In this document: one piece after another, positions 1 to 64,000 of the stretch | Layout: every line of letters begins with the position of its first letter | Numbering within the stretch: the stretch's first letter is position 1 | Assembly: GCA_019459455.1 (NCBI GenBank) | Contig: JAIBEX010000011.1 | Span: 62,001 to 126,000 of the forward strand | Length of the DNA: 64,000 nt | Direction of reading: 5' to 3' | Source: Weeksellaceae bacterium | GTDB lineage: Bacteria > Bacteroidota > Bacteroidia > Flavobacteriales > Weeksellaceae | Position numbers and translations under genes: made by a program | The notes under the pieces: model-generated | The model's database searches: none | What the model saw: only the letters and a program-made list of their open reading frames with translations | What the model was told of the DNA's origin: nothing

Positions 1-343
1 CCACAATCTTATCCGCCCATCTGACCAGATAGTTTCTCTCCGACTTCAGCGGAAACCTGAACACAAATTCTTCCCAAACGGGAGCAAAGACGGCGGCGAT
101 GAAGAGAAGAAACCAAATTGTGAACCCGCTGAGCATGTTGGATTTTTCAATTTCCATTACATGTTCATCAACCCACCCTAGCAGCGGTATGATCACCAGC
201 AGATTTAAGAGCATCACCGCAAAGAAGAGCACGGTAAAGATCCTGTAACGGTCGGTTGTGGTCACCGGCTCTGTAAACCGGTCCTTCGGCTTTTTTAAAA
301 ACTGTAAAAACTTCTGAATTTCTGTCGTAATTTCCTTCAACAT
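1..343 (-). CDS. CPBP family intramembrane metalloprotease, N-terminal part
   Basis: This gene is cut by the window start; about 114 N-terminal residues are visible, beginning MLKEITTEIQKF. There are two hydrophobic stretches (around FFAVMLLNLLVIIPLLG and FLLFIAAVFAPV), and the second is followed by WEEFVFRFPL. That fits the EExxxR first motif of the CAAX protease/bacteriocin-processing (CPBP, Abi) membrane protease family; the two Glu and the Arg are active-site residues in the family. The later His motifs lie outside the window, so activity cannot be judged. The start lies 3 bases after the uvrA stop, so the two are probably co-transcribed. The substrate is unknown. Confidence 0.75.
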   Translation of the reverse strand, partial: MLKEITTEIQKFLQFLKKPKDRFTEPVTTTDRYRIFTVLFFAVMLLNLLVIIPLLGWVDEHVMEIEKSNMLSGFTIWFLLFIAAVFAPVWEEFVFRFPLKSERNYLVRWADKIV

Positions 344-346
344 ACC

Positions 347-3133
347 TTACAGTTTACCCTTTAAAAACCTGGCCGTATGGGACTTCTTATCTTTGATCAG
401 GTCTTCCGGGGTACCGGCGAAGACGAGTTCGCCACCGTGTTTTCCCGCATCCGGGCCAATGTCCAGAATATAGTCGGCAGATTTAATGATGTCAGGCTGG
501 TGTTCAATGACGATTACCGAATGTCCGAGTTCGATCAGCGCCTGAAGGGAAACAAGGAGTTTATTGATATCGTGAAAATGAAGCCCGGTGGAAGGTTCAT
601 CAAAGATAAACAGTGTTTTATCGGTTGTGTATCCTTTTACAAGGAAAGAAGCAAGTTTGATCCGCTGCGCCTCACCACCCGAAAGGGTAGAGGAGCTTTG
701 TCCCAACTGCAGGTAACCCAGCCCAACATCCTGCAGCGGCTGTATTTTGGTTACAATTTTATTCTCTTTATTGTCCTTGAAGAATTCCAGTGCCTCGTCA
801 ACCGTCATGTGCAGGATGTCGGAGATGTTTTTGTCATCGAATTTCACTTCCAGGATTTCGCTTTTGAACCGTGTTCCTTTGCAGCTTTCACATTCAAGCT
901 CTATATCGGCCATAAACTGCATGGATACATTGATTACCCCTTCGCCCTTGCACTCTTCGCATCTTCCGCCATCCACATTAAATGAAAAGTGTTTCGTCTT
1001 GTAACCCATCATCTTGGACAGTTTCTGCTTCGTAAAAAGCTCCCGGATGTCATCATAGGCTTTCAGATAGGTCACCGGGTTGGAACGTGAAGATTTTCCA
1101 ATCGGATTCTGGTCGATGAGTTCTATATTTTTTACCAGTTTTTTCGGGAATTCAACACTGTCGTAATCACCCTTCTTACCGCCCATGCCTAACTGGATCT
1201 GGATTTCGTTGGTCACGATTTCCTTCATGAGCGTGGATTTTCCGGAACCGGAAACGCCGGAAATGACCACCAGACTTTCCAGTGGAATTGTGAGGTCGAT
1301 ATTTTTGAGGTTATTCTCCCTCGCCCCTTTGACCTCAATAAACTCCTTCGGTTTTCTGCGCTTGGCCGGTGTCTTAATCTCCAATTTTCCTGTCAGATAT
1401 TGTGCAGTAAGCGAATCTGCATTTTTAAGTTCATCAAAATGTCCCGCGAAAACCAGTTCTCCACCCAGGTAGCCCGCTTCCGGGCCAATGTCGATGATAT
1501 AATCCGCAGCTTTCATCACATCCTCATCATGTTCCACTACAATCACCGTATTTCCCAGGTCCCTGAGGCTTTTCAGTACCAGTATGAGGTTTTCAGTGTC
1601 CTTGGAATGGAGACCGATAGAAGGTTCATCCAGAATGTAAATGGAACCCACCAGCGAGCTTCCAAGGCTGGTGGCCAGGTTGATCCGCTGGCTCTCCCCG
1701 CCGGAAAGCGTATTTGAAGTCCGGTTCAGGGTCAGATAGCCAAGTCCCACCTTATCCAGGAATTCAAGGCGGGTGGTGATTTCGTACAACAGCCTTTTTG
1801 CAATGTCGGCATCGTGTTGGGTCAGTTTTAAAGATTTTATGAGCGGGAGAAGTTCATCCAGCGGCAGGTCAATCATGGACTGAATGTTGTGGCCGTCCAC
1901 TTTCACCCATTGGGTCTCTTCGCGCAAACGAAGGCCCTCGCAGGTAGGACACAGGGTTTTTCCGCGGTAACGGGAAAGCATAACACGGTACTGAATCTTG
2001 TAGAGGTTGCTCTCGAGCATTTTAAAGAACGCGTTCAGGGACGGGAAGTTGTGTGATCCGTCGCCTTTCCACAACAGGTTGCGCTGTTCTTTCGTAAGCT
2101 GGAAATAAGGTTTGTGAATCGGGAATTCATTTCCCACCCATTTGATGAAGGATTTTTTCCATTCGCTCATGCTTTCGCCCTTCCAGGCGGCAACGGCCTC
2201 CTCGAAAACCGAAAGGTTCTTGTTCGGGATTACCAGATCCTCGTCTATGCCGATGACTTTACCGTAGCCTTCGCACTGCGGACAGGCGCCGTAAGGGTTG
2301 TTGAAGCTGAAAAAATGTACGTTCGGCTCCAGGAATTCCATTCCGTCCAGTTCGAATTTATTTGAGAATTGCTGTACCGATGCGGTTTCCATATTCTTCA
2401 GCGAGCAGTAGCCGTGCCCTTCATAGAACGCCATCTGGATTGAATCGGCAAGCCGCTGCAGAAAATGTTCATCGTCTTCATACGCAAACCGGTCAATTAC
2501 GAGGTGGATGTCCATGTCCTTTTCGGGCATGAAGCCAAAACTTTCCAGATCTTCGATGCCGGCCACATTTCCATTGACCTCGAGCTTTGTGAAGCCGGTA
2601 ACCTTCAGGGAATTCAGGGTCTGGTTAAAACTGTCCGGGCTGAAGTTCAGCGGGGCACGGAGGAGGAACGCGGTACCTTCGGAATCTTTTATGAACTCGA
2701 TTACATTGGTTACACTGTCCTTCTTTACTTCCTTACCCGAAAGTGGGGAAAAAGTATGGCCTATCCGCGCAAAAAGCAACTTCATATAATCATAGATCTC
2801 CGTGGATGTCCCAACGGTAGAGCGGGGATTGGATGAGATGACCTTCTGCTGGATGGCGATGGACGGTGCCAGTCCTTTGATGCTGTCGATTTTCGGCTTT
2901 TCAAGCTTTCCTAAAAACTGGCGGGCATACGAACTTAAACTCTCCACATAACGGCGCTGACCTTCGGCATAAATCGTGTCGAAAGCCAGGGAGGATTTTC
3001 CGCTGCCCGAAACACCGGTAATGACGACCAGCTTGTTTTTGGGGATGAGTACATCTATGTGTTTAAGGTTGTTGAGATGCGCGTTTTTTACAAAAAGTTC
3101 TTTCTTTATATCGATGTTTTGCTGTGTTGCCAT
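347..3133 (-). CDS. uvrA: UvrABC excinuclease subunit A
   Basis: This is the damage-recognition ATPase of nucleotide excision repair: a UvrA dimer scans DNA and loads UvrB. At about 928 residues it has normal UvrA length. Two ABC modules are visible. Each has a GVSGSGKS P-loop (near residues 40 and 630), a signature (LSGGESQR and LSGGEAQR) and a Walker B ([11 protein letters not shown] and [11 protein letters not shown]). The C-terminal zinc finger is intact (CEEC near 724, CESC near 748). The N-terminal zinc module keeps only CPQC near 283; where the first CxxC pair normally sits it reads FELDGMEF. I chose the start MATQQ because the longer in-frame start at 3154 falls inside a TAATTTTG promoter element. 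Confidence 0.95.
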
Positions 3134-3151
3134 GGGTGAAATTGAGAAGTA

Positions 3152-3159
3152 CAAAATTA
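3152..3159 (-). promoter_or_regulatory. -7 element of uvrA promoter
   Basis: TAATTTTG on the minus strand matches the Bacteroidota TAnnTTTG consensus, 18 bases before the chosen uvrA start. I see no clear TTG at the right distance upstream. Confidence 0.45.
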
Positions 3160-3321
3160 CACAATTTTTAGCTGTAATATTTTTGAAAGATCAGGTGTAA
3201 AAAATTGAATTTCAAAGATGATGATTGTGATTTTCCGTACTAATTAAGATTGTACATCCAAGTGACTTAAAATACAACTTTTTTTCAGATTAACCTGCTT
3301 TTAAGTTCACGACTTCATTTT

Positions 3322-3329
3322 TATATTTG
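3322..3329 (+). promoter_or_regulatory. -7 element of TonB-dependent receptor promoter
   Basis: TATATTTG matches TAnnTTTG. It implies transcription starting near 3335 and a leader of about 65 bases that contains a small hairpin (GGTATT/AATACC). No known riboswitch consensus (cobalamin, TPP, SAM) was recognised in the leader. Confidence 0.5.
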
Positions 3330-3400
3330 CTCATTCGGAACTGGTATTATAGAAATACCCATCTGATGAGATTCTCACCTTCACTTCCATCCCGAAAAAA

Positions 3401-5224
3401 ATGGAAAAGATAATGACGAAGTATTTTTTAAGTTTTTTACTTTTAGGAGTTGCCTCCGATCTCCTCGCGCAGGAAAAGCAGTCTGACATTAGTGAAGTAC
3501 AGATTTACGGGAAATTTTTAAATCTGCCACTGCGAAAGGTGAATGAAAATATCACCGTTATTTCCAAAAAAGAGATTGAGAGCTCTCCTGCGCGAAGTGT
3601 GGATGAACTGCTGGCTGAGGTTACCGGAATTGATGTACGGAGAAGGGGATCAAACGGCGTACAATCCGATGTTTCAATCCGGGGCAGTAGTTTTGAGCAG
3701 GTAATGATCCTCGTTAATGGGATCCGAATGAACGACTCCCAAACCGGGCATAACTCCATGAGCATTCCTTTCGACCTGGATACGGTTGAAAAGATAGAAG
3801 TTGTGAAAGGCCCTGCAGCCAGGAGATTTGGTCAGAATGCATACGCTGGGGTCATCAACATTATAACGAAACCGGAGTCTGAAGAGCGTGCCACGGTTAC
3901 GGCAAGCGGGGGAGATTTTGGAACCTACGCTCTTGGTCTTTCAGCAAACTTTGGCGGCGAAAGATCTTCCAGTCTGGTCCAGTTGAATTCCGAAAGTTCC
4001 GAAGGGTACAGACATAATACCGATTATAAAATCAATAACATTTTTTTCCAGAACCTATACCGTTTAACGAACGGGAACCTCAAATTTCAGGCTGGCATTC
4101 AGGAGAAGAAATTTGGAGCAAACGGCTTTTATGCCACACCGGCAGCAACGGAACAGTATGAAGAAACCCAGGCTTCTGTGGTCAGTTTTGGAGCGGAGAA
4201 GAGACTGGAGGGGTGGAAGATCAGCAGCAGTCTCTACTGGAGACGGGCACAGGATAGGTACGAATATGTGCGTGGTAAGCCATATATTTACAGGAATATG
4301 CACATCGGGAATAACATAGGGGCCGATATAAACAGCACCTATTTTTCCGGCCTTGGCACGACCGGTTTAGGCGTTGAACTTCGTAAGGAATTTTTGGTGA
4401 GTAACAATTTGGGAAAACACGAACGGTTCCTGACCCAGCTGTTTTTTGAGCACCACTTTTCTTTTTTTGAGGAGCGACTTGATATTTCTCCGGGAATTTC
4501 GTGGGCAAGTTATGACTCGGAGGGGAATTTTTTCTATCCCGGCCTTGACGTCGGTTTTGACTTCAACAAAAACCATAAAATTTACGGAAACATTGCAAAA
4601 GTAAGCCGAATTCCCACTTTTACCGATCTGTACTATGTGAGCAAAACGGAAACCGGAAATCCAGACCTGCTGCCGGAGCATGCATGGTCTTCTGAATTGG
4701 GATACCGCTTTCAGCAGAATAATTTTTCGGCCAAAATAAGTGGGTTTCTCCGCAACTCCGAAAACTCAATAGACTGGGTAAAACAGACTGAGGCAGAGGC
4801 CTGGCGCGCTGAAAACATAGGTGCTATTGAGACCAAAGGAATAGAGGTGGAGTTTGGACAGCGGTTTAACTCATTTGTCCGGTCCTATTCCGTGGGTTAC
4901 ACTTTTCTAAACAGTCATCAAAAACAGAGCAGCCAAAATCTTTGGTCCCGGTACGTGCTGGATAACCTCAAGCACCAGTTTACGGCAAAACTGGAAAACC
5001 AATTATTCAGGGATTTTACGATGCAGCTCGTTTACCGCTACAATGAAAGGGTTTCCATGGGAAGCTATCAGATTCTGGATGCGAAATTGACCTACACACG
5101 AGGCAGCCTTAGGGTATATGTTTTAGCAAATAACCTTACCAATTCCGAATATACCGAAACTTTCGGTGTTCCCATGCCGCGACGCTGGTTCCATGCAGGT
5201 TTTTCATACAGAATTGGTCTTTAG
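3401..5224 (+). CDS. TonB-dependent outer-membrane receptor (BtuB-like size)
   Basis: This is an energised outer-membrane uptake channel of 607 residues. It has an N-terminal signal peptide (KYFLSFLLLGVASDLLAQ). A plug domain at about residues 50-165 carries the family pattern: VDELLAEVTGIDVRRRG, SIRGSSFEQVMILVNGIR, then VEKIEVVKGPAARRFGQ and GVINIITK. The remainder is an aromatic-rich 22-strand-type barrel ending in FHAGFSYRIGL. The length is that of vitamin B12 or small-chelate receptors (about 600), not the 900-1100 residue SusC type. No SusD, binding protein or riboswitch is adjacent, so the ligand is open. It could start at the fifth codon (MTKYF) instead. Confidence 0.85.
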   Translation: MEKIMTKYFLSFLLLGVASDLLAQEKQSDISEVQIYGKFLNLPLRKVNENITVISKKEIESSPARSVDELLAEVTGIDVRRRGSNGVQSDVSIRGSSFEQVMILVNGIRMNDSQTGHNSMSIPFDLDTVEKIEVVKGPAARRFGQNAYAGVINIITKPESEERATVTASGGDFGTYALGLSANFGGERSSSLVQLNSESSEGYRHNTDYKINNIFFQNLYRLTNGNLKFQAGIQEKKFGANGFYATPAATEQYEETQASVVSFGAEKRLEGWKISSSLYWRRAQDRYEYVRGKPYIYRNMHIGNNIGADINSTYFSGLGTTGLGVELRKEFLVSNNLGKHERFLTQLFFEHHFSFFEERLDISPGISWASYDSEGNFFYPGLDVGFDFNKNHKIYGNIAKVSRIPTFTDLYYVSKTETGNPDLLPEHAWSSELGYRFQQNNFSAKISGFLRNSENSIDWVKQTEAEAWRAENIGAIETKGIEVEFGQRFNSFVRSYSVGYTFLNSHQKQSSQNLWSRYVLDNLKHQFTAKLENQLFRDFTMQLVYRYNERVSMGSYQILDAKLTYTRGSLRVYVLANNLTNSEYTETFGVPMPRRWFHAGFSYRIGL

Positions 5225-5247
5225 GCTGATGTTAAATTTTGTATGAA

Positions 5248-5691
5248 TCAGTATTTTTCCTTAAGGTAAAGGTAGGCGTTCAGGTATTTATTGAGCCGTT
5301 TCATATCCTTCGGTGTCATTGGCTTAGTAAAACGGGTGAGGTCCATATTGTCCCGCAGGTCATTTAACTTTACCGCAACAGCAAGCGCAGAGCGTTCGGT
5401 CTGTTTGATGAATTCGGTATAATCCTGATCGGGCGGATTTTTCGTGAGACATTCCACCGCATAGACCACATGATTAGGAAAGCCCTCCTCCAGGAGCAGT
5501 TCATAGGTAATTTCCGGACAGTCTTCAATCACATCGTGCAAAACCCCTACGGTTTTTTCATCATAGGTTTTTCCGTAATTCATGACCCGCATAATGTGTC
5601 CCACATAGGGTGCTCCGAACTTATCCGTCTGTCCCCGGTGTGCTCTGGTTGCAATTTTTATCGCCTTGTTCAAAAGTTCTTCTTTTTCCAT
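5248..5691 (-). CDS. HD domain phosphohydrolase (RelA/SpoT hydrolase-like)
   Basis: This is a 147-residue stand-alone HD protein. AHRGQTDKFGAPYVGH (His18, His32), VLHDVIED (His52-Asp53, Glu56-Asp57) and KLNDLRDN reproduce the order of metal-binding residues of the ppGpp hydrolase half of RelA/SpoT and of MESH1-type small hydrolases. No synthetase domain is present. The role is inferred: hydrolysis of a nucleotide such as (p)ppGpp or NADPH, with the substrate unproven. It lies 4 bases behind the antiporter gene on the same strand, so it is the second gene of that operon. Confidence 0.8.
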   Translation of the reverse strand: MEKEELLNKAIKIATRAHRGQTDKFGAPYVGHIMRVMNYGKTYDEKTVGVLHDVIEDCPEITYELLLEEGFPNHVVYAVECLTKNPPDQDYTEFIKQTERSALAVAVKLNDLRDNMDLTRFTKPMTPKDMKRLNKYLNAYLYLKEKY

Positions 5692-5695
5692 AATC

Positions 5696-7954
5696 TTAAA
5701 TCTCCACGTTCAGTTTTTCTATTTTTTTACGGTTGCCTACCACCCATACAATATCATCCAGCTGCAGTACTTCTGACGATTCCGGATTTAGAATCCTTTC
5801 GTCGCCCCGTCGTATGGCAATCACCAGACCGTCCGTTTTATCCCGGATGCCGGATTCCTGTATGGTGAGCCCTTTTTTCACCGAGTGGTGGTTGATGAGT
5901 ATCTTACCCAGTTTAATGTGGTCTATATTCTGCTCCTCAATAATCTCCTGGCTGTCGAATACGGGTTTGAAAATCTGGAACTGGTCATCCGTCGCGATTA
6001 TGCCCACTTTGTCATAGGGCATCAGTACCTGATGGCGGTCCGGAGTGTGAATGAGTTTACCGCCTCTCCGGATGTAACCCACATTGATGCCGTACTGCTC
6101 CCGCCACTGCAAATCCAAGAGGCTCTTCCCGATATAATCTGCCAAAGGCTTAACTTCCAGTTCAACGATGTGCACATCCCAGGCGGCCAGGCTGTTCTTG
6201 ATATCGGAAGTGCCCGCCAGTGTAGTCACCGCCTCACTTTGGGTGTTTACGGCACGGTCATTTAGGTTCGTAATGAAGCGCTTTTCAATCCTAGTGTAAA
6301 ATTTGTTGAGTCTCTTTGAAAAGACGACCATAAGGGTGATGGCAACAGGAATCGTGATGAAAAACGAAACGGTAGTGGATGCAAACCGGTCCAGAAAGAA
6401 CCCGAGAATCGCAATTCCCAGTGCAAACCTTATAATTTCAATGGTGAGCAGCGGTCCCCGGTTATACTTGGTCTTGGTCCAGAGTTCCTTATATGCCACC
6501 GAACTGGGTCTTTTCACCATTAACGCCCATAAAAAAGGAAGGATAAAGAGGACGGGGATCGCATTACCGATGATGTTCTTGATGTCGTTGCTTTCCAGAT
6601 TTTGGTTGATGGCCGGGATGATGAACCGTGCAAAAAGCAGATAAATGGCCATGATGATAATGCCGTTAATCAAAATAATCCTGCCATAATTTTTAAGTAT
6701 GGTCTGCCAGCTGGTTTCCGCCTGTATGTTCTGCGTATTGGAGGAATATTTGTTGATTTTGGTGATGTATCTTGGCGGAACCACCCTTACCAGCCAGTTG
6801 TAGAAGGGTTCAGAGAATTTAATAAGATAAGGGGTTGTGAACGTGGTAATCGCAGAAACGCCCACCGCCACCGGAAACAGGAAATCCGAAATCACACCCA
6901 GCGAGAGGCCCAGGGTGGCCACGATGAAGGCAAATTCACCGATCTGTGCCATACTCATCCCGACCTGAACCGACTGCTTCAAAGGCTGCCCGGAAATCAG
7001 GGCGCCAAGTGCGGAACTGAACATTTTACCGAAAAGGGTTAGAAGGGTAACAATGAGAATTGGCCAGGCATAGGTAATCATGGCCTCATAGTCAATCATC
7101 ATACCTACCGATACGAAAAAGACGGCGCCAAAAAGGTCCTTAACAGACTTCAGCGTGTGTTCCACCTTCTCTGCCATCTTGGTTTCTGCAATAATTGAAC
7201 CCATGACGAACGCACCAAGTTCTGCCGAAAAGCCGACATAAGTTGCAATGAGGACCATACCCAGGCAAAGGCCAATGGACAGAATCATGATAATCTCATC
7301 GTCCAGCAGGTGCTTGATTTTCTTCAGAAAAGTAGGAAGCAGGAAGATTCCAAGCAGGAACCAGAGGCTCAGGAAGAAGAGCAACTTCGCGACGGTAAAG
7401 AGGATCTGCGTGCTTTCAAATTCTTTCGTAACGGCAATGGTGGAGAGCAAAACCATCAGTAAGATAACCACGATGTCTTCGACTACCAGGACGCCGAAGA
7501 CTGTTTTTGCAAAGTTTTTGGTCTTCACCCCCAGTTCATCAAACGCACGGATGATAATCGTGGTGGACGAACTTGCGAGCATCCCACCCAGGAACAGGCT
7601 GTCCATGGTGCCCCAGCCGAGCATCTTTCCGGTAAAATATCCGGCAATCGTAATGAAGATGATCTCTACAAATGCCGTTACGGAGGCCGACCCTCCCACA
7701 TTCATCAGTTTCTTGAAACTGAACTCAAGACCCAGACTGAAAAGCAAAAATATGACCCCGATTTCGGCCAGTGTTTTAATGTTTTCGCCGTCAACGACCG
7801 ATGGAAAGATCTTGAAATTGGGGCTTACCAGAAAACCTGCGATAATATAACCCAAAACCAGCGGCTGCTTAATCTTCCTGAAGATAATGACGACAAATGC
7901 CGCAACGATTAATATTAATGCTAAATCCTCTATCAGCTTCGGTAAATGTCCCAT
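5696..7954 (-). CDS. CPA2 family cation:proton antiporter with TrkA-C domains
   Basis: This is a 752-residue membrane antiporter of the KefB/CPA2 class. Residues 1-390 form the Na/H-exchanger domain, with about 12 helices (starts with IEDLALILIVAAFVVIIF; LGYIIAGFLVSP and FLLFSLGLEFSF are typical). Two or three further helices lie at about 425-560. The cytosolic end holds two TrkA-C/RCK-C-like modules (from ELEVKPLADYIGKSLLDLQW and from HHSVKKGLTIQESGIRDK). The nucleotide-binding TrkA-N module of KefB/KefC is absent. It probably exchanges K+ or Na+ for H+; the ion is not determined by sequence. It is first gene of a two-gene operon with the HD hydrolase. Confidence 0.88.
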   Translation of the reverse strand: MGHLPKLIEDLALILIVAAFVVIIFRKIKQPLVLGYIIAGFLVSPNFKIFPSVVDGENIKTLAEIGVIFLLFSLGLEFSFKKLMNVGGSASVTAFVEIIFITIAGYFTGKMLGWGTMDSLFLGGMLASSSTTIIIRAFDELGVKTKNFAKTVFGVLVVEDIVVILLMVLLSTIAVTKEFESTQILFTVAKLLFFLSLWFLLGIFLLPTFLKKIKHLLDDEIIMILSIGLCLGMVLIATYVGFSAELGAFVMGSIIAETKMAEKVEHTLKSVKDLFGAVFFVSVGMMIDYEAMITYAWPILIVTLLTLFGKMFSSALGALISGQPLKQSVQVGMSMAQIGEFAFIVATLGLSLGVISDFLFPVAVGVSAITTFTTPYLIKFSEPFYNWLVRVVPPRYITKINKYSSNTQNIQAETSWQTILKNYGRIILINGIIIMAIYLLFARFIIPAINQNLESNDIKNIIGNAIPVLFILPFLWALMVKRPSSVAYKELWTKTKYNRGPLLTIEIIRFALGIAILGFFLDRFASTTVSFFITIPVAITLMVVFSKRLNKFYTRIEKRFITNLNDRAVNTQSEAVTTLAGTSDIKNSLAAWDVHIVELEVKPLADYIGKSLLDLQWREQYGINVGYIRRGGKLIHTPDRHQVLMPYDKVGIIATDDQFQIFKPVFDSQEIIEEQNIDHIKLGKILINHHSVKKGLTIQESGIRDKTDGLVIAIRRGDERILNPESSEVLQLDDIVWVVGNRKKIEKLNVEI

Positions 7955-7976
7955 CCTGCGTAAATCTGTATTTTCC

Positions 7977-8007
7977 CAAAAATAGGGAAATGCTTCAGTT
8001 TCTCAAA
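7977..8007 (-). promoter_or_regulatory. Promoter of the antiporter operon
   Basis: On the minus strand TTTG (8004-8007), a 19-base spacer, then TATTTTTG (7977-7984) gives a full match to the flavobacterial TTG-N19-TAnnTTTG promoter, 23 bases before the start codon. Confidence 0.75.
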
Positions 8008-8277
8008 GTATTTCCTCTTTAAATTCTATTTCTAATGCTCTTCTAATGGAGTTTACAAGGGAATTTTTATACCAAAAGTTTTAATCTTAGCGGCTTTAAA
8101 CTTCCAGCAAAACGGTTCCAACCTTGGAGACCGAAATGGAAATGAAAGTGGAGATTTTGAGGGGTTTGTTGAAGAGGTAAATGTTATCATTGCTCAAAGT
8201 CGGGAGACTTTGCGGAGCGGGGAACCTTCCGTGTCTCGCGAACAAGACGAAAGCTTAGTTATTATGCACTGTTTTTT
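7985..8277. other. Intergenic stretch without recognised gene
   Basis: Between the antiporter promoter and the CPCC gene I see no coding potential that resembles a protein family. The only structure is a 7-bp hairpin (CAAAGTC, loop GGGA, GACTTTG, 8195-8212) without a T-run. It may mark the edge of the lower-GC island that follows. Confidence 0.4.
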
Positions 8278-8556
8278 TTATAATTCTAATGGTTTCCAAT
8301 TTTTGTCTCGTTGTTCGTCTTTTGTTGGTTGTCTTACGTTTGTAATCATTTCTCTTTCACAAGCTCCAAATTCAATAAAATTTTTCTGCCCTTGTTTTAA
8401 TGAAACTCTGTTTGCTCCCCCATTATATTTCGGGTGGGCAAGTTGAATTGGGTCGTCTTCCCAAAAACAAACTTCACAAATGTCATATGAACCATTGGGT
8501 TTTTCTCCAAAAGTCTTATAACCACAACAAGGACAAGCAAATTTTGCTGTTACCAT
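8278..8556 (-). CDS. CPCC family cysteine-rich zinc-ribbon-like protein
   Basis: This 92-residue protein begins MVTAKFACPCCGYKTFGE, followed by CEVCFWEDD and a polar tail. The CPCC...CxVCxWEDD arrangement is that of the 'cysteine-rich CPCC' family (small, probably metal-binding proteins of unknown function, frequent in accessory DNA). The ATG at 8554-8556 overlaps the stop of the preceding gene (ATGGTAA), implying translational coupling; an upstream TTG at 8568 is the alternative start. Base composition is lower in GC than the flanking housekeeping genes. No function can be assigned. Confidence 0.7.
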   Translation of the reverse strand: MVTAKFACPCCGYKTFGEKPNGSYDICEVCFWEDDPIQLAHPKYNGGANRVSLKQGQKNFIEFGACEREMITNVRQPTKDEQRDKNWKPLEL

Positions 8557-9119
8557 ATTTTCCACCAAGGTTTTTTGTTCTCAAACGAATAGTAACTTCC
8601 ACCTGTCAACGTTTTCGTGTCAAGGTCATACTTAAACTCAATCCATTCGTCAACTTCGTGCATAGGATTATATGCAAGTCCTGACACCAAATTATTTTCA
8701 ACTTTAATTTCAGCTAATCCATCCCACGATATTCTTTCTGTGTCCCAATGTGTTCCGTCAGGCTCAATAATTGTCAGGTCGGTTTGGTCTTGCAAAATAA
8801 GTCTTCCGTCTGGTGCGTTTAAAACTGTCGAGTAACCAACGCCAAAAATCGAAATTGGTTTTATTTCGTCTGGGTTCAGTATGTAGCAAGTCCCGCAAGC
8901 AATTACTAATAAATTGGCCGTGTCTTTAAGTTCGTATATTATTTTCAGGTCTGTCCAACCAGGTTTAAAATTAGCAACCCAGTCTGTTCCGTCAGACTTG
9001 TAAAAGCGAACAGGAAAACCTTCCGAATAAAATGTTTCGTCACTTTCAGTCACAGAAATATACATTGGTCCATAGGTGGGCAATGCTTCTAATATTTCAT
9101 ATTTTTTTGTTTCTGTCAA
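8550..9119 (-). CDS. Hypothetical protein, upstream partner of the CPCC gene
   Basis: This is a 189-residue acidic soluble protein with no signal peptide or membrane segment. It is rich in short beta-like repeats ending in Gly/Asp turns (VRFYKSDGTDW, LILQDQTDLTIIEPDGTHW, ISWDGLAEIKVENNLVSG, WIEFKYDLDTKTLTGGSY). The WDG and GGSY segments recur in proteins near polymorphic-toxin immunity genes, but that is recollection and not proof of function. Two hand-counted 60-base lines (8641, 8821) give 37-38% GC against about 52% for a line in the acyl-CoA dehydrogenase gene, so this pair was probably acquired. Confidence 0.6.
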   Translation of the reverse strand: MTETKKYEILEALPTYGPMYISVTESDETFYSEGFPVRFYKSDGTDWVANFKPGWTDLKIIYELKDTANLLVIACGTCYILNPDEIKPISIFGVGYSTVLNAPDGRLILQDQTDLTIIEPDGTHWDTERISWDGLAEIKVENNLVSGLAYNPMHEVDEWIEFKYDLDTKTLTGGSYYSFENKKPWWKIW

Positions 9120-9316
9120 TTTTAGTCGTGTCGTCTGTTAGTGTTGCACATAACCCTCAAATATGCGAATATCTTCTCATATCACCAAATTTTTGATTCG
9201 CTGTATTATTTTGATATATACAAAATACGAAGGTGTTCAGATATACGGAATGCGAACATCCTTATCCTGATGTTTTCTACTCTCATAGGCTGTAAATTTT
9301 TGTTGCGTGACCATAA

Positions 9317-9349
9317 AAAACGCCTTGGTTCCCGAGGCGTTTTGCTTTT
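9317..9349 (-). terminator. Terminator of the small secreted protein gene
   Basis: AAAACGCCT and AGGCGTTTT form a 9-bp stem (9317-9325 with 9335-9343) around a 9-base loop. On the minus strand it is followed by a T-run. The sequence is almost the same as the hairpin at 9726-9755. Confidence 0.75.
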
Positions 9350-9358
9350 TAAGATTTG

Positions 9359-9382
9359 GATTGCTTCGTTCCTAGCAATGAC
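9359..9382. repeat. Dispersed 'VIARNEAI'-type repeat copy
   Basis: GATTGCTTCGTTCCTAGCAA followed by TGAC matches, with one change, the dispersed bacterial element whose other strand reads GTCATTGCGAGGAACGAAGC and translates as VIARNEAI. It sits immediately behind the stop codon of the small secreted protein gene and can fold (ATTGC/GCAAT). Confidence 0.55.
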
Positions 9383-9383
9383 A

Positions 9384-9686
9384 TTATTTTTCGGCAGAAT
9401 CTTTTTTAGATAATTCAAGTTTTTTTTCTGGCAAGAATTGAAGATTTGGAATTTCAATCATTGCTGCTTTGGGCTTCTTCACCATCATTACATACAGTTC
9501 TGGCTTGTCAACCTTTTTGACCAGCATTTTATATTCTATGCTGTCGACTTTAGGTTTTAAAACTTTTACTGTTGATGGCGTAAGTTTAAGTGGTAAAGAT
9601 GGTTTCCCCGGAGCAGGTTCACCGGATTTATTTTGTGAATATGAAAAAGCTGAAAAGCATATCAGCAGCAAACTCATTATTTTCAT
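9384..9686 (-). CDS. Small secreted proline/lysine-rich hypothetical protein
   Basis: This 100-residue product has a clear signal peptide (MKIMSLLLICFSAFSYSQ, cleavage expected near SYSQ-NKSG). The mature part is basic and proline-rich (EPAPGKPSLPLKLTPS, VKVLKPKVDSIEY, VMMVKKPKAAMIEIPN), with no cysteine and no recognised domain. It is flanked by two nearly identical terminator hairpins and therefore seems to be its own transcription unit. The function is unknown; an extracytoplasmic location is inferred from the signal peptide. Confidence 0.6.
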   Translation of the reverse strand: MKIMSLLLICFSAFSYSQNKSGEPAPGKPSLPLKLTPSTVKVLKPKVDSIEYKMLVKKVDKPELYVMMVKKPKAAMIEIPNLQFLPEKKLELSKKDSAEK

Positions 9687-9725
9687 GATTGATTTTTTAT
9701 AAAAGTAACAAAAATTACGGAAATA

Positions 9726-9755
9726 AAAAACGCCCCGGTTTCCCGAGGCGTTTTT
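9726..9755 (-). terminator. Terminator of the fad operon
   Basis: The stem AAAAACGCC/GGCGTTTTT is followed on the minus strand by a T-run. It lies 22 bases behind the acyl-CoA dehydrogenase stop and shares the core CGCCTCGGGAA with the hairpin at 9317-9349. Confidence 0.8.
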
Positions 9756-9776
9756 AAGTGCAGTTTAAAACTGTTT

Positions 9777-11558
9777 TTAGTAATGACCCTTCTCTACATA
9801 ATGCGCGGCGATTTTTTCAGTCAGGGCAATTACGTTCGGTTGGTTGGTATATTTGGTGAATCTTCTGAGACCTGAAAGCATCATGCGCTGTTCGTCACCT
9901 TCTGCAAAGGAAACAATACCCTCTTTTGCAGCAGCGATGATCTTTTCAACCGCTTTATAGAGGTTCAGCTGTGCCATGGCCACTTCTACAGAATCGGCAG
10001 CAAAGCTTTTCTCAGCCCTCAGGATTCCGGATTCCGCCATATAGATCTGGTTCAGTATCTCGGAAGCGTTCAGCAGAAGATGCTGCTGCTTTTCGATATC
10101 CATCATGTATTTCTGAAGCGCGGCTCCCGAAACCATCAGGAAGACCTTTTTAAGGTTTGCCATAACGGCTTTCTCTTCACTCAACAGTTCAGAATAATCG
10201 GGAACTTCGAACGAAGGGATTCCGGTCAGTTCTTTTCCGATCGCCATTGCCGGACCCATAAGGTCAATCTGGCCTTTCATCGCCCTTTTGATGAGCATTC
10301 CTACCGCCAACAGACGGTTGATTTCGTTGGTACCCTCGTAAATCCTTGAGATCCTGGAGTCCCTCCAGGCTGCTTCCATCGGTGCATCCTCGCTGAAGCC
10401 CATTCCACCGTAGATCTGGATTCCTTCATCGGCAGTAAGCTGTGTTAAATCTGAAACAAAAACCTTTAATATTGAAGCTTCTACAGCAAATTCTTCCACG
10501 CCTTTCAGTTCTGCTTCCTGGTGGTCCATTCCGCCGGCAACGAGTTCGTCGATCTTGTCCTGTACATCTTTTGCGGCACGGTATGAACCTGCTTCCGAAA
10601 CGAAGATTCCGGTAGCCATCTCGGCGATTTTCTTTCTGATGGCGCCAAAAGTGGAGATTGCTACGCCAAACTGTTTTCTTTCGTTGGCATATTTTGTTGC
10701 CAATCCCAGAATTCTACGTTGTCCGTCCAGATTTGCGGCGGCCAGTTTAATCCTGCCGACATTCAGCGCGTTCAGGGCGATTTTGAAGCCGTTGTTCCTT
10801 TCACCTAAAAGATTCTCCACCGGCACCTTCATGTCGTTGAAAAATACCTGGCGGGTGGAGGAGGAGCGGATTCCCAACTTATGTTCTTCCTCACCGAAAG
10901 AAAGCCCTTCCGTTCCGGTTCTTTCTACAATAAATGCCGTAATGTTTTTGTCGTCATCAATCTTTGCGAAAACGATGAAAATCTCCGCAAAACCTGCATT
11001 TGAGATCCACATTTTCTGTCCGTTGATGACGTAGTGCTTTCCGTCTTCTGTAAGTTTCGCTTTAGTTTTCCCGGAATTGGCATCAGAGCCGGCGTCCGGT
11101 TCCGTGAGGCAGTAGGCGCCGAATTTTGCCCCTGTGGCAAGATCGGGAAGGTATTTTTTCTTCTGTTCTTCCGTTCCGTAAAGCAGGATAGGTAAAGTAC
11201 CGATGCCAGTGTGCGCGCCGTAAGCCGTAGCAAGTGAACCGTTGGCTCCGGAAATATAGTCGCAGGCCAGCATGGTGGTTACAAATCCCATCCCGAGGCC
11301 GCCATATTCCTCCGGTACGGTAACTCCGAGGAATCCCATTTCGCCCAGCTGACGCATTTTTTCTTCGGTCAGTGCATAATCTTTGTTTTCAAAACGTTCT
11401 CTGTGCGGAATAACTTCCCTGTCAATGAATTCCTTCGCAGAGTCGCGCATCATTTTCTGTTCGTCGGTAAGTTCTTCCAGGGTGAAGATATCGTTAGCTG
11501 GAGTTTCGGTAACCAAGAAGTCTCCTCCGATCAGTGATTTTTGTGTGGTATTGTCCAT
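9777..11558 (-). CDS. Acyl-CoA dehydrogenase (long form)
   Basis: This FAD enzyme performs the first step of beta-oxidation, making trans-2-enoyl-CoA. At 593 residues it has the usual ACAD fold (about 30-420) plus a C-terminal helical extension, as in VLCAD/ACAD9-like bacterial proteins. Visible motifs are CLTEPDAGSDANSGKTKA and MWISNAGFAEIF (FAD and substrate loops), QIYGGMGFSEDAPM, and RIYEGTNEINRLL, which carries the catalytic-base region. It is the last gene of the marR-fadB-fadA-acd cluster, separated from fadA by a four-helix-bundle gene with complementary flanks. Confidence 0.9.
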   Translation of the reverse strand: MDNTTQKSLIGGDFLVTETPANDIFTLEELTDEQKMMRDSAKEFIDREVIPHRERFENKDYALTEEKMRQLGEMGFLGVTVPEEYGGLGMGFVTTMLACDYISGANGSLATAYGAHTGIGTLPILLYGTEEQKKKYLPDLATGAKFGAYCLTEPDAGSDANSGKTKAKLTEDGKHYVINGQKMWISNAGFAEIFIVFAKIDDDKNITAFIVERTGTEGLSFGEEEHKLGIRSSSTRQVFFNDMKVPVENLLGERNNGFKIALNALNVGRIKLAAANLDGQRRILGLATKYANERKQFGVAISTFGAIRKKIAEMATGIFVSEAGSYRAAKDVQDKIDELVAGGMDHQEAELKGVEEFAVEASILKVFVSDLTQLTADEGIQIYGGMGFSEDAPMEAAWRDSRISRIYEGTNEINRLLAVGMLIKRAMKGQIDLMGPAMAIGKELTGIPSFEVPDYSELLSEEKAVMANLKKVFLMVSGAALQKYMMDIEKQQHLLLNASEILNQIYMAESGILRAEKSFAADSVEVAMAQLNLYKAVEKIIAAAKEGIVSFAEGDEQRMMLSGLRRFTKYTNQPNVIALTEKIAAHYVEKGHY

Positions 11559-11604
11559 GTTATTTAATTTATAATTTTGTTTTAGGATGGTAGACTAATA
11601 GAAA

Positions 11605-11617
11605 ATAGACGGATAGA
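11605..11617 (+). repeat. Left arm of the inverted repeat around the four-helix-bundle gene
   Basis: ATAGACGGATAGA is the exact reverse complement of 12073-12085. A third copy of the word lies at 11646-11655 (ATCTATCCGT), which can also form a local 10-bp hairpin with 11609-11618. Confidence 0.7.
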
Positions 11618-11674
11618 TGAAAGATAACCACAGTTACATATTGTTATCTATCCGTTTAATATCTTCTCCCTTTT

Positions 11675-12040
11675 CTATTCATTTAATGTGTTTTGAAAAA
11701 CCATCGTTGCCCTTTGCCATTCTTCAATTTTGATTTCGAGAATTTCTAAAATTTCTTTTGAAATATATTCCCGGTAGTTTGCTAAAAGCAATTGAGTTTG
11801 CAACTCAAAGGATGATCCTAAAGCAACATCAATAAAATGACTAAAAGACTTGTTGGTTCTGCTGGAGCCCTCTGCAATATTTGAAGGGATAGATATTGCG
11901 CAACGGTCCAGCTGACTTTTCATGCCATACTTCTCTGTTACTGGTAGAGTGGAGGTAATGTCTAAGATATTTTTTGCGACATCTAAGCCCATTTGCCAAA
12001 TCTTCAATTTCTTGAAATTATGTCTTTTAAAATCATTCAT
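11675..12040 (-). CDS. Four-helix-bundle protein (23S rRNA intervening-sequence protein family)
   Basis: This 121-residue protein belongs to the S23/IVP family, whose founders are encoded inside intervening sequences of bacterial 23S rRNA and which is related to the Avd accessory protein of diversity-generating retroelements. Family features seen are FKKLKIWQMGLDVAKNI at the N-terminus, YGMKSQLDRCAISIPSNIAE and GSSRTNKSFSHFIDVALGSS, then two more helices. It interrupts the fad operon between fadA and acyl-CoA dehydrogenase on the same strand. It is bordered by 13-base perfectly complementary repeats, as expected for an IVS-like element and not for an operon gene. Its molecular role is unknown; family members bind nucleic acid. 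Confidence 0.85.
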   Translation of the reverse strand: MNDFKRHNFKKLKIWQMGLDVAKNILDITSTLPVTEKYGMKSQLDRCAISIPSNIAEGSSRTNKSFSHFIDVALGSSFELQTQLLLANYREYISKEILEILEIKIEEWQRATMVFQNTLNE

Positions 12041-12072
12041 ATCAGAATTTTACTCGATAAAAGTGTCTATGC

Positions 12073-12085
12073 TCTATCCGTCTAT
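12073..12085 (-). repeat. Right arm of the inverted repeat around the four-helix-bundle gene
   Basis: TCTATCCGTCTAT is the exact reverse complement of 11605-11617. A direct repeat GTCTATG (12065-12071, 12080-12086) overlaps it. In the transcript this arm comes first, between the fadA stop and the four-helix-bundle start. Confidence 0.7.
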
Positions 12086-12099
12086 GTTCTGCTTGTCTT

Positions 12100-13278
12100 T
12101 TACAGCAGTTCAAATATCGAAGCTGCTCCCTGGCCTGTACCTACGCACATGGAAACCATACCGTATTTATTGCCGCGTTTCCTCATCTCGTCCAGAAGCT
12201 GGACCGTAAGTTTTGTTCCCGTACATCCCAGTGGGTGTCCGAGTGCAATGGCACCGCCGTTCACATTCAGGATGTCCGGATTAAGGTTTAATTCTTTTTT
12301 AATTGCGACGGATTGAGAAGCAAAGGCTTCGTTAAGTTCAATTAAATCGATGTCTTTTAATTCCAAACCGGCCTGCTTCAACGCCTTTGGAATGGCGTAA
12401 ATTGGCCCCATTCCCATAATTCTCGGTTCCAAACCTGCCGCTGCGTAAGCAACTAATCTTGCTTCGGGCTCCAGACCCAGTTCCTTCACCATTTCTTCGG
12501 ACATGACGATCACGAAAGCGGCACCATCGCTCATTTGCGATGAATTCCCGGCAGTAACACTTCCGCCGTTTGCAAAAACCGGACGGAGTTTGGCCAGACC
12601 TTCAAGGCTCGTGTCCTTTCTGGGTCCTTCATCTACTGAGAAATCAAACTTCTTCGTCTGCATTTTCTGGTTTTCATCCAGGAAGTTATATTCCACTGGG
12701 ATAGAAACGATTTGGTTTGCGAATTTTCCTTCTTCATTGGCTTTTAAAGCTTTTACATGAGATTCGTAGGCAAACTGATCCTGTTCTTCGCGGGAGATTT
12801 TATACTGATTCGCCACTTCTTCTGCAGTGTAACCCATTCCCCAATAGTAATCGGGATTTGTCTTTGCCATGGCTGTTTCAGGAACGGGTTTGTAACCGCC
12901 CATCGGAATATAGCTCATCGATTCGGTTCCGCCTGCGATGATGCAGTCGGCCATTCCTGCCTGAATTTTTGCGGAGGCAATTGCGATGGCTTCACTTCCG
13001 GAAGCACAGTATCTGTTTACCGTTACTCCGGGCACTTTGTCGGTCTGCAATCCCATGAGGGAAATTAAACGGGCAACATTCAGTCCCTGTTCGGCTTCGG
13101 GCATTGCGTTTCCGACAATCAGGTCATCTACGCGGTCCTTGTCGAGCTGCGGTACAGCGGCCATTAATTTTTCAATGACCGTTGCGGCCAGAACATCGGG
13201 TCTTGTAAATCTCAAACTGCCTTTTGGCGCTTTGCCAACAGCGGTTCTGAAACCTTTAATTATATATGCTTGTCTCAT
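12100..13278 (-). CDS. fadA: Acetyl-CoA C-acyltransferase (3-ketoacyl-CoA thiolase)
   Basis: This thiolase performs the last step of the beta-oxidation cycle, releasing acetyl-CoA. At 392 residues it has standard thiolase length. The nucleophile is Cys91 in NRYCASGSEA; the His motif is GGAIALGHPLGCTGTK and the second Cys is in CVGTGQGAA, all in the expected order. The start MRQAYIIKGFRTAVGK is typical. It is encoded downstream of the FadB-like multifunctional enzyme and upstream of the dehydrogenase. Its promoter-side gap (13279-13932) is occupied by the RAYT element. A biosynthetic acetoacetyl-CoA thiolase is the alternative, made unlikely by the context. Confidence 0.92.
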   Translation of the reverse strand: MRQAYIIKGFRTAVGKAPKGSLRFTRPDVLAATVIEKLMAAVPQLDKDRVDDLIVGNAMPEAEQGLNVARLISLMGLQTDKVPGVTVNRYCASGSEAIAIASAKIQAGMADCIIAGGTESMSYIPMGGYKPVPETAMAKTNPDYYWGMGYTAEEVANQYKISREEQDQFAYESHVKALKANEEGKFANQIVSIPVEYNFLDENQKMQTKKFDFSVDEGPRKDTSLEGLAKLRPVFANGGSVTAGNSSQMSDGAAFVIVMSEEMVKELGLEPEARLVAYAAAGLEPRIMGMGPIYAIPKALKQAGLELKDIDLIELNEAFASQSVAIKKELNLNPDILNVNGGAIALGHPLGCTGTKLTVQLLDEMRKRGNKYGMVSMCVGTGQGAASIFELL

Positions 13279-13316
13279 ATTATCTGTATTATTAAAAATT
13301 AGTTTAAGAAAAATTC

Positions 13317-13329
13317 GCCTCGTAGAGGC
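13317..13329. repeat. REP-like palindrome 1 (GCCTC-GTA-GAGGC)
   Basis: This is a 5-bp perfect stem with a 3-base loop, left of the RAYT remnant. The same stem occurs at 13863-13875 on the other side. Confidence 0.65.
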
Positions 13330-13363
13330 AATCTGTAAATAGCCTTTTGTTTGGTTTTGCGGA

Positions 13364-13376
13364 GCTCCGTAGGAGC
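13364..13376. repeat. REP-like palindrome 2 (GCTCC-GTA-GGAGC)
   Basis: This 5-bp stem is followed by GACC. Read on the minus strand it is GGTC-GCTCC-TAC-GGAGC. It lies directly before the RAYT stop codon and its partner is 13914-13927. Confidence 0.65.
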
Positions 13377-13382
13377 GACCTG

Positions 13383-13848
13383 TTAATTATCCTCAATCCA
13401 TTCAAACAAATATTTTGGATTATATTCTATATCAAATTTTTCCAAAAACTCTAAATATTCGTTTTTAAAAGATTTATTTTTATGATGTTCTTCTTGATTT
13501 AAAATATATTTCACAACCACATCAATACTGCTTTTTGAATAGGAAAATGCTCCGTAGCCTTCCTGCCAATTGAATTTTTCCGTCATCCATTTTTGGTCAT
13601 TAATGAATTTCGAAGAACCCGCTTTTATATCTCTAACCAAATCTGAAATTGTAATTGTGGGACTCATACTTACAAGCATATGAACGTGGTCGGGCATTGC
13701 ATATACAGCAAATAATTTCTGACCTCTGTTATGAACAATTCCTGTAATATTTATGCAATTCTTCCCTTTTTTCTTTTAAAATCAGATTTTGTCTTCCTTT
13801 AACAGCGAAAACAATTTGACTATAAATTTGTGTATAGGTGTTTGCCAT
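13383..13848 (-). pseudogene. REP-associated tyrosine transposase (RAYT, Y1/HUH family), frameshifted
   Basis: Two frames together give a normal-length Y1 transposase of about 155 residues. Frame one runs MANTYTQIYSQIVFAVKGRQ to EELHKY, then hits a stop at 13729-13731. Shifting frame near 13745-13758 restores ITGIVHNRGQKLFAVYA, MPDHVHMLVSM (the HUH metal motif) and VVVKYILNQEEHH (catalytic Tyr). A loss of two bases (AT) in a TATATT run explains the shift. Catalytic residues survive only in the downstream frame. The element is bordered by two palindromes on each side and sits in the fadB-fadA gap. A sequencing error would be the alternative to true decay. Confidence 0.8.
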
Positions 13849-13862
13849 AAAATTAACTGGTC

Positions 13863-13875
13863 GCCTCTGCGAGGC
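13863..13875. repeat. REP-like palindrome 3 (GCCTC-TGC-GAGGC)
   Basis: This 5-bp stem is preceded by GGTC, just upstream of the RAYT start codon. It has the same stem as palindrome 1, and the GGTC head is shared with palindrome 2 read on the minus strand. Confidence 0.65.
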
Positions 13876-13913
13876 TCAAAAAAACCTGTGACATTTTCTG
13901 CTATTATCAGTTC

Positions 13914-13927
13914 GCTCCTACCGGAGC
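13914..13927. repeat. REP-like palindrome 4 (GCTCC-TACC-GGAGC)
   Basis: This 5-bp stem is preceded by TTATCAGTTC. It matches the context of palindrome 2 on the opposite strand (TTAACAGGTC). It ends 5 bases from the fadB stop. Confidence 0.65.
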
Positions 13928-13932
13928 TTCCT

Positions 13933-16326
13933 TTAATTTCTAAGCGGTTTACCGTTCTGCAGCATGTACTGAATTCTCTCCAAAGTCTTTCTCTCGCCGC
14001 AAAGCTGCAGGAAGGTTTCCCTTTCCAGGTTCAGTAGATATTGTTCTGTTACGATTGTCGGTTCGGAAAGATTTCCTCCTACCAGCACATTTGCGAGTTT
14101 GTCCGCGATGAGTTTGTCGTGCTCCGAGATATATTTTCCGGTAAGCATCTGGTCGGTTCCAACGTAGAACATCCCGAGGGCGTCCTTACCCAAAACTTTT
14201 ACCTTTTGTTCTATCGGTTGGGTATAACCATGTTCGGCTAAGCTTTTTGCCAGCATTTTTGCAGTCATGATCTGACGGTTTTTATCAACCACCACAATAT
14301 CTTTATAATCTTCCAGGATTCCCATATCGAACGCTTCATACGCTGATGTGGCAACTTTTCCCATCGCGATATTCATGAATGCATCACGGAGACGGTTGTT
14401 CTTAACGTCATCGCTGTGGAATTCTCTGGATGTTCTGATCGCAAATTCTTTGGTACCGCCACCGCCGGGAATTACGCCGACACCGGTTTCCACAAGACCA
14501 ATGTAGGTTTCTGCCGCAGCAACTACGCGGTCGGCATGCATCGTCATTTCGCAACCGCCGCCTAAGGTCATTCCGTGTGGAGCTACTACGACTGGGATTG
14601 AGGAATAGCGTACACGCATCATTGATTTCTGGAAGTAGGCGATTGCCATATTCAAATCATCCCAGTCCTGCTCAATCGCCATCATTAAAATCATAGCCAA
14701 ATTCGCCCCAACGGAGAAATTCGCACCTTGGTTACCGATAACCAAACCGTCGTATTCTTTTTCTGCAAGGTCAATCGCTCTGTTCAGACCGTCTAAAACT
14801 TCACCGCCTAAAGAATTCATTTTCGAACGGATCTCGAAATTGATGATTCCATCGCCCAGATCCTGAATCGCAGATCCTGAATTGCTCCAGAGGGTTTTGT
14901 TTTTCCTTATGTTATCGAGGATGATGAATGCTTCCTGGCCGGGAATATTACTGTAATTCCCTGAGTTTTTATCGAAATAAGTGCTTTGACCTTCGTCGTT
15001 TACTTTGTAAAAAGTTTCAACAGTTTTAACCCAATCGGAAACTTCATAACCGGCCTCTTTTGCCAGTTCAATTCCCTTTTGGACACCCACAGCATCCCAG
15101 ATTTCAAAAGGACCGTTTCCCCAACCGAAACCTGCACGCATGGCATCGTCGATTTTATATACTTCATCCGAAATTTCAGGTACTTTGTGGGAAACATAGG
15201 CGAATAGGGCTCCCAAAGATTTCCGGTAGAGCTCCGCAGCTTTATCCTTACCGCCGATGAGCACCTTGAAGCGGTCAATCGGTTTGTCGATATTTTTTGT
15301 GAGTTCCAGGGTAGGGAAGTTGGATTTTCCCTGAAGTTCATACTCCATGGTATCGAGGTTCAGTCCGTGAATCTCCGATTTACCTTCCGGGTTCTTGATC
15401 TTTTTGTAGAACCCCTGTTCGGTCTTGGAGCCCAGCCATTTGTTATCCACCATTTTCTGGATATAATCAGGAAGGGAGAACACATTGTTGAAATCATTCG
15501 CTTCAAAACCGCTCTGACTTACGCCGTTCGCAACCATCACAAGCGTATCAAGTCCAACCACATCGGCGGTCCTGAAGGTTGCCGATTTTGGACGGCCGAT
15601 TACTGGTCCTGTCAGTTTATCGATATCAGTCACATTTAAGCCTAAGCCTTTGACTTCGTGCAGGAGATTCATCATAGAGAAAACACCAATACGGTTTGCG
15701 ATAAATGCAGGCGTATCTTTTGCTAAAACCGTGGTTTTTCCTAAAAACTTCGCGCCGTAATTCATGTAAAAATCAACAATTGCAGGGTCGGTTTCAGGAG
15801 TTGGAATAATTTCGAGGAGCGGTAAATATCTTACCGGATTGAAAAAGTGGGTTCCTGCAAAATATTTTTTGAAATCATCGCTTCTGCCTTCAATAAGAAA
15901 ATGAATTGGGATTCCGGAAGTGTTGGAGGAAACTAAAGTCCCCGGTTTCCTGAACTGTTCAATTTTTTCATACACCGATTTCTTGATGTCGAGTCTTTCA
16001 ACCACCACTTCAATGATCCAGTCGGTGTTCTTTATTTTCGGCAGGTCGTCATCGAAGTTACCCACGGTGATACGCTCGGCAAACTTCGGTGTATAGAGGA
16101 GTGCCGGACTTGCTTTTTTCAGTTTTTCAAGATTTTCTGTCGCAATCCTGTTCCTTACACTTTTGTCCTCTTTGGTCAAACCTTTTTTCTGTTCGGCTTC
16201 ACTGAGTTCGAAAGGAACGATATCGAGAAGCAGCACTTCCACGCCTATATTGGCGAAATGTGCGGCAATACCCGAGCCCATTATGCCCGAACCAAGAACC
16301 GTAACGTGTTTGATTCTTCTTTTCAT
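13933..16326 (-). CDS. fadB: 3-hydroxyacyl-CoA dehydrogenase / enoyl-CoA hydratase fusion
   Basis: This is the multifunctional beta-oxidation enzyme of 797 residues. The order is dehydrogenase first, hydratase last, the reverse of E. coli FadB. The NAD-binding motif GSGIMGSGIAAHF is at residues 12-24. Substrate-side segments such as GTHFFNPVRYLPLLEI and FIANRIGVFSMMN lie at about 180-235. The hydratase/crotonase part (about 500-720) shows NFSVGANLAMI, HGMTLGGGCEM and GLVETGVGVIPGGGGTKEF. It is the second gene of the cluster, 45 bases after marR. Substrate range cannot be read from sequence. Confidence 0.9.
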   Translation of the reverse strand: MKRRIKHVTVLGSGIMGSGIAAHFANIGVEVLLLDIVPFELSEAEQKKGLTKEDKSVRNRIATENLEKLKKASPALLYTPKFAERITVGNFDDDLPKIKNTDWIIEVVVERLDIKKSVYEKIEQFRKPGTLVSSNTSGIPIHFLIEGRSDDFKKYFAGTHFFNPVRYLPLLEIIPTPETDPAIVDFYMNYGAKFLGKTTVLAKDTPAFIANRIGVFSMMNLLHEVKGLGLNVTDIDKLTGPVIGRPKSATFRTADVVGLDTLVMVANGVSQSGFEANDFNNVFSLPDYIQKMVDNKWLGSKTEQGFYKKIKNPEGKSEIHGLNLDTMEYELQGKSNFPTLELTKNIDKPIDRFKVLIGGKDKAAELYRKSLGALFAYVSHKVPEISDEVYKIDDAMRAGFGWGNGPFEIWDAVGVQKGIELAKEAGYEVSDWVKTVETFYKVNDEGQSTYFDKNSGNYSNIPGQEAFIILDNIRKNKTLWSNSGSAIQDLGDGIINFEIRSKMNSLGGEVLDGLNRAIDLAEKEYDGLVIGNQGANFSVGANLAMILMMAIEQDWDDLNMAIAYFQKSMMRVRYSSIPVVVAPHGMTLGGGCEMTMHADRVVAAAETYIGLVETGVGVIPGGGGTKEFAIRTSREFHSDDVKNNRLRDAFMNIAMGKVATSAYEAFDMGILEDYKDIVVVDKNRQIMTAKMLAKSLAEHGYTQPIEQKVKVLGKDALGMFYVGTDQMLTGKYISEHDKLIADKLANVLVGGNLSEPTIVTEQYLLNLERETFLQLCGERKTLERIQYMLQNGKPLRN

Positions 16327-16370
16327 CTATTAATTTTTAATAATTTTTCCTGTTAGAGGTAACCGCTCGA

Positions 16371-16826
16371 CTACCTGTTTTTATTGTTCAGATTATTGGC
16401 AATCTTCAGAATGTCCGTCATAACTTCCTTGAAGATTTCCATCTTTTCGGGCTCAATTTTTTCAATGACTTTTTTATTGAAGTTCAGCACCGCTTCCTTG
16501 GAGAGATTTCTGCTGTTAAGTCCTTTGTCTGTTAGTTTGATAATAACCTCTCTTTTGTCGTTCGTGGTTTTTTCCTTGTAGATGTAGCCGTTGTCTTCCA
16601 ACAATTTAATGATCCGGGTTAATGAGGTAGGCTCTATAGCCATCTTTGGACCCAGATTGGTACTTCTGGTTCCCTCTTTCGGGTCAATTTTCAATAGGGT
16701 AAGTGCCTGTACTGCAGTTGCATCGTGGTCATGTGCGAGTTCGGAATACATCTTTGAAACAGCAAGCCAGGTGGACTTAAGTATGAGGTCCACATTCTCA
16801 ACTTTTTCGTTATTTTTATTTTCCAT
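16371..16826 (-). CDS. MarR family transcriptional regulator of the fad operon
   Basis: This is a winged-helix repressor of about 151 residues from MENKNNEK. The DNA-binding core LGPKMAIEPTSLTRIIKLLE, then DNGYIYKEKTTNDKREVIIKLTDKG (wing), is classic MarR. It heads the beta-oxidation operon, so acyl-CoA or a fatty acid is the likely ligand (inference by analogy with other fatty-acid MarR and TetR regulators). Autoregulation is suggested by a 24-bp perfect palindrome directly upstream of the -7 element and a related one further up. An in-frame start at 16862 would overlap the -7 element, so 16826 is preferred. Confidence 0.88.
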   Translation of the reverse strand: MENKNNEKVENVDLILKSTWLAVSKMYSELAHDHDATAVQALTLLKIDPKEGTRSTNLGPKMAIEPTSLTRIIKLLEDNGYIYKEKTTNDKREVIIKLTDKGLNSRNLSKEAVLNFNKKVIEKIEPEKMEIFKEVMTDILKIANNLNNKNR

Positions 16827-16850
16827 ATTTAACTGTAATCGTGATTTAGA

Positions 16851-16858
16851 CAAATATA
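16851..16858 (-). promoter_or_regulatory. -7 element of the fad operon promoter (proximal)
   Basis: TATATTTG on the minus strand, 24 bases before the marR start. The 24-bp palindrome begins 5 bases upstream and covers the expected -33 region. Confidence 0.65.
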
Positions 16859-16863
16859 ACAAA

Positions 16864-16887
16864 AAATACTATGCATGCATAGTATTT
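16864..16887. promoter_or_regulatory. Probable MarR operator, 24-bp perfect palindrome
   Basis: The half-site AAATACTATGCA is followed directly by its exact reverse complement. It occupies the -33 region of the marR-fad promoter, where a bound dimer would block RNA polymerase. Confidence 0.7.
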
Positions 16888-16947
16888 AGAAGTCAATTTG
16901 TAACTTGCTGTAATACAATATATTATTTGATATGATTCGCATAATAC

Positions 16948-16968
16948 TATGCGCGCATAACAAATATA
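16948..16968 (-). promoter_or_regulatory. Second operator-like palindrome next to a distal -7 element
   Basis: TATGCGCGCATA (16948-16959) is a 12-bp perfect palindrome sharing ATACTATGC with the main operator. It lies directly downstream of another TATATTTG (16961-16968, minus strand), where it would overlap the transcription start of a distal promoter. Confidence 0.5.
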
Positions 16969-16989
16969 AATTCGGCTAAAAATGTAGAA

Positions 16990-17913
16990 TTAATGAAGGT
17001 TGGAGAGTAAGTATGAAATCTCTGCAAATGAATTGCAGTTTTTTTGAAAATTATGACCTGTTATAACCCAAATCGGGTCTATAAATTCAAATCTGAGATG
17101 CGAAAGGTTTTTCGCTGCGTTTTTTTGGAGAAAGGAATAGAGCATTTCCTTCTGTAAAGCGGGAGCAATAATCTGCGGCGGAACGAACGCATCGCTGAAA
17201 TTGAAAAGTTTTGGGTTCAGCATGTCATCATGCCGTAGCAGGATATCTTCAGTGATCCCGGGGTCAAGTTGCCCTTCATTCACCAGCCAGATCTTGTCTG
17301 CAAACTCCTTGGAAAGACGCCAGTCGTGGGAAGAGAACAGGATGAGCTTGTTGTGCTCCCTGGCCAGTTTCCGTAACAACTTAAGGATGATGACTTTGTT
17401 TTCTTCGTCGAGGTGTGTAGTTGGTTCGTCCAGGATAATCATCGGGGAATTCTGCGCCAGCGCCCTGCCTATGAATGCCTTCTGAAGGTTACCATCTGAA
17501 AGTTTTTGTAATGGAAAATCGGTGTACTGGCTTAAATTCAGACTTTCGATGATTTCTTTTACGTGCTGTTTATCAGCACTGTTCAGTTCAAAATAATAAG
17601 GATAATGAATATATTTTCCGAGCGAGACCAAATCCCTAAGTGTATAATTCGCGGGAATCTCTGATTTCGACAAAACTACGGCAACCTGCTCCGAAATTTC
17701 CTTGTTGGACAGAGCTTCCACATTTTTCAATAAGAGCAGTACTTCGCCCTCCAGAACAGGAGTTTGGTTCAGGATACTTTTAATCAAAGTGGTTTTGCCG
17801 ACACCATTATTACCGATGATCAGACAGATTTCGCCTAAATCCAAGCCAGCGTTCACGCCTTTTATTAAAGGAGTTGTATAGCCAATGGTTGTATTTTTTA
17901 ATTGCAGGAACAT
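16990..17913 (-). CDS. Iron-chelate type ABC transporter ATP-binding protein
   Basis: This is the ATPase partner of the FecCD permease encoded just upstream on the same strand. Walker A is GNNGVGKTTLIK (about residue 34), the Q-loop region is VAVVLSKSEIPANYTLRDLV, the signature reads LSDGNLQKAFIGRALA (canonical LSGGQ altered to LSDGN), and Walker B is MIILDEPTTHLD with the H-loop in LFSSHDW. From MFLQLKN the protein is 307 residues. It has an uncommon tail of about 70 residues after the ATPase core (FVPPQIIAPALQKEMLYSFL onward), which resembles nothing I recognise. The gap to the permease is 44 bases. Confidence 0.85.
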   Translation of the reverse strand: MFLQLKNTTIGYTTPLIKGVNAGLDLGEICLIIGNNGVGKTTLIKSILNQTPVLEGEVLLLLKNVEALSNKEISEQVAVVLSKSEIPANYTLRDLVSLGKYIHYPYYFELNSADKQHVKEIIESLNLSQYTDFPLQKLSDGNLQKAFIGRALAQNSPMIILDEPTTHLDEENKVIILKLLRKLAREHNKLILFSSHDWRLSKEFADKIWLVNEGQLDPGITEDILLRHDDMLNPKLFNFSDAFVPPQIIAPALQKEMLYSFLQKNAAKNLSHLRFEFIDPIWVITGHNFQKNCNSFAEISYLLSNLH

Positions 17914-17957
17914 CTTTTTTTTAAACCACAAAAGTCATAAAACAATATGTTGTGTCA

Positions 17958-18935
17958 TTATACTGCGCTTCTTCCCTTATTCATCATCATCGTCAAAATT
18001 ACAGGAATCCCAAACAGTGACGTAATGACATTTAATGGGAACTGCGTTGTTTCTGAAACAATGGAAAACATCTCCATGATGAACATCCCCAGGATCATAT
18101 TCAAGATCCACTGCTGCCAGAGTTTTGCCGGATTGTAAATCATCCTGCTGAAGTGCGGTATCACGATGCCGATAAATAAAATGGGTCCAAGAAAAGCAGT
18201 AACAGAGGCCGAAAGTAGTGAAGAAGCCACAATGACAAACAGCTTAAGGTGATTTAAATTCACACCGAAACTTTGCGCGTAAGAGGTGCCAAGGGAATTT
18301 CCTATGAGTGGTTTAATGGATTTGAAGCTCAACACCAATCCCAAAATAATGATTCCCGTGAGCACCCAAAGTTGGTTCCCTGAAACCTGGCTGTTCGCCC
18401 CAAAACTCCAGAGGATGTAGTTTTTAAGACTTTGATTTTCCGCATAGAACTGGAGGATGGAAACAATTGCGCCGGCCAAAGCCGAAACCAGGAATCCAAA
18501 GATGATCAGAAACGATTTATCCTGAAACCGGTGCGAAAAAGCGAGTAGAATAACCATCAGCAGCAGACTTCCCAGAATAGCTGAAATACTGATAAAACTG
18601 TTCTGCAAAAATTCAGGCAACTGAAAATCCTGGGATAGAAAGATATAAAATGCAACACTCAGGCTTGCCACAGAGGTGATTCCGAGCACCGAAGGTCCCG
18701 CGAGCGGATTCTGGAAATACTCTTGTAAAAGAAACCCCGAGGTTGGAATGGAAATACCCGCCAAAAGCATCGCCAAAACCCGATTAATACGGAGCTGTGC
18801 GATTTGGGAGTTTTCAGAATCTGAAAAAAAGAAATCCGAAACACTCAGTTTCATAAAACCGATATTCAGGTTAATCACAACCGAAATAATGATTCCGATG
18901 AGGATGAATACGCAAATGGTTTTGAAGTTGGACAT
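17958..18935 (-). CDS. FecCD family ABC transporter permease
   Basis: This is an inner-membrane permease of 325 residues with about nine or ten helices. The family hallmarks are RINRVLAMLLAGISIPTSGF near the N-terminus, NPLAGPSVLGITSVASLS, and FLGPILFIGIVIPHFSRMIY, where the ATPase coupling loop lies. FecCD permeases import ferric siderophores, heme or cobalamin delivered by a periplasmic protein. No binding-protein gene is adjacent, so the delivery partner must be elsewhere. The TonB-dependent receptor at 3.4 kb is a possible but distant outer-membrane partner. Confidence 0.88.
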   Translation of the reverse strand: MSNFKTICVFILIGIIISVVINLNIGFMKLSVSDFFFSDSENSQIAQLRINRVLAMLLAGISIPTSGFLLQEYFQNPLAGPSVLGITSVASLSVAFYIFLSQDFQLPEFLQNSFISISAILGSLLLMVILLAFSHRFQDKSFLIIFGFLVSALAGAIVSILQFYAENQSLKNYILWSFGANSQVSGNQLWVLTGIIILGLVLSFKSIKPLIGNSLGTSYAQSFGVNLNHLKLFVIVASSLLSASVTAFLGPILFIGIVIPHFSRMIYNPAKLWQQWILNMILGMFIMEMFSIVSETTQFPLNVITSLFGIPVILTMMMNKGRSAV

Positions 18936-19021
18936 CCTTTAACAAGCCAAGAGACAATACATTTTAATTGGAAATGAATTCTTTCTGAATACTAATGGAA
19001 GATTCTGCGAATCTCTCTTGA

Positions 19022-19582
19022 TTACTTAAAGGAATTTATTTTGGTGTCCAGCTGCTCTTTGGTCATCATGCTCATGTATTCATCGGTTTTGTCGCGTTTA
19101 CGCATGTAGGTGAAAGGGATTCCGCTGCCGTCCCAGCTTTTGAAATTTTTGCTGAAAAAATCGGGTTGCAGCAGGGTGCCGTCCAGCAGGATTACATTTT
19201 TTGTAAGACCGTTTTCTTCTGCGAAATTTTTTACGTCGGTAGGCCAGTCCGTTTTCTGATCCAGGCTTACAAAGGTGAACTTGACCGGCTGATCTTTCAG
19301 CTCCAGCATCTTTTCCTTGAAATGAGGAATCTCCCTCATGCACGGGCCACACCAGGTTGCGAAGAAATTGGTTACATAAAGGGTGTCATTGTCTTTCGCT
19401 GCTAAAAAGTCAGAAATTTTTTCAGGGGAATATTCTACAGCTGTGAATAGGGCTACCGGTTCGTTGGTCTCCGGTACAGTAATGCTGTCGGTGCTGAAAT
19501 CTTCATTTTCGGTCACCACTTCCTTTTTATTGCAGGAGGTAAGGGCTGCAATAACACACAACGATAAGAATAACTTCTTCAT
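19022..19582 (-). CDS. TlpA/ResA-type thioredoxin lipoprotein
   Basis: This 186-residue protein has a lipoprotein signal MKKLFLSLCVIAALTSC-NKK, so it should be membrane-anchored outside the cytoplasm. The thioredoxin fold follows, with the redox motif in FFATWCGPCMREIPHF and the cis-proline segment GSGIPFTYM. Such proteins reduce disulfides, for example during cytochrome c maturation. It is transcribed divergently from the reductase gene at 19.6 kb and lies just upstream of the FecCD permease. Partners are not identifiable from context. Confidence 0.88.
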   Translation of the reverse strand: MKKLFLSLCVIAALTSCNKKEVVTENEDFSTDSITVPETNEPVALFTAVEYSPEKISDFLAAKDNDTLYVTNFFATWCGPCMREIPHFKEKMLELKDQPVKFTFVSLDQKTDWPTDVKNFAEENGLTKNVILLDGTLLQPDFFSKNFKSWDGSGIPFTYMRKRDKTDEYMSMMTKEQLDTKINSFK

Positions 19583-19592
19583 AATTTTTTAC

Positions 19593-19600
19593 TATTTTTG
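19593..19600 (+). promoter_or_regulatory. -7 element of the flavin/2Fe-2S reductase gene
   Basis: TATTTTTG sits only 1-10 bases before the two possible start codons (19602, 19611). With a transcription start 4-6 bases downstream, only 19611 can be used, giving an almost leaderless mRNA. Confidence 0.5.
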
Positions 19601-19610
19601 AATGGACGAT

Positions 19611-20735
19611 ATGGAGAAACAATTACCCAATGCGAGGCAGTATGATTTTCACCGCCTAAAAATAACGAAAAAGCACCAACTGACCAACTCAGTCTTTGAA
19701 CTGCAGTTTGAAGTTCCCGATCATCTTAAGGAAAAGTACAGGTTCCGGGCCGGCCAGTACGTTGGTCTGAAGTATGAACACAATGGGCAACTTTACATCA
19801 ATGATTTCTCCATGACCTCTGCTCCCCACGAAGAAAACATTTCGCTGGGGATTAAAATCAATTCCGGCAACAGTTCCACCAGGGACCTTTTTCACAGATA
19901 TGCCGTGGGCGACGAGATGGAGGTTTCCGAACCTAAAGGTCGTTTCACGCTGGTGTCCAAACCGCACGAATTCCGTACAATCATTGGCTTTGCAGGGGGG
20001 ATAGGCATTACGCCTTTAATCAGTCACTTCAAGAATATTCTGCACACCGAACCGCGAACCCGACTTTATCTTTTTTACGGAAACCGTAAATCGGATGAGA
20101 TTGCTTTTAGAAATGAGCTTGATAATTTGGCCCGAAAGTATGGCGACAGGCTTCATATCTTCTACTTTTTCTCCCAGGAGGACACCACCGATAATTTGTT
20201 TCAGGGAAGGCTAAATGAACAGAAACTTAAACTCATCATCAATCAGATTCTGCATCTGGACGATACCGATGAGGAAAGCACGATTTGGGATGCGGTGGAC
20301 GAGGTGCTGATTTGTGGAAAGGGAGAAATGATAAAGTCCCTGGCCAACGCCTGCTATAACAACGGTATCCCGAAGAAGAACATCCATTTTGAACTTTTTG
20401 AGGAGTACAATGAAGACATTTATCCACAGGAACAGGAATTTCCGCTCGTGGAAAATATTGAAGTTGAATTCCGGATCAACCACCGAACCTTCAGCACCAC
20501 GCTGGAAAACAACAGGACCAAATTACTGCAGCAATTGCTGATCAAAGGATTTCCGGTTCCTTACTCCTGTAAGTCCGGTATTTGCGGAAGTTGTGAATGC
20601 TATTTGCTGGAAGGGGAGGTTGAGCTTCTGGAAAATGAATATCTGACAGAAAAGGAAGAGCAGTCCGGCAAAATACTGGCCTGTATGTCCGTTGCCCTAA
20701 GCAATAGAATAAAGCTTAATTTTGATATGGTTTAA
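19611..20735 (+). CDS. FAD/NAD(P)H oxidoreductase with C-terminal 2Fe-2S ferredoxin domain
   Basis: This single-chain electron-transfer reductase has the order of PaaE, Hcr and phenol-hydroxylase reductases. The FAD domain is at about 10-105 (RFRAGQYVGLKY, INDFSMTSAP), the NAD(P)H domain at 115-250 (IIGFAGGIGITPLISHF, LYLFYGNRKSDEIAF), and a plant-type ferredoxin domain at about 285-374 with CKSGICGSCECYL plus a distal Cys in ILACMSV (CX4CX2C...C). It probably passes electrons from NAD(P)H to an oxygenase or reductase, but no such partner is adjacent. I chose the second Met because the promoter element leaves no room for the first. Confidence 0.88.
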   Translation: MEKQLPNARQYDFHRLKITKKHQLTNSVFELQFEVPDHLKEKYRFRAGQYVGLKYEHNGQLYINDFSMTSAPHEENISLGIKINSGNSSTRDLFHRYAVGDEMEVSEPKGRFTLVSKPHEFRTIIGFAGGIGITPLISHFKNILHTEPRTRLYLFYGNRKSDEIAFRNELDNLARKYGDRLHIFYFFSQEDTTDNLFQGRLNEQKLKLIINQILHLDDTDEESTIWDAVDEVLICGKGEMIKSLANACYNNGIPKKNIHFELFEEYNEDIYPQEQEFPLVENIEVEFRINHRTFSTTLENNRTKLLQQLLIKGFPVPYSCKSGICGSCECYLLEGEVELLENEYLTEKEEQSGKILACMSVALSNRIKLNFDMV

Positions 20736-20783
20736 AACTAATCCTTAAATCTCCACCGTCTCCTGAAACGAATACTAGACATA

Positions 20784-21380
20784 TTGAAAACATTCTTCTC
20801 CCTGGTTGAAATCGGGGTGCTGCTGGTTTTACTGGCCAACATCTGGGTGTTTTCTGTAATCAACGGACGTACCTATACTAAAATCTCAAAAATTCCGCCG
20901 CGGGAAACAGCTCTGGTCCTGGGTACCTCACCGAAGATGCGTTCAGGTGCCGGAAATCCCTATTTCATTAAGAGAATGGATGCCACGGCTTTACTTTTTC
21001 ATCATGGGAAGGTGAAGAAAATTATTGTCAGCGGGGAAAAAAGTAAAGGATATGATGAGCCGGCAGCGATGAAACGGTTCCTGGTCTATGAGGAAGGGGT
21101 GCCGGAGAACATTATCATTGAAGATCCGAAAGGTTTCAATACGCAGAAGAGTATCATCCGCTGCAAAGAAGTGTATAAAATCAATGATGTAATCATCGTA
21201 TCACAGGGATTCCATAATTTGAGGGCACTCTTTTTCGCACGGAACAATGACCTGAATGCGTTGGGCTTTGATGCCCAGGATGTCTCACTGCCCGAGAGCT
21301 ACTACAGGAATCAATCCCGTGAAGTCCTGGCCCGGGTTCTTGCCGTCCTGTATTACGTTCTGGGAATATCCCCTGACTGA
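20784..21380 (+). CDS. SanA/YdcF-like DUF218 membrane protein
   Basis: This 198-residue protein has one N-terminal membrane segment (LVEIGVLLVLLANIWVFSVI) and a DUF218 domain: TALVLGTSPKMRSG, RMDATALLFHHGKVKKIIVS, VPENIIIEDPKGFNTQKSI and VIIVSQGFHNLRALFFA. It most resembles SanA of E. coli, a cell-envelope protein linked to vancomycin exclusion at high temperature; the biochemical activity is unknown. The start codon is TTG, since no ATG lies between the upstream gene and the conserved region. It follows the reductase gene after 48 bases and may be co-transcribed. It is convergent with tamL, 3 bases apart. Confidence 0.82.
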   Translation: MKTFFSLVEIGVLLVLLANIWVFSVINGRTYTKISKIPPRETALVLGTSPKMRSGAGNPYFIKRMDATALLFHHGKVKKIIVSGEKSKGYDEPAAMKRFLVYEEGVPENIIIEDPKGFNTQKSIIRCKEVYKINDVIIVSQGFHNLRALFFARNNDLNALGFDAQDVSLPESYYRNQSREVLARVLAVLYYVLGISPD

Positions 21381-21383
21381 TCC

Positions 21384-23963
21384 TTAGAATGGATATCCGA
21401 ATGCAAAGTTCAGCGTCGGTTTCAGTGGCTGTATTTTGCTGAACCTCCACCGTTCGCCTTCGGGCTGGTTTGGATCGTATATTTTGTATGCAAAATCAAC
21501 GCGTGCGGTAATGTATGCCACATTAATCCTTAATCCCAGGCCACTGCCTACACCCATCTGTTTCAGGAATTTGTTGAATTTAAACTGGTCTCCGAAACCG
21601 GTATCCTTCAGGCTCCAAATGTTTCCTGCATCAGTAAACACCGCGGCTTCATACATATCCGTAATCGGTATGCGGTATTCCACACTGGAAGTCAGCTTTA
21701 CATTTCCCATCACAAAAGTCCTGATCCGCTCGTCAAGTTGTGAATCGGCCGGTCCAAGTCCTCCAAAAGGCCTCCAGGCGCGAATGTCGTTGGAACCGCC
21801 ATTGAAATAGGACCGTACAAAAGGCATCTGGTTGGAATTGCCGTACGGAATGCCCAAACCGATAAATTGCCGCATCGCCAGGGTCTGTTTGCCGAATGTA
21901 AGATATTTCCTTACATCGATATCAAATTTAACAAACTGCGAAAGTGGCATTTTGAAGAGCGTTTTCTGTTGCCCTGTGGTAATTCCTTTTTCGGACTCTT
22001 TACCTGCAACAAGACTCAGCAGGTTACCGGCAACCTCCACTTTTCCGTTAAAATAAAACGGATTGTCGAATTCCTTTTTACCGATCTCATTATAAAGGAA
22101 ATTGTAGATAAAGGAAGAGATCAAAACGTCCTGTGTCTGTCGGTCTTTGTTTACCAGCGACTGCCTGAAGGTGTTGTATGCATTCAGATCATACCCGGAC
22201 AATGAACTTCCATAAGCGGGATCGTTCAGAATCGTTGCTGAAAACTCGTCTGAACTGATCTGACCATCCACGAACTGTGCATAGAGCGCGGGCGAATAGT
22301 TGTTGAACACATAATCTCTCACATCTGCATCGCGTGGGAAATACTCATAATAGCGGTCTTTGTTCCTCGTCAAACTGAGTTGTGTATTGAAGACGGTCAG
22401 CCGGTGGGAAACCACATCGTTCACGTTGGCAAAATAATTCAGTCCGGTATTAAAGTTGACCCGGTCCATCCCTATATTTTTCTGGAAAGAAGCTCCGAGG
22501 CTGATGGAAGAGGAGGGTGAGTATCTTTTGGGAATCAGTTTGTAATAACTGAAAGGCAGCAGCAGCCTTGGAAAGCTCAGGTTAGCATTGGCCGAGAGTT
22601 CGTGCGCCCAAACGCGGGTGTCCAGGTCCTTGGAATTCCTGATCCTTCCCACAATCCAGGAAAACGAAGTGTTAAGGTTTTCAGCACCTCCAAATACGTT
22701 TCTCGTCGTAAGATCCACAGATGGCGCTGCCGCAAGGTTGAGCAGTTGCGAATAGTTGACGTCTGCAGCAACTTTAAGTTCATACTTCGGCAGCGGCTTC
22801 AGCAGATAAAGTACATCCACAATACTGTCGTTCGGCGCAGCTGTGCCTCCTCTTCTCAAGGAATCCTTTGCCTTTATCAGACTGAAATTATTCATGGCCA
22901 GAAAATTTCTTCGTGTAAGGTCAAGATTTTTCTGGTTGTAAAGTTCCCCGTTTCTTAAAATGACCCCCCTCCAAAGTGCGCTGCTTTTAAACTGGTCGTC
23001 CAGCATATGAAAACGGACTCCACGCAGGGAATCGCGGGTCGTGTTGTGAGGAAAATCGTTGGCATTTTCTATAACTGCAACATCAATGTTTCCTATGGTG
23101 GCGGTTTTATACGGTGAGTCCACTGAATCCTTATGGATTTCCATAGTCACCGGTACATTTTTCCTGCTCGTAAGGGTATCTGCCATGAAGAAAATCTCCT
23201 GTCCGGAACTGTTGAACTGATAGTAACCCCGGCTTCTCATTAGGTCGTTTATCCTTTTCACCTCCTTTTCCAGCGCGGTTTGATCCAGGGTCTTTTTGGA
23301 CCGTATGGCACTTGCAGTTAAATCCTCTTCGTAGATCCCTTTGATTTTCTGATCTGGTATGTCGTAATAATAATCGCTGATAAGGGTAGGGTCTTTCGGA
23401 GTGATCAGATACGTTACCTCGGCCTTTTTTGCGGCGGAATCCAGGTCGTGGCTGAATTTTGTTGCTGCATCCCAGTATCCACGAAAAACAAGACGCTTCC
23501 GGATGGAGTTAGCACTGGTTTCACTCTTGCTTTGGTCCAGGATTACCGGTGGCTGACCTATATTATGAAAAAAACGGTCCCAAAACAGGCTTTTACCCAC
23601 ATATTCAGGGTGACCGTATTTGATGAATAGGGAGTCGCGCAGTTTTCTGTTCCGCATATCCGAAGGGTAGGTCATATACTCGTTCAGGATCGTGTCGTAC
23701 TTAGGGTTGGCCATGTTATACATCCACAGGCCTACCGGAAAAAAAAGAAGCTGTTTTTTATTGGGTTTCTGACTTACGTAATCCGGAAGTTCATCTTCCA
23801 GTATTTTTTCGCCTTCGTACTTAAAATGATTTTTGACCAGCAGGTATTCACCATCCGGTACCTTTTTAGTTGTGCTGCAGGCGTAAAGAATAAGGATTAC
23901 GGTTGCAAAAGATAAAAATATATGATATTTTTGAAGATATTTTCCTAAATGCTTACGGCTCAT
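21384..23963 (-). CDS. tamL: TamL-type outer-membrane assembly lipoprotein (BamA/TamA family)
   Basis: This 859-residue Omp85-family protein has a lipoprotein signal (ATVILILYACSTTKK, lipid-modified Cys29), which marks the Bacteroidota TamL subgroup in contrast to TamA. POTRA-like segments lie at about 40-400, for example TLDQTALEKEVKRINDLMRS and NLDLTRRNFLAMNNFSLI. The barrel ends with FNGGSNDIRAWRPFGGLG (counterpart of the VRGF loop), the SSVEYRIPITDMYEAAVFTD strand pair and a terminal FAFGYPF. It helps insert outer-membrane proteins, probably with a TamB partner not in this window. Its first 15 bases overlap the start of the divergent methyltransferase gene. Confidence 0.87.
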   Translation of the reverse strand: MSRKHLGKYLQKYHIFLSFATVILILYACSTTKKVPDGEYLLVKNHFKYEGEKILEDELPDYVSQKPNKKQLLFFPVGLWMYNMANPKYDTILNEYMTYPSDMRNRKLRDSLFIKYGHPEYVGKSLFWDRFFHNIGQPPVILDQSKSETSANSIRKRLVFRGYWDAATKFSHDLDSAAKKAEVTYLITPKDPTLISDYYYDIPDQKIKGIYEEDLTASAIRSKKTLDQTALEKEVKRINDLMRSRGYYQFNSSGQEIFFMADTLTSRKNVPVTMEIHKDSVDSPYKTATIGNIDVAVIENANDFPHNTTRDSLRGVRFHMLDDQFKSSALWRGVILRNGELYNQKNLDLTRRNFLAMNNFSLIKAKDSLRRGGTAAPNDSIVDVLYLLKPLPKYELKVAADVNYSQLLNLAAAPSVDLTTRNVFGGAENLNTSFSWIVGRIRNSKDLDTRVWAHELSANANLSFPRLLLPFSYYKLIPKRYSPSSSISLGASFQKNIGMDRVNFNTGLNYFANVNDVVSHRLTVFNTQLSLTRNKDRYYEYFPRDADVRDYVFNNYSPALYAQFVDGQISSDEFSATILNDPAYGSSLSGYDLNAYNTFRQSLVNKDRQTQDVLISSFIYNFLYNEIGKKEFDNPFYFNGKVEVAGNLLSLVAGKESEKGITTGQQKTLFKMPLSQFVKFDIDVRKYLTFGKQTLAMRQFIGLGIPYGNSNQMPFVRSYFNGGSNDIRAWRPFGGLGPADSQLDERIRTFVMGNVKLTSSVEYRIPITDMYEAAVFTDAGNIWSLKDTGFGDQFKFNKFLKQMGVGSGLGLRINVAYITARVDFAYKIYDPNQPEGERWRFSKIQPLKPTLNFAFGYPF
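23903..23933 (+). promoter_or_regulatory. Methyltransferase promoter inside tamL coding sequence
   Basis: TTG (23903-23905), a 20-base spacer and TATTTTTG (23926-23933) match the flavobacterial consensus. The promoter lies within the antisense of the tamL signal-peptide codons, 15 bases before the methyltransferase ATG. Confidence 0.65.
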
Positions 23964-24683
23964 ACAATAAAAATATTACAGTCTCTCGACAAAAAAAAGT
24001 ACCGTCAAAAGCACAATTTATTTGTGGTTGAAGGTAACAAAAATATACGTGAACTGGCGCATTCCCACTATAAAATTACAGAAATATTTTCTATAAATCC
24101 CACGGCTCTGGACTTTCCCGACGTGGATATTACTCAGATAAATGAAAATGAACTGCGAAAGATAAGTTTTCTTCAGCATCCTAAAGATTCGGTAGCGCTG
24201 TGCACGACAAACCCGGAAACTTATATCGACCAGTGCGCTTTTCAGCTGGTTTTAGACGGTATCCAGGATCCGGGTAACCTGGGAACAATCATCCGTCTTG
24301 CCGACTGGTTTGGCATTGAACAGATCGTCTGTTCGGAAGACACCGTGGATTTCTACAATCCAAAGGTTATACAGGCGACCATGGGTTCCTTCACGAGGGT
24401 CAATGTAGTGTACAGGGACCTTGAAACCTTCCTTCAACAATCGGAAAATCTCAACCTCGGTACCGATATGGAAGGAGAAAATATTTACTCCTTTAATTTT
24501 CCTGAGAAAATAAACCTTATACTCGGTAACGAAGGCAATGGTCTGCGCTCCGGAACAGAAAAATTCCTGCACCACAAAATCACCATACCGCGGTTTGGGA
24601 AATCGAAATCGACGGAAAGCCTGAATGTCTCCATGGCGGCGGGGATTGTTTTAGGACAGATATTCTCCGATCAAAAGTTTTGA
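23949..24683 (+). CDS. TrmH/SpoU family RNA 2'-O-methyltransferase
   Basis: This 244-residue SPOUT enzyme methylates a ribose in rRNA or tRNA using SAM. The N-terminal substrate-binding part starts KKKYRQKHNLFVVEGNKN, typical of RlmB-like proteins. The three knot motifs are present: DPGNLGTIIRLADWFG, NLILGNEGNGLRS and STESLNVSMAAGIVLGQ. The start at 23949 is supported by the conserved N-terminus and by the promoter at 23903-23933, although the gene then overlaps the tamL start head-to-head by 15 bases. The exact target nucleotide is unknown. Confidence 0.87.
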   Translation: MLTAHTIKILQSLDKKKYRQKHNLFVVEGNKNIRELAHSHYKITEIFSINPTALDFPDVDITQINENELRKISFLQHPKDSVALCTTNPETYIDQCAFQLVLDGIQDPGNLGTIIRLADWFGIEQIVCSEDTVDFYNPKVIQATMGSFTRVNVVYRDLETFLQQSENLNLGTDMEGENIYSFNFPEKINLILGNEGNGLRSGTEKFLHHKITIPRFGKSKSTESLNVSMAAGIVLGQIFSDQKF

Positions 24684-24711
24684 TTCTTTATTGAGTTGAA
24701 CCCTGGTGAAT

Positions 24712-26073
24712 TTACATCACCCTGTTTATCCATTTCATTTTTTCTTCGGAATAGGGAGGGTATTTCAAGTTAGGTTCTCCCCAGGTCGCGCGGTCCATCA
24801 CTGCTTTACGGTGCGAAAAAGCTTCAAAACCATATTTTCCGTGATAGCTGCCGATGCCTGAGTTTCCAACGCCGCCAAATGGAAGATGGTCATTGCTCAG
24901 GTGCATCACCACGTCATTGATGCAGCCTCCGCCAAAGGAAAGGAGTGAGGTGAAGAGCTCTTTCTCCTCATTGTTTTTCGTGAAAATGTACGCGGCCAAA
25001 GGTTTTTCAGTTTCCAGGATTTCATTAAGCGCCTCCCTGAAATACTGGTAAGTCAGAACGGGTAGCACGGGGCCAAATATTTCTTCCTGCATGACTTTAT
25101 CTTCCCACTGCACATCCGTAAGAATGGTAGGCTCGATGTAGAGGTTGTTTACGTCATGGTTTCCACCGAAATAAACCTTTGCAGTGTCAATTAATTCGGT
25201 AAGCCGTTTAAAATTCTTTTGGTTGATGATTTGGGTGTAGTGTTGCTTGTCCGGTCCGTATTCGAACTTTTTAATATACTGGCGCAGGTATTCCAGGAAT
25301 TTATCCTTCACTTTTTCATCTACTAACAGATAGTCCGGCGCTACGCAGGTCTGTCCGGCATTCAGGAATTTACCCCAGACAATCCTTTTTGCGGCCACAT
25401 CGAAATCAGCGCTTGCGGTTACAATCACCGGCGATTTACCCCCAAGTTCCAGGGTTACGGGTGTTAAGTGTTTCGCAGCTGCTTCATAGACAATCTTTCC
25501 CACTCTGGTGCTTCCCGTGAAGAATATCTTATCAAATTTCAGTTTCAGTAGTTCTGTTGTTTCCTCAATTCCACCTTCCGCAACGTAAAGAAACTCCTCA
25601 GGAAATTCCGGGTTTATGATTTGGGCCATTACTGCCATGGTATGGAAAGCAATTTCGCTCGGTTTTACAATACAGGTATTACCGGCGGCGATTGCAGCAA
25701 CCATGGGCGAGAGTGAAAGCTGATAGGGGTAATTCCATGCGCCAATGACGAGGACGCAGCCTAAAGGTTCACTGTAGATTTTACTTGTAGCAATCTGGTT
25801 TACTAGGTTGGTCTTCGCACTTTTGGGTTTCGCAAAACGGTCCAGGTTTTTCAGGTAATAATCAATATCCTTCAGCACAAAGGAAATCTCTGTGGTGTAG
25901 GTTTCAAAGCGGGACTTTCCGAAGTCTTTATAGATGGCTTCATACAGCACATCTTCATTTTTCTGGATAAGGGTTTTAAGCTGTCTCAGTTTGTGTTTCC
26001 GGAAATCAGGGTCTTTGGTTTTATGTGTTTTATAAAATTCCCTCTGCTTTTCTAAGATATGCTGAACATTCAT
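24712..26073 (-). CDS. NAD(P)-dependent aldehyde dehydrogenase (ALDH3-like)
   Basis: This 453-residue protein oxidises an aldehyde to the acid. The length and lack of an extended N-terminus fit the ALDH3/YwdH class. The active-site Glu is in PVTLELGGKSPVIV and the nucleophile Cys is in NAGQTCVAPDYLL; other motifs are VLVIGAWNYPYQLSLSPMV, IFFTGSTRVGKIV and LPFGGVGNSGIGSYHGK. The likely substrate is a medium- or long-chain fatty aldehyde (inference from family). It is divergent from the SDR gene and convergent with the methyltransferase gene. Confidence 0.92.
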   Translation of the reverse strand: MNVQHILEKQREFYKTHKTKDPDFRKHKLRQLKTLIQKNEDVLYEAIYKDFGKSRFETYTTEISFVLKDIDYYLKNLDRFAKPKSAKTNLVNQIATSKIYSEPLGCVLVIGAWNYPYQLSLSPMVAAIAAGNTCIVKPSEIAFHTMAVMAQIINPEFPEEFLYVAEGGIEETTELLKLKFDKIFFTGSTRVGKIVYEAAAKHLTPVTLELGGKSPVIVTASADFDVAAKRIVWGKFLNAGQTCVAPDYLLVDEKVKDKFLEYLRQYIKKFEYGPDKQHYTQIINQKNFKRLTELIDTAKVYFGGNHDVNNLYIEPTILTDVQWEDKVMQEEIFGPVLPVLTYQYFREALNEILETEKPLAAYIFTKNNEEKELFTSLLSFGGGCINDVVMHLSNDHLPFGGVGNSGIGSYHGKYGFEAFSHRKAVMDRATWGEPNLKYPPYSEEKMKWINRVM

Positions 26074-26157
26074 TTTGATTTTTTATTAGAACACAAATTA
26101 CACATATTTATTTGAAAAGGGAATGCTAAAAAAATGCGGTGACGGTGATTTTCTATT

Positions 26158-26165
26158 TATATTTG
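26158..26165 (+). promoter_or_regulatory. -7 element of the SDR gene
   Basis: TATATTTG lies 18 bases before the ATG at 26183, which supports that start over the longer frame opening at 26123. Confidence 0.5.
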
Positions 26166-26182
26166 TGTATTGCAGGTGTAAT

Positions 26183-26995
26183 ATGGTTTTTAAAGATAAA
26201 AGGGTTCTGATTACCGGCGGTGCATCCGGAATCGGGAAAATAATGGGCAGGAAGGCCCTGGAGCGTGGTGCTTCGGAACTGATCATCTGGGACATCAATG
26301 CAGAGGGTTTGGAACTTACGCAGGTTGAATATTCCGGCATTGGCGGTAAGGTGTTGGCCGTAAAAGTGGACCTCTCCGATCTGGAGCAGCTCATCTCGGC
26401 TGCAGCAGAAACCAGAAGCATCAGCGGTGTACCGGATGTAATCATTAACAACGCAGGTATAGTAGTGGGGAAATTGTTTCATGAGCACACCCACAGCCAG
26501 ATCTCTAAAAGCATGCGTATCAACGCCGACGCCATGATGCATATCACGCTCGAGTTCCTACCGGAGATGATGAATCGGAATTCGGGAGCCATCTGTAATA
26601 TTGCCTCGTCCGCAGGTTTGATCTCCAACCCGAAAATGTCGGTCTACGCAGCATCCAAGTGGGCAGCGGTAGGGTGGAGTGACACGCTGAGACTTGAGAT
26701 TGAGCAGTTGGGAAAGAATGTTTCGGTAACGACCATTATGCCGTTCTTTATCAGCACCGGAATGTTTGAGGGGGTGAAATCGCGGCTCCTGCCGATCCTG
26801 GAGCCCGAAAAAGTTTCGGAAAGGATCCTATCCGCAATCGAAAACAGGACGAAGATGCTTGCCATGCCGCTGCCGTACTGGTTTATCCGAATTTCACAAG
26901 GCCTCTTGCCGCTTCCGGCTTTTGATTGGGTTATGAAAAATGTATTCGGAATCTATGATACGATGAAGGAGTTTAAGGGCAGACAGAAAATTTGA
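26183..26995 (+). CDS. Short-chain dehydrogenase/reductase (SDR)
   Basis: This 270-residue classical SDR begins MVFKDKRVLITGGASGIGK (the TGxxxGIG cofactor motif). NNAG follows in DVIINNAGIVVG, and the catalytic Ser and YxxxK appear in ICNIASSAGLIS and SVYAASKWA. An acidic residue (IIWDINAEG) after strand two favours NAD. The C-terminal hydrophobic part (YWFIRISQGLLPLPAFDWVM) resembles membrane-associated SDRs of lipid metabolism, such as retinol or steroid dehydrogenase-like proteins. It is transcribed with the small membrane protein gene 11 bases downstream. Confidence 0.9.
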   Translation: MVFKDKRVLITGGASGIGKIMGRKALERGASELIIWDINAEGLELTQVEYSGIGGKVLAVKVDLSDLEQLISAAAETRSISGVPDVIINNAGIVVGKLFHEHTHSQISKSMRINADAMMHITLEFLPEMMNRNSGAICNIASSAGLISNPKMSVYAASKWAAVGWSDTLRLEIEQLGKNVSVTTIMPFFISTGMFEGVKSRLLPILEPEKVSERILSAIENRTKMLAMPLPYWFIRISQGLLPLPAFDWVMKNVFGIYDTMKEFKGRQKI

Positions 26996-27006
26996 TGTAA
27001 ACGGTA

Positions 27007-27198
27007 TTGGAATCAAAATACGCACTCATCATTTTATTCGGATTAGTGCTGTTTTTGTTAATCTGGGCTTTTGTAACGAAAAGAAAATATTTAAGTTCAG
27101 GAAGTACTAACCCTATAGATGAAGGTCAGATCCTTGAATTGTGGATACGTATAATCTTTTTCTGCCTTGCCATTATCTTTAAAGTGATCAGTAAATAA
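27007..27198 (+). CDS. Small two-helix membrane protein, hypothetical
   Basis: This 63-residue product has two hydrophobic helices (YALIILFGLVLFLLIWAFV and WIRIIFFCLAIIFKVI) and a short polar link (TKRKYLSSGSTNPIDEGQI). The start codon is TTG, 11 bases after the SDR stop, so the gene depends on the SDR transcript. A bidirectional terminator follows its stop. No family was recognised; coding status rests on frame length, position and composition. Confidence 0.5.
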   Translation: MESKYALIILFGLVLFLLIWAFVTKRKYLSSGSTNPIDEGQILELWIRIIFFCLAIIFKVISK

Positions 27199-27201
27199 AA
27201 A

Positions 27202-27225
27202 AAACCGACTCATACGAATCGGTTT
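27202..27225. terminator. Bidirectional terminator between SDR operon and rplI
   Basis: AAACCGA/TCGGTTT stem with a 10-base loop. On the minus strand a run of eight T follows, making it chiefly the rpsF-rpsR-rplI terminator. Confidence 0.75.
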
Positions 27226-27248
27226 AATGCTTTTACATAATTAAAATC

Positions 27249-27776
27249 CTATGCTTCTTCAGCAGGAGTTTCCTCTGCTTTAGCTTCAACCTTCTTAGGC
27301 TCAGCTTTTGGAGCTGCCGGTGCCGGTGGAGCATCAGATACTACATCAAACTCATAGGTATATTCTACATCACGGTGCAGTCTTACCTGAGCAGAGAACT
27401 TACCTGTTCTCTTGATGTTATTTCCTGGAATTTTGATGTATTTTCTGTCGATTTCAACACCTGCCTTAGCCAGTTCTTCAGCAAGGTTTGCATTGTTGAT
27501 GGAACCGAAAAGTTTATCACCTGAACCAACCTTAGTCGCGATGGTAAGCGGTGTTTTCTTAAGCTGTTCTATTTTTGCCGTAGCATCCGCAACCAGTTTG
27601 GCTTCGTCTTCTTTTCTTGCCTCAAGGGTAGCTGCTAGGCTGGCTTTGTTTTTTGGAGTGGCCAGAAGCGCAATACCTTTAGGTAAAAGGAAGTTTCTTG
27701 CGTATCCCGGTTTTACACTTACCGTATCAAACTCAAGTCCTAAGTTTTCTACGTCCTGTTTTAGAATAATATCCAT
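27249..27776 (-). CDS. rplI: 50S ribosomal protein L9
   Basis: This large-subunit protein binds 23S rRNA at the base of the L1 stalk. The N-terminal domain reads MDIILKQDVENLGLEFDTV and VKPGYARNFLLPKGIAL, the standard L9 signature. After the C-terminal domain (about residue 147) it carries an extension rich in Ala, Pro, Lys and Glu (APPAPAAPKAEPKKVEAKAE), making 175 residues against about 148-150 in E. coli. It is the third gene of rpsF-rpsR-rplI. Confidence 0.97.
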   Translation of the reverse strand: MDIILKQDVENLGLEFDTVSVKPGYARNFLLPKGIALLATPKNKASLAATLEARKEDEAKLVADATAKIEQLKKTPLTIATKVGSGDKLFGSINNANLAEELAKAGVEIDRKYIKIPGNNIKRTGKFSAQVRLHRDVEYTYEFDVVSDAPPAPAAPKAEPKKVEAKAEETPAEEA

Positions 27777-27933
27777 TGTTGTTGTCCTTTTTAGATTGGA
27801 GATTCAGAGAATTGAGATACGAGATCTTCACCTTAAATTCCAAATAGTTAGATTAAATTAATTAAATCAGCAACAAGATTATAAAAATTTGATTGTCAAA
27901 AGTTTCTAATCTCTTGTCTGGTGATCTGTTGTC

Positions 27934-28236
27934 TTATTTCAGCATATCTGCTACGTAAGGCATCAGTGCAAGGTGTCTTGCTCTTTTTATTGCAGAAGAC
28001 ACTTTTCTCTGGTACTTCAGGGAAGTTCCGGTATATCTTCTTGGTAGGATTTTCCCCTGCTCGTTCACGAACTGAAGCAGGAAATCAGCATCTTTATAAT
28101 CAACGTGCTTGATTCCGTATTTTTTGAATCTACAGTATTTTTTCTGAGATTTGGTATTGATATCAAGCGGAGTAAGGAATTTTACTTCTGATTCTCCTCC
28201 GGCTGAGGCTTGTTTAGCCATATCGTCTATTGCCAT
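27934..28236 (-). CDS. rpsR: 30S ribosomal protein S18
   Basis: This small-subunit protein forms a pair with S6 on 16S rRNA. It is 100 residues: the N-terminus is extended by about 25 residues ([20 protein letters not shown]), followed by the conserved [38 protein letters not shown] and [14 protein letters not shown]. It lies 26 bases behind rpsF and 157 bases before rplI. Confidence 0.97.
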
Positions 28237-28262
28237 TTTCTGTAATTTTTAGAGGGTTAAAA

Positions 28263-28604
28263 TTAAGCTTTCGCAGTTTTTACTTTTGTTCTTCTTGTAA
28301 CCGCGTAATCGATTGCGTGTTTGTCAAGTTTAGTCGTTAAGAAACGGATGATTCTTTCATCACGCTTGTAAGCAAGTTCTAAATTTGCTACCACATCGCC
28401 TTCACCTTTAAATTCAATTAAAGTGTAGAACCCATTCTTTTTCAGTTGAATAGGATAAGCTAATTTTTTCAGTCCCCAATTTTCCTTGGCAACGATTTCG
28501 CAATTGTGTGAAGTCAAAAGATCTTCAAATTTTTTCACTGCTTCCTCCACCTGTGCGTCAGATAGAACGGGAGTTAAAATGAAAACAGTTTCGTAATTGT
28601 TCAT
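28263..28604 (-). CDS. rpsF: 30S ribosomal protein S6
   Basis: This is the binding partner of S18. From [16 protein letters not shown] it has 113 residues, with [20 protein letters not shown] and the C-terminal [16 protein letters not shown] of the family. The in-frame start at 28640 would overlap the -7 element, so 28604 is preferred. It is first gene of the rpsF-rpsR-rplI operon; no ssb lies between, unlike in Firmicutes. Confidence 0.97.
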
Positions 28605-28637
28605 AATGTTAAAAATATTGTTAATTATTTTGAGGTG

Positions 28638-28668
28638 CAAAAGTATAAATTATTATTAGAATGTGCAA
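28638..28668 (-). promoter_or_regulatory. Promoter of rpsF-rpsR-rplI
   Basis: On the minus strand TTG (28666-28668), a 20-base spacer and TACTTTTG (28638-28645) match the flavobacterial consensus, 33 bases before rpsF. Confidence 0.75.
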
Positions 28669-28706
28669 GAAATTAATAGGTTACCCTCAAAATTTAAGCC
28701 TGCTTT

Positions 28707-29183
28707 TTAATATTTTTCTGATAAAGCGGATATTCCACCTTCATCCAGCCGAAAAACAGTCCATTCCTCCATCGATTTAGCCCCCAGGGATTTGTAGAAA
28801 TCTATGGCGGGTGTATTCCAGTCCAGTACCGACCATTCCAGGCGGCCACAGTTTTTTTCGTGGGCAATTTGGGCAAGTGCAATAAGAAGTTTTTTGCCGT
28901 AACCTTTGCCCCGGTATTCGTGTTCCACAAACAGATCTTCCAGATAGATGCCCGGCTTACCTATAAAAGTGGAGAAATTATAAAAGTAGAGCGCAAAGCC
29001 TACAGACTTACCATTTTCTTCGGCCATCAGGACTTCTGCAAATTTCCGGGTGAAAATATTTTCCTGAAGTTCCTCCACCGTCGTGACCACATCCTTTTCG
29101 AGTTTCTCGTAAACGGCGAGCTTTTTAATGAGGTCGAATATGACTGGGGTGTCCTGTGGTGTGGCTTTTCGTATTTGGAACAT
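28707..29183 (-). CDS. GNAT family N-acetyltransferase
   Basis: This 158-residue protein from MFQIRKATPQD transfers an acetyl group from acetyl-CoA. The acetyl-CoA loop is in YRGKGYGKKLLIAL, preceded by the strand GIYLEDLFVEHEYRG and followed by LEWSVLDWNTPAIDFYKSLG. That layout matches spermidine/diamine acetyltransferase-like (SAT/ThiaLysine) members. Substrate is inferred only at family level. It stands alone between the ribosomal operon and the E2 gene. Confidence 0.87.
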   Translation of the reverse strand: MFQIRKATPQDTPVIFDLIKKLAVYEKLEKDVVTTVEELQENIFTRKFAEVLMAEENGKSVGFALYFYNFSTFIGKPGIYLEDLFVEHEYRGKGYGKKLLIALAQIAHEKNCGRLEWSVLDWNTPAIDFYKSLGAKSMEEWTVFRLDEGGISALSEKY

Positions 29184-29300
29184 GAAATTCTGGTTTAAAA
29201 ACAAAAGTAAGTATTATTAATCGAGCTTCCCAAATCTGTGTAACTTCTGCTGCGACCGATGCCGGTCACCGCTTGTGAGTCTTTGGAAACGGTGGAAGCA

Positions 29301-29328
29301 AAGACCTCCGGAAATTTCCGGAGGTCTT
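29301..29328. terminator. 28-bp perfect palindrome behind the E2 gene
   Basis: AAGACCTCCGGAAA pairs with its complement immediately after. It lies 37 bases behind the E2 stop; the T-run on the minus strand is short, so efficiency is uncertain. Confidence 0.6.
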
Positions 29329-29364
29329 GAATTCGTCAACTGACTTTATTATTTTTTGAGCGTG

Positions 29365-30690
29365 TTAAATCTCCGTGTTCATATCCCAGTTCTGCAGGTA
29401 ATCGTGAACATGTTTCAGGAACATTCCGCCCAGTGACCCGTCTACCACACGGTGGTCGTAGGAATGAGACATAAACATCAAACTGCGTATGGCAATTACA
29501 TCACCATCCTTTGTTTCCAGAACGGCAGGCTTCTTAACAATGGCTCCCACGGCAAGAATCGCGACCTGCGGCTGTGGAATAATTGGTGTCCCCATCAGAT
29601 TGCCAAATCCGCCAACATTTGAAATCGTGTAGGTGGCACCCTGAGTGTCTTCGGGTCTTAGTTTTTTATTTCGTGCGCGGTAAGCCAGATCGTTAATGGC
29701 CTTTGCAAGTCCGGAAAGGGACAGCTGGTCTGCATTCTTGATTACCGGTACAATCAGGTTGCCGTCCGGAAGTGCGGTCGCCATTCCAATATTAATGTTT
29801 TTCTTTTTGATGATTTTATCACCATCCACAGACACATTGATCATTGGGAAGTCCTGGATCGCTTTTACAATCGCCTTCACAAAAATCGGCATGTAGGTCA
29901 GTTTTTCACCCTCTCTTTTCTCAAAAAGATCTTTATGTTTGGTTCTCCACTTCACGACATTCGTAACATCCGTCTCAATGAAAGACGTTACGTGCGGCGA
30001 GATCCGCTTGGAATTCACCATGGCATCAGCGATTATTTTCCTTACCCGGTCCATCTGGATTACCTCGTCACCTGCCCCTACCGTCACAGGTATGGCAACA
30101 GGAGCTGCTGTCTGTACAGGAACTGGAGAAGCCGGTTGTACAGTTTCGGCTTTCTGAACCGGCTGTTTTCCTCTGTTTGAAACATAAGAGAGGATATCTT
30201 CTTTGGTAATCCTTCCTTCAATACCGCTGCCTTTAATTGATTTCAATTCGGTCTCTGAAATGTTTTCCTGCTGTGCGATATTTTTCACCAGCGGAGATAA
30301 ATAGAGATCCCCGGAAAATTCCTGCGGAGTGGAGGTCAATGGTTTTTCAAGTTCCTTTATTTCATCTGTCGACAGTTGTGGGATCTCGGTTGAAACAGCG
30401 TCATGTGATTTTGGCTCCTGCGGCTGTTCAGCAACAACTTCACCAGCACCCGCAACTTCTAGGATGGCAATCGCTTCCCCTATCTTTGCCACCTCATCCT
30501 TTTGTTTAAGAATCTTGACGATTTTCCCCGAAACCGGCGTCGGAACATCAGAATCAACCTTGTCCGTTGCAATTTCAACCACGGAATCGTCTTCTTTTAC
30601 AGTGTCTCCCTCACCACACAACCAGCTGATAATTGTAGCTTCCATCACGCCTTCTCCCATGGAGGGTAGTAATAACTTATATTCTGCCAT
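29365..30690 (-). CDS. 2-oxoacid dehydrogenase dihydrolipoamide acyltransferase (E2)
   Basis: This is the core of a 2-oxoacid dehydrogenase complex, 441 residues. The lipoyl domain is at 1-75 with lipoyl-Lys44 in EIATDKVDSDVP. The E1/E3-binding domain lies near 130-170 (YLSPLVKNIAQQENISETEL, GSGIEGRITKEDILSYV), with Pro/Ala/Val-rich linkers on both sides. The catalytic domain at about 210-441 ends with SHSYDHRVVDGSLGG (HxxxDG). The single lipoyl domain and the sequence around it suggest a branched-chain 2-oxoacid E2; E1 and E3 genes are not adjacent, so pyruvate or 2-oxoglutarate cannot be excluded. Confidence 0.88.
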   Translation of the reverse strand: MAEYKLLLPSMGEGVMEATIISWLCGEGDTVKEDDSVVEIATDKVDSDVPTPVSGKIVKILKQKDEVAKIGEAIAILEVAGAGEVVAEQPQEPKSHDAVSTEIPQLSTDEIKELEKPLTSTPQEFSGDLYLSPLVKNIAQQENISETELKSIKGSGIEGRITKEDILSYVSNRGKQPVQKAETVQPASPVPVQTAAPVAIPVTVGAGDEVIQMDRVRKIIADAMVNSKRISPHVTSFIETDVTNVVKWRTKHKDLFEKREGEKLTYMPIFVKAIVKAIQDFPMINVSVDGDKIIKKKNINIGMATALPDGNLIVPVIKNADQLSLSGLAKAINDLAYRARNKKLRPEDTQGATYTISNVGGFGNLMGTPIIPQPQVAILAVGAIVKKPAVLETKDGDVIAIRSLMFMSHSYDHRVVDGSLGGMFLKHVHDYLQNWDMNTEI

Positions 30691-30710
30691 CTTAATTTTT
30701 TAGATTTTTA

Positions 30711-30718
30711 CAAATATA
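30711..30718 (-). promoter_or_regulatory. -7 element of the E2 gene
   Basis: TATATTTG on the minus strand, 20 bases before the start codon, directly after the terminator of the preceding gene. Confidence 0.5.
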
Positions 30719-30722
30719 TAAA

Positions 30723-30745
30723 ATTCCTCAAATATTTTGAGGAAT
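30723..30745 (-). terminator. Terminator of the SAM hydrolase gene
   Basis: ATTCCTCAAA/TTTGAGGAAT, a 10-bp perfect stem with a 3-base loop, 8 bases behind the stop, followed by an AT-rich tail on the minus strand. Confidence 0.65.
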
Positions 30746-30752
30746 CTGTAAT

Positions 30753-31580
30753 TTAGTCCCGGTGAAATTCAATGTAAATCTTTTCGCCAACCTTTAGGCC
30801 GAAAAGGCTTTTGGCCCCATTGTCTATGTTTCCCTTATAGATGGTAAGCTCTAAAAGGCCGGCCTCATTAAAGATAGCGGCTGGCTTTCCGTGGAATTCG
30901 GTTTCTTTTTTCCAGTCGGTAACGAGTTCAGTGTAGCTGCTGTAAATTTTGGACAGTGCGAGGTTTCGGAATTTTATGATAAAACCGTCATAACTTTTCA
31001 GGTTTTCATCAAAATAATTTTTGGTGATGTTGGAGATGATGTTTCCAAAATTATCGATGTAAAGGACCTCTCCGAAAATCAGGTTGTCTGTGCTTCCCGC
31101 TTTCGGTAACGACAGCTGTCTCGGTGTCTTGAATTTCCTGCCAATAACCTCGGGAAGGCCCCCATTCTGTAAATGCACTGCCGCGGGTACTAAAACATCG
31201 GTGGTGGTAAAGTTCACCACATCATCAAACCGTGTGTTGTAGGTGATTTCGTAAACCGCTTCTGGCTTTATATCAAAAAAAATCAGACTGAGAAGCCCAT
31301 TGTCCGCAGCTAAAAAATAATGTCCGTCTGCTTTGTAAATAATGCATTTCCTGTCCTTATGGAAAAAACTGTCAACCGATATGATATGTATGCTGCCCTG
31401 CGGAAAGTAGGGGTATGCATTTCCCACAATATAGGCGGTCTGCTGAAGGTTGTAAGCCTGAATATCATGGGTGATGTCTGCAATTTTTGCATCCCTGTTC
31501 TGCGACAGTATCCGTCCTTTTATCGCAGCAACTCTGTGATCGGTATATCCAAAATCTGAAGTTAAAGTTATAAGGGGCAT
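30753..31580 (-). CDS. SAM hydroxide adenosyltransferase (SAM hydrolase, DUF62)
   Basis: This 275-residue homologue of the chlorinase/fluorinase fold cleaves S-adenosylmethionine with water to adenosine and methionine. The N-terminal motif is ITLTSDFGYTDHRVAAIKG; later segments are TYNTRF, YFLAADNGLLSLI and EVLYIDNFGNIISNI. Where many family members have a VDPGVG segment this one reads VDSFFHKDRK, a change I recall as common in flavobacterial members. Physiological role is unsettled in the whole family. A TAAATTTG -7 element lies at 31610-31617 on the minus strand. Confidence 0.82.
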   Translation of the reverse strand: MPLITLTSDFGYTDHRVAAIKGRILSQNRDAKIADITHDIQAYNLQQTAYIVGNAYPYFPQGSIHIISVDSFFHKDRKCIIYKADGHYFLAADNGLLSLIFFDIKPEAVYEITYNTRFDDVVNFTTTDVLVPAAVHLQNGGLPEVIGRKFKTPRQLSLPKAGSTDNLIFGEVLYIDNFGNIISNITKNYFDENLKSYDGFIIKFRNLALSKIYSSYTELVTDWKKETEFHGKPAAIFNEAGLLELTIYKGNIDNGAKSLFGLKVGEKIYIEFHRD

Positions 31581-31720
31581 TTGGTTTGTAGAAAAAACGG
31601 GGTGAACTGCAAATTTAATTTAAAAAATAGAAATCGGGCCTTATTGTTGATAAGAAATAGTTTTCGGATTGAAAAATAAATTCTATTTTTAAAAACTTAA
31701 TTACATATAAATTACACTGA

Positions 31721-32680
31721 ATGTTTGAACTGAACTATGAACTGGAAGGGATAGATACCAAAATTTTCTATGGTGTCAACAATCAATTCTACAATTTAAT
31801 AAAATCAACATTTCCAACACTTAAAATTACAGGTCGCGACAACGTGATCTTTGCGATGGGGAATAAGGAAGCCCTCGACATTTTCCGTGGGAAACTGGAG
31901 GATTTGGTGAGTTTCATATCAAAGAATCACTCCTTGACCCTAAAGGATGTGGAGAGTATCCTGAACATAAAGGATGAAGTGGAAAAAGAGCTTGTTTTTG
32001 ATACGGATATCATTGTGAAGGGGGTAAACGGCAAGGTTATAAAGGCCAAGACCACCAACCTTAAAAAACTGGTCCGCGAGAGTGAGAAGAAAGACATGGT
32101 TTTCGCTATAGGTCCTGCCGGAACCGGAAAGACCTATACGTCGGTAGCACTTGCTGCCCGCGCTCTTCGTGACAAGGAAGTGAAGAGAATTATCCTGACC
32201 AGGCCTGCCGTGGAGGCAGGGGAGAGTCTGGGCTTTCTTCCCGGTGACTTAAAGGAGAAGATGGATCCGTATCTGCAGCCCCTCTACGATGCGTTACGCG
32301 ATATGATACCCCACGAAAAACTGGAAAGTTTCATTGAGAAAAAGATTATCGAGGTGGCACCCCTGGCATTTATGAGGGGACGTACACTCGACGAAGCCTT
32401 TGTAATCCTTGATGAGGCACAGAATACCACCCACTTACAGATGAAGATGTTCCTTACCAGAATGGGAATGAATGCAAAGTTCATCATCACTGGCGACCCA
32501 AGCCAGGTAGATTTGCCCCTTCGGCAGAAATCGGGGCTGAAGGAAGCAATGAGAATCCTAAAGGATGTAAACGAAATCGGGTTTGTACATTTGACGGAAG
32601 AAGATGTGGTCCGGCATCCGGTGGTCCGCAAAATCATCAACGCCTACAGTACTGAAGAAAAGAGGGTGAAGGAAGAATAA
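31721..32680 (+). CDS. phoH: PhoH family ATPase
   Basis: This 319-residue cytosolic P-loop protein is of the PhoH/YbeZ type. An N-terminal KH-like region (about 1-110) is followed by GPAGTGKTYTSVALAA (Walker A, about residue 131), RPAVEAGESLGFLPGDLKEK and AFVILDEAQNTT (Walker B, about 226). Then come TGDPSQVDLP and the end HPVVRKIINAY. YbeZ acts with the ribonuclease YbeY in ribosome maturation; the YbeY partner is not adjacent here. A terminator at 32702-32736 follows, so this is a single-gene unit. Confidence 0.92.
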   Translation: MFELNYELEGIDTKIFYGVNNQFYNLIKSTFPTLKITGRDNVIFAMGNKEALDIFRGKLEDLVSFISKNHSLTLKDVESILNIKDEVEKELVFDTDIIVKGVNGKVIKAKTTNLKKLVRESEKKDMVFAIGPAGTGKTYTSVALAARALRDKEVKRIILTRPAVEAGESLGFLPGDLKEKMDPYLQPLYDALRDMIPHEKLESFIEKKIIEVAPLAFMRGRTLDEAFVILDEAQNTTHLQMKMFLTRMGMNAKFIITGDPSQVDLPLRQKSGLKEAMRILKDVNEIGFVHLTEEDVVRHPVVRKIINAYSTEEKRVKEE

Positions 32681-32701
32681 GCACATTAACTTTAAGACAT
32701 T

Positions 32702-32736
32702 AATACCTAAAATTATACTTTTTTAGGTATTTTTTA
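32702..32736 (+). terminator. Terminator of phoH
   Basis: AATACCTAAAA/TTTTAGGTATT stem with an 8-base loop and T-run, 21 bases behind the stop. Confidence 0.8.
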
Positions 32737-32765
32737 TATAATCATTTGATTTTGGTCCTCTGCAA

Positions 32766-32795
32766 TTGCCTTCGGAATGATAATCTCTATCTTTG
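32766..32795 (+). promoter_or_regulatory. Promoter of beta-barrel gene 1
   Basis: TTG (32766-32768), exactly 19 bases, then TATCTTTG (32788-32795): a full match to the flavobacterial consensus, 28 bases before the start. Confidence 0.75.
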
Positions 32796-32823
32796 ACGCA
32801 TCAATAAATAAATTACTGAAAAA

Positions 32824-33330
32824 ATGAAAAAGTTATTATTATGTGCTGTTGTTGTAATTTCAGCATCAGTGTCTGGCCAGAGAGCCCAGAAAGGAGACCT
32901 GCAGTTAAATGCAGGAGTTGCATTTCCACACAAATATGCGGATAATGTAGGACTTTACGCAGGCCTGGACTATGGCATCCACAATGATATTACGCTGGGT
33001 GTTGAGGCCCGTTTCGGAGCAAAAGACTATGGGAATGATGTGGACGGAAGATGGTTTGGGATTGGATTCAACGGGAACTACCACTTCAACAGGATTATGG
33101 GGATTCCGAACAACTGGGATTTTTATGCCGGACCGACCATCGGATTCAATACCTTTACATGGAAACATCCAAGCAACAATAACTGGAATGAGCCGCACAA
33201 GTCAGAAGTAGGGGTTTCAGCACAAGTAGGGGGACGTTATTTCTTTACCAATAACTTCGGCCTTAATGCTGAAGCAAATGTAGGAAATGTCTTTAACGGA
33301 GGAAAATTTGGGATTACCTATAAGTTCTAA
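32824..33330 (+). CDS. Small outer-membrane beta-barrel protein 1
   Basis: This 168-residue secreted protein has signal peptide MKKLLLCAVVVISASVSGQ. It has alternating-residue strands typical of an eight-strand barrel (GVAFPHKYADNVGLYAGLDY, ITLGVEARFGAK, WFGIGFNGNYHF) and a terminal aromatic KFGITYKF, as outer-membrane barrels require. It is the first of four consecutive barrel genes of 168-224 residues, but the least similar to the others. The function is unknown; structural or OmpW/OmpA-like roles are possible. Confidence 0.75.
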   Translation: MKKLLLCAVVVISASVSGQRAQKGDLQLNAGVAFPHKYADNVGLYAGLDYGIHNDITLGVEARFGAKDYGNDVDGRWFGIGFNGNYHFNRIMGIPNNWDFYAGPTIGFNTFTWKHPSNNNWNEPHKSEVGVSAQVGGRYFFTNNFGLNAEANVGNVFNGGKFGITYKF

Positions 33331-33352
33331 AAAATCAATGATTTTGTATCCT

Positions 33353-33378
33353 AACCACCTTCTTGGGTGGTTTTTTTT
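33353..33378 (+). terminator. Terminator of beta-barrel gene 1
   Basis: AACCACC/GGTGGTT stem followed by a run of T, 23 bases behind the stop. Confidence 0.85.
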
Positions 33379-33429
33379 GTCTTATTCTAACTTTTTAACT
33401 TAAATTAACATTAAATTGAGATAAATATT

Positions 33430-33437
33430 TATATTTG
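33430..33437 (+). promoter_or_regulatory. -7 element of beta-barrel gene 2
   Basis: TATATTTG, 22 bases before the start; no convincing TTG at the expected distance. Confidence 0.5.
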
Positions 33438-33459
33438 CCCAAAATATAAACTAGTACTT

Positions 33460-34134
33460 ATGAAAAAACTAATTTTAGTGGGTGCCTTGGCACTGTTCGG
33501 AACCGTAAACGCTCAGGAGTTTAAGTATGGATTGAAAGCAGGGTACGCTGCTTCTAAAATGACCATCAAGCCAAATGCTACAGAATATGGCAATCTTGAG
33601 GAAAAATTCAAACCAGGATTTTCTGCAGGAGGATTTGTTGAATATATGTTCAGTGAAAAACTGGCATTACAAGGGGAGCTTCAATATGCCAATTTAGGTG
33701 GTACATGGCGGGCTAATGTTTCTGAGCCCGGTATATCCATGACCATGGATGTTAAAAACAGTGTTAATCAGATATTGATTCCTGTTTCTTTAAAATACTA
33801 TGTGCTTCCCCAGCTGAGTATTTACGCAGGACCATTTGCCGGTTTTAAAACATCAGTTAAAAGCGACCTTGAAATTTCCGGACTGCCGGCTGATGTAATG
33901 TCAATGATTGAACCTGAAATTGCTGCGTTGGAAGCTGAATTTGAAAGAGAGTTGGATGAAGGTACACAATCTACACAAATTGGAGTTTTCGTCGGAACAG
34001 ATTATAGCATTTATAGAGGACTTTTTGTAGATGCGAGATACAGTTTGGGATTAACTAACTGGGTAAAAGATCCGATGAATGGTGAGGAATCAAAAATGAG
34101 TTTCTTTCAAATTGGTTTAGGGTATAAATTCTAA
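33460..34134 (+). CDS. Outer-membrane beta-barrel protein 2 (PorT-like)
   Basis: This 224-residue protein has signal peptide MKKLILVGALALFGTVNAQ, nearly the same as that of genes 3 and 4. Barrel strands include FKYGLKAGYAASKMTI, SAGGFVEYMFSEKLALQGEL, LIPVSLKYYVLPQLSIYAGP and GLFVDARYSLGLTNWVKD, ending SFFQIGLGYKF. The GGFVEY...QGEL pattern is that of the PorT/outer-membrane-beta-barrel (OMP_b-brl_2) family. An acidic loop near 140-170 (IEPEIAALEAEFERELDEG) is unusual. The function is unknown. Its terminator lies 32 bases downstream. Confidence 0.78.
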   Translation: MKKLILVGALALFGTVNAQEFKYGLKAGYAASKMTIKPNATEYGNLEEKFKPGFSAGGFVEYMFSEKLALQGELQYANLGGTWRANVSEPGISMTMDVKNSVNQILIPVSLKYYVLPQLSIYAGPFAGFKTSVKSDLEISGLPADVMSMIEPEIAALEAEFERELDEGTQSTQIGVFVGTDYSIYRGLFVDARYSLGLTNWVKDPMNGEESKMSFFQIGLGYKF

Positions 34135-34166
34135 ACAGGACAGCAAAAGGTACACTTATTAAATTA

Positions 34167-34195
34167 AACCCTGTTCTTCGGAACAGGGTTTTTTA
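34167..34195 (+). terminator. Terminator of beta-barrel gene 2
   Basis: AACCCTGTTC, TTCG tetraloop, GAACAGGGTT, then a T-run: a 10-bp perfect stem. Confidence 0.9.
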
Positions 34196-34338
34196 GTGAT
34201 AAATATCTGTCCGGGTTATCAAGGAACGGCCACGAAATGGTTTTGTGATGCTTCATTAAAAATGATACATCATAGCTGTTCATCTCAGTTAATTTTGGAG
34301 ATTTTAACAAAATATTATGAAATGTTAATAATTTTTAT

Positions 34339-34346
34339 ATTTTTGC
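34339..34346 (+). promoter_or_regulatory. -7 element of beta-barrel gene 3
   Basis: TATTTTTG, 21 bases before the start codon. Confidence 0.5.
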
Positions 34347-34367
34347 AGCGACAATATATATAAACTT

Positions 34368-34940
34368 ATGAAAAAATTATTATTAGTAGGTGCTCTAGCA
34401 CTTTGTGGCGTTGTAAGCGCTCAGGAAAATTCAATTAAAGCAAATCCTGCCGCATTACTCGGCGGAGCTGATTTAGTAACCTACGAAAGAAAACTGACGG
34501 ACAATATTACAGGTGTGATTGGTGCCGGTATCGGAGGTTTCAAATTTGGCGGTTACAAGTACGAAAGCTTAGGTGGTGGTCTTCAGGGAAGATATTACTT
34601 TGATGAAGCGCTTACAGGATTTTACGGAGCGGTAATCGGTGATTATCTTACTGGAAAGGTCGAGATGAACTCAGCCGATTTTGGTTTTGACTTTGGCGAT
34701 GGCTCTGCTGATGCTGACATGAGCTCAGAAACCGATTTCTCGGCGATTGGAGCAGGTCTTAGAGCGGGATACCAGTGGGTTTTCGATTCCGGATTTACCC
34801 TGGACCTGAATGGTGGCGCATCTTACAAATTCTATGATTACAAGTCGGACACAACAAATGGAGGCGAAACCGACACCTCAAACCTAAAGGGGAACGGTAT
34901 TCTTCCTGCCGGGTCTGTAGGTCTTGGTTATACTTTCTAG
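34368..34940 (+). CDS. Outer-membrane beta-barrel protein 3
   Basis: This 190-residue protein has signal peptide MKKLLLVGALALCGVVSAQ, which differs from gene 2 in only a few residues. Glycine-rich strands (GVIGAGIGGFKFGGYKYESL, GLQGRYYFDEALTGFYGAVI, FTLDLNGGASYKFYDYKS) end in GSVGLGYTF. A strongly acidic loop (FGDGSADADMSSETD) is predicted to face outward. It belongs to the DUF3575/OMP_b-brl-like small barrels, function unknown. It is part of a tandem of separately terminated barrel genes. Confidence 0.75.
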   Translation: MKKLLLVGALALCGVVSAQENSIKANPAALLGGADLVTYERKLTDNITGVIGAGIGGFKFGGYKYESLGGGLQGRYYFDEALTGFYGAVIGDYLTGKVEMNSADFGFDFGDGSADADMSSETDFSAIGAGLRAGYQWVFDSGFTLDLNGGASYKFYDYKSDTTNGGETDTSNLKGNGILPAGSVGLGYTF

Positions 34941-34966
34941 TAAAAAATTCAGACTTTAATGATTAC

Positions 34967-34996
34967 AATCCTGTTTCTTTAGAAGCAGGATTTTTT
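34967..34996 (+). terminator. Terminator of beta-barrel gene 3
   Basis: AATCCTG/CAGGATT with an inner TTTCT/AGAAG extension, then T-run. The bases after it (TGATAAATATC) repeat those behind the terminator of gene 2. Confidence 0.85.
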
Positions 34997-35044
34997 AATG
35001 ATAAATATCAGGTCGCAGAATTTCGCCGTAAAACGCCTTATAAT

Positions 35045-35052
35045 TATTTTTG
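35045..35052 (+). promoter_or_regulatory. -7 element of beta-barrel gene 4
   Basis: TATTTTTG, 27 bases before the start codon. Confidence 0.5.
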
Positions 35053-35079
35053 CGGTCGTTTAATTAAAAAAAAATAAAC

Positions 35080-35718
35080 ATGAAAAAAGTATTATTAATG
35101 GGTGCTGTAGCAGTTTTCTCGGCAGTCAGTGCGCAAATGGAGCAGGGATCCTGGGTGATTTCAGGGAAGACCGGAATCGAGTTCAACGCTGTAAACACGA
35201 AGTATGAAACAGAAGGACTGTCTTTTGACGGTGCTAAAGTGAACACCTTAAACATTACACCGAGTGCAGGTTACTTTGCGGTTGATAATCTTGCCATTGG
35301 AGTGGATTTAGGATATACCTCCACAAAAACTACTTTCAACAATGACCAATTGGGAATTAACTTCGAAGACGAAACTTCCTTATTTACGGTGATGCCAAAT
35401 GCTACCTATTACTTTATCCCAGACAGCGTCGTACGGCCATATCTGGGGGCAGGAATTGGTTACGGAAGCTTAACTTCTGCTGATTTCTATAACGAAGGGA
35501 ACACAACGAAAGGTGGTTTGCTTTTGGGAGCTAAAGGTGGCATGGTTTATTTGCTAAACAATAAGATAGGTATTGATTTTGGGGTTGGTTATAACAGCTT
35601 TACAACCAAAGAAACTGTAGAAGGTACAGAAATAAAGACTATTGCAAACGGATTTGGTGTTAATGCAGGTTTCTCTCTTTTCCTGAATGGTAACAAAGTA
35701 AAAAAGGAAAAAAAATAA
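35080..35718 (+). CDS. Outer-membrane beta-barrel protein 4
   Basis: This 212-residue protein has signal peptide MKKVLLMGAVAVFSAVSAQ. Strands include GSWVISGKTGIEFNAVNTKY, LNITPSAGYFAVDNLAIGVD, YFIPDSVVRPYLGAGIGYGS and GFGVNAGFSLFLNGNKV. It resembles OmpW/PorT-type small barrels. Unlike its neighbours it ends in a basic tail (KVKKEKK) after the last strand in place of a terminal aromatic residue, which may affect BAM recognition. It converges with ffh through a shared hairpin. Confidence 0.75.
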   Translation: MKKVLLMGAVAVFSAVSAQMEQGSWVISGKTGIEFNAVNTKYETEGLSFDGAKVNTLNITPSAGYFAVDNLAIGVDLGYTSTKTTFNNDQLGINFEDETSLFTVMPNATYYFIPDSVVRPYLGAGIGYGSLTSADFYNEGNTTKGGLLLGAKGGMVYLLNNKIGIDFGVGYNSFTTKETVEGTEIKTIANGFGVNAGFSLFLNGNKVKKEKK

Positions 35719-35740
35719 TTGAATCAGATAATTAAAGAAA

Positions 35741-35766
35741 AATCCCGGATCTCATGATCCGGGATT
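35741..35766. terminator. Bidirectional terminator, beta-barrel gene 4 / ffh
   Basis: AATCCCGGATC, TCAT loop, GATCCGGGATT: an 11-bp perfect stem with T-rich tails on both strands. Confidence 0.9.
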
Positions 35767-35791
35767 ATTTTTTTATAATTGGAAATGAAGA

Positions 35792-37159
35792 CTACTTTCC
35801 AAATAGATTACCGCCCATGCCCGGCATTTTAGGCATTCCCTTGCTCATCATTTCCATCATCTGTTTACCCTGCGGGCCCTGCATCATTTTCATCATTTTT
35901 CCCATCTGCTCAAACTGTTTCATCAGCGCATTTACATCTTCAATCTTCCGTCCGGCACCTTTTGCAATCCGGTTTTTCCTTTGGGTATTTATAATGGATG
36001 GTCTCCTTCTTTCATCAGGCGTCATGGAATGAATGATGGCTTCTATATGCTTGAAGGCATCATCATTAATATCCACATCCTTTATCGCTTTCCCAACTCC
36101 GGGGATCATCCCCATAAGGTCTTTCATATTCCCCATTTTCTTGATCTGGTTGATTTGCTGGAGGAAATCATCAAACCCAAATTCATTCTTGGCAATTTTC
36201 TTGTGCAGTTTTTTGGCTTCTTCCTCATCAAACTGCTCCTGAGCCCTTTCAACAAGTGATACAACGTCCCCCATGCCCAGTATCCTGTCGGCCATCCTTT
36301 CCGGGTAGAAGAGGTCCAGTGCTTCCATTTTTTCGCCGGTGGAGATGAATTTAATCGGTTTTTCCACTACAGAGCGTATCGTAAGCGCGGCTCCCCCACG
36401 GGTGTCACCGTCCAGCTTGGTCAGTACTACACCGTCAAAATTCAGGGCTTCGTTGAAGGCTTTCGCTGTGTTAACGGCATCCTGTCCGGTCATGGAATCC
36501 ACCACGAAAAGGGTTTCATCCGGCTTTGTGAAATAGTGAACGGATTTAATCTCGTTCATCATCTGCTCATCAATGGCCAAACGTCCTGCCGTATCTACAA
36601 TCACCACATCGTGGCTGTTTTCCTTTGCAAATTTTATTGCATTTTCCGCAATGGAGGATGGGTTTACCGCACCTTCTTCGGTGTAAACGGGTACTCCGAT
36701 CTGTGAGCCGAGGACCTTCAGCTGCTCAATCGCTGCCGGCCTGTACACGTCGCAGGCTACCAAAAGAGGTTTCTTGCTCTTTTTCTGTTTCAGATAGTGT
36801 GCGAGTTTCCCAGAGAATGTTGTTTTTCCTGAACCCTGCAAACCGGCAATCAGGATTACACTTGGTTTTCCGGAAAGGTTAATTCCCTCATGGGTACCAC
36901 CCATCAAACCGACAAGTTCATCATGGACGATCTTGGTCATGAGCTGTCCCGGAGTCAGGGATGTGAGGACGTTCTGTCCCATTGCTTTATCCTGGACCCT
37001 CTTGGTGAGGTCTTTGGCAACTTTATAGTTAACATCGGCATCAACAAGGGCTCTTCTGATCTCCTTTACGGTTTCCGCAACGTTGATTTCGCTGATCTTA
37101 CCCCGCCCGGAGAGGTTGTGAAGTGCCTTGTCTAATTTATCCTGTAAACTGTTGAACAT
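35792..37159 (-). CDS. ffh: Signal recognition particle protein
   Basis: This is the GTPase that, with 4.5S RNA, targets membrane proteins to SecYEG through FtsY. It has 455 residues. The helical N domain covers 1-90 and the G domain about 95-295 (GLQGSGKTTFSGKLA, ACDVYRPAAIEQL, DTAGRLAIDEQMM, TKLDGDTRGGAAL). The Met-rich M domain carries the RNA-binding part MTPDERRRPSIINTQRKNRIAKGAG and ends in a Met/Gly tail (MMKMMQGPQGKQMMEMMSKG). A TATTTTTG -7 element at 37183-37190 (minus) lies 23 bases before the start, back-to-back with the atp promoter. Confidence 0.97.
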   Translation of the reverse strand: MFNSLQDKLDKALHNLSGRGKISEINVAETVKEIRRALVDADVNYKVAKDLTKRVQDKAMGQNVLTSLTPGQLMTKIVHDELVGLMGGTHEGINLSGKPSVILIAGLQGSGKTTFSGKLAHYLKQKKSKKPLLVACDVYRPAAIEQLKVLGSQIGVPVYTEEGAVNPSSIAENAIKFAKENSHDVVIVDTAGRLAIDEQMMNEIKSVHYFTKPDETLFVVDSMTGQDAVNTAKAFNEALNFDGVVLTKLDGDTRGGAALTIRSVVEKPIKFISTGEKMEALDLFYPERMADRILGMGDVVSLVERAQEQFDEEEAKKLHKKIAKNEFGFDDFLQQINQIKKMGNMKDLMGMIPGVGKAIKDVDINDDAFKHIEAIIHSMTPDERRRPSIINTQRKNRIAKGAGRKIEDVNALMKQFEQMGKMMKMMQGPQGKQMMEMMSKGMPKMPGMGGNLFGK

Positions 37160-37251
37160 TTTCTTTTGATTTTAAAGGTTTGCAAAAATAGGGAAATTTT
37201 GAAGAAACTGAAAAATTTGGTCCTGGACATTTCTGTTCCTTTTATATTGCG

Positions 37252-37259
37252 TATTTTTG
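37252..37259 (+). promoter_or_regulatory. -7 element of the atpZ transcript
   Basis: TATTTTTG lies 15 bases before the ATG at 37275. It overlaps the alternative TTG start at 37257, which therefore cannot be the real one. Confidence 0.55.
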
Positions 37260-37274
37260 CGCAAAGTTAGGTTA

Positions 37275-37541
37275 ATGTCCGAAGAACCCCGTCCTCCGGA
37301 ATTCAGAAAGAAGGAAGGAAAGGATTTCCCAGAAAGCAGTTTCCGCCAGTATGCCGCTTATTCATCCGTCGTTATTCAGATGATGGCCGTCATTGCCCTC
37401 GGTTTTTGGGGAGGTAAGCAGCTCAACGATTATCTTGAACTCAAAAATAATCTGATCACCGTAGGCATCGGACTCACTGCGCTAGGCCTTGCATTGTACA
37501 ATACAATTAGAAACCTCGAAAGAATCAATAACAGGAATTAA
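37275..37541 (+). CDS. atpZ: AtpZ/AtpI family ATP synthase accessory protein
   Basis: This 88-residue protein has a charged N-terminus (MSEEPRPPEFRKKEGKDF) and two membrane helices (YSSVVIQMMAVIALGFWGGKQ, LITVGIGLTALGLALYN) in the AtpZ/AtpI pattern. These proteins assist assembly of the c-ring or Mg2+ supply. It heads the cluster, as expected for an atpZ/atpI gene. It is followed after 2 bases by the next small membrane gene. Confidence 0.82.
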   Translation: MSEEPRPPEFRKKEGKDFPESSFRQYAAYSSVVIQMMAVIALGFWGGKQLNDYLELKNNLITVGIGLTALGLALYNTIRNLERINNRN

Positions 37542-37543
37542 TA

Positions 37544-37939
37544 ATGAAGATTACCAAAAACACCCTTATTGTCGTCCTCTATTTCGTCATGTTCGCGGTG
37601 CATTTCGTCCTTTGGCAGCTGTTTGTGAAGGATTTCGTACCCACCTTTATCAGGTATTACCTTTTTCTCTCTGTAATTTTCATGATGGTGCTCACCGTAC
37701 TGTCCATCCTGAAAAGGATTTATCCCAATTACCTGGGTTTTGCCTTCATGGGTCTGCTTCTTGTTAAACTTTCGCTCATGTTCATCGTGATGAACAGATT
37801 GAACCTTGCCGTTGTGCCGCAGTTTAAACTGCATTTCATACCGCCGTATCTGATTTCACTTGTACTTGAGACCTTGTACGCGATCAATTTGGTGAATTCG
37901 GTTACGGTGGATAATTCAAAAGATGAAAAAAATCAGTAA
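37544..37939 (+). CDS. Four-helix membrane protein of the atp cluster (DUF6168-like)
   Basis: This 131-residue protein has four predicted helices (TLIVVLYFVMFAVHFVLW, YYLFLSVIFMMVLTVLSIL, LGFAFMGLLLVKLSLMFIVM, PYLISLVLETLYAINLV). It sits where atpI lies in other bacteria and is conserved in flavobacterial atp clusters as far as I recall. A role in ATP synthase assembly is inferred from position only. Its 3' end overlaps the promoter region for atpB. Confidence 0.65.
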   Translation: MKITKNTLIVVLYFVMFAVHFVLWQLFVKDFVPTFIRYYLFLSVIFMMVLTVLSILKRIYPNYLGFAFMGLLLVKLSLMFIVMNRLNLAVVPQFKLHFIPPYLISLVLETLYAINLVNSVTVDNSKDEKNQ

Positions 37940-37946
37940 ATCAAAG

Positions 37947-37978
37947 TTTGTTCCGACGCAATATTTTATCTATTTTTG
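37947..37978 (+). promoter_or_regulatory. Internal promoter in front of atpB
   Basis: TTTG (37947-37950), a 20-base spacer and TATTTTTG (37971-37978) fit the consensus, 25 bases before the atpB ATG. It starts a second transcript without atpZ. Confidence 0.75.
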
Positions 37979-38003
37979 CAAAACTTTAAAAAGACATATA
38001 TCA

Positions 38004-39113
38004 ATGCTGAAAAGAGCTGTACTACTAATCGGATTTTTAACGTCATTTTCACTTTCTTTTGCCCAGCACGAAGTTAACGCTGTTCCTACAGAAGCCACAA
38101 CTGCTGCGGTGGCTGCACCGGAAACTGAAACTCAAAAAATCCAGAAGGAGAATAAGGATTTCATTGATCACCATTTACTTGATGCTCACAGTTTTGATAT
38201 TATGGTTACCAAAGAAGGAAAACACATTGGGTTTCCGCTTCCGGTAATCTTCTACGATCCGGACAACGGACTTCATACCATGATGAGTACAGCCTTTCAC
38301 CACGGGGAAGATGTGGTTGAAAGCAAAGGAGGCTTCTACAAACTATACCACGAGAAAATTATAAAGACCGACGCAGCCGGAACCGTAAATTACGACGACA
38401 AGCACCACGCGACCAATGAGAAGGTCCTGGATTTATCGCTTACAAAAAGTGTCCTCATGATATTAGTGACTTCACTGCTGATGCTCTGGCTTTTTGTTTC
38501 AATGGCTAACAATTATAAAAAATCTTTGGTTCCAACCGGAGCGGGAAGATTTTTAGAACCTATCATTTTATTTGTAAGAGACGAGATCGCAAAACCAAAC
38601 ATCGGATCAAAATACAAGAAGTACATGCATTACCTGCTTACCGTATTCTTCTTTATTTTATTCCTTAATATTTTCGGTTTGATGCCATTTGGGATCAATG
38701 TTACGGGAAACATAGCGATTACGGTTGGTCTGGCACTTATCACTTTTATACTTACGCAGTTCACCGCCAACAAGAACTACTGGAAGCACATCTTCTGGAT
38801 GCCTGGAGTACCGGTGCCTATGAAGTTTGTAATGGCCCTTATTGAACTTTTAGGGGTGTTCATTAAACCGTTCTCACTTCTTGTCCGTCTTTTTGCGAAC
38901 ATGACGGCAGGTCACATCGTTATTATGACGCTCATCAGTTTGATTTATGTTTATAAGAACTGGATCGCAGGATCTTTGTTCCCCCTTCTTACCCTGATGC
39001 TTTTCCTGATTGAGATTTTGGTAGCCTTTTTACAGGCGTACATTTTCACCATGCTGTCGGCAGTATATTTTGGAATGGCAAATGAAGAACACCATCACGA
39101 AGAGGCTCATTAA
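38004..39113 (+). CDS. atpB: F0F1 ATP synthase subunit a, with cleavable signal peptide
   Basis: This is the stator channel subunit next to the c-ring. It has 369 residues from MLKRAVLLIGFLTSFSLSFAQ, a predicted signal peptide, followed by a long periplasmic region (about 25-150) and then the usual membrane helices. The essential Arg is in LLVRLFANMTAGHIVIM. It is about 100 residues longer than E. coli AtpB because of the N-terminal part, a trait common in Bacteroidota. It ends in a His/Glu tail (NEEHHHEEAH). The start at 38004 is set by the internal promoter; an earlier in-frame ATG at 37923 would bury the signal peptide. Confidence 0.93.
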   Translation: MLKRAVLLIGFLTSFSLSFAQHEVNAVPTEATTAAVAAPETETQKIQKENKDFIDHHLLDAHSFDIMVTKEGKHIGFPLPVIFYDPDNGLHTMMSTAFHHGEDVVESKGGFYKLYHEKIIKTDAAGTVNYDDKHHATNEKVLDLSLTKSVLMILVTSLLMLWLFVSMANNYKKSLVPTGAGRFLEPIILFVRDEIAKPNIGSKYKKYMHYLLTVFFFILFLNIFGLMPFGINVTGNIAITVGLALITFILTQFTANKNYWKHIFWMPGVPVPMKFVMALIELLGVFIKPFSLLVRLFANMTAGHIVIMTLISLIYVYKNWIAGSLFPLLTLMLFLIEILVAFLQAYIFTMLSAVYFGMANEEHHHEEAH

Positions 39114-39173
39114 AGAGCAGACAAATATAAAAGTGACCACTTAAACAGAAACTAATTTTTTAAATTATATATT

Positions 39174-39374
39174 ATGGAAATGCCAAGAATCATTGGAGCG
39201 GGTTTAATCGTAATTGGAGCAGGAATCGGTATCGGTAAAATCGGTGCTGCTGCCCTGGAAGGGATGGCTCGTCAACCGGAACAGGCTGGTAAACTTCAAA
39301 CTGCGATGCTTATCGCTGCAGCACTTGTAGAAGGGCTTGCATTTGCTGCATTATTTGCAACAAGCGAAGGATAA
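39174..39374 (+). CDS. atpE: F0F1 ATP synthase subunit c
   Basis: This rotor-ring proteolipid has 66 residues in two helices with the loop ARQPEQ (RQP 33-35). The ion-binding carboxylate is Glu53 in LVEGLAFAALF. The Na+-specific pattern (Gln in helix one, Glu-Ser/Thr in helix two) is absent, so H+ coupling is inferred. At 66 residues it is short even for subunit c. A strong hairpin with T-run directly follows the gene. Confidence 0.95.
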   Translation: MEMPRIIGAGLIVIGAGIGIGKIGAAALEGMARQPEQAGKLQTAMLIAAALVEGLAFAALFATSEG

Positions 39375-39384
39375 CCAAAAAAAT

Positions 39385-39430
39385 AATCACCAGTCGGGAA
39401 CGGTTGGTTACGATTGGTGATTTTTATTTT
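39385..39430 (+). terminator. Terminator-like hairpin between atpE and atpF
   Basis: AATCACCAGTCG pairs with CGATTGGTGATT (39411-39422), 12 bp with one G-T pair and an 18-base loop, then TTTATTTTT. It sits inside the operon, so partial termination or 3'-end protection of an atpE-rich transcript is likely. Confidence 0.75.
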
Positions 39431-39469
39431 TAAAAAAATTAACAGTAATTTATATATTCATAATTTTTT

Positions 39470-39970
39470 ATGGAAGATTTAATAGCACAGTTTTCATCAG
39501 GTTTATTTATCATTCACACCGTCATCTTTCTGGCACTAATTTTCCTTTTAGGGAAATTTGCATGGAAACCAATTCTGAACGCTGTGAACGAAAGGGAAGT
39601 TTCTATCCAGGACGCGCTTAACCAGGCGCAGATTGCGAGAGACGAAATGAAAAACCTGCAGGCTGAGAATGAGCGCATCATCGGCGAAGCCAAGTTGGAG
39701 CGTGATGCCATTCTTAAAGATGCCAGAGAGATTAAGGACCGAATTGTAAATGAAGCAAAAGATGCCGCAAAAACGGAAGGGAACAAAATGATTGAGCAGG
39801 CCAGACAGTCTATTCAGGCAGAAAAGTCCGCTGTAATGGCTGACATCAAGACCCAGATCGGTGCTTTGTCTGTAAACATCGCTGAGACGATCCTTAAAGA
39901 TAAGCTGGATAACAACGATGCTCAGAATGCTTTGGTTCAAAATATTCTAAACAAAACTAATCTGCACTAA
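39470..39970 (+). CDS. atpF: F0F1 ATP synthase subunit b
   Basis: This is the peripheral stalk subunit, 166 residues. It has one N-terminal membrane helix (FIIHTVIFLALIFLLGKFAW), the PILNAVNERE junction, then a long charged coiled coil (QIARDEMKNLQAENERI, KLERDAILKDAREIKDRIV) and the delta-binding end. It is translated 2 bases before atpH. Only one b gene is present, so a b2 homodimer is expected. Confidence 0.95.
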   Translation: MEDLIAQFSSGLFIIHTVIFLALIFLLGKFAWKPILNAVNEREVSIQDALNQAQIARDEMKNLQAENERIIGEAKLERDAILKDAREIKDRIVNEAKDAAKTEGNKMIEQARQSIQAEKSAVMADIKTQIGALSVNIAETILKDKLDNNDAQNALVQNILNKTNLH

Positions 39971-39972
39971 AT

Positions 39973-40512
39973 ATGCTTACCTCCAAAGTAGCAAAAAGAT
40001 ACGCACAGGGTTTACTGGATTTTACGCAGGAAGCCGGCAGTACTGAATCTGTTTTTTCTGAGATGAAGGATGTGGTGAAGATCATGAACGAGAGTAAAGA
40101 TCTGAATGCCTTTTTTGCAACACCATTTATAGATGGAAAGAAGAAAATGGCTGCAGCTGAGCAGATTTTCAGGGAATTTTCGCCGGTGTCCAGAAACATC
40201 ATCAGTCTGGTGATTAAACAGGGACGGGAAACGCATATGAAAGGTATCGCGCAGGAATTCATCAGAAAAGTGGAAGATCTGCAGGGTATTCAGAGAATAA
40301 CCCTCACATCTGCTACTGCACTTTCCACGGAAAATGTGGACCAGATCCTGAACGCATCCGGTTTGGTAAATCAGGATTCTCATTTTGATCTTAATACCCA
40401 AATCAATCCTGACATCCTGGGTGGTTACATCCTTAGAGTAGGAGACCAGCAGGTAGATGCGTCAGTTAAATCAAAACTGAATAAATTAAGAAAAGATTTT
40501 CAGATAAATTAA
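39973..40512 (+). CDS. atpH: F1 ATP synthase subunit delta
   Basis: This 179-residue subunit joins the peripheral stalk to the top of the alpha/beta ring. The N-terminal helical domain opens LTSKVAKRYAQGLLDFTQ, and the C-terminal domain has the conserved NPDILGGYILRVGDQQVDAS and SKLNKLRKDF end. It follows atpF after 2 bases and precedes atpA after 105 bases without another gene. Confidence 0.95.
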   Translation: MLTSKVAKRYAQGLLDFTQEAGSTESVFSEMKDVVKIMNESKDLNAFFATPFIDGKKKMAAAEQIFREFSPVSRNIISLVIKQGRETHMKGIAQEFIRKVEDLQGIQRITLTSATALSTENVDQILNASGLVNQDSHFDLNTQINPDILGGYILRVGDQQVDASVKSKLNKLRKDFQIN

Positions 40513-40617
40513 TCCACAAAGAATTTTATGCTTCGCATTTCGGTTAGCACTGAAGTAGCTTCAAATAAAAGATACAGGGATTAAAAACAATAAAAATTAA
40601 GTAAAAACAACCACAAA

Positions 40618-42195
40618 ATGGCAGAAATAAATCCGGCAGAGGTATCCGCGATACTGAAGCAACAATTAGCAAATTTTAATACCCAGAGCAACGTTGAGGA
40701 GGTGGGGACAGTTCTTCAGATTGGGGACGGTATTGCTCGTGTTTATGGTTTAGAAAACGTACAGTACGGGGAATTGGTTAAATTTTCTTCAGGTATTGAA
40801 GGTATCGTACTTAACCTGGAAGAAGACAACGTAGGGGTAGCACTCCTGGGAGAGTCCAAGCAGGTTAAAGAAGGTGACACCGTGAACAGAACCAACAGAA
40901 TCTCCTCCATCAAAGTGGGCGAGGGCATGTTGGGAAGAGTTGTGGATACCCTTGGAAATCCGATTGACGGTAAAGGCCCTATCGCTGGTGAACTTTACGA
41001 AATGCCGCTGGAAAGAAAAGCTCCGGGTGTAATCTACAGACAGCCGGTTAACGAGCCGCTTCAGACAGGTATCGTTGCTATTGACTCCATGATTCCAATC
41101 GGTAGAGGTCAGCGTGAGCTGATCATCGGTGACCGTCAGACCGGTAAGACGACCGTAGCAATTGACACCATTTTGAACCAGAAAGAGTTTTATGATGCAG
41201 GAGAACCTGTTTACTGTATCTATGTTGCCATAGGTCAGAAAGGATCTACCGTAGCACAGATTGTGAAGACGTTAGAGGATAAAGGAGCAATGGCGTATAC
41301 GGTAATTGTTGCAGCAAATGCATCCGACCCGACTCCAATGCAGGTATATGCCCCAATGGCGGGAGCTTCGATAGGAGAATTTTTCCGTGATACCGGCAGA
41401 CCTGCACTTATCATTTATGATGATTTGTCCAAGCAGGCGGTTGCATACCGTGAACTTTCCCTTCTTTTAAGAAGACCACCGGGCCGTGAAGCGTATCCTG
41501 GAGACGTTTTCTATCTTCACTCCAGACTTCTGGAAAGAGCAGCAAAAGTGATCAAGGATGACACGATTGCTTCTCAAATGAACGACTTACCGGATGCACT
41601 CAGACCAATGGTAAAAGGTGGCGGTTCCTTAACGGCACTTCCAATTATTGAAACTCAGGCCGGTGATGTTTCCGCTTATATCCCGACCAACGTAATCTCT
41701 ATTACCGACGGTCAGATTTTCCTGGAAACAGACTTATTTAACTCCGGTGTACGTCCTGCAATCAATGTAGGGATCTCCGTATCCAGAGTAGGTGGTAACG
41801 CGCAGATTAAGTCCATGAAGAAAGTATCCGGTACTTTGAAACTGGACCAGGCGCAATACAAGGAACTGGAAGCTTTTGCTAAATTCGGGTCTGACCTGGA
41901 TGCAGCTACGATGAGTGTAATTTCCAAAGGGGAAAGGAATGTTGAGATCCTGAAGCAGCCCGTTAACTCACCACTTCCTGTTGAAAACCAGGTGGCTATG
42001 GTGTACGCAGGTACGGAAAACCTCTTGAGAAATGTTCCTGTTCGTAAAGTAAAGGCGTTCATGAAGGAATTTACTGACTTCCTGAAATCCAAACATCCTG
42101 AAACGATGGCTGCCATCAAAGCAGGTAAGATTGACAGTGAGGTTACAGATGTACTGAAAAGTGCAGCTTCAGACCTAGTGGGAAAATATAACTAA
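40618..42195 (+). CDS. atpA: F1 ATP synthase subunit alpha
   Basis: This is the non-catalytic nucleotide-binding subunit, 525 residues. The P-loop is [15 protein letters not shown] (near residue 171). Other hallmarks are [53 protein letters not shown] with the arginine-finger region, and [20 protein letters not shown]. Its gap to atpG contains a two-part hairpin. Confidence 0.97.
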
Positions 42196-42200
42196 AAAAT

Positions 42201-42258
42201 ATTCAAAATTCCGTATGTATAATCAAGTATTGTACATACAGAATCTTAAATTTTGAAT
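42201..42258 (+). other. Two-part RNA hairpin between atpA and atpG
   Basis: The outer stem ATTCAAAATT/AATTTTGAAT (42201-42210 with 42249-42258) and inner stem GTATGTA/TACATAC (42213-42219 with 42233-42239) fill nearly the whole gap. There is no T-run, so RNA processing or translation control is more likely than termination. Confidence 0.6.
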
Positions 42259-42267
42259 TCATAAAGA

Positions 42268-43125
42268 ATGGCAAATTTAAAGGAAATACGCGGAAGAATT
42301 ACCTCGATCGGTTCCACGATGCAGATCACCAGCGCGATGAAGATGGTGGCAGCTGCGAAACTGAAAAAAGCGCAGGATGCAATCGTGATGCTGAGGCCTT
42401 ATTCCGAAAAACTGACCGAGCTTATAGAAAATGTAAGCGCAGGTGCTGATTTGGAAGATGTTTCCACCTTCACTGCGGAACGGGAAGTAAAAAAGGCACT
42501 TTATATCGTAGTGACTTCCAACAGAGGTCTTGCAGGAGCGTTCAACTCGTCTGTGGTTAAAGAACTTACGCTGCAGCTCAGTAAAGTTTCGTATGAGACG
42601 GAAATACTGGCAGTTGGAAAAAAAGCCTACGATGCTGTTCGCAGAAACAGAACCGTGTACGGAAACCAAAGTTCCGTATTTGACCAGATGAGTTTTGATG
42701 CCGTGGCAGGTTTTACCGAGCAGGTAATGAAGGACTACACCGAAGGGAAGTTTGACAGGGTTTTTGTGATTTATAACAAATTCATTAACGCAGCTACCCA
42801 GGAGGTGAAGACGGAGCAGGTGCTCCCGATTTCCTTACCGGAAAAGAAGTCAGGCGTGAACATCGATTATATTTTTGAACCAAGCGGCCGTGAGATTTTA
42901 GAAAATCTGATTCCAAAATCCATTAAGACGCAGGTATACAAATCCGTTTTGGATTCTGTTGCAGCCGAACACGGAGCAAGGATGACCGCAATGCACAAGG
43001 CAACAGACAATGCACAGGCACTGAAAAACGATCTTGTCATCACCTATAACAAAGCCCGTCAGGCAGCAATTACAAATGAAATTTTGGAGATTGTATCCGG
43101 TGCGGAAGCCTTGAAAGGAAAGTAA
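42268..43125 (+). CDS. atpG: F1 ATP synthase subunit gamma
   Basis: This is the central rotor shaft, 285 residues. The N-terminal helix is ANLKEIRGRITSIGSTMQIT-SAMKMVAAAK, with VVTSNRGLAGAFNSS in the middle domain and MTAMHKATDNAQAL, YNKARQAAITNEILEIVSGA in the C-terminal helix. It is the last gene of the cluster; a strong terminator follows, and atpD and atpC are not here. Confidence 0.97.
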   Translation: MANLKEIRGRITSIGSTMQITSAMKMVAAAKLKKAQDAIVMLRPYSEKLTELIENVSAGADLEDVSTFTAEREVKKALYIVVTSNRGLAGAFNSSVVKELTLQLSKVSYETEILAVGKKAYDAVRRNRTVYGNQSSVFDQMSFDAVAGFTEQVMKDYTEGKFDRVFVIYNKFINAATQEVKTEQVLPISLPEKKSGVNIDYIFEPSGREILENLIPKSIKTQVYKSVLDSVAAEHGARMTAMHKATDNAQALKNDLVITYNKARQAAITNEILEIVSGAEALKGK

Positions 43126-43147
43126 AATATTTCAAAATATATAAAAG

Positions 43148-43173
43148 AACGCCGGAATTTCCGGCGTTTTTTT
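43148..43173 (+). terminator. Terminator of the atp operon
   Basis: AACGCCGG, loop AATTT, CCGGCGTT, then TTTTTT, 22 bases behind the atpG stop. It touches the stop codon of the convergent histidine kinase gene. Confidence 0.9.
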
Positions 43174-45052
43174 ATATTGGTATTTCCAGATGCACCAGCG
43201 TACCGGTTGCTTTTCCGGCATCATTCTCCATATCGATGATTTTCAGGGAGTATTCTTTTGCGTAAAGCCGTTCCAGCCGTCTTTTGGATATTTCGAGTCC
43301 CAGCGATTCTTTTTTATTGAAGGTTTTTTCACTGATTTTTTTCGCTTTCTTACGTCCGATCCCGTTGTCCTTTATTTCGATGCATATTTTGTTTTCCTGC
43401 AATTTGGAAATGGTGATTTCAAGTTTTTTTTCTCCACCTTTAGGTGCCAGTCCGTGCCATACCGCATTTTCCGCAAACACCTGAAGCAGGAAGGAGGGAA
43501 TCCTGATGTTTTCCGCGTTTAGTTCATCATCTATTTTTATAGCATACTGTACTGCACCTCCAAAGCGCATGTTCTCGATTGACAGGTAATTTTCCACATT
43601 TTCCAGTTCTTCCTTCAGGTTCGTCTCCTTGTGGTGAATTCCCGTAAGGATATTCCTGAATATTTTTGAAAACTTGTTTAGGTAATATACCGAGTTCTGG
43701 GTATCGTTTTTTACGATGTAAGCTTTAATGGAATTGAGCGCGTTGAAGATGAAGTGTGGATTCATCTGTAGGTTCAGAATCTCGTGTTCCATCAGGAGCA
43801 GTTTTTTTTCCTGTCTCAAGGCTTTCTGATGCATATAGAAATAATAAATGGTCCCGAGAAATACAAGCAGGATAACCGCTATGGAAGACAGGAGCTTGTT
43901 GGAACTGAGTCGCAGCGCCAACTGGTCCTGCTGCTGTTTCAGGACATTTATTTCATTTTTTCTTCTTTCTAAAGTGTACTTGTTCTTGAGTTCGCTAATG
44001 CTCCTGAATGTACTTTCATTATTGAGCAGTTCCTTTTCGGCGGCAAATTTTTTATAATAGGCAAATGCGGAGTCCATTTTGTTCCCGCGTTCAAATAGCC
44101 TGGACAACAGTTCGTAGGCTTCGATTTTGGAAGAGGTAAATCCTTTGTCCTCCGCGATAGACAGTCCTTTTCTGATGGTTATTTCCGCTTCAGGTTTTCC
44201 CTGTAAAAGATAGAGCCAACCGGTGTTAATATAGGACATGGATGTATAGAAGGCATCCTGTATTTTTTCAGCCTGCGAAATCGTGGGTGAGATGTATTTT
44301 TCGGCCTCTTTTATCTTCCCCTGTTTCAAATAAATTCCCCCAATGCTGTTGTTGCAGATGAGTTTTCCAAGTTCCGAGTTTATTTTTCTGTTGTAGAACA
44401 GTGATTGGCGGTAATTGAAGAGGGCCATTTCCAGATTGTTCTTTTTTTCGTAAATCCCGCCGATGTTTTGATAGTTGATGGCGAGGCCCAAACGGTTATT
44501 TATTTTCTTTTCGATTTCAAGCGATCGCTGAAAATTCTGCATCGCGTCGTCCAGTTGGTTCATGGTCAGATAAACATTCCCAAGGCTGTTACAAGAAATT
44601 GCGATGTTCCTGAGGACCGTTTCGTTGGGATTTTCAACTTCTTCAGCCAGTTTAAGTGCATTTTGATGAGAGGAAATAGCTGGGATAATGTCATCCTGCC
44701 TCCGGTAAACTACTCCTATTAAATTTATGGTGATGATGGTCTGTTCCCTATTCTTATTTTTTACTGCAAGCGCGAGCGCGGTTCTGTGGTGTTGGTGAGC
44801 GAGCTTGTAGCGCGATTTGTCGCGGTAGAAAATTCCGAATTTATTGAGAAAAAAAATTTCAGCAGTGGAGTTCCCGTGCTCCCGGCTTAGACTCAAAAAT
44901 TTCCGCAGAGAAAGCGTATCGTAGGAAATCTGTCGGTACGTGCTGTCCAGAATTGCATTATCCACTTTTTTATCACTCATTATATCCGGAATTTTCTGTC
45001 CTGAAATAAAGCAGGAGAAAAAAAACAAGCCCGTCCACAGATTAAATCTCAT
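43172..45052 (-). CDS. LytS-type sensor histidine kinase with TPR sensor region
   Basis: This 626-residue protein has a signal peptide (WTGLFFFSCFISGQ), then tetratricopeptide repeats at about 90-330 (ISCNSLGNVYLTMNQLDDAM, INYQNIGGIYEKKNNLEMAL, ICNNSIGGIYLKQGKIKEAE). One membrane helix follows (LLSSIAVILLVFLGTIYYFY), a short coiled coil, and a His_kinase domain with the phospho-acceptor in LQMNPHFIFNALNSIKAY. The ATPase part has VWHGLAPKGG and IKDNGIGRKKA. TPR-LytS kinases of this build are common in flavobacteria; the stimulus is unknown. It lies 4 bases behind the response regulator and forms a pair with it. Confidence 0.9.
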   Translation of the reverse strand: MRFNLWTGLFFFSCFISGQKIPDIMSDKKVDNAILDSTYRQISYDTLSLRKFLSLSREHGNSTAEIFFLNKFGIFYRDKSRYKLAHQHHRTALALAVKNKNREQTIITINLIGVVYRRQDDIIPAISSHQNALKLAEEVENPNETVLRNIAISCNSLGNVYLTMNQLDDAMQNFQRSLEIEKKINNRLGLAINYQNIGGIYEKKNNLEMALFNYRQSLFYNRKINSELGKLICNNSIGGIYLKQGKIKEAEKYISPTISQAEKIQDAFYTSMSYINTGWLYLLQGKPEAEITIRKGLSIAEDKGFTSSKIEAYELLSRLFERGNKMDSAFAYYKKFAAEKELLNNESTFRSISELKNKYTLERRKNEINVLKQQQDQLALRLSSNKLLSSIAVILLVFLGTIYYFYMHQKALRQEKKLLLMEHEILNLQMNPHFIFNALNSIKAYIVKNDTQNSVYYLNKFSKIFRNILTGIHHKETNLKEELENVENYLSIENMRFGGAVQYAIKIDDELNAENIRIPSFLLQVFAENAVWHGLAPKGGEKKLEITISKLQENKICIEIKDNGIGRKKAKKISEKTFNKKESLGLEISKRRLERLYAKEYSLKIIDMENDAGKATGTLVHLEIPI

Positions 45053-45056
45053 GATG

Positions 45057-45788
45057 TCAGAATTGATCGAGGAAACTGGTCTTTTTTTGCCGGGATACCG
45101 GAATTTTAGCCTGGTTGGTTAGCACAACGTAGGAATCGCTTTTCAGGTATTCCTGAACTTTGTTCATGTTGATGATGTATGAATGATGCACCCTGAAGAA
45201 ATCCTCAGTCAGTTTTTCCTCCAATTGCTTTAATGGTATTGAAACGACAATTTTCTTTCCGTTTTCAAGAAATATAGTAGAGTAGTTGCCATCGCTCTCA
45301 CAGTATACGACCTCCTCCGGTTTCAGGAACATCAGTTTTCCGTCTGTGTTGATGATGATCTTTTTATGCCCTTCTCTCTCTGCCTTCCCCTCCAGTTTCT
45401 CCTCCAGATAATCAATAAGGTGATGCTCTTTCTTAAATCGTTTTATTTTTTCTATACAGAGTTTTACACTTTCGGAATCTGCAGGTTTCTGAAGAAAATC
45501 CAAACACTGCTGTTTGATTGCCGGCAGGGCATACTCATGATAGGCAGTTGTAATGATTACCGCAAATTTTCTGTTGGGGAATTTCTCAAGGAATTCAAAG
45601 CCGCTCATTTCGGGCATTTCCACATCTACAAAAACAGCATCAACCGGATTTTCATGCAAATATTTAGCTGCTGCAGTCGCACTGCTGAAAGAGGGTAGAA
45701 TCCGAATGTCTTCCTTTAGATTTTCCAGTTCCCACTTCAAACAGTCCAGCGCATCCTGCTCGTCGTCAATAAGTATTACGGTAATCAT
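45057..45788 (-). CDS. LytTR family response regulator
   Basis: This 243-residue protein has a receiver domain at 1-120 (VILIDDEQDALDCL, phospho-Asp in DAVFVDVEMPEMSGFEFL, Lys in LDFLQKPADSESV). A C-terminal LytTR DNA-binding domain lies at about 140-240 (LMFLKPEEVVYCESDGNY, FFRVHHSYIINMNKVQEYL). It is the first gene of the two-component operon. Its -7 element lies in the loop of an 11-bp inverted repeat, suggesting self-regulation (inference); the predicted leader is only about 10 bases. Confidence 0.92.
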   Translation of the reverse strand: MITVILIDDEQDALDCLKWELENLKEDIRILPSFSSATAAAKYLHENPVDAVFVDVEMPEMSGFEFLEKFPNRKFAVIITTAYHEYALPAIKQQCLDFLQKPADSESVKLCIEKIKRFKKEHHLIDYLEEKLEGKAEREGHKKIIINTDGKLMFLKPEEVVYCESDGNYSTIFLENGKKIVVSIPLKQLEEKLTEDFFRVHHSYIINMNKVQEYLKSDSYVVLTNQAKIPVSRQKKTSFLDQF

Positions 45789-45792
45789 CGGG

Positions 45793-45828
45793 GTAGTTTA
45801 TTTCAAAGTTAGCGATAAAATAAACTAC
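45793..45828 (-). promoter_or_regulatory. Inverted repeat around the -7 element of the LytTR operon
   Basis: GTAGTTTATTT (45793-45803) and AAATAAACTAC (45818-45828) are perfect complements. Between them lies TAACTTTG on the minus strand (45804-45811), a -7 match 16 bases before the response regulator start. Confidence 0.65.
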
Positions 45829-46009
45829 TATTTAAAAATGCTGATGAATTTGGACTCAATTCGGCATCTTTTTACCAATATAATCGATTAAACATAGAAA
45901 ATGGACAGATTATACAATTTTTGTAACCATTTATGTATAGGAGGAGCACTATTGGCAGATTTGTGTATAATTTTGATAAACAAAACTAATAACCATTTTT
46001 TCTTCAAAA

Positions 46010-46039
46010 CCGTCTCAGCATCCTGGGACGGTTTTTTTT
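46010..46039 (+). terminator. Orphan plus-strand terminator
   Basis: CCGTC-T-CAG, loop CATC, CTG-G-GACGG, followed by eight T. No plus-strand gene precedes it; the 45.83-46.01 kb stretch upstream may encode a small RNA. Confidence 0.7.
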
Positions 46040-46076
46040 ATCGAGCATCTTCATTCAATCGTCCATATGCGATAAT

Positions 46077-46105
46077 AAAAGAAGCACTGACAGAATCAGT
46101 GCTTC
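46077..46105 (-). terminator. Terminator of the T9SS/tail-fibre-like operon
   Basis: GAAGCACTGA (46081-46090) pairs with TCAGTGCTTC (46096-46105), 5-base loop, then TTTTATT on the minus strand, 19 bases behind the stop. Confidence 0.85.
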
Positions 46106-46123
46106 CAACCTACAAATAAAAAT

Positions 46124-47266
46124 TTACTTTTTATTTTCAAGCGCTTTTATCCTTTTTTCCAGATTTTCGATAATGAGTTGCTGCTCCTGCAATGCCTTGA
46201 GCGCAACCACTGCCAATCCAGAATAATTTACAAACAGTTGGTCCTGTTCGGACGGATTACCGTCGTTGGCCGTATGGGAAGTGACCAGTTCAGGGAAATA
46301 TTTCTGCAGATCCTGGGCAGTTACGCCAATATCTTTCCGATGTTTGGGATTGTTGTTTCTATATTCATATCGCCATAAATTGAGTTTGTTTACAGACTCC
46401 AGGACCGGATCCATTTTTTCGAAATTGGTTTTTACCCTGGCATCAGATAAAGAAGTATATACTCCGGTAACTCCGTCAAAACTGCCCAAATTGGTTGCTT
46501 TACCAATAATCATGTTACCGCTTATGGAAGGGTAGAGACTCCATCCCGTATTTGCGGTGGTATTATGGATTCTTAAACCTGCATATTCAAAGGTACCGGA
46601 AATCCCGTTTACCTGAAATCTGTAATCCGGAAACCGTGTACCTACGCCTACATTTCCTATGGAATCCACTGTCATTTTCGGCGTACCTGCAATATTAAGG
46701 TGCACACTGCCTAAATTGTTGGTAGCACCTGTTCCGAAATCCACATCTTCATTTTTCCCGGAAAAACTACCCATATACCCTCTGTAAACGCCACCTTCAT
46801 AAAGACCGAGCCAAAGACCGGACGCGCCGCCCCTGAGACCGCTTCCACCATGCGAAGTAGCCTGGAGACCTTTTGCAAATTCGGAATATGGCACACTCAA
46901 CAGTTGACTGCTGCCTGTGATGGTGTAGGTGGTACCGCCGGTAGGGTCGGCTTCAGTTTTAATGTAATAAGGTCCGTCGTACCAATCTATAGTCGAAAAG
47001 GTGCCGACCTGCGGGGTCCCCGAACCTATTGCTAAGGTCACCAGTCCATTCGCATTTGTTATAGGAGCCGGACTGTATGTTTCTGCGTAGACCACTGGCC
47101 CCACTGCGGATCCCCTGAGTACAGAGACCTTCATCCCTATGGGCTGGCTGGCCACAAGAGCGTTACTTGCATTCCTTATGACTGCCTGATAACTCATCCT
47201 GTTGGGAGATTGGCCATTGACCAAGCAAAATAGTAGAAAGAAAAAAATTGAGATTAAAGTTTTCAT
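46124..47266 (-). CDS. Secreted tail-fibre-like protein with endosialidase chaperone domain (S74)
   Basis: This 380-residue protein has signal peptide MKTLISIFFFLLFCLVNGQ. The N-terminal part (PNRMSYQAVIRNASNALV, GMKVSVLRGSAVGPVVYAET) is a type found in many flavobacterial surface proteins. The C-terminus (about 275-360) is an intramolecular chaperone/autoprotease domain: SDARVKTNFEKMDPVLESV, WRYEYRN and DIGVTAQDLQKYFPELV, followed by a coiled coil ending ALENKK. In phage endosialidases the S-D-x-R-x-K region is the self-cleavage site and the domain drives trimer formation. Here it is in a chromosomal secreted protein, 26 bases behind a T9SS cargo-type gene. Confidence 0.85.
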   Translation of the reverse strand: MKTLISIFFFLLFCLVNGQSPNRMSYQAVIRNASNALVASQPIGMKVSVLRGSAVGPVVYAETYSPAPITNANGLVTLAIGSGTPQVGTFSTIDWYDGPYYIKTEADPTGGTTYTITGSSQLLSVPYSEFAKGLQATSHGGSGLRGGASGLWLGLYEGGVYRGYMGSFSGKNEDVDFGTGATNNLGSVHLNIAGTPKMTVDSIGNVGVGTRFPDYRFQVNGISGTFEYAGLRIHNTTANTGWSLYPSISGNMIIGKATNLGSFDGVTGVYTSLSDARVKTNFEKMDPVLESVNKLNLWRYEYRNNNPKHRKDIGVTAQDLQKYFPELVTSHTANDGNPSEQDQLFVNYSGLAVVALKALQEQQLIIENLEKRIKALENKK

Positions 47267-47292
47267 AAGTTTGTGCTTTTGAGGTTTATACT

Positions 47293-47760
47293 TTATTTTT
47301 TAATGATTTTAAATGTTTTGATTGGTGTGGAATGATCCAGAACCACCAAAATATATACGCCCGAACTCATGGTCTGCATAGGTATTACCGTTTGCTGTTC
47401 CTTGATTTCTGTTTTGGAGATTAATCTTCCGCTTTGCTCCACCAACTGATAATTGAGATTTCTGATTGACCTGTTGGTGATACTTAAAGTGAGGTCGGCC
47501 ATTGTTGGATTGGGATAGATGACCATTTCCAATTTAACATCCGTATTTTGTGAAATTCCCAAGGTGGTTATTTCAAATGGCTGCTGTACGCCTTCAGATA
47601 CGGAAACGCCCGAAGATTTTGTTGTAAAGAAAATCTGCCCGACAGAGTAATCTATTTTGCCCGAGGATCCCGAGATACTCCCTCCGGAAGCATTAACAGA
47701 ATACTGGGCGATGCAGAATTGTGCTGCACACAGGTAAAAGAGAAGTAGGATTTTTTTCAT
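47293..47760 (-). CDS. T9SS type A sorting domain-containing protein
   Basis: This 155-residue protein has signal peptide MKKILLLFYLCAAQFCIAQ. A short Gly/Ser-rich middle (ASGGSISGSSGKIDYSVGQI) precedes a C-terminal type A sorting domain of about 75 residues (VIYPNPTMADLTLSITN, YQLVEQSGRLISKTEI, MSSGVYILVVLDHS, KTFKIIKK). The domain directs secretion and attachment by the type IX system. There is almost no cargo domain, so it could be a structural or adaptor protein for the next gene product. It is the first gene of that operon. Confidence 0.87.
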   Translation of the reverse strand: MKKILLLFYLCAAQFCIAQYSVNASGGSISGSSGKIDYSVGQIFFTTKSSGVSVSEGVQQPFEITTLGISQNTDVKLEMVIYPNPTMADLTLSITNRSIRNLNYQLVEQSGRLISKTEIKEQQTVIPMQTMSSGVYILVVLDHSTPIKTFKIIKK

Positions 47761-48155
47761 AATTGTTTTTTTATAGGTTATCGTTCGTTGAATTGAAAGC
47801 ACACCCGCTTGGGTACCTAACAAATTCGTGCGGGAAGAATAGATGGGGATGTTTATTGGCCCTCAATTGAGGTTCAGTTAATCCGGTGCAGTATTAGACT
47901 CGTTCATAGTTTCAGGTTTTAGTTGTAATCAAAATTATGTAAATAATTCAAGTGAAAATCTGCCGCTACCGGCCGCACCACGATTATTGTACGTGAATAT
48001 CTGCATTTTAAAAAGTTATACTGCCTTCTGTACAGTATTTTAAACCACTTGTACAAAGGTGGATGGTCATTATTTTTTTTAGAGTAAATTTATAATGAGT
48101 CAGAATTCCTTCCATTGTGGCACAGGGCTGAAAAATGAGGTTATTAAATTTTGTA
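47761..48155. other. Long divergent intergenic region
   Basis: No gene was seen. It holds a 12-bp palindrome CCTCAATTGAGG (47861-47872). CTGTACAG lies at 48028-48035 and a stem-loop CCACTT/AAGGTGG at 48045-48062 encloses TTGTACAA, with eight T's 8 bases further on. GTAC words recur three times (also near 47987). Regulatory use is possible but unproven. Confidence 0.4.
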
Positions 48156-48163
48156 TACCTTTG
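48156..48163 (+). promoter_or_regulatory. -7 element of the CorC-type gene
   Basis: TACCTTTG, 23 bases before the start codon; no TTG at the expected position. Confidence 0.5.
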
Positions 48164-48186
48164 CAAAAAATATTTTTAATTTCTAA

Positions 48187-49545
48187 ATGGATTCGGACAT
48201 AATCAAGCTGCTCCTGGCTTTATTCTTAGTACTACTGAATGGCTTTTTTGTAGCAGCAGAATTCTCAATCGTTAAAGTTCGTTATTCCCAGATCCAGCTT
48301 AAAGCTGCTGAAGGGAATTCAATGGCCAAGCAGGCCGAACACATCATTAAGCATCTGGATGAATATCTTTCTGCAACGCAGTTGGGTATTACACTGGCTT
48401 CCCTTGCCTTGGGATGGGTGGGCGAAAGTGCAATGCATCATATTATTGAAAAGCTTTTCCACTATTTTAATGTAGCAGTGGAGCAGGCTACAGTGACCAC
48501 CATTTCACTCGTCATCAGCTTCCTTCTGATCACGGTAATGCATATTGTTTTTGGAGAACTTATTCCAAAATCAATTGCCATCCGCAAAGCGGAGGCCACG
48601 ACCATGGCCATTGCGATGCCGCTTAGGATTTTCTATACTGTTTTCAAACCGTTTATCTGGGCCATGAATAAAATGTCCAATGCGGTTCTGCGCCTCATGA
48701 AAATCCATCCTGCATCCGAGCATGAAATCCATTCAACGGAGGAATTGCAGCTCCTTGTGAAGCAGTCGGCGGATTCCGGCGAAATTCAGGAAGAGAACTA
48801 TGAAATTATCAAGAATGCCTTCGACTTTACGGACCACTCTGCCAAACAGATCATGGTGCCGCGTCAGAATATTCTCTCCATTGATATTGAAGATCCGATA
48901 GAAGAAGTCATCACCCAGATCATGGACAGTGGATATTCAAGGATTCCGGTCTATACGGATTCGATTGACAATGTAATTGGGATATTTTATGCAAAAGAAA
49001 TCATCCGTGAATATGTGCGGCGCAAAGGCGATATCACCCACGAAGACCTTCACCGTTTAATGCGGGAGGCCTTTTTCGTGGTTGGAAGCAAGAAGATTTC
49101 AGATCTGATGAAAATCTTTCAGCAAAAAAAACAGCATTTGGCTGTGGTTATTGATGAATTTGGTGGTACGGAAGGTATTATCACTCTGGAGGACATCCTT
49201 GAAGAACTTGTCGGAGAGATACAGGATGAGGAGGACGATGAGGAAAAAGTCGTGGACCAGGTTGGAGACAATATTTTCTGGGTTCAGGCCACGCAGCCAC
49301 TGGATGAGATCAACGAATTTCTGCCGAAGAAATTTCCGCTGTCCGAGGAAGGTGAGTTCAACACCCTGGCAGGCTACATACTCCACGAGCTGGAAGATAT
49401 CCCGGAAGAAAACCAGGAATTCGAAATGAACAGTTACCACTTCAAAATTCTGAAGATGAATAATAAAAGTGTGGAGATGGTGGAACTGGTGTATGACGAA
49501 CGGAATGTGGTGGATGAAATTGTGGAAGAACTCGGTGAAATATAA
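48187..49545 (+). CDS. Hemolysin family CNNM/CorC-type membrane protein
   Basis: This 452-residue protein has a DUF21/CNNM membrane domain (1-190) with FVAAEFSIVKVR and LGWVGESAMHHIIEKL. A tandem CBS pair follows (about 215-340; IMVPRQNILSIDIED, YSRIPVYTDSIDNVIGIFY, VVIDEFGGTEGIITLEDILE), then a CorC_HlyC transporter-associated domain (about 355-440; NIFWVQATQPLDEINEFL). The family exports Mg2+ or Co2+ or protects against divalent cation excess; the hemolysin label is historical. clpS begins 10 bases downstream. Confidence 0.9.
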   Translation: MDSDIIKLLLALFLVLLNGFFVAAEFSIVKVRYSQIQLKAAEGNSMAKQAEHIIKHLDEYLSATQLGITLASLALGWVGESAMHHIIEKLFHYFNVAVEQATVTTISLVISFLLITVMHIVFGELIPKSIAIRKAEATTMAIAMPLRIFYTVFKPFIWAMNKMSNAVLRLMKIHPASEHEIHSTEELQLLVKQSADSGEIQEENYEIIKNAFDFTDHSAKQIMVPRQNILSIDIEDPIEEVITQIMDSGYSRIPVYTDSIDNVIGIFYAKEIIREYVRRKGDITHEDLHRLMREAFFVVGSKKISDLMKIFQQKKQHLAVVIDEFGGTEGIITLEDILEELVGEIQDEEDDEEKVVDQVGDNIFWVQATQPLDEINEFLPKKFPLSEEGEFNTLAGYILHELEDIPEENQEFEMNSYHFKILKMNNKSVEMVELVYDERNVVDEIVEELGEI

Positions 49546-49555
49546 AGAAAGGCCA

Positions 49556-49864
49556 ATGCTTCGAAAGATATATTTTTCAAGAAACTACGAGGATCCGAAG
49601 CGGGAGTATGACGAGGAAGTCATGCTGCTGGAGCAGGAGGACGAAATTAACAAACTCATTCTCTGGAATGACGATGTAAATACTTTTGATTTTGTAATTG
49701 AATCTTTAATCGAAGTTTGCAAGCATACCCCCGAACAGGCCGAACAGTGCACCATCCTGGTTCATTACAAAGGCAAATGCACGGTAAAAACAGGATCCAT
49801 GGATGTTCTGAAACCCATGCATAAACAGCTGGGCGACAGAGGGCTTACAAGCGAAATCGTATAG
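49556..49864 (+). CDS. clpS: ATP-dependent Clp protease adaptor ClpS
   Basis: This 102-residue N-degron adaptor delivers substrates with bulky N-terminal residues to ClpA-ClpP. The core LILWNDDVNTFDFVIESLIE and the helix HTPEQAEQCTILVHYKGKC hold the N-degron pocket (Asp pair) and ClpA contact face of the family. GSMDVLKPMHKQLGDRGLTS completes the fold. I chose the Met at MLRKIYFSRNYEDP because the frame upstream overlaps the CorC-type gene. The gene is probably co-transcribed with the CorC-type gene. Confidence 0.92.
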   Translation: MLRKIYFSRNYEDPKREYDEEVMLLEQEDEINKLILWNDDVNTFDFVIESLIEVCKHTPEQAEQCTILVHYKGKCTVKTGSMDVLKPMHKQLGDRGLTSEIV

Positions 49865-49887
49865 AGCACAAACCGAAATTAAATGTA

Positions 49888-49918
49888 ACCCTTGTTGAAG
49901 AATGAGGGTAATTTTTTT
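49888..49918 (+). terminator. Weak terminator of clpS
   Basis: ACCCT/AGGGT stem with a 12-base loop and seven T, 23 bases behind the clpS stop. The following 190 bases to trxB show no gene. Confidence 0.5.
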
Positions 49919-50110
49919 CCATGACACCCTGTGAGGACTGAGCTGTTTTCTATTACGCAGAAGGACAGCATGACCCGACTGTTCCACCCAGCGCGCCCGT
50001 GTTCAAAATGATTTCATTGATAAAATTCATGGTGAAATGGTTGAATAACCAAAAATAAATGACGATTTTTGAACTTCTCAAATAATAAACCTAAAACCCA
50101 AAGATAAACA

Positions 50111-51052
50111 ATGGAGCAAAATATTTTAGACTGTGTTATTGTAGGATCGGGACCTTCCGGATTTACGGCGGCGATTTATGCTGCGAGAGCCGACCTGAAA
50201 CCACAGTTATATACGGGACTTGAACCTGGCGGACAACTTACGACCACTACGGAAGTTGATAATTTTCCAGGATATCCCGATGGGATTACGGGCCCGCAAA
50301 TGATGCTTGATTTGCAGAAGCAGGCTGAAAGATTTGAGACCAAAGTTCATTATGAACTTATTACGAAAGTGGAATTTTCAAAGGAAACAGGCGGTATCCA
50401 TAAACTGTGGGCGGGCAATAAGGAAATTCTCGCCAAAACCGTCATCATATCGACCGGAGCGACGGCAAAATATCTTGGAATTGACGATGAGAAAAAATAT
50501 GCCGGTGGAGGCGTATCAGCCTGCGCGACCTGCGACGGTTTTTTCTACAAAGGGAAAGATGTGGTTGTGGTAGGTGCAGGAGATACCGCAGCAGAAGAAG
50601 CAACCTATCTTGCGAAACTGACCAATAAAGTGACGATGCTCGTACGTAAAGATACATTTCGTGCATCCAAAGCCATGATCCACCGCGTTGAAAACACTGC
50701 TAACATCGATGTGAAATTCAATCACGAACTCATCGGGATTGAAGGGGAGAATGCCTTAGTCGAAAGGGCGGTTGTCATCAATAATCTTACGAAAGAAACT
50801 TCCAAAATTGATGTACACGGTATCTTTATCGCCATCGGACATAAACCGAACACCGATATTTTTGCAGGTCAGATTGATTTGGATGAAAACGGCTACATCA
50901 AAACCGTTCCCGGAACTACAAGGACCAATTTGCCGGGTATTTTTGCGGCCGGCGATGTTCAGGACCATATTTACAGACAGGCAATCACTGCAGCAGGAAG
51001 CGGATGCATGGCCGCCATGGATGCTGAAAAATATTTAGCAGAACTTCAATAA
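50111..51052 (+). CDS. trxB: Thioredoxin-disulfide reductase
   Basis: This FAD/NADPH enzyme reduces thioredoxin. It has 313 residues. The FAD motif is IVGSGPSGFTAAIYAARA, the redox pair CATC is in SACATCDGFFYKGK, the NADPH motif is VVGAGDTAAEEATYLA, and the C-terminal FAD-binding segment is GIFAAGDVQDHIYRQAITAAGSG-CMAA. Length and motifs are those of bacterial low-molecular-weight TrxR. Confidence 0.96.
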   Translation: MEQNILDCVIVGSGPSGFTAAIYAARADLKPQLYTGLEPGGQLTTTTEVDNFPGYPDGITGPQMMLDLQKQAERFETKVHYELITKVEFSKETGGIHKLWAGNKEILAKTVIISTGATAKYLGIDDEKKYAGGGVSACATCDGFFYKGKDVVVVGAGDTAAEEATYLAKLTNKVTMLVRKDTFRASKAMIHRVENTANIDVKFNHELIGIEGENALVERAVVINNLTKETSKIDVHGIFIAIGHKPNTDIFAGQIDLDENGYIKTVPGTTRTNLPGIFAAGDVQDHIYRQAITAAGSGCMAAMDAEKYLAELQ

Positions 51053-51116
51053 CTGAAGACTCAGTTTCAGCTATACGCAACCGGTAAAATAACCGTCGGA
51101 GGTTCAAAATAAACTG

Positions 51117-51479
51117 ATGAAAAACTTATTGCTCATCTTCCTTGGAGGAGGCTTTGGGAGTGTGCTCCGGTTTCTGGTCTCCAATTATACCCAAAAAATC
51201 TTGAATTTTGGCGGTTTTCCCCTGGGAACTTTCTTGGTCAATATAGCAGGATGTTTCCTGATTGGAATTTTCTCGTCCTGGTTTCTTAGGGAGGAGGGTA
51301 TTTCTAAATTCCTACTGATTGCCGGTTTTTGCGGCGGTTTTACGACTTTTTCAACCTTCTCTGCGGAAGGTCTGATGATGTGGCAGAACGGAAATTACAT
51401 CATGTTGCTGATTTACATCGTTTTGAGCGTTGCAGTAGGATTGGTTGCCGTATTTCTTGGGTCAAGGATCATGATTTAA
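51117..51479 (+). CDS. crcB: Fluoride efflux channel CrcB/Fluc
   Basis: This 120-residue dual-topology fluoride channel has four helices (LLIFLGGGFGSVLRFLV, FPLGTFLVNIAGCFLIGIF, and two more) with the signatures GGGFGSVLRF, GTFLVNIAGCF and GFCGGFTTFSTFSAE, where the Phe box lies. The upstream gap of 64 bases does not contain a recognisable fluoride riboswitch. It follows trxB on the same strand and may be co-transcribed. Confidence 0.92.
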   Translation: MKNLLLIFLGGGFGSVLRFLVSNYTQKILNFGGFPLGTFLVNIAGCFLIGIFSSWFLREEGISKFLLIAGFCGGFTTFSTFSAEGLMMWQNGNYIMLLIYIVLSVAVGLVAVFLGSRIMI

Positions 51480-51506
51480 ATCCCTTACTGAACTGAGACA
51501 ATGTTT

Positions 51507-51839
51507 CTACCTGATAATCTTGTTATTATCGGGACGGAACTTTTCTTTTCCGGTTAGAAGTTCAAAGAAAAAACGAAAATCGGAAATAAGGGTCTGCACA
51601 GGTGCTTTCAAACCGGTGGGTTTATTTTTCTCAAAGAAAACATGTCCAAGTGCCGGCACTCCAAGCAATGTGATTGGAAGGTACCATAAGAAGCGTTCCT
51701 GGCCGGAATAGATCACATAGATCGCAATCCAGATGGTGAAAAAGATCCCCAGAAAATGAAACACCCTGTTCAACGGTTTCATGTGTTGGGTAATATAGAA
51801 TTCATGGAATTCTTCGTATGACGTTGGCTTTTTATCCAT
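51507..51839 (-). CDS. DUF962/Mpo1-like membrane protein
   Basis: This 110-residue protein has two membrane helices (VFHFLGIFFTIWIAIYVIY, FLWYLPITLLGVPALGHVFF). The conserved DUF962 residues are EFHEFYITQHMKPLNRVFHF and GHVFFEKNKPTGLKAPVQTL. The yeast relative Mpo1 is a dioxygenase in phytosphingosine alpha-oxidation using such His residues. In a flavobacterium, which can make sphingolipids, a related role is conceivable but unproven. Confidence 0.8.
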   Translation of the reverse strand: MDKKPTSYEEFHEFYITQHMKPLNRVFHFLGIFFTIWIAIYVIYSGQERFLWYLPITLLGVPALGHVFFEKNKPTGLKAPVQTLISDFRFFFELLTGKEKFRPDNNKIIR

Positions 51840-51929
51840 TTTTAATTTTTATTGATAGGCAGCTGAATGCTGCAGTTTTTATTGGTTCTTACTTTCTGAC
51901 CAGATATGCATTCACGAACATATTATAGT

Positions 51930-53615
51930 TTAGTTCAGGTCACCGTTCAGATCACGCTGGAGCTTGCTGTTTTTCATTCCGTAGAAGAAATAAATCAGCA
52001 GGCCTATTGCAAACCAGAGTCCGAACCAGAACCAGTTGTTGTGCGTCATTCCCGTCAGAAGATAGAGACATGAACTTAGTCCCAGCAAAGGAATGAGGTT
52101 CAGATTCTTCGTAAAGGAGAGAAAAACCAAAACCAGATTTATAAGCAGGTATACAAATACCGAAAACCTGAATTCCCCCTGTTCCGGATCGCTCCAATTC
52201 ATCAGTTCTTGAAAAAATTCCGGCTGCCATAAATAAAATCCTCCTAATCCTCCTAAAAACAGGACCGGGAATATAAATTTTGAATTGATATAAGGCATAT
52301 GGAACCTTCCTTTGAGTTTTTCTTTCCGGGGCATAAGCAGAATTCCGCCATTAACCAGTACAAAGGCGAAAATGGTGCCGATACTCGTAAAATCAAGAAT
52401 AAACGATTTATCGGTGAACAGAATCGGTATTCCTACTGCGATTCCTGTAATTACTGTCGCGTACGAAGGGGTTTTGTATTTTTCATGGATGGCGGAGAAC
52501 CGTTTGGGCAAAAGTCCGTCCCTGCTCATGGCATACCAAATACGCGGCTGCCCCATCTGGAAAACCAGCAGTACGGAGGTGATGGCAATGATTGCAGTAA
52601 CTGAAACCACAAATTCCATCCAGGGAATATTTCCATTTTCAGGTGCAAAAATAAAGGCCAGCGGGTCTCCTACACCTTCAAACTTACGGTAGTCCACAAT
52701 TCCGGTGAGAATAAGGGTCAATGCAATATAAATCACCGTACTCACGACCAGGGAGATAATCATTCCGCGGGGAAGATTTTTCTGGGGGTTTTTCGTTTCT
52801 TCAGAAAGAACACTTAATGCGTCAAACCCGATATAGGCGAAGAACACCCCGGAAACCGCAGCCATAACTCCCGTGAAACCGTTCGGCATGAAACCCTGCA
52901 CCCCCTCGTTGTTTGTGGGCATCCAGTTTTCTGCATTTACATAAAATACACCCACTGCAATAATCAGGAAAATGACCGCAATCTTCAGGATGACCAGGAG
53001 GTTGTTGAAGTTTTTACTTTCTTTAACGCCGATGTATACCAACGCCGTGATACATGCGTTGATGACCAGCGCCGGAATATCTACGATGAATTTAAGTCCG
53101 CCCAAAATAGGGGCCGAGGTCCACGCGTTAATGAGGTTTTTGTTTTCGGAGCCGCCTTCAAAAGCCTTTTTTGCTTCAGGATAACTGGTGGAAAGATAAT
53201 CCGGGATGTGTACCCCTAAACGTTCCATAAAACTTGTAAAATAGTCACTCCAAGAAAATGCGACATAGATGTTGCCGAAGGAATATTCCATGATGAGCGC
53301 CCAACCGATAATCCAGGCCATCAGCTCGCCGAAACTGGCATAGGCATAAGTGTAGGCAGAGCCCGCAACAGGAATCCGGCTTGCAAATTCAGCATAGGAT
53401 AGTGCGGTGAAGCCGCAGGCAATTCCGCATATAATATAAAGCGTAATCACACCGGGACCTCCACGGAAAATCGCTTCTCCCAGACTGCTGAAACTGCCTG
53501 CGCCTATAATGGCCGCCAGACCGAAAAAGACGATATCCCAAACACCCAGAACGCGGTTTAAACCGGTGGAATGATCGGCCTCGCTGTAGTGTTTTCTCCT
53601 GAAAAGTTGGTTCAT
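51930..53615 (-). CDS. APC family amino acid permease
   Basis: This 561-residue permease from MNQLFRRKHY has about 14 helices. The APC signature VWDIVFFGLAAIIGAGSFSS is in helix one, with YAEFASRIPVAGSAYTYAYA in helix three and FFAYIGFDALSVLSEETKNP in helix six-seven. The size, N-terminal RRKH and C-terminal two-helix extra part fit cationic-amino-acid-transporter-like (CAT/YfnA) members. The substrate is uncertain. A TACATTTG -7 element at 53634-53641 (minus) supports the start used, since the earlier in-frame Met lies inside it. Confidence 0.9.
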   Translation of the reverse strand: MNQLFRRKHYSEADHSTGLNRVLGVWDIVFFGLAAIIGAGSFSSLGEAIFRGGPGVITLYIICGIACGFTALSYAEFASRIPVAGSAYTYAYASFGELMAWIIGWALIMEYSFGNIYVAFSWSDYFTSFMERLGVHIPDYLSTSYPEAKKAFEGGSENKNLINAWTSAPILGGLKFIVDIPALVINACITALVYIGVKESKNFNNLLVILKIAVIFLIIAVGVFYVNAENWMPTNNEGVQGFMPNGFTGVMAAVSGVFFAYIGFDALSVLSEETKNPQKNLPRGMIISLVVSTVIYIALTLILTGIVDYRKFEGVGDPLAFIFAPENGNIPWMEFVVSVTAIIAITSVLLVFQMGQPRIWYAMSRDGLLPKRFSAIHEKYKTPSYATVITGIAVGIPILFTDKSFILDFTSIGTIFAFVLVNGGILLMPRKEKLKGRFHMPYINSKFIFPVLFLGGLGGFYLWQPEFFQELMNWSDPEQGEFRFSVFVYLLINLVLVFLSFTKNLNLIPLLGLSSCLYLLTGMTHNNWFWFGLWFAIGLLIYFFYGMKNSKLQRDLNGDLN

Positions 53616-53653
53616 AAGTTTATTTGATGTAAACAAATGTAATAAAATAACCG

Positions 53654-53680
53654 AAAAACCGCTTGCGGGAAGCGGTTTTT
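53654..53680 (-). terminator. Terminator of the thioredoxin-like gene
   Basis: AAAAACCGCTT/AAGCGGTTTTT, an 11-bp perfect stem with a 5-base loop, between the thioredoxin-like gene and the permease promoter. Confidence 0.85.
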
Positions 53681-53709
53681 ATTAAAATTGTCGTCATTAA
53701 TTAATATTA

Positions 53710-54198
53710 TTAATCTGCAATCAGCCGTTTAATTCTTGATCTACGAACCTTAATACTGTTGTTTAAAAAGAAACGGTTGTTTTTTATTCCAAAATAACCC
53801 GTAATGAAGTCTTTTTTCTCAGCAGAAATTTTTTCTGTAAATATTTTATTGAAGGCCTCTTTCCGTAAATTCAGGTTTTCAGGAGATATATTTTTATCAA
53901 TAATGTAAAAATCAAATGGGTAATTTGTTTTAGCCATCAGTTCCTGAACCAGCTCCTCCTTATTGGTGATGCCAATGAAATAAAAATTGATAGCATTGCC
54001 ATGTTTTTCCATTAAATTTTTGTACCCTTCCACGATTTCAATATTATTCTCACAATTGGGAACCCAAAACTGAACAATACTTGGATTGTTGCAGGATTGG
54101 ATTTTAAAAGCCAGTTCATCTGGTGTTAGTGAATAGATTTTTTGTTGAGCATAGGTGAATGCATTCAACATAAGAAACAGAATGATACTATATTTCAT
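53710..54198 (-). CDS. Secreted thioredoxin-fold protein lacking the CxxC pair
   Basis: This 162-residue protein has signal peptide MKYSIILFLMLNAFTYAQ. The segment SIVQFWVPNCENNIEIVEGY aligns with the FWATWCxxC region of TlpA-like proteins, but only the first Cys is kept (VPNCENN). INFYFIGITNKEELVQELM and YPFDFYIIDKN follow the thioredoxin strand order. A classical disulfide exchange is therefore not possible; it could be a binding protein or a one-Cys enzyme. It ends with a basic tail (IKVRRSRIKRLIAD). Confidence 0.65.
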   Translation of the reverse strand: MKYSIILFLMLNAFTYAQQKIYSLTPDELAFKIQSCNNPSIVQFWVPNCENNIEIVEGYKNLMEKHGNAINFYFIGITNKEELVQELMAKTNYPFDFYIIDKNISPENLNLRKEAFNKIFTEKISAEKKDFITGYFGIKNNRFFLNNSIKVRRSRIKRLIAD

Positions 54199-54434
54199 CG
54201 ATTACATTTTAGCAGACTTTATTTAAAATTTCCCATTTGCAAAATATCAAATATCGTAAAAAAGCGAACATGATAAAAGTATTAAAACTGCAGCGGTCTT
54301 CACCGGTGAGTTTTAATCAACGTATTTTAATATAACTTTAACGTTATCCACATGTCCACATTAACGAAAACACTTGTGAGGGTAATAAGTAATCAATATT
54401 TTCGTTGATAAAATAACCTTCCTAAATCTGAAAA

Positions 54435-57392
54435 ATGAATTCGAAGAAAATAGTCCTGGCTGCCGCCGTTTTTTATTATGGCTTCTCCGCAGCTCAGCAG
54501 TCCAAATATTTCAGCGACCGGGACCAATACACGTACAACCTTGCCGAAAACCTCTACCAAACCCGCATTTTCAATGCCTCCCAGTATGAATATGCGCAGC
54601 AGTATTTCTACAATCAGAACCTTTCAAATTCGAAAAAAGAAGCCGCGCAGTTCTTTGACAATGTAATCGGAGTCATTCTGCAGAAAAATCATGCAGAAGA
54701 AGGCCTGGCTGCATTTATAAAGGAATATCCGAATTCTGCATTTTTCGCGCAGGCCAACCTGCCACTTGCCGATTACTATCTTGCCCAGAAAGATTTCCAG
54801 AAAGCTTTGGAAACACTTCAGAACGTTAATCAGTATCAGCTTTCACGCGAAGAAAACTCGGATTATATTCTTAAACTGGGTTACGCCAAATTCATGACCG
54901 GCGACAGCCCCGGAGCGATCCGTGCGCTGGAGGAAGCCTACAACAGTGGAGACACAGAAAATAAAATGGAGGTGGCGTATATGTTGGGGCATCTTTATTA
55001 TGCTGACCGCCAGCATGACAAAGCCTTTCAGTACTTCGACAGTATAAAGACGGACGAGAAATTCGCAAAACTTGTGCGGCCTTACTACGTGCAGATGTAC
55101 TATAACGAAAAAGACTATGACCAGGCAATTGCTGAAGGTACACAGTTACTGAACGAAGATATTTCCGAGGCGTATAAAGCAGAAGTTCATAAAATCATAG
55201 GGGAGAGTTACTTTATGAAAACGGATTACACTGCGGCTTACCCACACCTGAAGACTTTTCTGGAGAGCAAGGAAAGTCCCAGCGAAAGTGACCTCTATCA
55301 GATGGGCTTTGTTGCAGCACAGCTTCAGAAATACGACGAGGCCGTTTCTTATTACAACCAACTGATCAACAGCAATTCGGCATTGGCACAGAACGCATAC
55401 TACCAGCTTGGAAACGCATATATTCAGACGGGTAAGAAACAGGAGGCGCTGTCGGCCTACCGCTCAGCCTACCAAATGACCTATGATACCAGAGTGCAAA
55501 GGCTTGCACATGAGCAGTATGCGAAACTGAGCTACGACATCGGAAACCCGTTCGAGGCCGCTCCCAAGGTGATACAGGAATATATCGATAAATATCCGTC
55601 GGAGAGCAAAACTGCTGAAATGAGGAGATTACTCGTAAAATCTTATCTTTATTCGGGTAGCTACAAAGAAACCCTTGCAGCAATCGATAAATTACAGAAT
55701 TCAACACCGGAAACCGATAAGATTGATCAGGAGGTGTCCTATTTATTGGGTACCGAAGAGTTCAACAAAGGTAATTTCGATGAAGCGGAACGTTATTTCT
55801 TAAGAAGTCTGGAATTCAGCATTAATAAGGAGTTTAACAGCAGGGCAACCTATTGGCTCGGGCAGACTTATTATCAGAAGGAGAATTATCCTTCGGCGAT
55901 CGTACGTTATGAAAATTTACTAAGTACTTCCGGCTTTCCGGAAAAACAGCAACTGACCTACGATTTGGGCTATGCCTATTTCAAAGCCAAAGATTTCACC
56001 AGAGCTCAGCAATATTTCAGGGAATATTTAAAGAATCCAAAACCCGAGTTTAGGAACGATGCTGAACTGCGCCTTGCGGATACCCACTACGCGAACAACG
56101 AACTTTCCGAGGCAATCGCAATCTATGACAAATCCGAAAATATTGATGATTACACGCTTTTCCAGAAGGCGATGGCACTTGGTTTCCAGGGAAACAGCAG
56201 TGAGAAAATGGTCACCATGAAAAATCTGGTAGCCCGATATCCAACTTCTGATTATGCAGATGATGCACAGTACGAAATTGCCGTTGCCTATGCAGCTGGC
56301 GATGATTTTGTAAATTCCAACGATTATTTCGGACGGGTAATTAAAAACAGCAACGATAGGGATTTGGTAGCCAACGCGCAGATTTACAGGGCCCAAAACT
56401 ATATAGACCAGAATGATGATACCAAAGCCCTCGCGGAACTTAAAGCCCTCGGTACCCAATATAAAAACACGGCCTACGCCTCAAAAGTGGTACAGGCTTC
56501 CCGTCCGCTCTACCTGAAAACGGGCGATGTTACAGGTTATGAAGCCTTCGCCGCCTCGCTGGGCGTGCGGATTGAGTCTTCCGAAATTGATGAGATCAAC
56601 CTTTATTCCGCGAAGCAGTTTTATACCAGTAAAGAGTATAGTAAGGCGATTCCGCTTTATGAAAAATATTTAAGCCAGAATCCTACAGGAGAGGGGCTTT
56701 ACCAGGCGCAGTACGAACTCGGGGAGAGTTATTACCAAACCAAGAATACGACCAAGGCCGTTCTTGTCCTCCAGGATGTCGCTGCCGTGCAAAACGATTA
56801 CCAGCAGGATGCGCAGACCCGGATTGCCCAGATTTTCCTTGCACAGGGAAATACCGTGGAAGCTAAAAAATACCTTCTTGATCTTTCGGTTTCAGAAAAT
56901 GTAAACATCAGGAATTTTGCGAATGTGGAACTCATGAAAATCTATGCGGATGAGAAGAACTTCAGCGAGGCAGAAAAACTTGCAGACCAGGTACTTTCAA
57001 ATCCTAAGAATTCGTCAGCTGTTATGGAAAGTGCACGTGTGATTAAGGCAAGAAGTCTTATGAACAGTGGCAAAGACGCCCAGGCTGCTTACGCAGCACT
57101 GGAAAAATCTTCAAATTCCGAGGTGGCTGCTGAAGCACTTTATGCCAAGGCATTCTATCAGAACAAAGCTAAATCTTATAAAGCCTCCAACGAAACGATT
57201 TTTAAACTCGCCAATAACTATGCTTCCGAAGATTACTGGGGCGCCAAAGCCCTTGTGGTGATGGCCCGAAATTATATCGGCCTGAAAGATAACTACCAGG
57301 CAAGTTATACCGTCGATCAAATCATCGCCAATTACCAGGATTTCCCGGAAATCGTAGCCGAGGCCAGAGAAGTAAAGAAATTAATTAAGTAA
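54435..57392 (+). CDS. Large secreted tetratricopeptide-repeat protein
   Basis: This 985-residue protein has signal peptide KIVLAAAVFYYGFSAAQ and no lipobox. The whole mature chain is made of TPR/Sel1-like helical repeats, for example LADYYLAQKDFQKALETLQN, YMLGHLYYADRQHDKAFQYF, YWLGQTYYQKENYPSAIVRY, YDLGYAYFKAKDFTRAQQYF and YELGESYYQTKNTTKAVLVL. It probably acts as a periplasmic or outer-membrane-attached scaffold. The next gene, an outer-membrane barrel, follows after 72 bases on the same strand and is the likely partner. It resembles SprE/PorW T9SS proteins only in being TPR-rich; those are lipoproteins, this is not. Confidence 0.8.
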   Translation: MNSKKIVLAAAVFYYGFSAAQQSKYFSDRDQYTYNLAENLYQTRIFNASQYEYAQQYFYNQNLSNSKKEAAQFFDNVIGVILQKNHAEEGLAAFIKEYPNSAFFAQANLPLADYYLAQKDFQKALETLQNVNQYQLSREENSDYILKLGYAKFMTGDSPGAIRALEEAYNSGDTENKMEVAYMLGHLYYADRQHDKAFQYFDSIKTDEKFAKLVRPYYVQMYYNEKDYDQAIAEGTQLLNEDISEAYKAEVHKIIGESYFMKTDYTAAYPHLKTFLESKESPSESDLYQMGFVAAQLQKYDEAVSYYNQLINSNSALAQNAYYQLGNAYIQTGKKQEALSAYRSAYQMTYDTRVQRLAHEQYAKLSYDIGNPFEAAPKVIQEYIDKYPSESKTAEMRRLLVKSYLYSGSYKETLAAIDKLQNSTPETDKIDQEVSYLLGTEEFNKGNFDEAERYFLRSLEFSINKEFNSRATYWLGQTYYQKENYPSAIVRYENLLSTSGFPEKQQLTYDLGYAYFKAKDFTRAQQYFREYLKNPKPEFRNDAELRLADTHYANNELSEAIAIYDKSENIDDYTLFQKAMALGFQGNSSEKMVTMKNLVARYPTSDYADDAQYEIAVAYAAGDDFVNSNDYFGRVIKNSNDRDLVANAQIYRAQNYIDQNDDTKALAELKALGTQYKNTAYASKVVQASRPLYLKTGDVTGYEAFAASLGVRIESSEIDEINLYSAKQFYTSKEYSKAIPLYEKYLSQNPTGEGLYQAQYELGESYYQTKNTTKAVLVLQDVAAVQNDYQQDAQTRIAQIFLAQGNTVEAKKYLLDLSVSENVNIRNFANVELMKIYADEKNFSEAEKLADQVLSNPKNSSAVMESARVIKARSLMNSGKDAQAAYAALEKSSNSEVAAEALYAKAFYQNKAKSYKASNETIFKLANNYASEDYWGAKALVVMARNYIGLKDNYQASYTVDQIIANYQDFPEIVAEAREVKKLIK

Positions 57393-57464
57393 CAGTCCCC
57401 ATAAATTATAGAGCAAATTACCAACTCCGTGTTTTGCGTGAGCCCTGTAGTTAAAATGAGTATT

Positions 57465-59234
57465 ATGAAGAAAAGAGTTCAAATTTTATCCCTGCTGTTT
57501 TTAGGAATCTCGCAAATCGCTTTTTCCCAGATCAAGGAAGAAAAACTGATATTGGACCGGAAAAGGGAACCGGAGGTGAAGAAGATTGAAAAGAAGAAGA
57601 CCTCTGTGGAGACCATCAAGAATTATCCGCCGGAAGAGAAATCACAGAATCCGGTAAATTATGACCTGACCAATGTTCCTGCGGTTTCCGATTTTACCAC
57701 CTCAACCATCGAAGGCGAAGATATTTCCCCGAAACTGGGAGTGGATTATCAGCGCAACTATCTGCAGTTTGGAATGGGAAACTATGGTAAAGTCCTTTTT
57801 GACGGTAATGTTTCGTATGTTATGGAAAACAAGACCGAGGTGGGTGCCGATGCACATGTGCTCTCAACGAGCGGGCTGATGAAAGATTACCCCTGGGACA
57901 GTAATTCCAGTAAACTGGACTTGGGTGCTTTCCTGAATTCTTACGGCGAAAAGGGGAAATTTAATGTGAATGCAGGTTTTGGTTCGCACGATTACAACTA
58001 CTACGGGATTTACGCCCTTCAGCCGGCTGAAGACATCAACCTGAAACAGCAGGTGCAGAACATCGCCCTGAACGGTTATTACGATCATTATTCCAATGAA
58101 ATTCTGAACGACATAAGGCTTAAAACTTCATTTGTTACCGATAAGTTCAATGCAAAGGAGACCTATGGAGCGGTGGACCTTAATCTTTCAAAACACCGGG
58201 TAAAATTCCCGATTGAGGGTGTGGAGTTTAATGCTGACCTGGGATTGGGTGTCGAAACCCTGGATGCTCAGTTCGACCTGCTTGATAAAAACAGTTCAAA
58301 TTATTTTGAAGGATTCATAGAACCGAAACTGTCCTTTTTCAGAGGCAAATCCTATTTGATGATAGGTTCCGGTTTCAGCTTCCTCAATTCAAAAACGGGC
58401 ACCAACATGATTCCGGAAACACTTGCGACGAACAAAAGCTACTGGTTTCCGAGAGCAGAAATATTTTTCGCCGGCTCCGAGTTGGCAAATCTCTATCTGG
58501 GTGTTGACGGTGGTTTAAAACACAATACCTATGCATCGATGCTGGAGGAAAATCCTTATCTGGTCTCCGATCAGCAGATACGTCCTACCGAGACAAAATA
58601 CAGGGTTTATTTTGGGATCAGGGGAGATGTGAATCAGAATATCAAATATGACGTTTCTGCCGGTTTTGCTAAGGTGAACGACATCATGTTCTTCAAGGGC
58701 AACAGCATCTTTGATATGGATAATACGCTGAACCGCTCGGCCTATAATTTTGCAAATACGTTCTCAGCGGCTTATGACAACGGGTCTGTAAATGAAGTGA
58801 AAGCTTCCCTCCAGTATTTTCCGTTGGAAAATCTGGCCCTGGACGGCGACTTCAGCTATAATTTTTTCAGATTGAACAATTATGATGAAATCTATAATAA
58901 ACCTTTGGTGAGTGCAGGAATAGGAGCAAAATATACGATGCTTGACAAGAAACTGCTGCTCGGTTTCAAAGGATTTTTTGAGAGTGAGAAAACCACTAAT
59001 TACTTTGAAATTCAGCCCGATGTTGTATCACCTGAACAATATTATGTTACCGAATATACCAATGGAAAGGTGGGTGGATATGCAGATCTGAACCTTTCGG
59101 CAGAGTATAAGGCGCATAAAAATGTCAGCGTCTTCGTTATGGGAAACAATCTGCTGAACAACAAATACGAAAACTACAAAGCATACCGTGTTCTTGGCGC
59201 TCAGTTTCTGGGTGGCCTGAAGGTCAGTTTCTAA
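57465..59234 (+). CDS. TonB-receptor-like outer-membrane barrel without a clear plug
   Basis: This protein is about 589 residues from MKKRVQILSLLFLGISQIAFSQ (signal peptide). The mature N-terminus is highly charged (EEKLILDRKREPEVKKIEKK). Then come barrel strands such as YLQFGMGNYGKVLFDGNVSY, FNVNAGFGSHDYNYYGIYAL, LDGDFSYNFFRLNNYDEIYN and the final NVSVFVMGNNLLNNKYENY-KAY...GLKVSF. The NNLLNNKYE end is typical of TonB-dependent receptors, yet I see no plug-domain motif in the first 150 residues. It is paired with the TPR gene; function unknown. Confidence 0.7.
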   Translation: MKKRVQILSLLFLGISQIAFSQIKEEKLILDRKREPEVKKIEKKKTSVETIKNYPPEEKSQNPVNYDLTNVPAVSDFTTSTIEGEDISPKLGVDYQRNYLQFGMGNYGKVLFDGNVSYVMENKTEVGADAHVLSTSGLMKDYPWDSNSSKLDLGAFLNSYGEKGKFNVNAGFGSHDYNYYGIYALQPAEDINLKQQVQNIALNGYYDHYSNEILNDIRLKTSFVTDKFNAKETYGAVDLNLSKHRVKFPIEGVEFNADLGLGVETLDAQFDLLDKNSSNYFEGFIEPKLSFFRGKSYLMIGSGFSFLNSKTGTNMIPETLATNKSYWFPRAEIFFAGSELANLYLGVDGGLKHNTYASMLEENPYLVSDQQIRPTETKYRVYFGIRGDVNQNIKYDVSAGFAKVNDIMFFKGNSIFDMDNTLNRSAYNFANTFSAAYDNGSVNEVKASLQYFPLENLALDGDFSYNFFRLNNYDEIYNKPLVSAGIGAKYTMLDKKLLLGFKGFFESEKTTNYFEIQPDVVSPEQYYVTEYTNGKVGGYADLNLSAEYKAHKNVSVFVMGNNLLNNKYENYKAYRVLGAQFLGGLKVSF

Positions 59235-59255
59235 AAAGTAAATAGGATCAGAAAT

Positions 59256-59287
59256 ACCGTTTCAATGAGTTGGGACGGTTTTTTTGT
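59256..59287 (+). terminator. Terminator of the TPR/outer-membrane-barrel operon
   Basis: ACCGT...ACGGT with inner CAA/TTG pairing, followed by seven T, 21 bases behind the stop. Confidence 0.8.
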
Positions 59288-59346
59288 TGAAGGAACTTCG
59301 GCAATTCAAACTTATTAAATTAAATTTGTTCTATAAAAATTAGACT

Positions 59347-59802
59347 ATGGAGAATGTGTTTGACATTAAAGACAGCCAAAATTACATTGACAGAATCAAC
59401 CGCCTTTCACCCGAAACCCAGCGGCAATGGGGTAAGATGAGTGCAGACCAGGTTCTTGCCCATTTAAATGTTGCGTATTCCTTTATTTTTGAAGCAGAAA
59501 AACAAAAAAAGCCCGGCGCAATTGCCAAATTCTTCCTGAAGAATTTTGTAAAGCCAAAGGTGGTGAACGCTATCCCGTATAAGCAGAGTTTACCAACAAG
59601 TCCCGTTTTCATCATCTCGGACCATAGAAACTTTGAGGAGGAAAAAAAGAAGCTCATCGGAAACATCCAGCGTGTTCAGCAGTTGGGAAGGGAGGCTTTT
59701 GAAGGAAAAGAGAATTCCAGTTTTGGAGTTTTGAGTGCTCAGGAATGGAACAACATGCTTGCAAAGCACCTGAACCATCATCTTAAACAGTTCGGAGTAT
59801 AA
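59347..59802 (+). CDS. DUF1569 (DinB-superfamily) protein
   Basis: This 151-residue soluble protein matches DUF1569: RINRLSPETQRQWGKMSADQ, VLAHLNVAYSFIFEAEKQKK, the KPFLKNFVKPKV-like middle, and the end LSAQEWNNMLAKHLNHHLKQF. The His residues (AHL, KHLNHHL) lie where DinB-fold proteins bind a metal. The function is unknown. A TAAATTTG -7 element lies at 59321-59328. It appears to start the run of small genes to 61.6 kb. Confidence 0.78.
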   Translation: MENVFDIKDSQNYIDRINRLSPETQRQWGKMSADQVLAHLNVAYSFIFEAEKQKKPGAIAKFFLKNFVKPKVVNAIPYKQSLPTSPVFIISDHRNFEEEKKKLIGNIQRVQQLGREAFEGKENSSFGVLSAQEWNNMLAKHLNHHLKQFGV

Positions 59803-59826
59803 AACACATTTTAAAAAACAGATTTT

Positions 59827-60297
59827 ATGAGAAAATTATTTTTGCTGTTTCTGCTCATCAGCGCTTTTGCCTTTGCCCAAATGCCAAATGTTTCCAAGGT
59901 TTGGCTTAATAACAGTCAATTTTATTCAGGAACCATCGGTAACAGCAACACGCCCCTGAAACTTAAAATTCTTCTTTCCCAACAGGACCGGAAAAATGAC
60001 CAGGAATATTTTGTTTCGGGGATTTCCGTAGTGGAGAGAAACCTGTCCAATTTTGAAGGTAAGCTAAAGATTACCAAATATAAAAGTGGAAAGAAACGGA
60101 ATACCGTTTTTGGTGAATATGATTTTGCCGAAGAGCCCAAGGGCAAACACTCCGGAACCTTTAAAGGAAAATTTGTTTACACCTTTAAGTGGAACAGGAA
60201 ATCCGAAACGGTTGAAAGTCAGTACCTGGAATTCATTGGAAACTGGAAGAGTTATGACGGTACATTAACTTATAAAACGAACTGGAAAAATCAATAA
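59827..60297 (+). CDS. Secreted hypothetical protein
   Basis: This 156-residue protein has signal peptide MRKLFLLFLLISAFAFAQ. The mature part has a beta-rich, basic sequence (SKVWLNNSQFYSGTIGNSN, LKLKILLSQQDRKNDQEYF, KHSGTFKGKFVYTFKWNRKS, YLEFIGNWKSYDGTLTYKTN). No named domain was recognised. It lies 24 bases after the DUF1569 gene and 2 bases before the next membrane protein gene, so it belongs to the same operon. Confidence 0.65.
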   Translation: MRKLFLLFLLISAFAFAQMPNVSKVWLNNSQFYSGTIGNSNTPLKLKILLSQQDRKNDQEYFVSGISVVERNLSNFEGKLKITKYKSGKKRNTVFGEYDFAEEPKGKHSGTFKGKFVYTFKWNRKSETVESQYLEFIGNWKSYDGTLTYKTNWKNQ

Positions 60298-60299
60298 CT

Positions 60300-60710
60300 A
60301 TGGTAAGAAAAATTTTAGCCGTCCCCGCAGGGCTTCTCGCCGGCGGAATCGGCATTTTTTTAATTGAGGCGCTCGGTCATCAGCTTTATCCCCTTCCCGC
60401 AGGTATGAATCAGAATGACATGGAGGGCATGAAAACGTATGTAACTACGGCTCCCTTTATGGCGCTCTTTTTTGTGATTATTGCATATGCGGTGGGTGCG
60501 CTGGTATCGGGCTTTGTTTCTACAAAAGTTGCGGCGGATCGCAGCAAGCTCTATGCTTTGCTCTGCGGACTTATATTCCTTGTACAGTCTATTTATATGA
60601 TGTATTCTCTGCCTACACCTACGTGGTTCTGGATTGCAGGTATACTGGTCTGGTTCATCGTGCTGGTAGGTTACAGGCTGGCAGTCAATAACATCGTTAA
60701 AACAGATTAG
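60300..60710 (+). CDS. Four-helix membrane protein, hypothetical
   Basis: This 136-residue protein has four hydrophobic helices (ILAVPAGLLAGGIGIFLIEAL, FMALFFVIIAYAVGALVSGFV, LYALLCGLIFLVQSIYMMYS, FWIAGILVWFIVLVGYRLAV). The GLLAGGIGIFLIEALGHQLYPLPAG stretch, split here as GLLAGGIGIFLIEA and GHQLYPLPAG, recurs in uncharacterised small membrane proteins of Bacteroidota. No function is known. It lies between the secreted protein and the VOC gene, 2 bases from each. Confidence 0.65.
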   Translation: MVRKILAVPAGLLAGGIGIFLIEALGHQLYPLPAGMNQNDMEGMKTYVTTAPFMALFFVIIAYAVGALVSGFVSTKVAADRSKLYALLCGLIFLVQSIYMMYSLPTPTWFWIAGILVWFIVLVGYRLAVNNIVKTD

Positions 60711-60712
60711 TT

Positions 60713-61105
60713 ATGAATTTAGGTGCATTTTCAGTAAGTCTGAATGTCAGTGATATTCAAAAGTCCCTCGAATTTTATGAAAAGCTGGGTTTTCAGAAAA
60801 TGGGAGGAAACATTGACCAAAAGTGGCTGATCCTCAAGAATGGTGATGCCGTTATCGGTATTTTTCAGGGCATGTTCGAGAAGAATATTCTCACTTTTAA
60901 TCCCGGTTGGGATCAGAATGCAAAGAACCTGGAAGATTTTACAGATGTGCGGGATATCCAGAAGCATTTAAAAGAGCAGAACATTGTTCTTGATAAGGAA
61001 GCAAACGAACATTCCGGAGGTCCGGAACATCTTATACTTCAGGATCCGGATGGAAATGTAATCATGCTCGACCAACACAGATATAACACTCAAAATAAAC
61101 CATGA
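60713..61105 (+). CDS. VOC/glyoxalase superfamily protein
   Basis: This 130-residue protein has the two-module betaalphabetabetabeta pattern: SVSLNVSDIQKSLEFYEKLG and KMGGNIDQKWLILKNGDAVI in the first half, LKEQNIVLDKEANEHSGG and LILQDPDGNVIMLDQHRY in the second. The DPDGN turn and terminal H are typical of glyoxalase/bleomycin-resistance-like proteins, which bind a metal. No substrate is predictable. Its stop overlaps the start of the SRPBCC gene (ATGA). Confidence 0.85.
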   Translation: MNLGAFSVSLNVSDIQKSLEFYEKLGFQKMGGNIDQKWLILKNGDAVIGIFQGMFEKNILTFNPGWDQNAKNLEDFTDVRDIQKHLKEQNIVLDKEANEHSGGPEHLILQDPDGNVIMLDQHRYNTQNKP

Positions 61106-61641
61106 AAGTTCTAAAAACCGTTCTCTACATCATCCTTGCGCTTATTGTGGTATGGCTCACAGCTGCAGCGTTTGTTTCTGGTGACTGTAAATATGAGAAA
61201 TCCGTGGTCATCGATGCGCCTGCTGATGAAGTTTGGCAAAACACCAACAGCCTTAAAGCCATGGAAAAATGGAGTCCCTGGAATGATAAAGATCCCCACA
61301 TGAAAAAAGAATGGAAGGGAACAACCGGACAGCCTGGCGAAGAGCACTGCTGGGAAGGTAATGACGAGGTAGGGAAGGGCTGCCTTAAAGTGCTGAAAGT
61401 GGACGCCGCAGGTAAAAGAATCGACGTTCTGATGAAATTCCTTACACCTTATGAAAGTGAAGCCCGGGAATATGTAACCGTGGTTCCGGAAGGCAACGGC
61501 AGCAGGGCGACCTGGGGATTTACTTCCCAGATTCCGTATCCTTTTACCCTCACAAAGTTTTTTATGGACCTGGAAGATGCGATTGGAGCAGACTTTCAGC
61601 TTGGGCTGGAGCGCCTGAAAGCGGTGTCCGAGAAGCCTTAA
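61102..61641 (+). CDS. SRPBCC family (polyketide-cyclase-like) protein
   Basis: This 179-residue protein has an N-terminal membrane anchor (VLYIILALIVVWLTAAAFV), then an SRPBCC/START-like domain: YEKSVVIDAPADEVWQNTNS, MEKWSPWNDKDPHMKKEWKG, WGFTSQIPYPFTLTKFFMDL. The family forms a hydrophobic ligand cavity. It is translationally coupled to the VOC gene by a 4-base overlap. The ligand is unknown. Confidence 0.83.
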   Translation: MKVLKTVLYIILALIVVWLTAAAFVSGDCKYEKSVVIDAPADEVWQNTNSLKAMEKWSPWNDKDPHMKKEWKGTTGQPGEEHCWEGNDEVGKGCLKVLKVDAAGKRIDVLMKFLTPYESEAREYVTVVPEGNGSRATWGFTSQIPYPFTLTKFFMDLEDAIGADFQLGLERLKAVSEKP

Positions 61642-61711
61642 GAATGGAATAAAAGCCCCCGAATACTGGGCGCAGTTTTAAAAATAAAAATTAAACTTAA
61701 AAAATTAAATT

Positions 61712-62155
61712 ATGGCAACAGTAAATGTGTATCTGACCTTCAACGGTAATTGTGAGGAAGCATTCAACTTCTACAAATCGGTTTTTGGAGGCGATTTTCC
61801 TTATATCGGCAGGTTTGGCGACATGCCCGCGGAGGGTGGCAAGGAAATGTCGGAAGCGGAAAAAAACAGGATCATGCACGTCTCCTTACCAATTTCCCAG
61901 GAAACAATGCTCATGGGAAGTGATACCGGGGGTGAATGGGCTACCAGCTTCCTGCAGGGGAACAACTTCGCGCTTTCCCTGAATACTGACTCAAGGGAGG
62001 AAGCTGACCGTCTTGCGGCCGCACTGTCCGAAGGTGGAGTAGTAACCATGCCTCTTGCCGATACCTTCTGGGGTGCCTATTTCGGGATGTGGACCGATAT
62101 GTTCGGCATCAACTGGATGGTAAATTATGATGATCCTGCAAAAGTGCAGCACTAA
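61712..62155 (+). CDS. PhnB-like VOC family protein
   Basis: This 147-residue protein of the PhnB/3-demethylubiquinone-methyltransferase-like VOC type shows VYLTFNGNCEEAFNFYKSVF, IMHVSLPISQETMLMGSDTG, EADRLAAALSEGGVVTMPLA and DTFWGAYFGMWTDMFGINWM. It lies 70 bases behind the SRPBCC gene. Despite the family names no enzymatic role has been proved for such proteins. It ends before a bidirectional terminator. Confidence 0.87.
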   Translation: MATVNVYLTFNGNCEEAFNFYKSVFGGDFPYIGRFGDMPAEGGKEMSEAEKNRIMHVSLPISQETMLMGSDTGGEWATSFLQGNNFALSLNTDSREEADRLAAALSEGGVVTMPLADTFWGAYFGMWTDMFGINWMVNYDDPAKVQH

Positions 62156-62181
62156 ATAAGTTGCAACCACCTGAACTAAAA

Positions 62182-62210
62182 AAACTGCTGATCTACTCAG
62201 CAGTTTTTTT
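62182..62210. terminator. Bidirectional terminator, PhnB-like gene / ABC permease
   Basis: AAACTGCTGA/TCAGCAGTTT, a 10-bp stem with a 5-base loop and A/T runs on both sides. Confidence 0.85.
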
Positions 62211-62258
62211 AGTTTTAAACTTTTCTGTTCTCAAGAAACATGATACAGGTTTTGTCAG

Positions 62259-63569
62259 TTAACTCCTGATCCATTTCCACAGTTCTTTCATAGTTGCTTT
62301 GTTTCCGTACATCAGAATTCCAACCCGGTATACTTTTGCCGCAATATAAACCATCAGGAAGGTACTCAGGATAAGCAGAACTATCGAAAGTAAAATCTGC
62401 CAGAGCGGTACTCCAAAGGGAATCCTTGCGACCATGGCCACCGGTGATGTGAACGGAATGATGGACAGCCAGAAGCCCAGCGGCCCGTTCGGGTTGTTGA
62501 TGATGGTGATGCTACCGTACATTCCAATCATGAGCGGGATGATGGCAAACAGCGTGAACTGCTGGGTTTCCGTTTCATTATCTACCGCCGAGCCGATTGC
62601 GGCGTACATAGAGCTGTAAAAAATATACCCAAAGAGGAAGAAAAAGAGGAATACAAAAATCACCAGCGGAACATTCATTTCAAGCAGGATGTGAGAGACT
62701 TCTCCTGCAATTTGCGCAAAGTCCAGTTGATCCACCATCTTTTCACTGCCGGCAGGCAGATTCTGCTTCATGGCGGCAAAGCCGGTATTCAGGACCAATG
62801 CACCCATTACGGCCATCGTAATCCAGACAATGAACTGGGTGAGCGCCACCAGCGTAACTCCGAGAATCTTTCCCATCATCAGCTCAAATGGTTTTACGGA
62901 AGAGATGATGATCTCCACAACCCGGTTGTTCTTTTCCTCCAGTACGCTGCGCATCACTCGGACACCGTAAATAATGATGAACATGAAAACAGCGTACATC
63001 AGAACCATTCCGAGGCCGTATTTCACGCCGAAATCAAGGTCGGTGTCCACCTGGTTTTTATCGTTAATGTTGCTGCTTTTGAGTTCGAAATTTTTATCCA
63101 GCTGCACGATCTCTTCTTCCTTTATATTGAGCGCCTTAATCTTCACTTCTCGTAATACAGCCGAGAGATCCTGGACGATGCGCTGCTTCGTTTCGAAACC
63201 TATTTTGTCGTTTACAAGGAGTTTTGAGTTTTTTTCAAGATCATCAAAACTTTCTCCCTGCAGTGGAGCCAGGATCAAAAGTCCGTCCGTTTCCTCCATG
63301 TCTTTCAGCCCTTTAACCATCTGTGATTCAGAAGCCGGGTTTACATAAACATATTTCAGCTTTTCGTCGGATTTAAGTTTTCCCTGGAAAAGCCCACCCT
63401 TGTCGATTACATTTACAGTAAACTGCGTCTCATTGGCCTTAAGCATCACTGCGATAAAAGCCCCAAAAGCAATCATGAGTACCGGAGCTAAAATGGTGAG
63501 AATGATGAAGGATCTCTTCTTTACCTGAGTCAGATACTCACGTTTTGTAATCAAAAAAATATTATTCAT
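62259..63569 (-). CDS. NatB/CcmB-like ABC transporter permease (ABC-2 type)
   Basis: This 436-residue permease has one N-terminal helix (SFIILTILAPVLMIAFGAFIA), a large extracytoplasmic domain (about 45-180), and five or six helices in the second half (GLGMVLMYAVFMFIIIYGVR, LVALTQFIVWITMAVMGALV, VIFVFLFFFLFGYIFYSSMY, FAIIPLMIGMYGSI). That build is the ABC-2/NatB exporter type. It begins MNNIFLITKREYLTQVKKRS, the standard start of NatB homologues. The ATPase gene lies directly upstream on the same strand. Na+ or a lipid-like substrate is possible. Confidence 0.87.
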   Translation of the reverse strand: MNNIFLITKREYLTQVKKRSFIILTILAPVLMIAFGAFIAVMLKANETQFTVNVIDKGGLFQGKLKSDEKLKYVYVNPASESQMVKGLKDMEETDGLLILAPLQGESFDDLEKNSKLLVNDKIGFETKQRIVQDLSAVLREVKIKALNIKEEEIVQLDKNFELKSSNINDKNQVDTDLDFGVKYGLGMVLMYAVFMFIIIYGVRVMRSVLEEKNNRVVEIIISSVKPFELMMGKILGVTLVALTQFIVWITMAVMGALVLNTGFAAMKQNLPAGSEKMVDQLDFAQIAGEVSHILLEMNVPLVIFVFLFFFLFGYIFYSSMYAAIGSAVDNETETQQFTLFAIIPLMIGMYGSITIINNPNGPLGFWLSIIPFTSPVAMVARIPFGVPLWQILLSIVLLILSTFLMVYIAAKVYRVGILMYGNKATMKELWKWIRS

Positions 63570-63602
63570 TTGCGTTCTGTTAGTGCGTCGTAATTAATGA
63601 AG

Positions 63603-64000
63603 TTACTTTAGGAGCGATACAGGTTCAGGCTGATCCTGAAATTCATCACGGACCGCGGTAATAAACACCTCGTTCATACTTGGGATTTTCTCCTCAAAAG
63701 AGCGGATTTTACCAATTCCAACCAGTTCCGAAATCAGGTTGTTCTGATTTCCGTTGTTGCTGATCTCAAAAGAGAAGAGCTGGTTTACCGTAGAAAATTG
63801 ATCTATTCCGTGAGCACTGCGGAAGTTCTGAAACTTTTCATTATCCACGTCCGAGAGCGTAACCCCAAAAATATTTTTTTTGAACTGTTCGCGCACATCA
63901 AAAATTTTACCGTCCAGTATTTTTTTTGAATTATGGATAAGCGCTACATAATCACACATCTCTTCAACACTTTCCATGCGGTGGGTGGACAGGATGATGG
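63603..64000 (-). CDS. NatA-type ABC transporter ATP-binding protein, C-terminal part
   Basis: This gene is cut by the window end; about 131 C-terminal residues remain. The readable part starts IILSTHRMESVEEMCDYV, the switch/H-loop of ABC ATPases (His in STHRM), then VALIHNSKKILDGKIFDV and a C-terminal regulatory part of about 100 residues. Walker A, signature and Walker B lie beyond the window. Sequence and position next to the NatB-like permease identify it as its ATPase. The gap between them is 33 bases. Confidence 0.85.
   Translation of the reverse strand, partial: IILSTHRMESVEEMCDYVALIHNSKKILDGKIFDVREQFKKNIFGVTLSDVDNEKFQNFRSAHGIDQFSTVNQLFSFEISNNGNQNNLISELVGIGKIRSFEEKIPSMNEVFITAVRDEFQDQPEPVSLLK

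Follow-up and report, generated by a model that had tools for sequence, protein, structure and literature searches.

Putative S23/IVP cassettes with inverted heptamer arms in protein operons of Bacteroidota and other bacteria

The fad operon described here carries a small gene of the S23/IVP type between its genes for thiolase and acyl-CoA dehydrogenase, and this gene is bordered by complementary repeats. The question is whether it is a stray intervening-sequence element in an mRNA, a part of an RNA switch, or one example of an element that is common in protein operons. The window, which is the whole stretch of DNA that was analysed (64,000 nucleotides from a Weeksellaceae bacterium), contains the following features at this locus.

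9777..11558, minus strand: acyl-CoA dehydrogenase gene, the downstream host gene (PF02771/PF00441/PF21263)
11592..11624, minus strand: downstream arm R, in mRNA sense TCTTTCATCTATCCGTCTATTTTCTATTAGTCT, inverted pair with F
11646..11664, minus strand: third copy F', inverted pair, right after the S23 stop codon and able to pair locally with R
11675..12040, minus strand: S23/IVP gene (23S_rRNA_IVP, four helix bundle), 121 amino acids (PF05635, E 4.3e-30)
12066..12098, minus strand: upstream arm F, in mRNA sense AGACAAGCAGAACATAGACGGATAGAGCATAGA, inverted pair
12100..13278, minus strand: thiolase gene, the upstream host gene (PF00108/PF02803)

The preliminary description of this DNA had recognised the S23/IVP identity of the gene, the perfect complements of 13 nucleotides that flank it, and a layout as in a 23S intervening sequence. 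The Pfam match and the repeats bear this out, the layout being found here inside an operon. The overall interpretation stands only in part: the gene and the complements hold, the term "stray" does not, and the RNA switch is weak. The perfect inverted pair (ATAGACGGATAGA at 11605-11617, TCTATCCGTCTAT at 12073-12085) is the core of the 33-nucleotide arms, which are 79% complementary, and the thiolase stop codon adjoins the outer edge of arm F. The core of the third copy, ATCTATCCGT at 11646-11655, lies within an arm pair 11600-11618 / 11646-11664. A 13-nucleotide complement between stretches of 62 and 115 nucleotides occurred in one of 20,000 mononucleotide shuffles and in six of 20,000 random pairs of stretches with these lengths. 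A chance origin of the match was rejected on these figures together with the distal controls given below.

S23 genes (PF05635) were sampled in 60 genomes of the family, 51 of which have a match. The best-scoring among the matches listed gave 163 frames, and 153 genes were kept after duplicates and genes with flanks below 250 nucleotides had been dropped. For each gene the upstream 150 nucleotides were scored against the reverse complement of the downstream 150 nucleotides, with a threshold of at least 26. This threshold was reached at 101 of the 153 genes, among the matches listed, so that the element of the window is no stray; the remaining 52 are without clear arms. Distal windows 400-550 nucleotides away gave 0/153 and shuffled flanks 1/153, while flanks of different elements scored against each other passed in 43 of 1530 cases. 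The relation of the arms is inverted and not direct (101 versus 15 of the 153, again among the matches listed), and their median length in the family sample is 34 nucleotides. Within the genus of the window 18 of 28 S23 genes pass the same threshold. The genome of the window itself has five PF05635 genes, all of which, judged by eye, have complementary word-like repeats alongside, with differing words.

Lag autocorrelation over the 202 arms of the family sample indicates a period of seven nucleotides: the same-letter frequency is 0.469, 0.438 and 0.399 at lags 7, 14 and 21, compared with about 0.31 after shuffling, and there is a smaller signal at lag 8. The array word of the window's S23 family is of the GGATAGATAATAGAC type. 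A lag scan of the window found no 7-nucleotide array, its own arms being too short to show the period alone. On the evidence of these sequences the complementary flanks of the window are one case of a wider pattern, in which the arms are degenerate arrays with a 7-nucleotide period. The arms also have a polarity. In 95 of the 101 elements the G-rich strand is that of the upstream arm (two opposite, four ties); counted by protein clusters the ratio is 35 versus 0, and nearby upstream 34-mers used as control split 50 to 40. The distance from the upstream stop codon to the outer edge of the upstream arm has a median of 2.5 nucleotides (n=92).

With respect to the neighbouring genes, 139 of 148 S23 genes of the family sample, among the matches listed, lie in sense orientation between two co-directional genes; eight junctions are mixed and only one gene is reversed. 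Together with the strand polarity, this placement suggests that one strand is being read by some factor. Across the phylum 157 of 198 genomes have a PF05635 match, and 11 of the 30 loci that were fetched pass the arm threshold, compared with 0/30 distal windows. Several of the loci below the threshold look by eye as if they had similar words.

A search of plasmids returned 49 records, mostly cyanobacterial, and 22 loci were fetched. Thirteen of these are over the arm threshold if one duplicated segment (L328 and L329) is counted twice; L337 among them is a weak pass (29 versus 25 distal), and L323, which scores 61 with longer flanks and 10 with 150 nucleotides, was entered as a miss. Arms were found at 10 of 18 cyanobacterial loci (the duplicated segment again counted twice), at both loci from Bacteroidota, at the single Azospirillum locus and not at the single Gemmatirosa locus. 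Arrays of TAGGGAG, AACAGGG, AAAAGGG and AGGTGAC stand beside S23 genes in Nostoc, Geminocystis and Anabaena, and the arms of the Azospirillum plasmid consist of GAGGACG-type words. We take the cyanobacterial-plasmid heptamers to be STRR repeats. The sense bias is weaker on plasmids, where both neighbours are annotated at 19 loci: 13 of these are co-directional, four reversed and two mixed. Packages of an S23 gene and arms are found in at least three bacterial phyla, with words going with the protein family.

In the cyanobacterial plasmid loci L323, L326 and L337 the S23 genes are located inside CRISPR operons, twice as cas6-S23-cas4 of type I-D and once as cas10/cmr2-S23-cmr3 of type III-B. 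Two plasmids of Calothrix brevissima NIES-22, the loci L328 and L329, share the same segment of about 3.5 kb, which contains an integrase as well as an S23 gene.

The states of the fad junction were compared among relatives. Acyl-CoA dehydrogenase was found in 44 genomes, 30 loci were fetched, and thiolase was found at 27 of them. The preliminary description had proposed to look for fad operons that lack the insert, and such operons exist, the spacer between thiolase and dehydrogenase being only 1-21 nucleotides long at seven of the 27 loci. By eye, five further spacers of 37-143 nucleotides are without visible arms, two of about 100 nucleotides have arms without a gene, nine contain an S23 gene and four contain other inserts. 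The nine S23 genes belong, also by eye, to three protein families with three words. It is therefore likely that the junction was filled repeatedly, also among members of the window's genus. A single ancient element seen once was rejected, as three S23 families occur at one junction and one word occurs at two unrelated junctions. A clean target duplication was not observed at any insertion, and the empty junctions that were found are too diverged to give exact insertion boundaries.

The two spacers with arms but without an S23 gene, L031 (genome G028) and L038 (genome G033), form word-repeat hairpins of about 100 nucleotides with ATGTACGGTGTACAAAG-type and GGTTAGAAGTTAGA-type words. They may represent cassettes without a gene, or what a deletion has left behind. 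Hairpins of the window's word that lack the gene are not scattered through genomes: for this one word 60 genomes gave 30 matches compared with 20 for the backwards control, and in the window's own genome (G000) it occurs at one place, that of the window. A REPIN-like dispersal of the window's hairpin was rejected on these counts.

At non-orthologous sites the arms of two elements cross-match (score of at least 26) in about 2% of the pairs if the proteins are less than 40% identical. The share rises to 4.1% at 40-50% protein identity, 13.9% (n=338) at 50-60%, 43.8% (n=73) at 60-70% and 63.3% (n=30) at 70-80%, and none of 2000 permutations of the elements attained the observed mean of the word-protein match. 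Different cassettes of one genome share no arms (0/111 pairs in four genomes of the genus), and genome-specific simple repeats were rejected for the genus on this count. Similar proteins thus have words in common at unrelated sites, whereas cassettes within one genome do not. The match between protein and word is loose, because some armed cassettes differ in their words although their proteins are 60-74% identical. At a junction read as carA-carB, for example, the proteins are 61-67% identical and the words differ, each still being self-complementary. Locus L009 at that junction has two words in tandem in its downstream arm (the reverse of the AAGAGCC type, then the ATCTGAC type) and cross-matches both L007 and L008; it resembles an intermediate of a word change.

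The subfamily of the window's protein comprises 52 loci in Chryseobacterium, Kaistella, Epilithonimonas, Flavobacterium and others. The counts refer to 48 of them (L289, L294 and L296 were left out, and L266 is without upstream sequence). The F core upstream together with the R core downstream is present at 44 of the 48 loci, any core occurs in only two of 96 distal windows, and the arms of 43 loci are over the threshold. Grouped by neighbours, 29 loci lie at the thiolase-dehydrogenase junction and 16 at one unrelated junction, with 15 of the latter over the threshold, and three lone loci fail. At the fad junction 28 of the 29 relatives have arms over the threshold, which disposes of the possibility, raised in the preliminary description, that orthologous fad operons all carry the gene without the flanking repeats. 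The second junction lies, judged by eye, between a TPR-repeat gene and an outer-membrane-like gene. At two of its loci, L276 and L285, the downstream arm stands in frame within the N-terminal signal-peptide-like region of the next outer-membrane-like protein; in L285 it reads SLSSIRLSSSRLSSIS..., and the repeat looks by eye as if it had been absorbed into the gene.

For the window gene and nine subfamily members 45 pairs were compared, 31 of which have 0<dS<2. The median dN/dS of these 31 pairs is 0.079 and the maximum 0.713, indicating purifying selection on S23. In 14 of the 20 subfamily gene pairs printed dS exceeds 1, and with dN/dS being low the arms of the window's subfamily have been kept beyond neutral expectation. 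Among solved structures the sequence search found a single relative, 2gsc (XCC0516, E 5e-15), which we take to be the Xanthomonas campestris S23 protein of the structure described in the literature. We know of no catalytic site in S23 proteins. The S23 query of the plasmid search also matched two records annotated as Avd, the accessory protein of diversity-generating retroelements, which would be a distant relative of S23; no reverse transcriptase was found among the four window proteins scanned with Pfam. According to excerpts of PMC4990558 the Xanthomonas S23 protein is a homopentamer, and S23 proteins have no known function.

Among the known systems the 23S rRNA intervening sequences (IVS) are the obvious point of comparison. 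As described in parts of PMC4990558, the Coxiella IVS with an S23 ORF has complementary borders and is excised by RNase III, and its ORF is reported to decay. The IVS of Coxiella and Leptospira are like the present elements in protein family, in size of about 0.4-0.5 kb, in having one ORF, in their complementary borders and in being inserted in a transcribed unit (PMC4990558, in extracts). The elements described here differ in that they lie between protein-coding genes and not in helix 9, 25 or 45 of a 23S rRNA gene, in that their arms are heptamer arrays with words common within a protein family, and in that S23 is under purifying selection, unlike the decaying ORF of Coxiella (same extracts). 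An S23/IVP protein and complementary borders are thus present, a location in an rRNA gene is not. The 23S rRNA genes are intact in nine copies from three relatives that have S23 genes; the draft genome of the window has no 23S match.

Short heptamer repeats are a second point of comparison. Hairpins of STRR repeats between genes, with unknown function, are described in a portion of PMC2670836, and arrays of TAACTGA in one of PMC4679880. For Nostoc trnL introns a section of PMC4476775 reports P6b stems of complementary heptamers with repeated class shifts and of unknown origin. Extracts of PMC4692102 give (GGGAATC)n arrays for two Xanthomonas genomes, in which 70 and 75 of the pairs are inverted ones, and heptamer repeats as over-represented in many bacterial genomes. 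In the same portions of these four papers the repeats are 7-nucleotide degenerate direct repeats in intergenic DNA, as here, and some of them form inverted pairs or hairpins like the S23 arms; the class shifts of the trnL stems (PMC4476775, same section) resemble the word differences at one site seen here. Tandem degenerate 7-nucleotide units in intergenic DNA, the hallmark of STRR, were found over the 202 arms of the family sample. Unlike the cassettes, the arrays are described in those portions without an S23 gene. The term "S23" has no occurrence in PMC4679880 and PMC4692102, and no link between S23 and heptamers was recognised among the PMC matches listed, where the two terms were seldom queried jointly.

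In the RAYT/REPIN system, too, inverted repeats cognate to a gene lie on both sides of it, and the repeats are proposed to co-evolve with the protein (PMC3116915, in part). In the same family of genomes RAYT/REP units have arms in 17 of 27 cases and are co-directional in 17 of 22. S23, however, is not a transposase, and in particular not one of the Y1 (HUH) type, PF05635 being its sole Pfam match; the words vary between S23 families, and many scattered copies of the window's word without a gene were not found. In its working the cassette resembles an intervening sequence without being one by location, and its layout resembles that of RAYT/REPIN without the enzyme.

On balance we think it probable that the S23 cassette at this locus is mobile and that its protein recognises the heptamer arms around its own gene. 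We infer recognition, mobility and mechanism from the features described above, which are the 7-nucleotide period, strand polarity and sense-in-operon placement in the family sample, the pattern of word sharing, the filled, gene-less and empty states of one junction, and purifying selection. The cassette consists of a single S23/IVP gene with an array of degenerate 7-nucleotide words on either side, the two arrays being inverted to each other, and it is placed in sense between two operon genes where read-through could express S23. It would move, and the S23 protein would bind the array of its own family strand-specifically, the most likely target being the RNA of the operon transcript. By holding or pairing both arms the protein might loop out the cassette and bring the upstream stop codon near the downstream start codon, and an insertion would then cost the host little. 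The same self-recognition would also mark the ends during movement of the cassette, which may be why words and protein diverge together.

How far RNA pairing itself is involved was looked at in silico and by comparison. A 507-nucleotide RNA closes a long stem around the gene (-119.6 kcal/mol, z -3.70), and the 83 nucleotides of the 3' side alone form a local hairpin (-18.6, z -2.48; 4 of 200 shuffles are as good). The third copy and two exclusive folds of the preliminary description are thus present or predicted, and both folds are possible on paper. F' is, however, found at only 17 of the 48 subfamily loci, 24 loci have only F upstream and only R downstream, and hairpins on the downstream side score at least 24 at 14. 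Over the whole family such hairpins are at background (2/101 versus 2/202 control stretches). The third-copy switch was rejected as a general feature on this background, and conserved mutually exclusive pairings, as expected of a riboswitch, were not seen. With these counts it seems extremely improbable that acyl-CoA dehydrogenase is controlled by R pairing alternately with the far F and with the third copy nearby. Nor is there an excess of G-U among the mismatches of the family sample arms (114 G.U versus 147 A.C; a control of four tRNAs only gave 9 G-U and 0 A-C), which speaks against a switch too, and the sense duplex is more stable than the antisense one in just 47 of 101 elements, which is no strand preference. 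Pairing of the arms in the mRNA is therefore not visibly selected base by base. Selection for an RNA stem through G-U excess or strand energy is not supported, and RNA pairing within the preferred reading, a self-recognising cassette, is not favoured by either measure. We also regard as quite unlikely an IVS-like process in which RNase III cuts a stem formed by the arms in the transcript, so that the gene is removed from fad and other operon mRNAs without ligation. The predicted stem, the sense orientation in operons and the Coxiella precedent (PMC4990558, in extracts) would agree with such a process; the missing G-U excess, which the tRNA control did show, argues against it, and an unligated cut of an operon mRNA would separate the co-transcribed genes.

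Mismatches without G-U bias and duplex energies without strand preference are what would be expected of DNA. The arms could be terminal inverted repeats of a DNA element that owes its movement to recombination or to an unrelated transposase acting in trans; S23 would then be cargo, the arms only DNA ends, and the sense orientation would survive as the gene has no promoter of its own. That word and gene travel together, and that RAYT/REP units are similar in layout and orientation, agrees with this, and still it seems unlikely to us. A fixed position of the G-rich strand would not be required of plain terminal repeats, but this strand is upstream in 35 clusters versus 0, words that differ between families would be odd for one trans-acting enzyme, and S23 itself is under purifying selection. 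The absence of G-U bias would also suit passive arms without function, in which slippage made the tandem 7-nucleotide repeats and template switching at quasi-palindromes kept them complementary. Words that differ in both arms of same-site cassettes, and the over-representation of heptamer repeats in many bacterial genomes (PMC4692102, in extracts), would fit as well. Such an origin leaves unexplained why the arms hug S23 genes, why they are polar, and why the word core is kept at 44 of 48 subfamily loci across genera, and we consider it very unlikely.

In its anatomy the element is an S23 cassette, mostly placed in sense at operon junctions, and the words in its inverted heptamer arms correspond to the protein family. 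A type that was known as a parasite of rRNA is thus also abundant in protein operons, among them CRISPR operons on plasmids of cyanobacteria. With S23 genes being enclosed by inverted heptamer arrays in Bacteroidota, in Cyanobacteriota and on a plasmid of Azospirillum, and with similar proteins having words in common, the questions of S23 function, heptamer origin and STRR hairpins come together and become testable by one binding assay. More tentatively, and as a possibility on which we would not rely, S23/IVP proteins may be the missing protein partners of heptamer repeats, each family reading its own 7-nucleotide word, with inverted word arrays as the ends of S23 cassettes. If so, the orphan STRR arrays of cyanobacteria, the heptamer stems of Nostoc trnL introns and the inverted (GGGAATC)n pairs of Xanthomonas, from which the solved S23 protein XCC0516 comes, would all be relatives without a gene that S23 proteins maintain or spread, and bacterial operons would contain a widespread repeat code that is read by proteins.

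The next junction upstream of thiolase in the window (13363-13928) contains a fragment of a Y1 transposase (RAYT-like) with the REP-like hairpins GGTAGGAGCG and GCAGAGGCG. The fragment matches only profile positions 32-121 of its family and therefore looks broken. In three genomes of the same genus (G001, G002 and G003) the coordinates place an S23 gene, and not a RAYT gene, upstream of thiolase.
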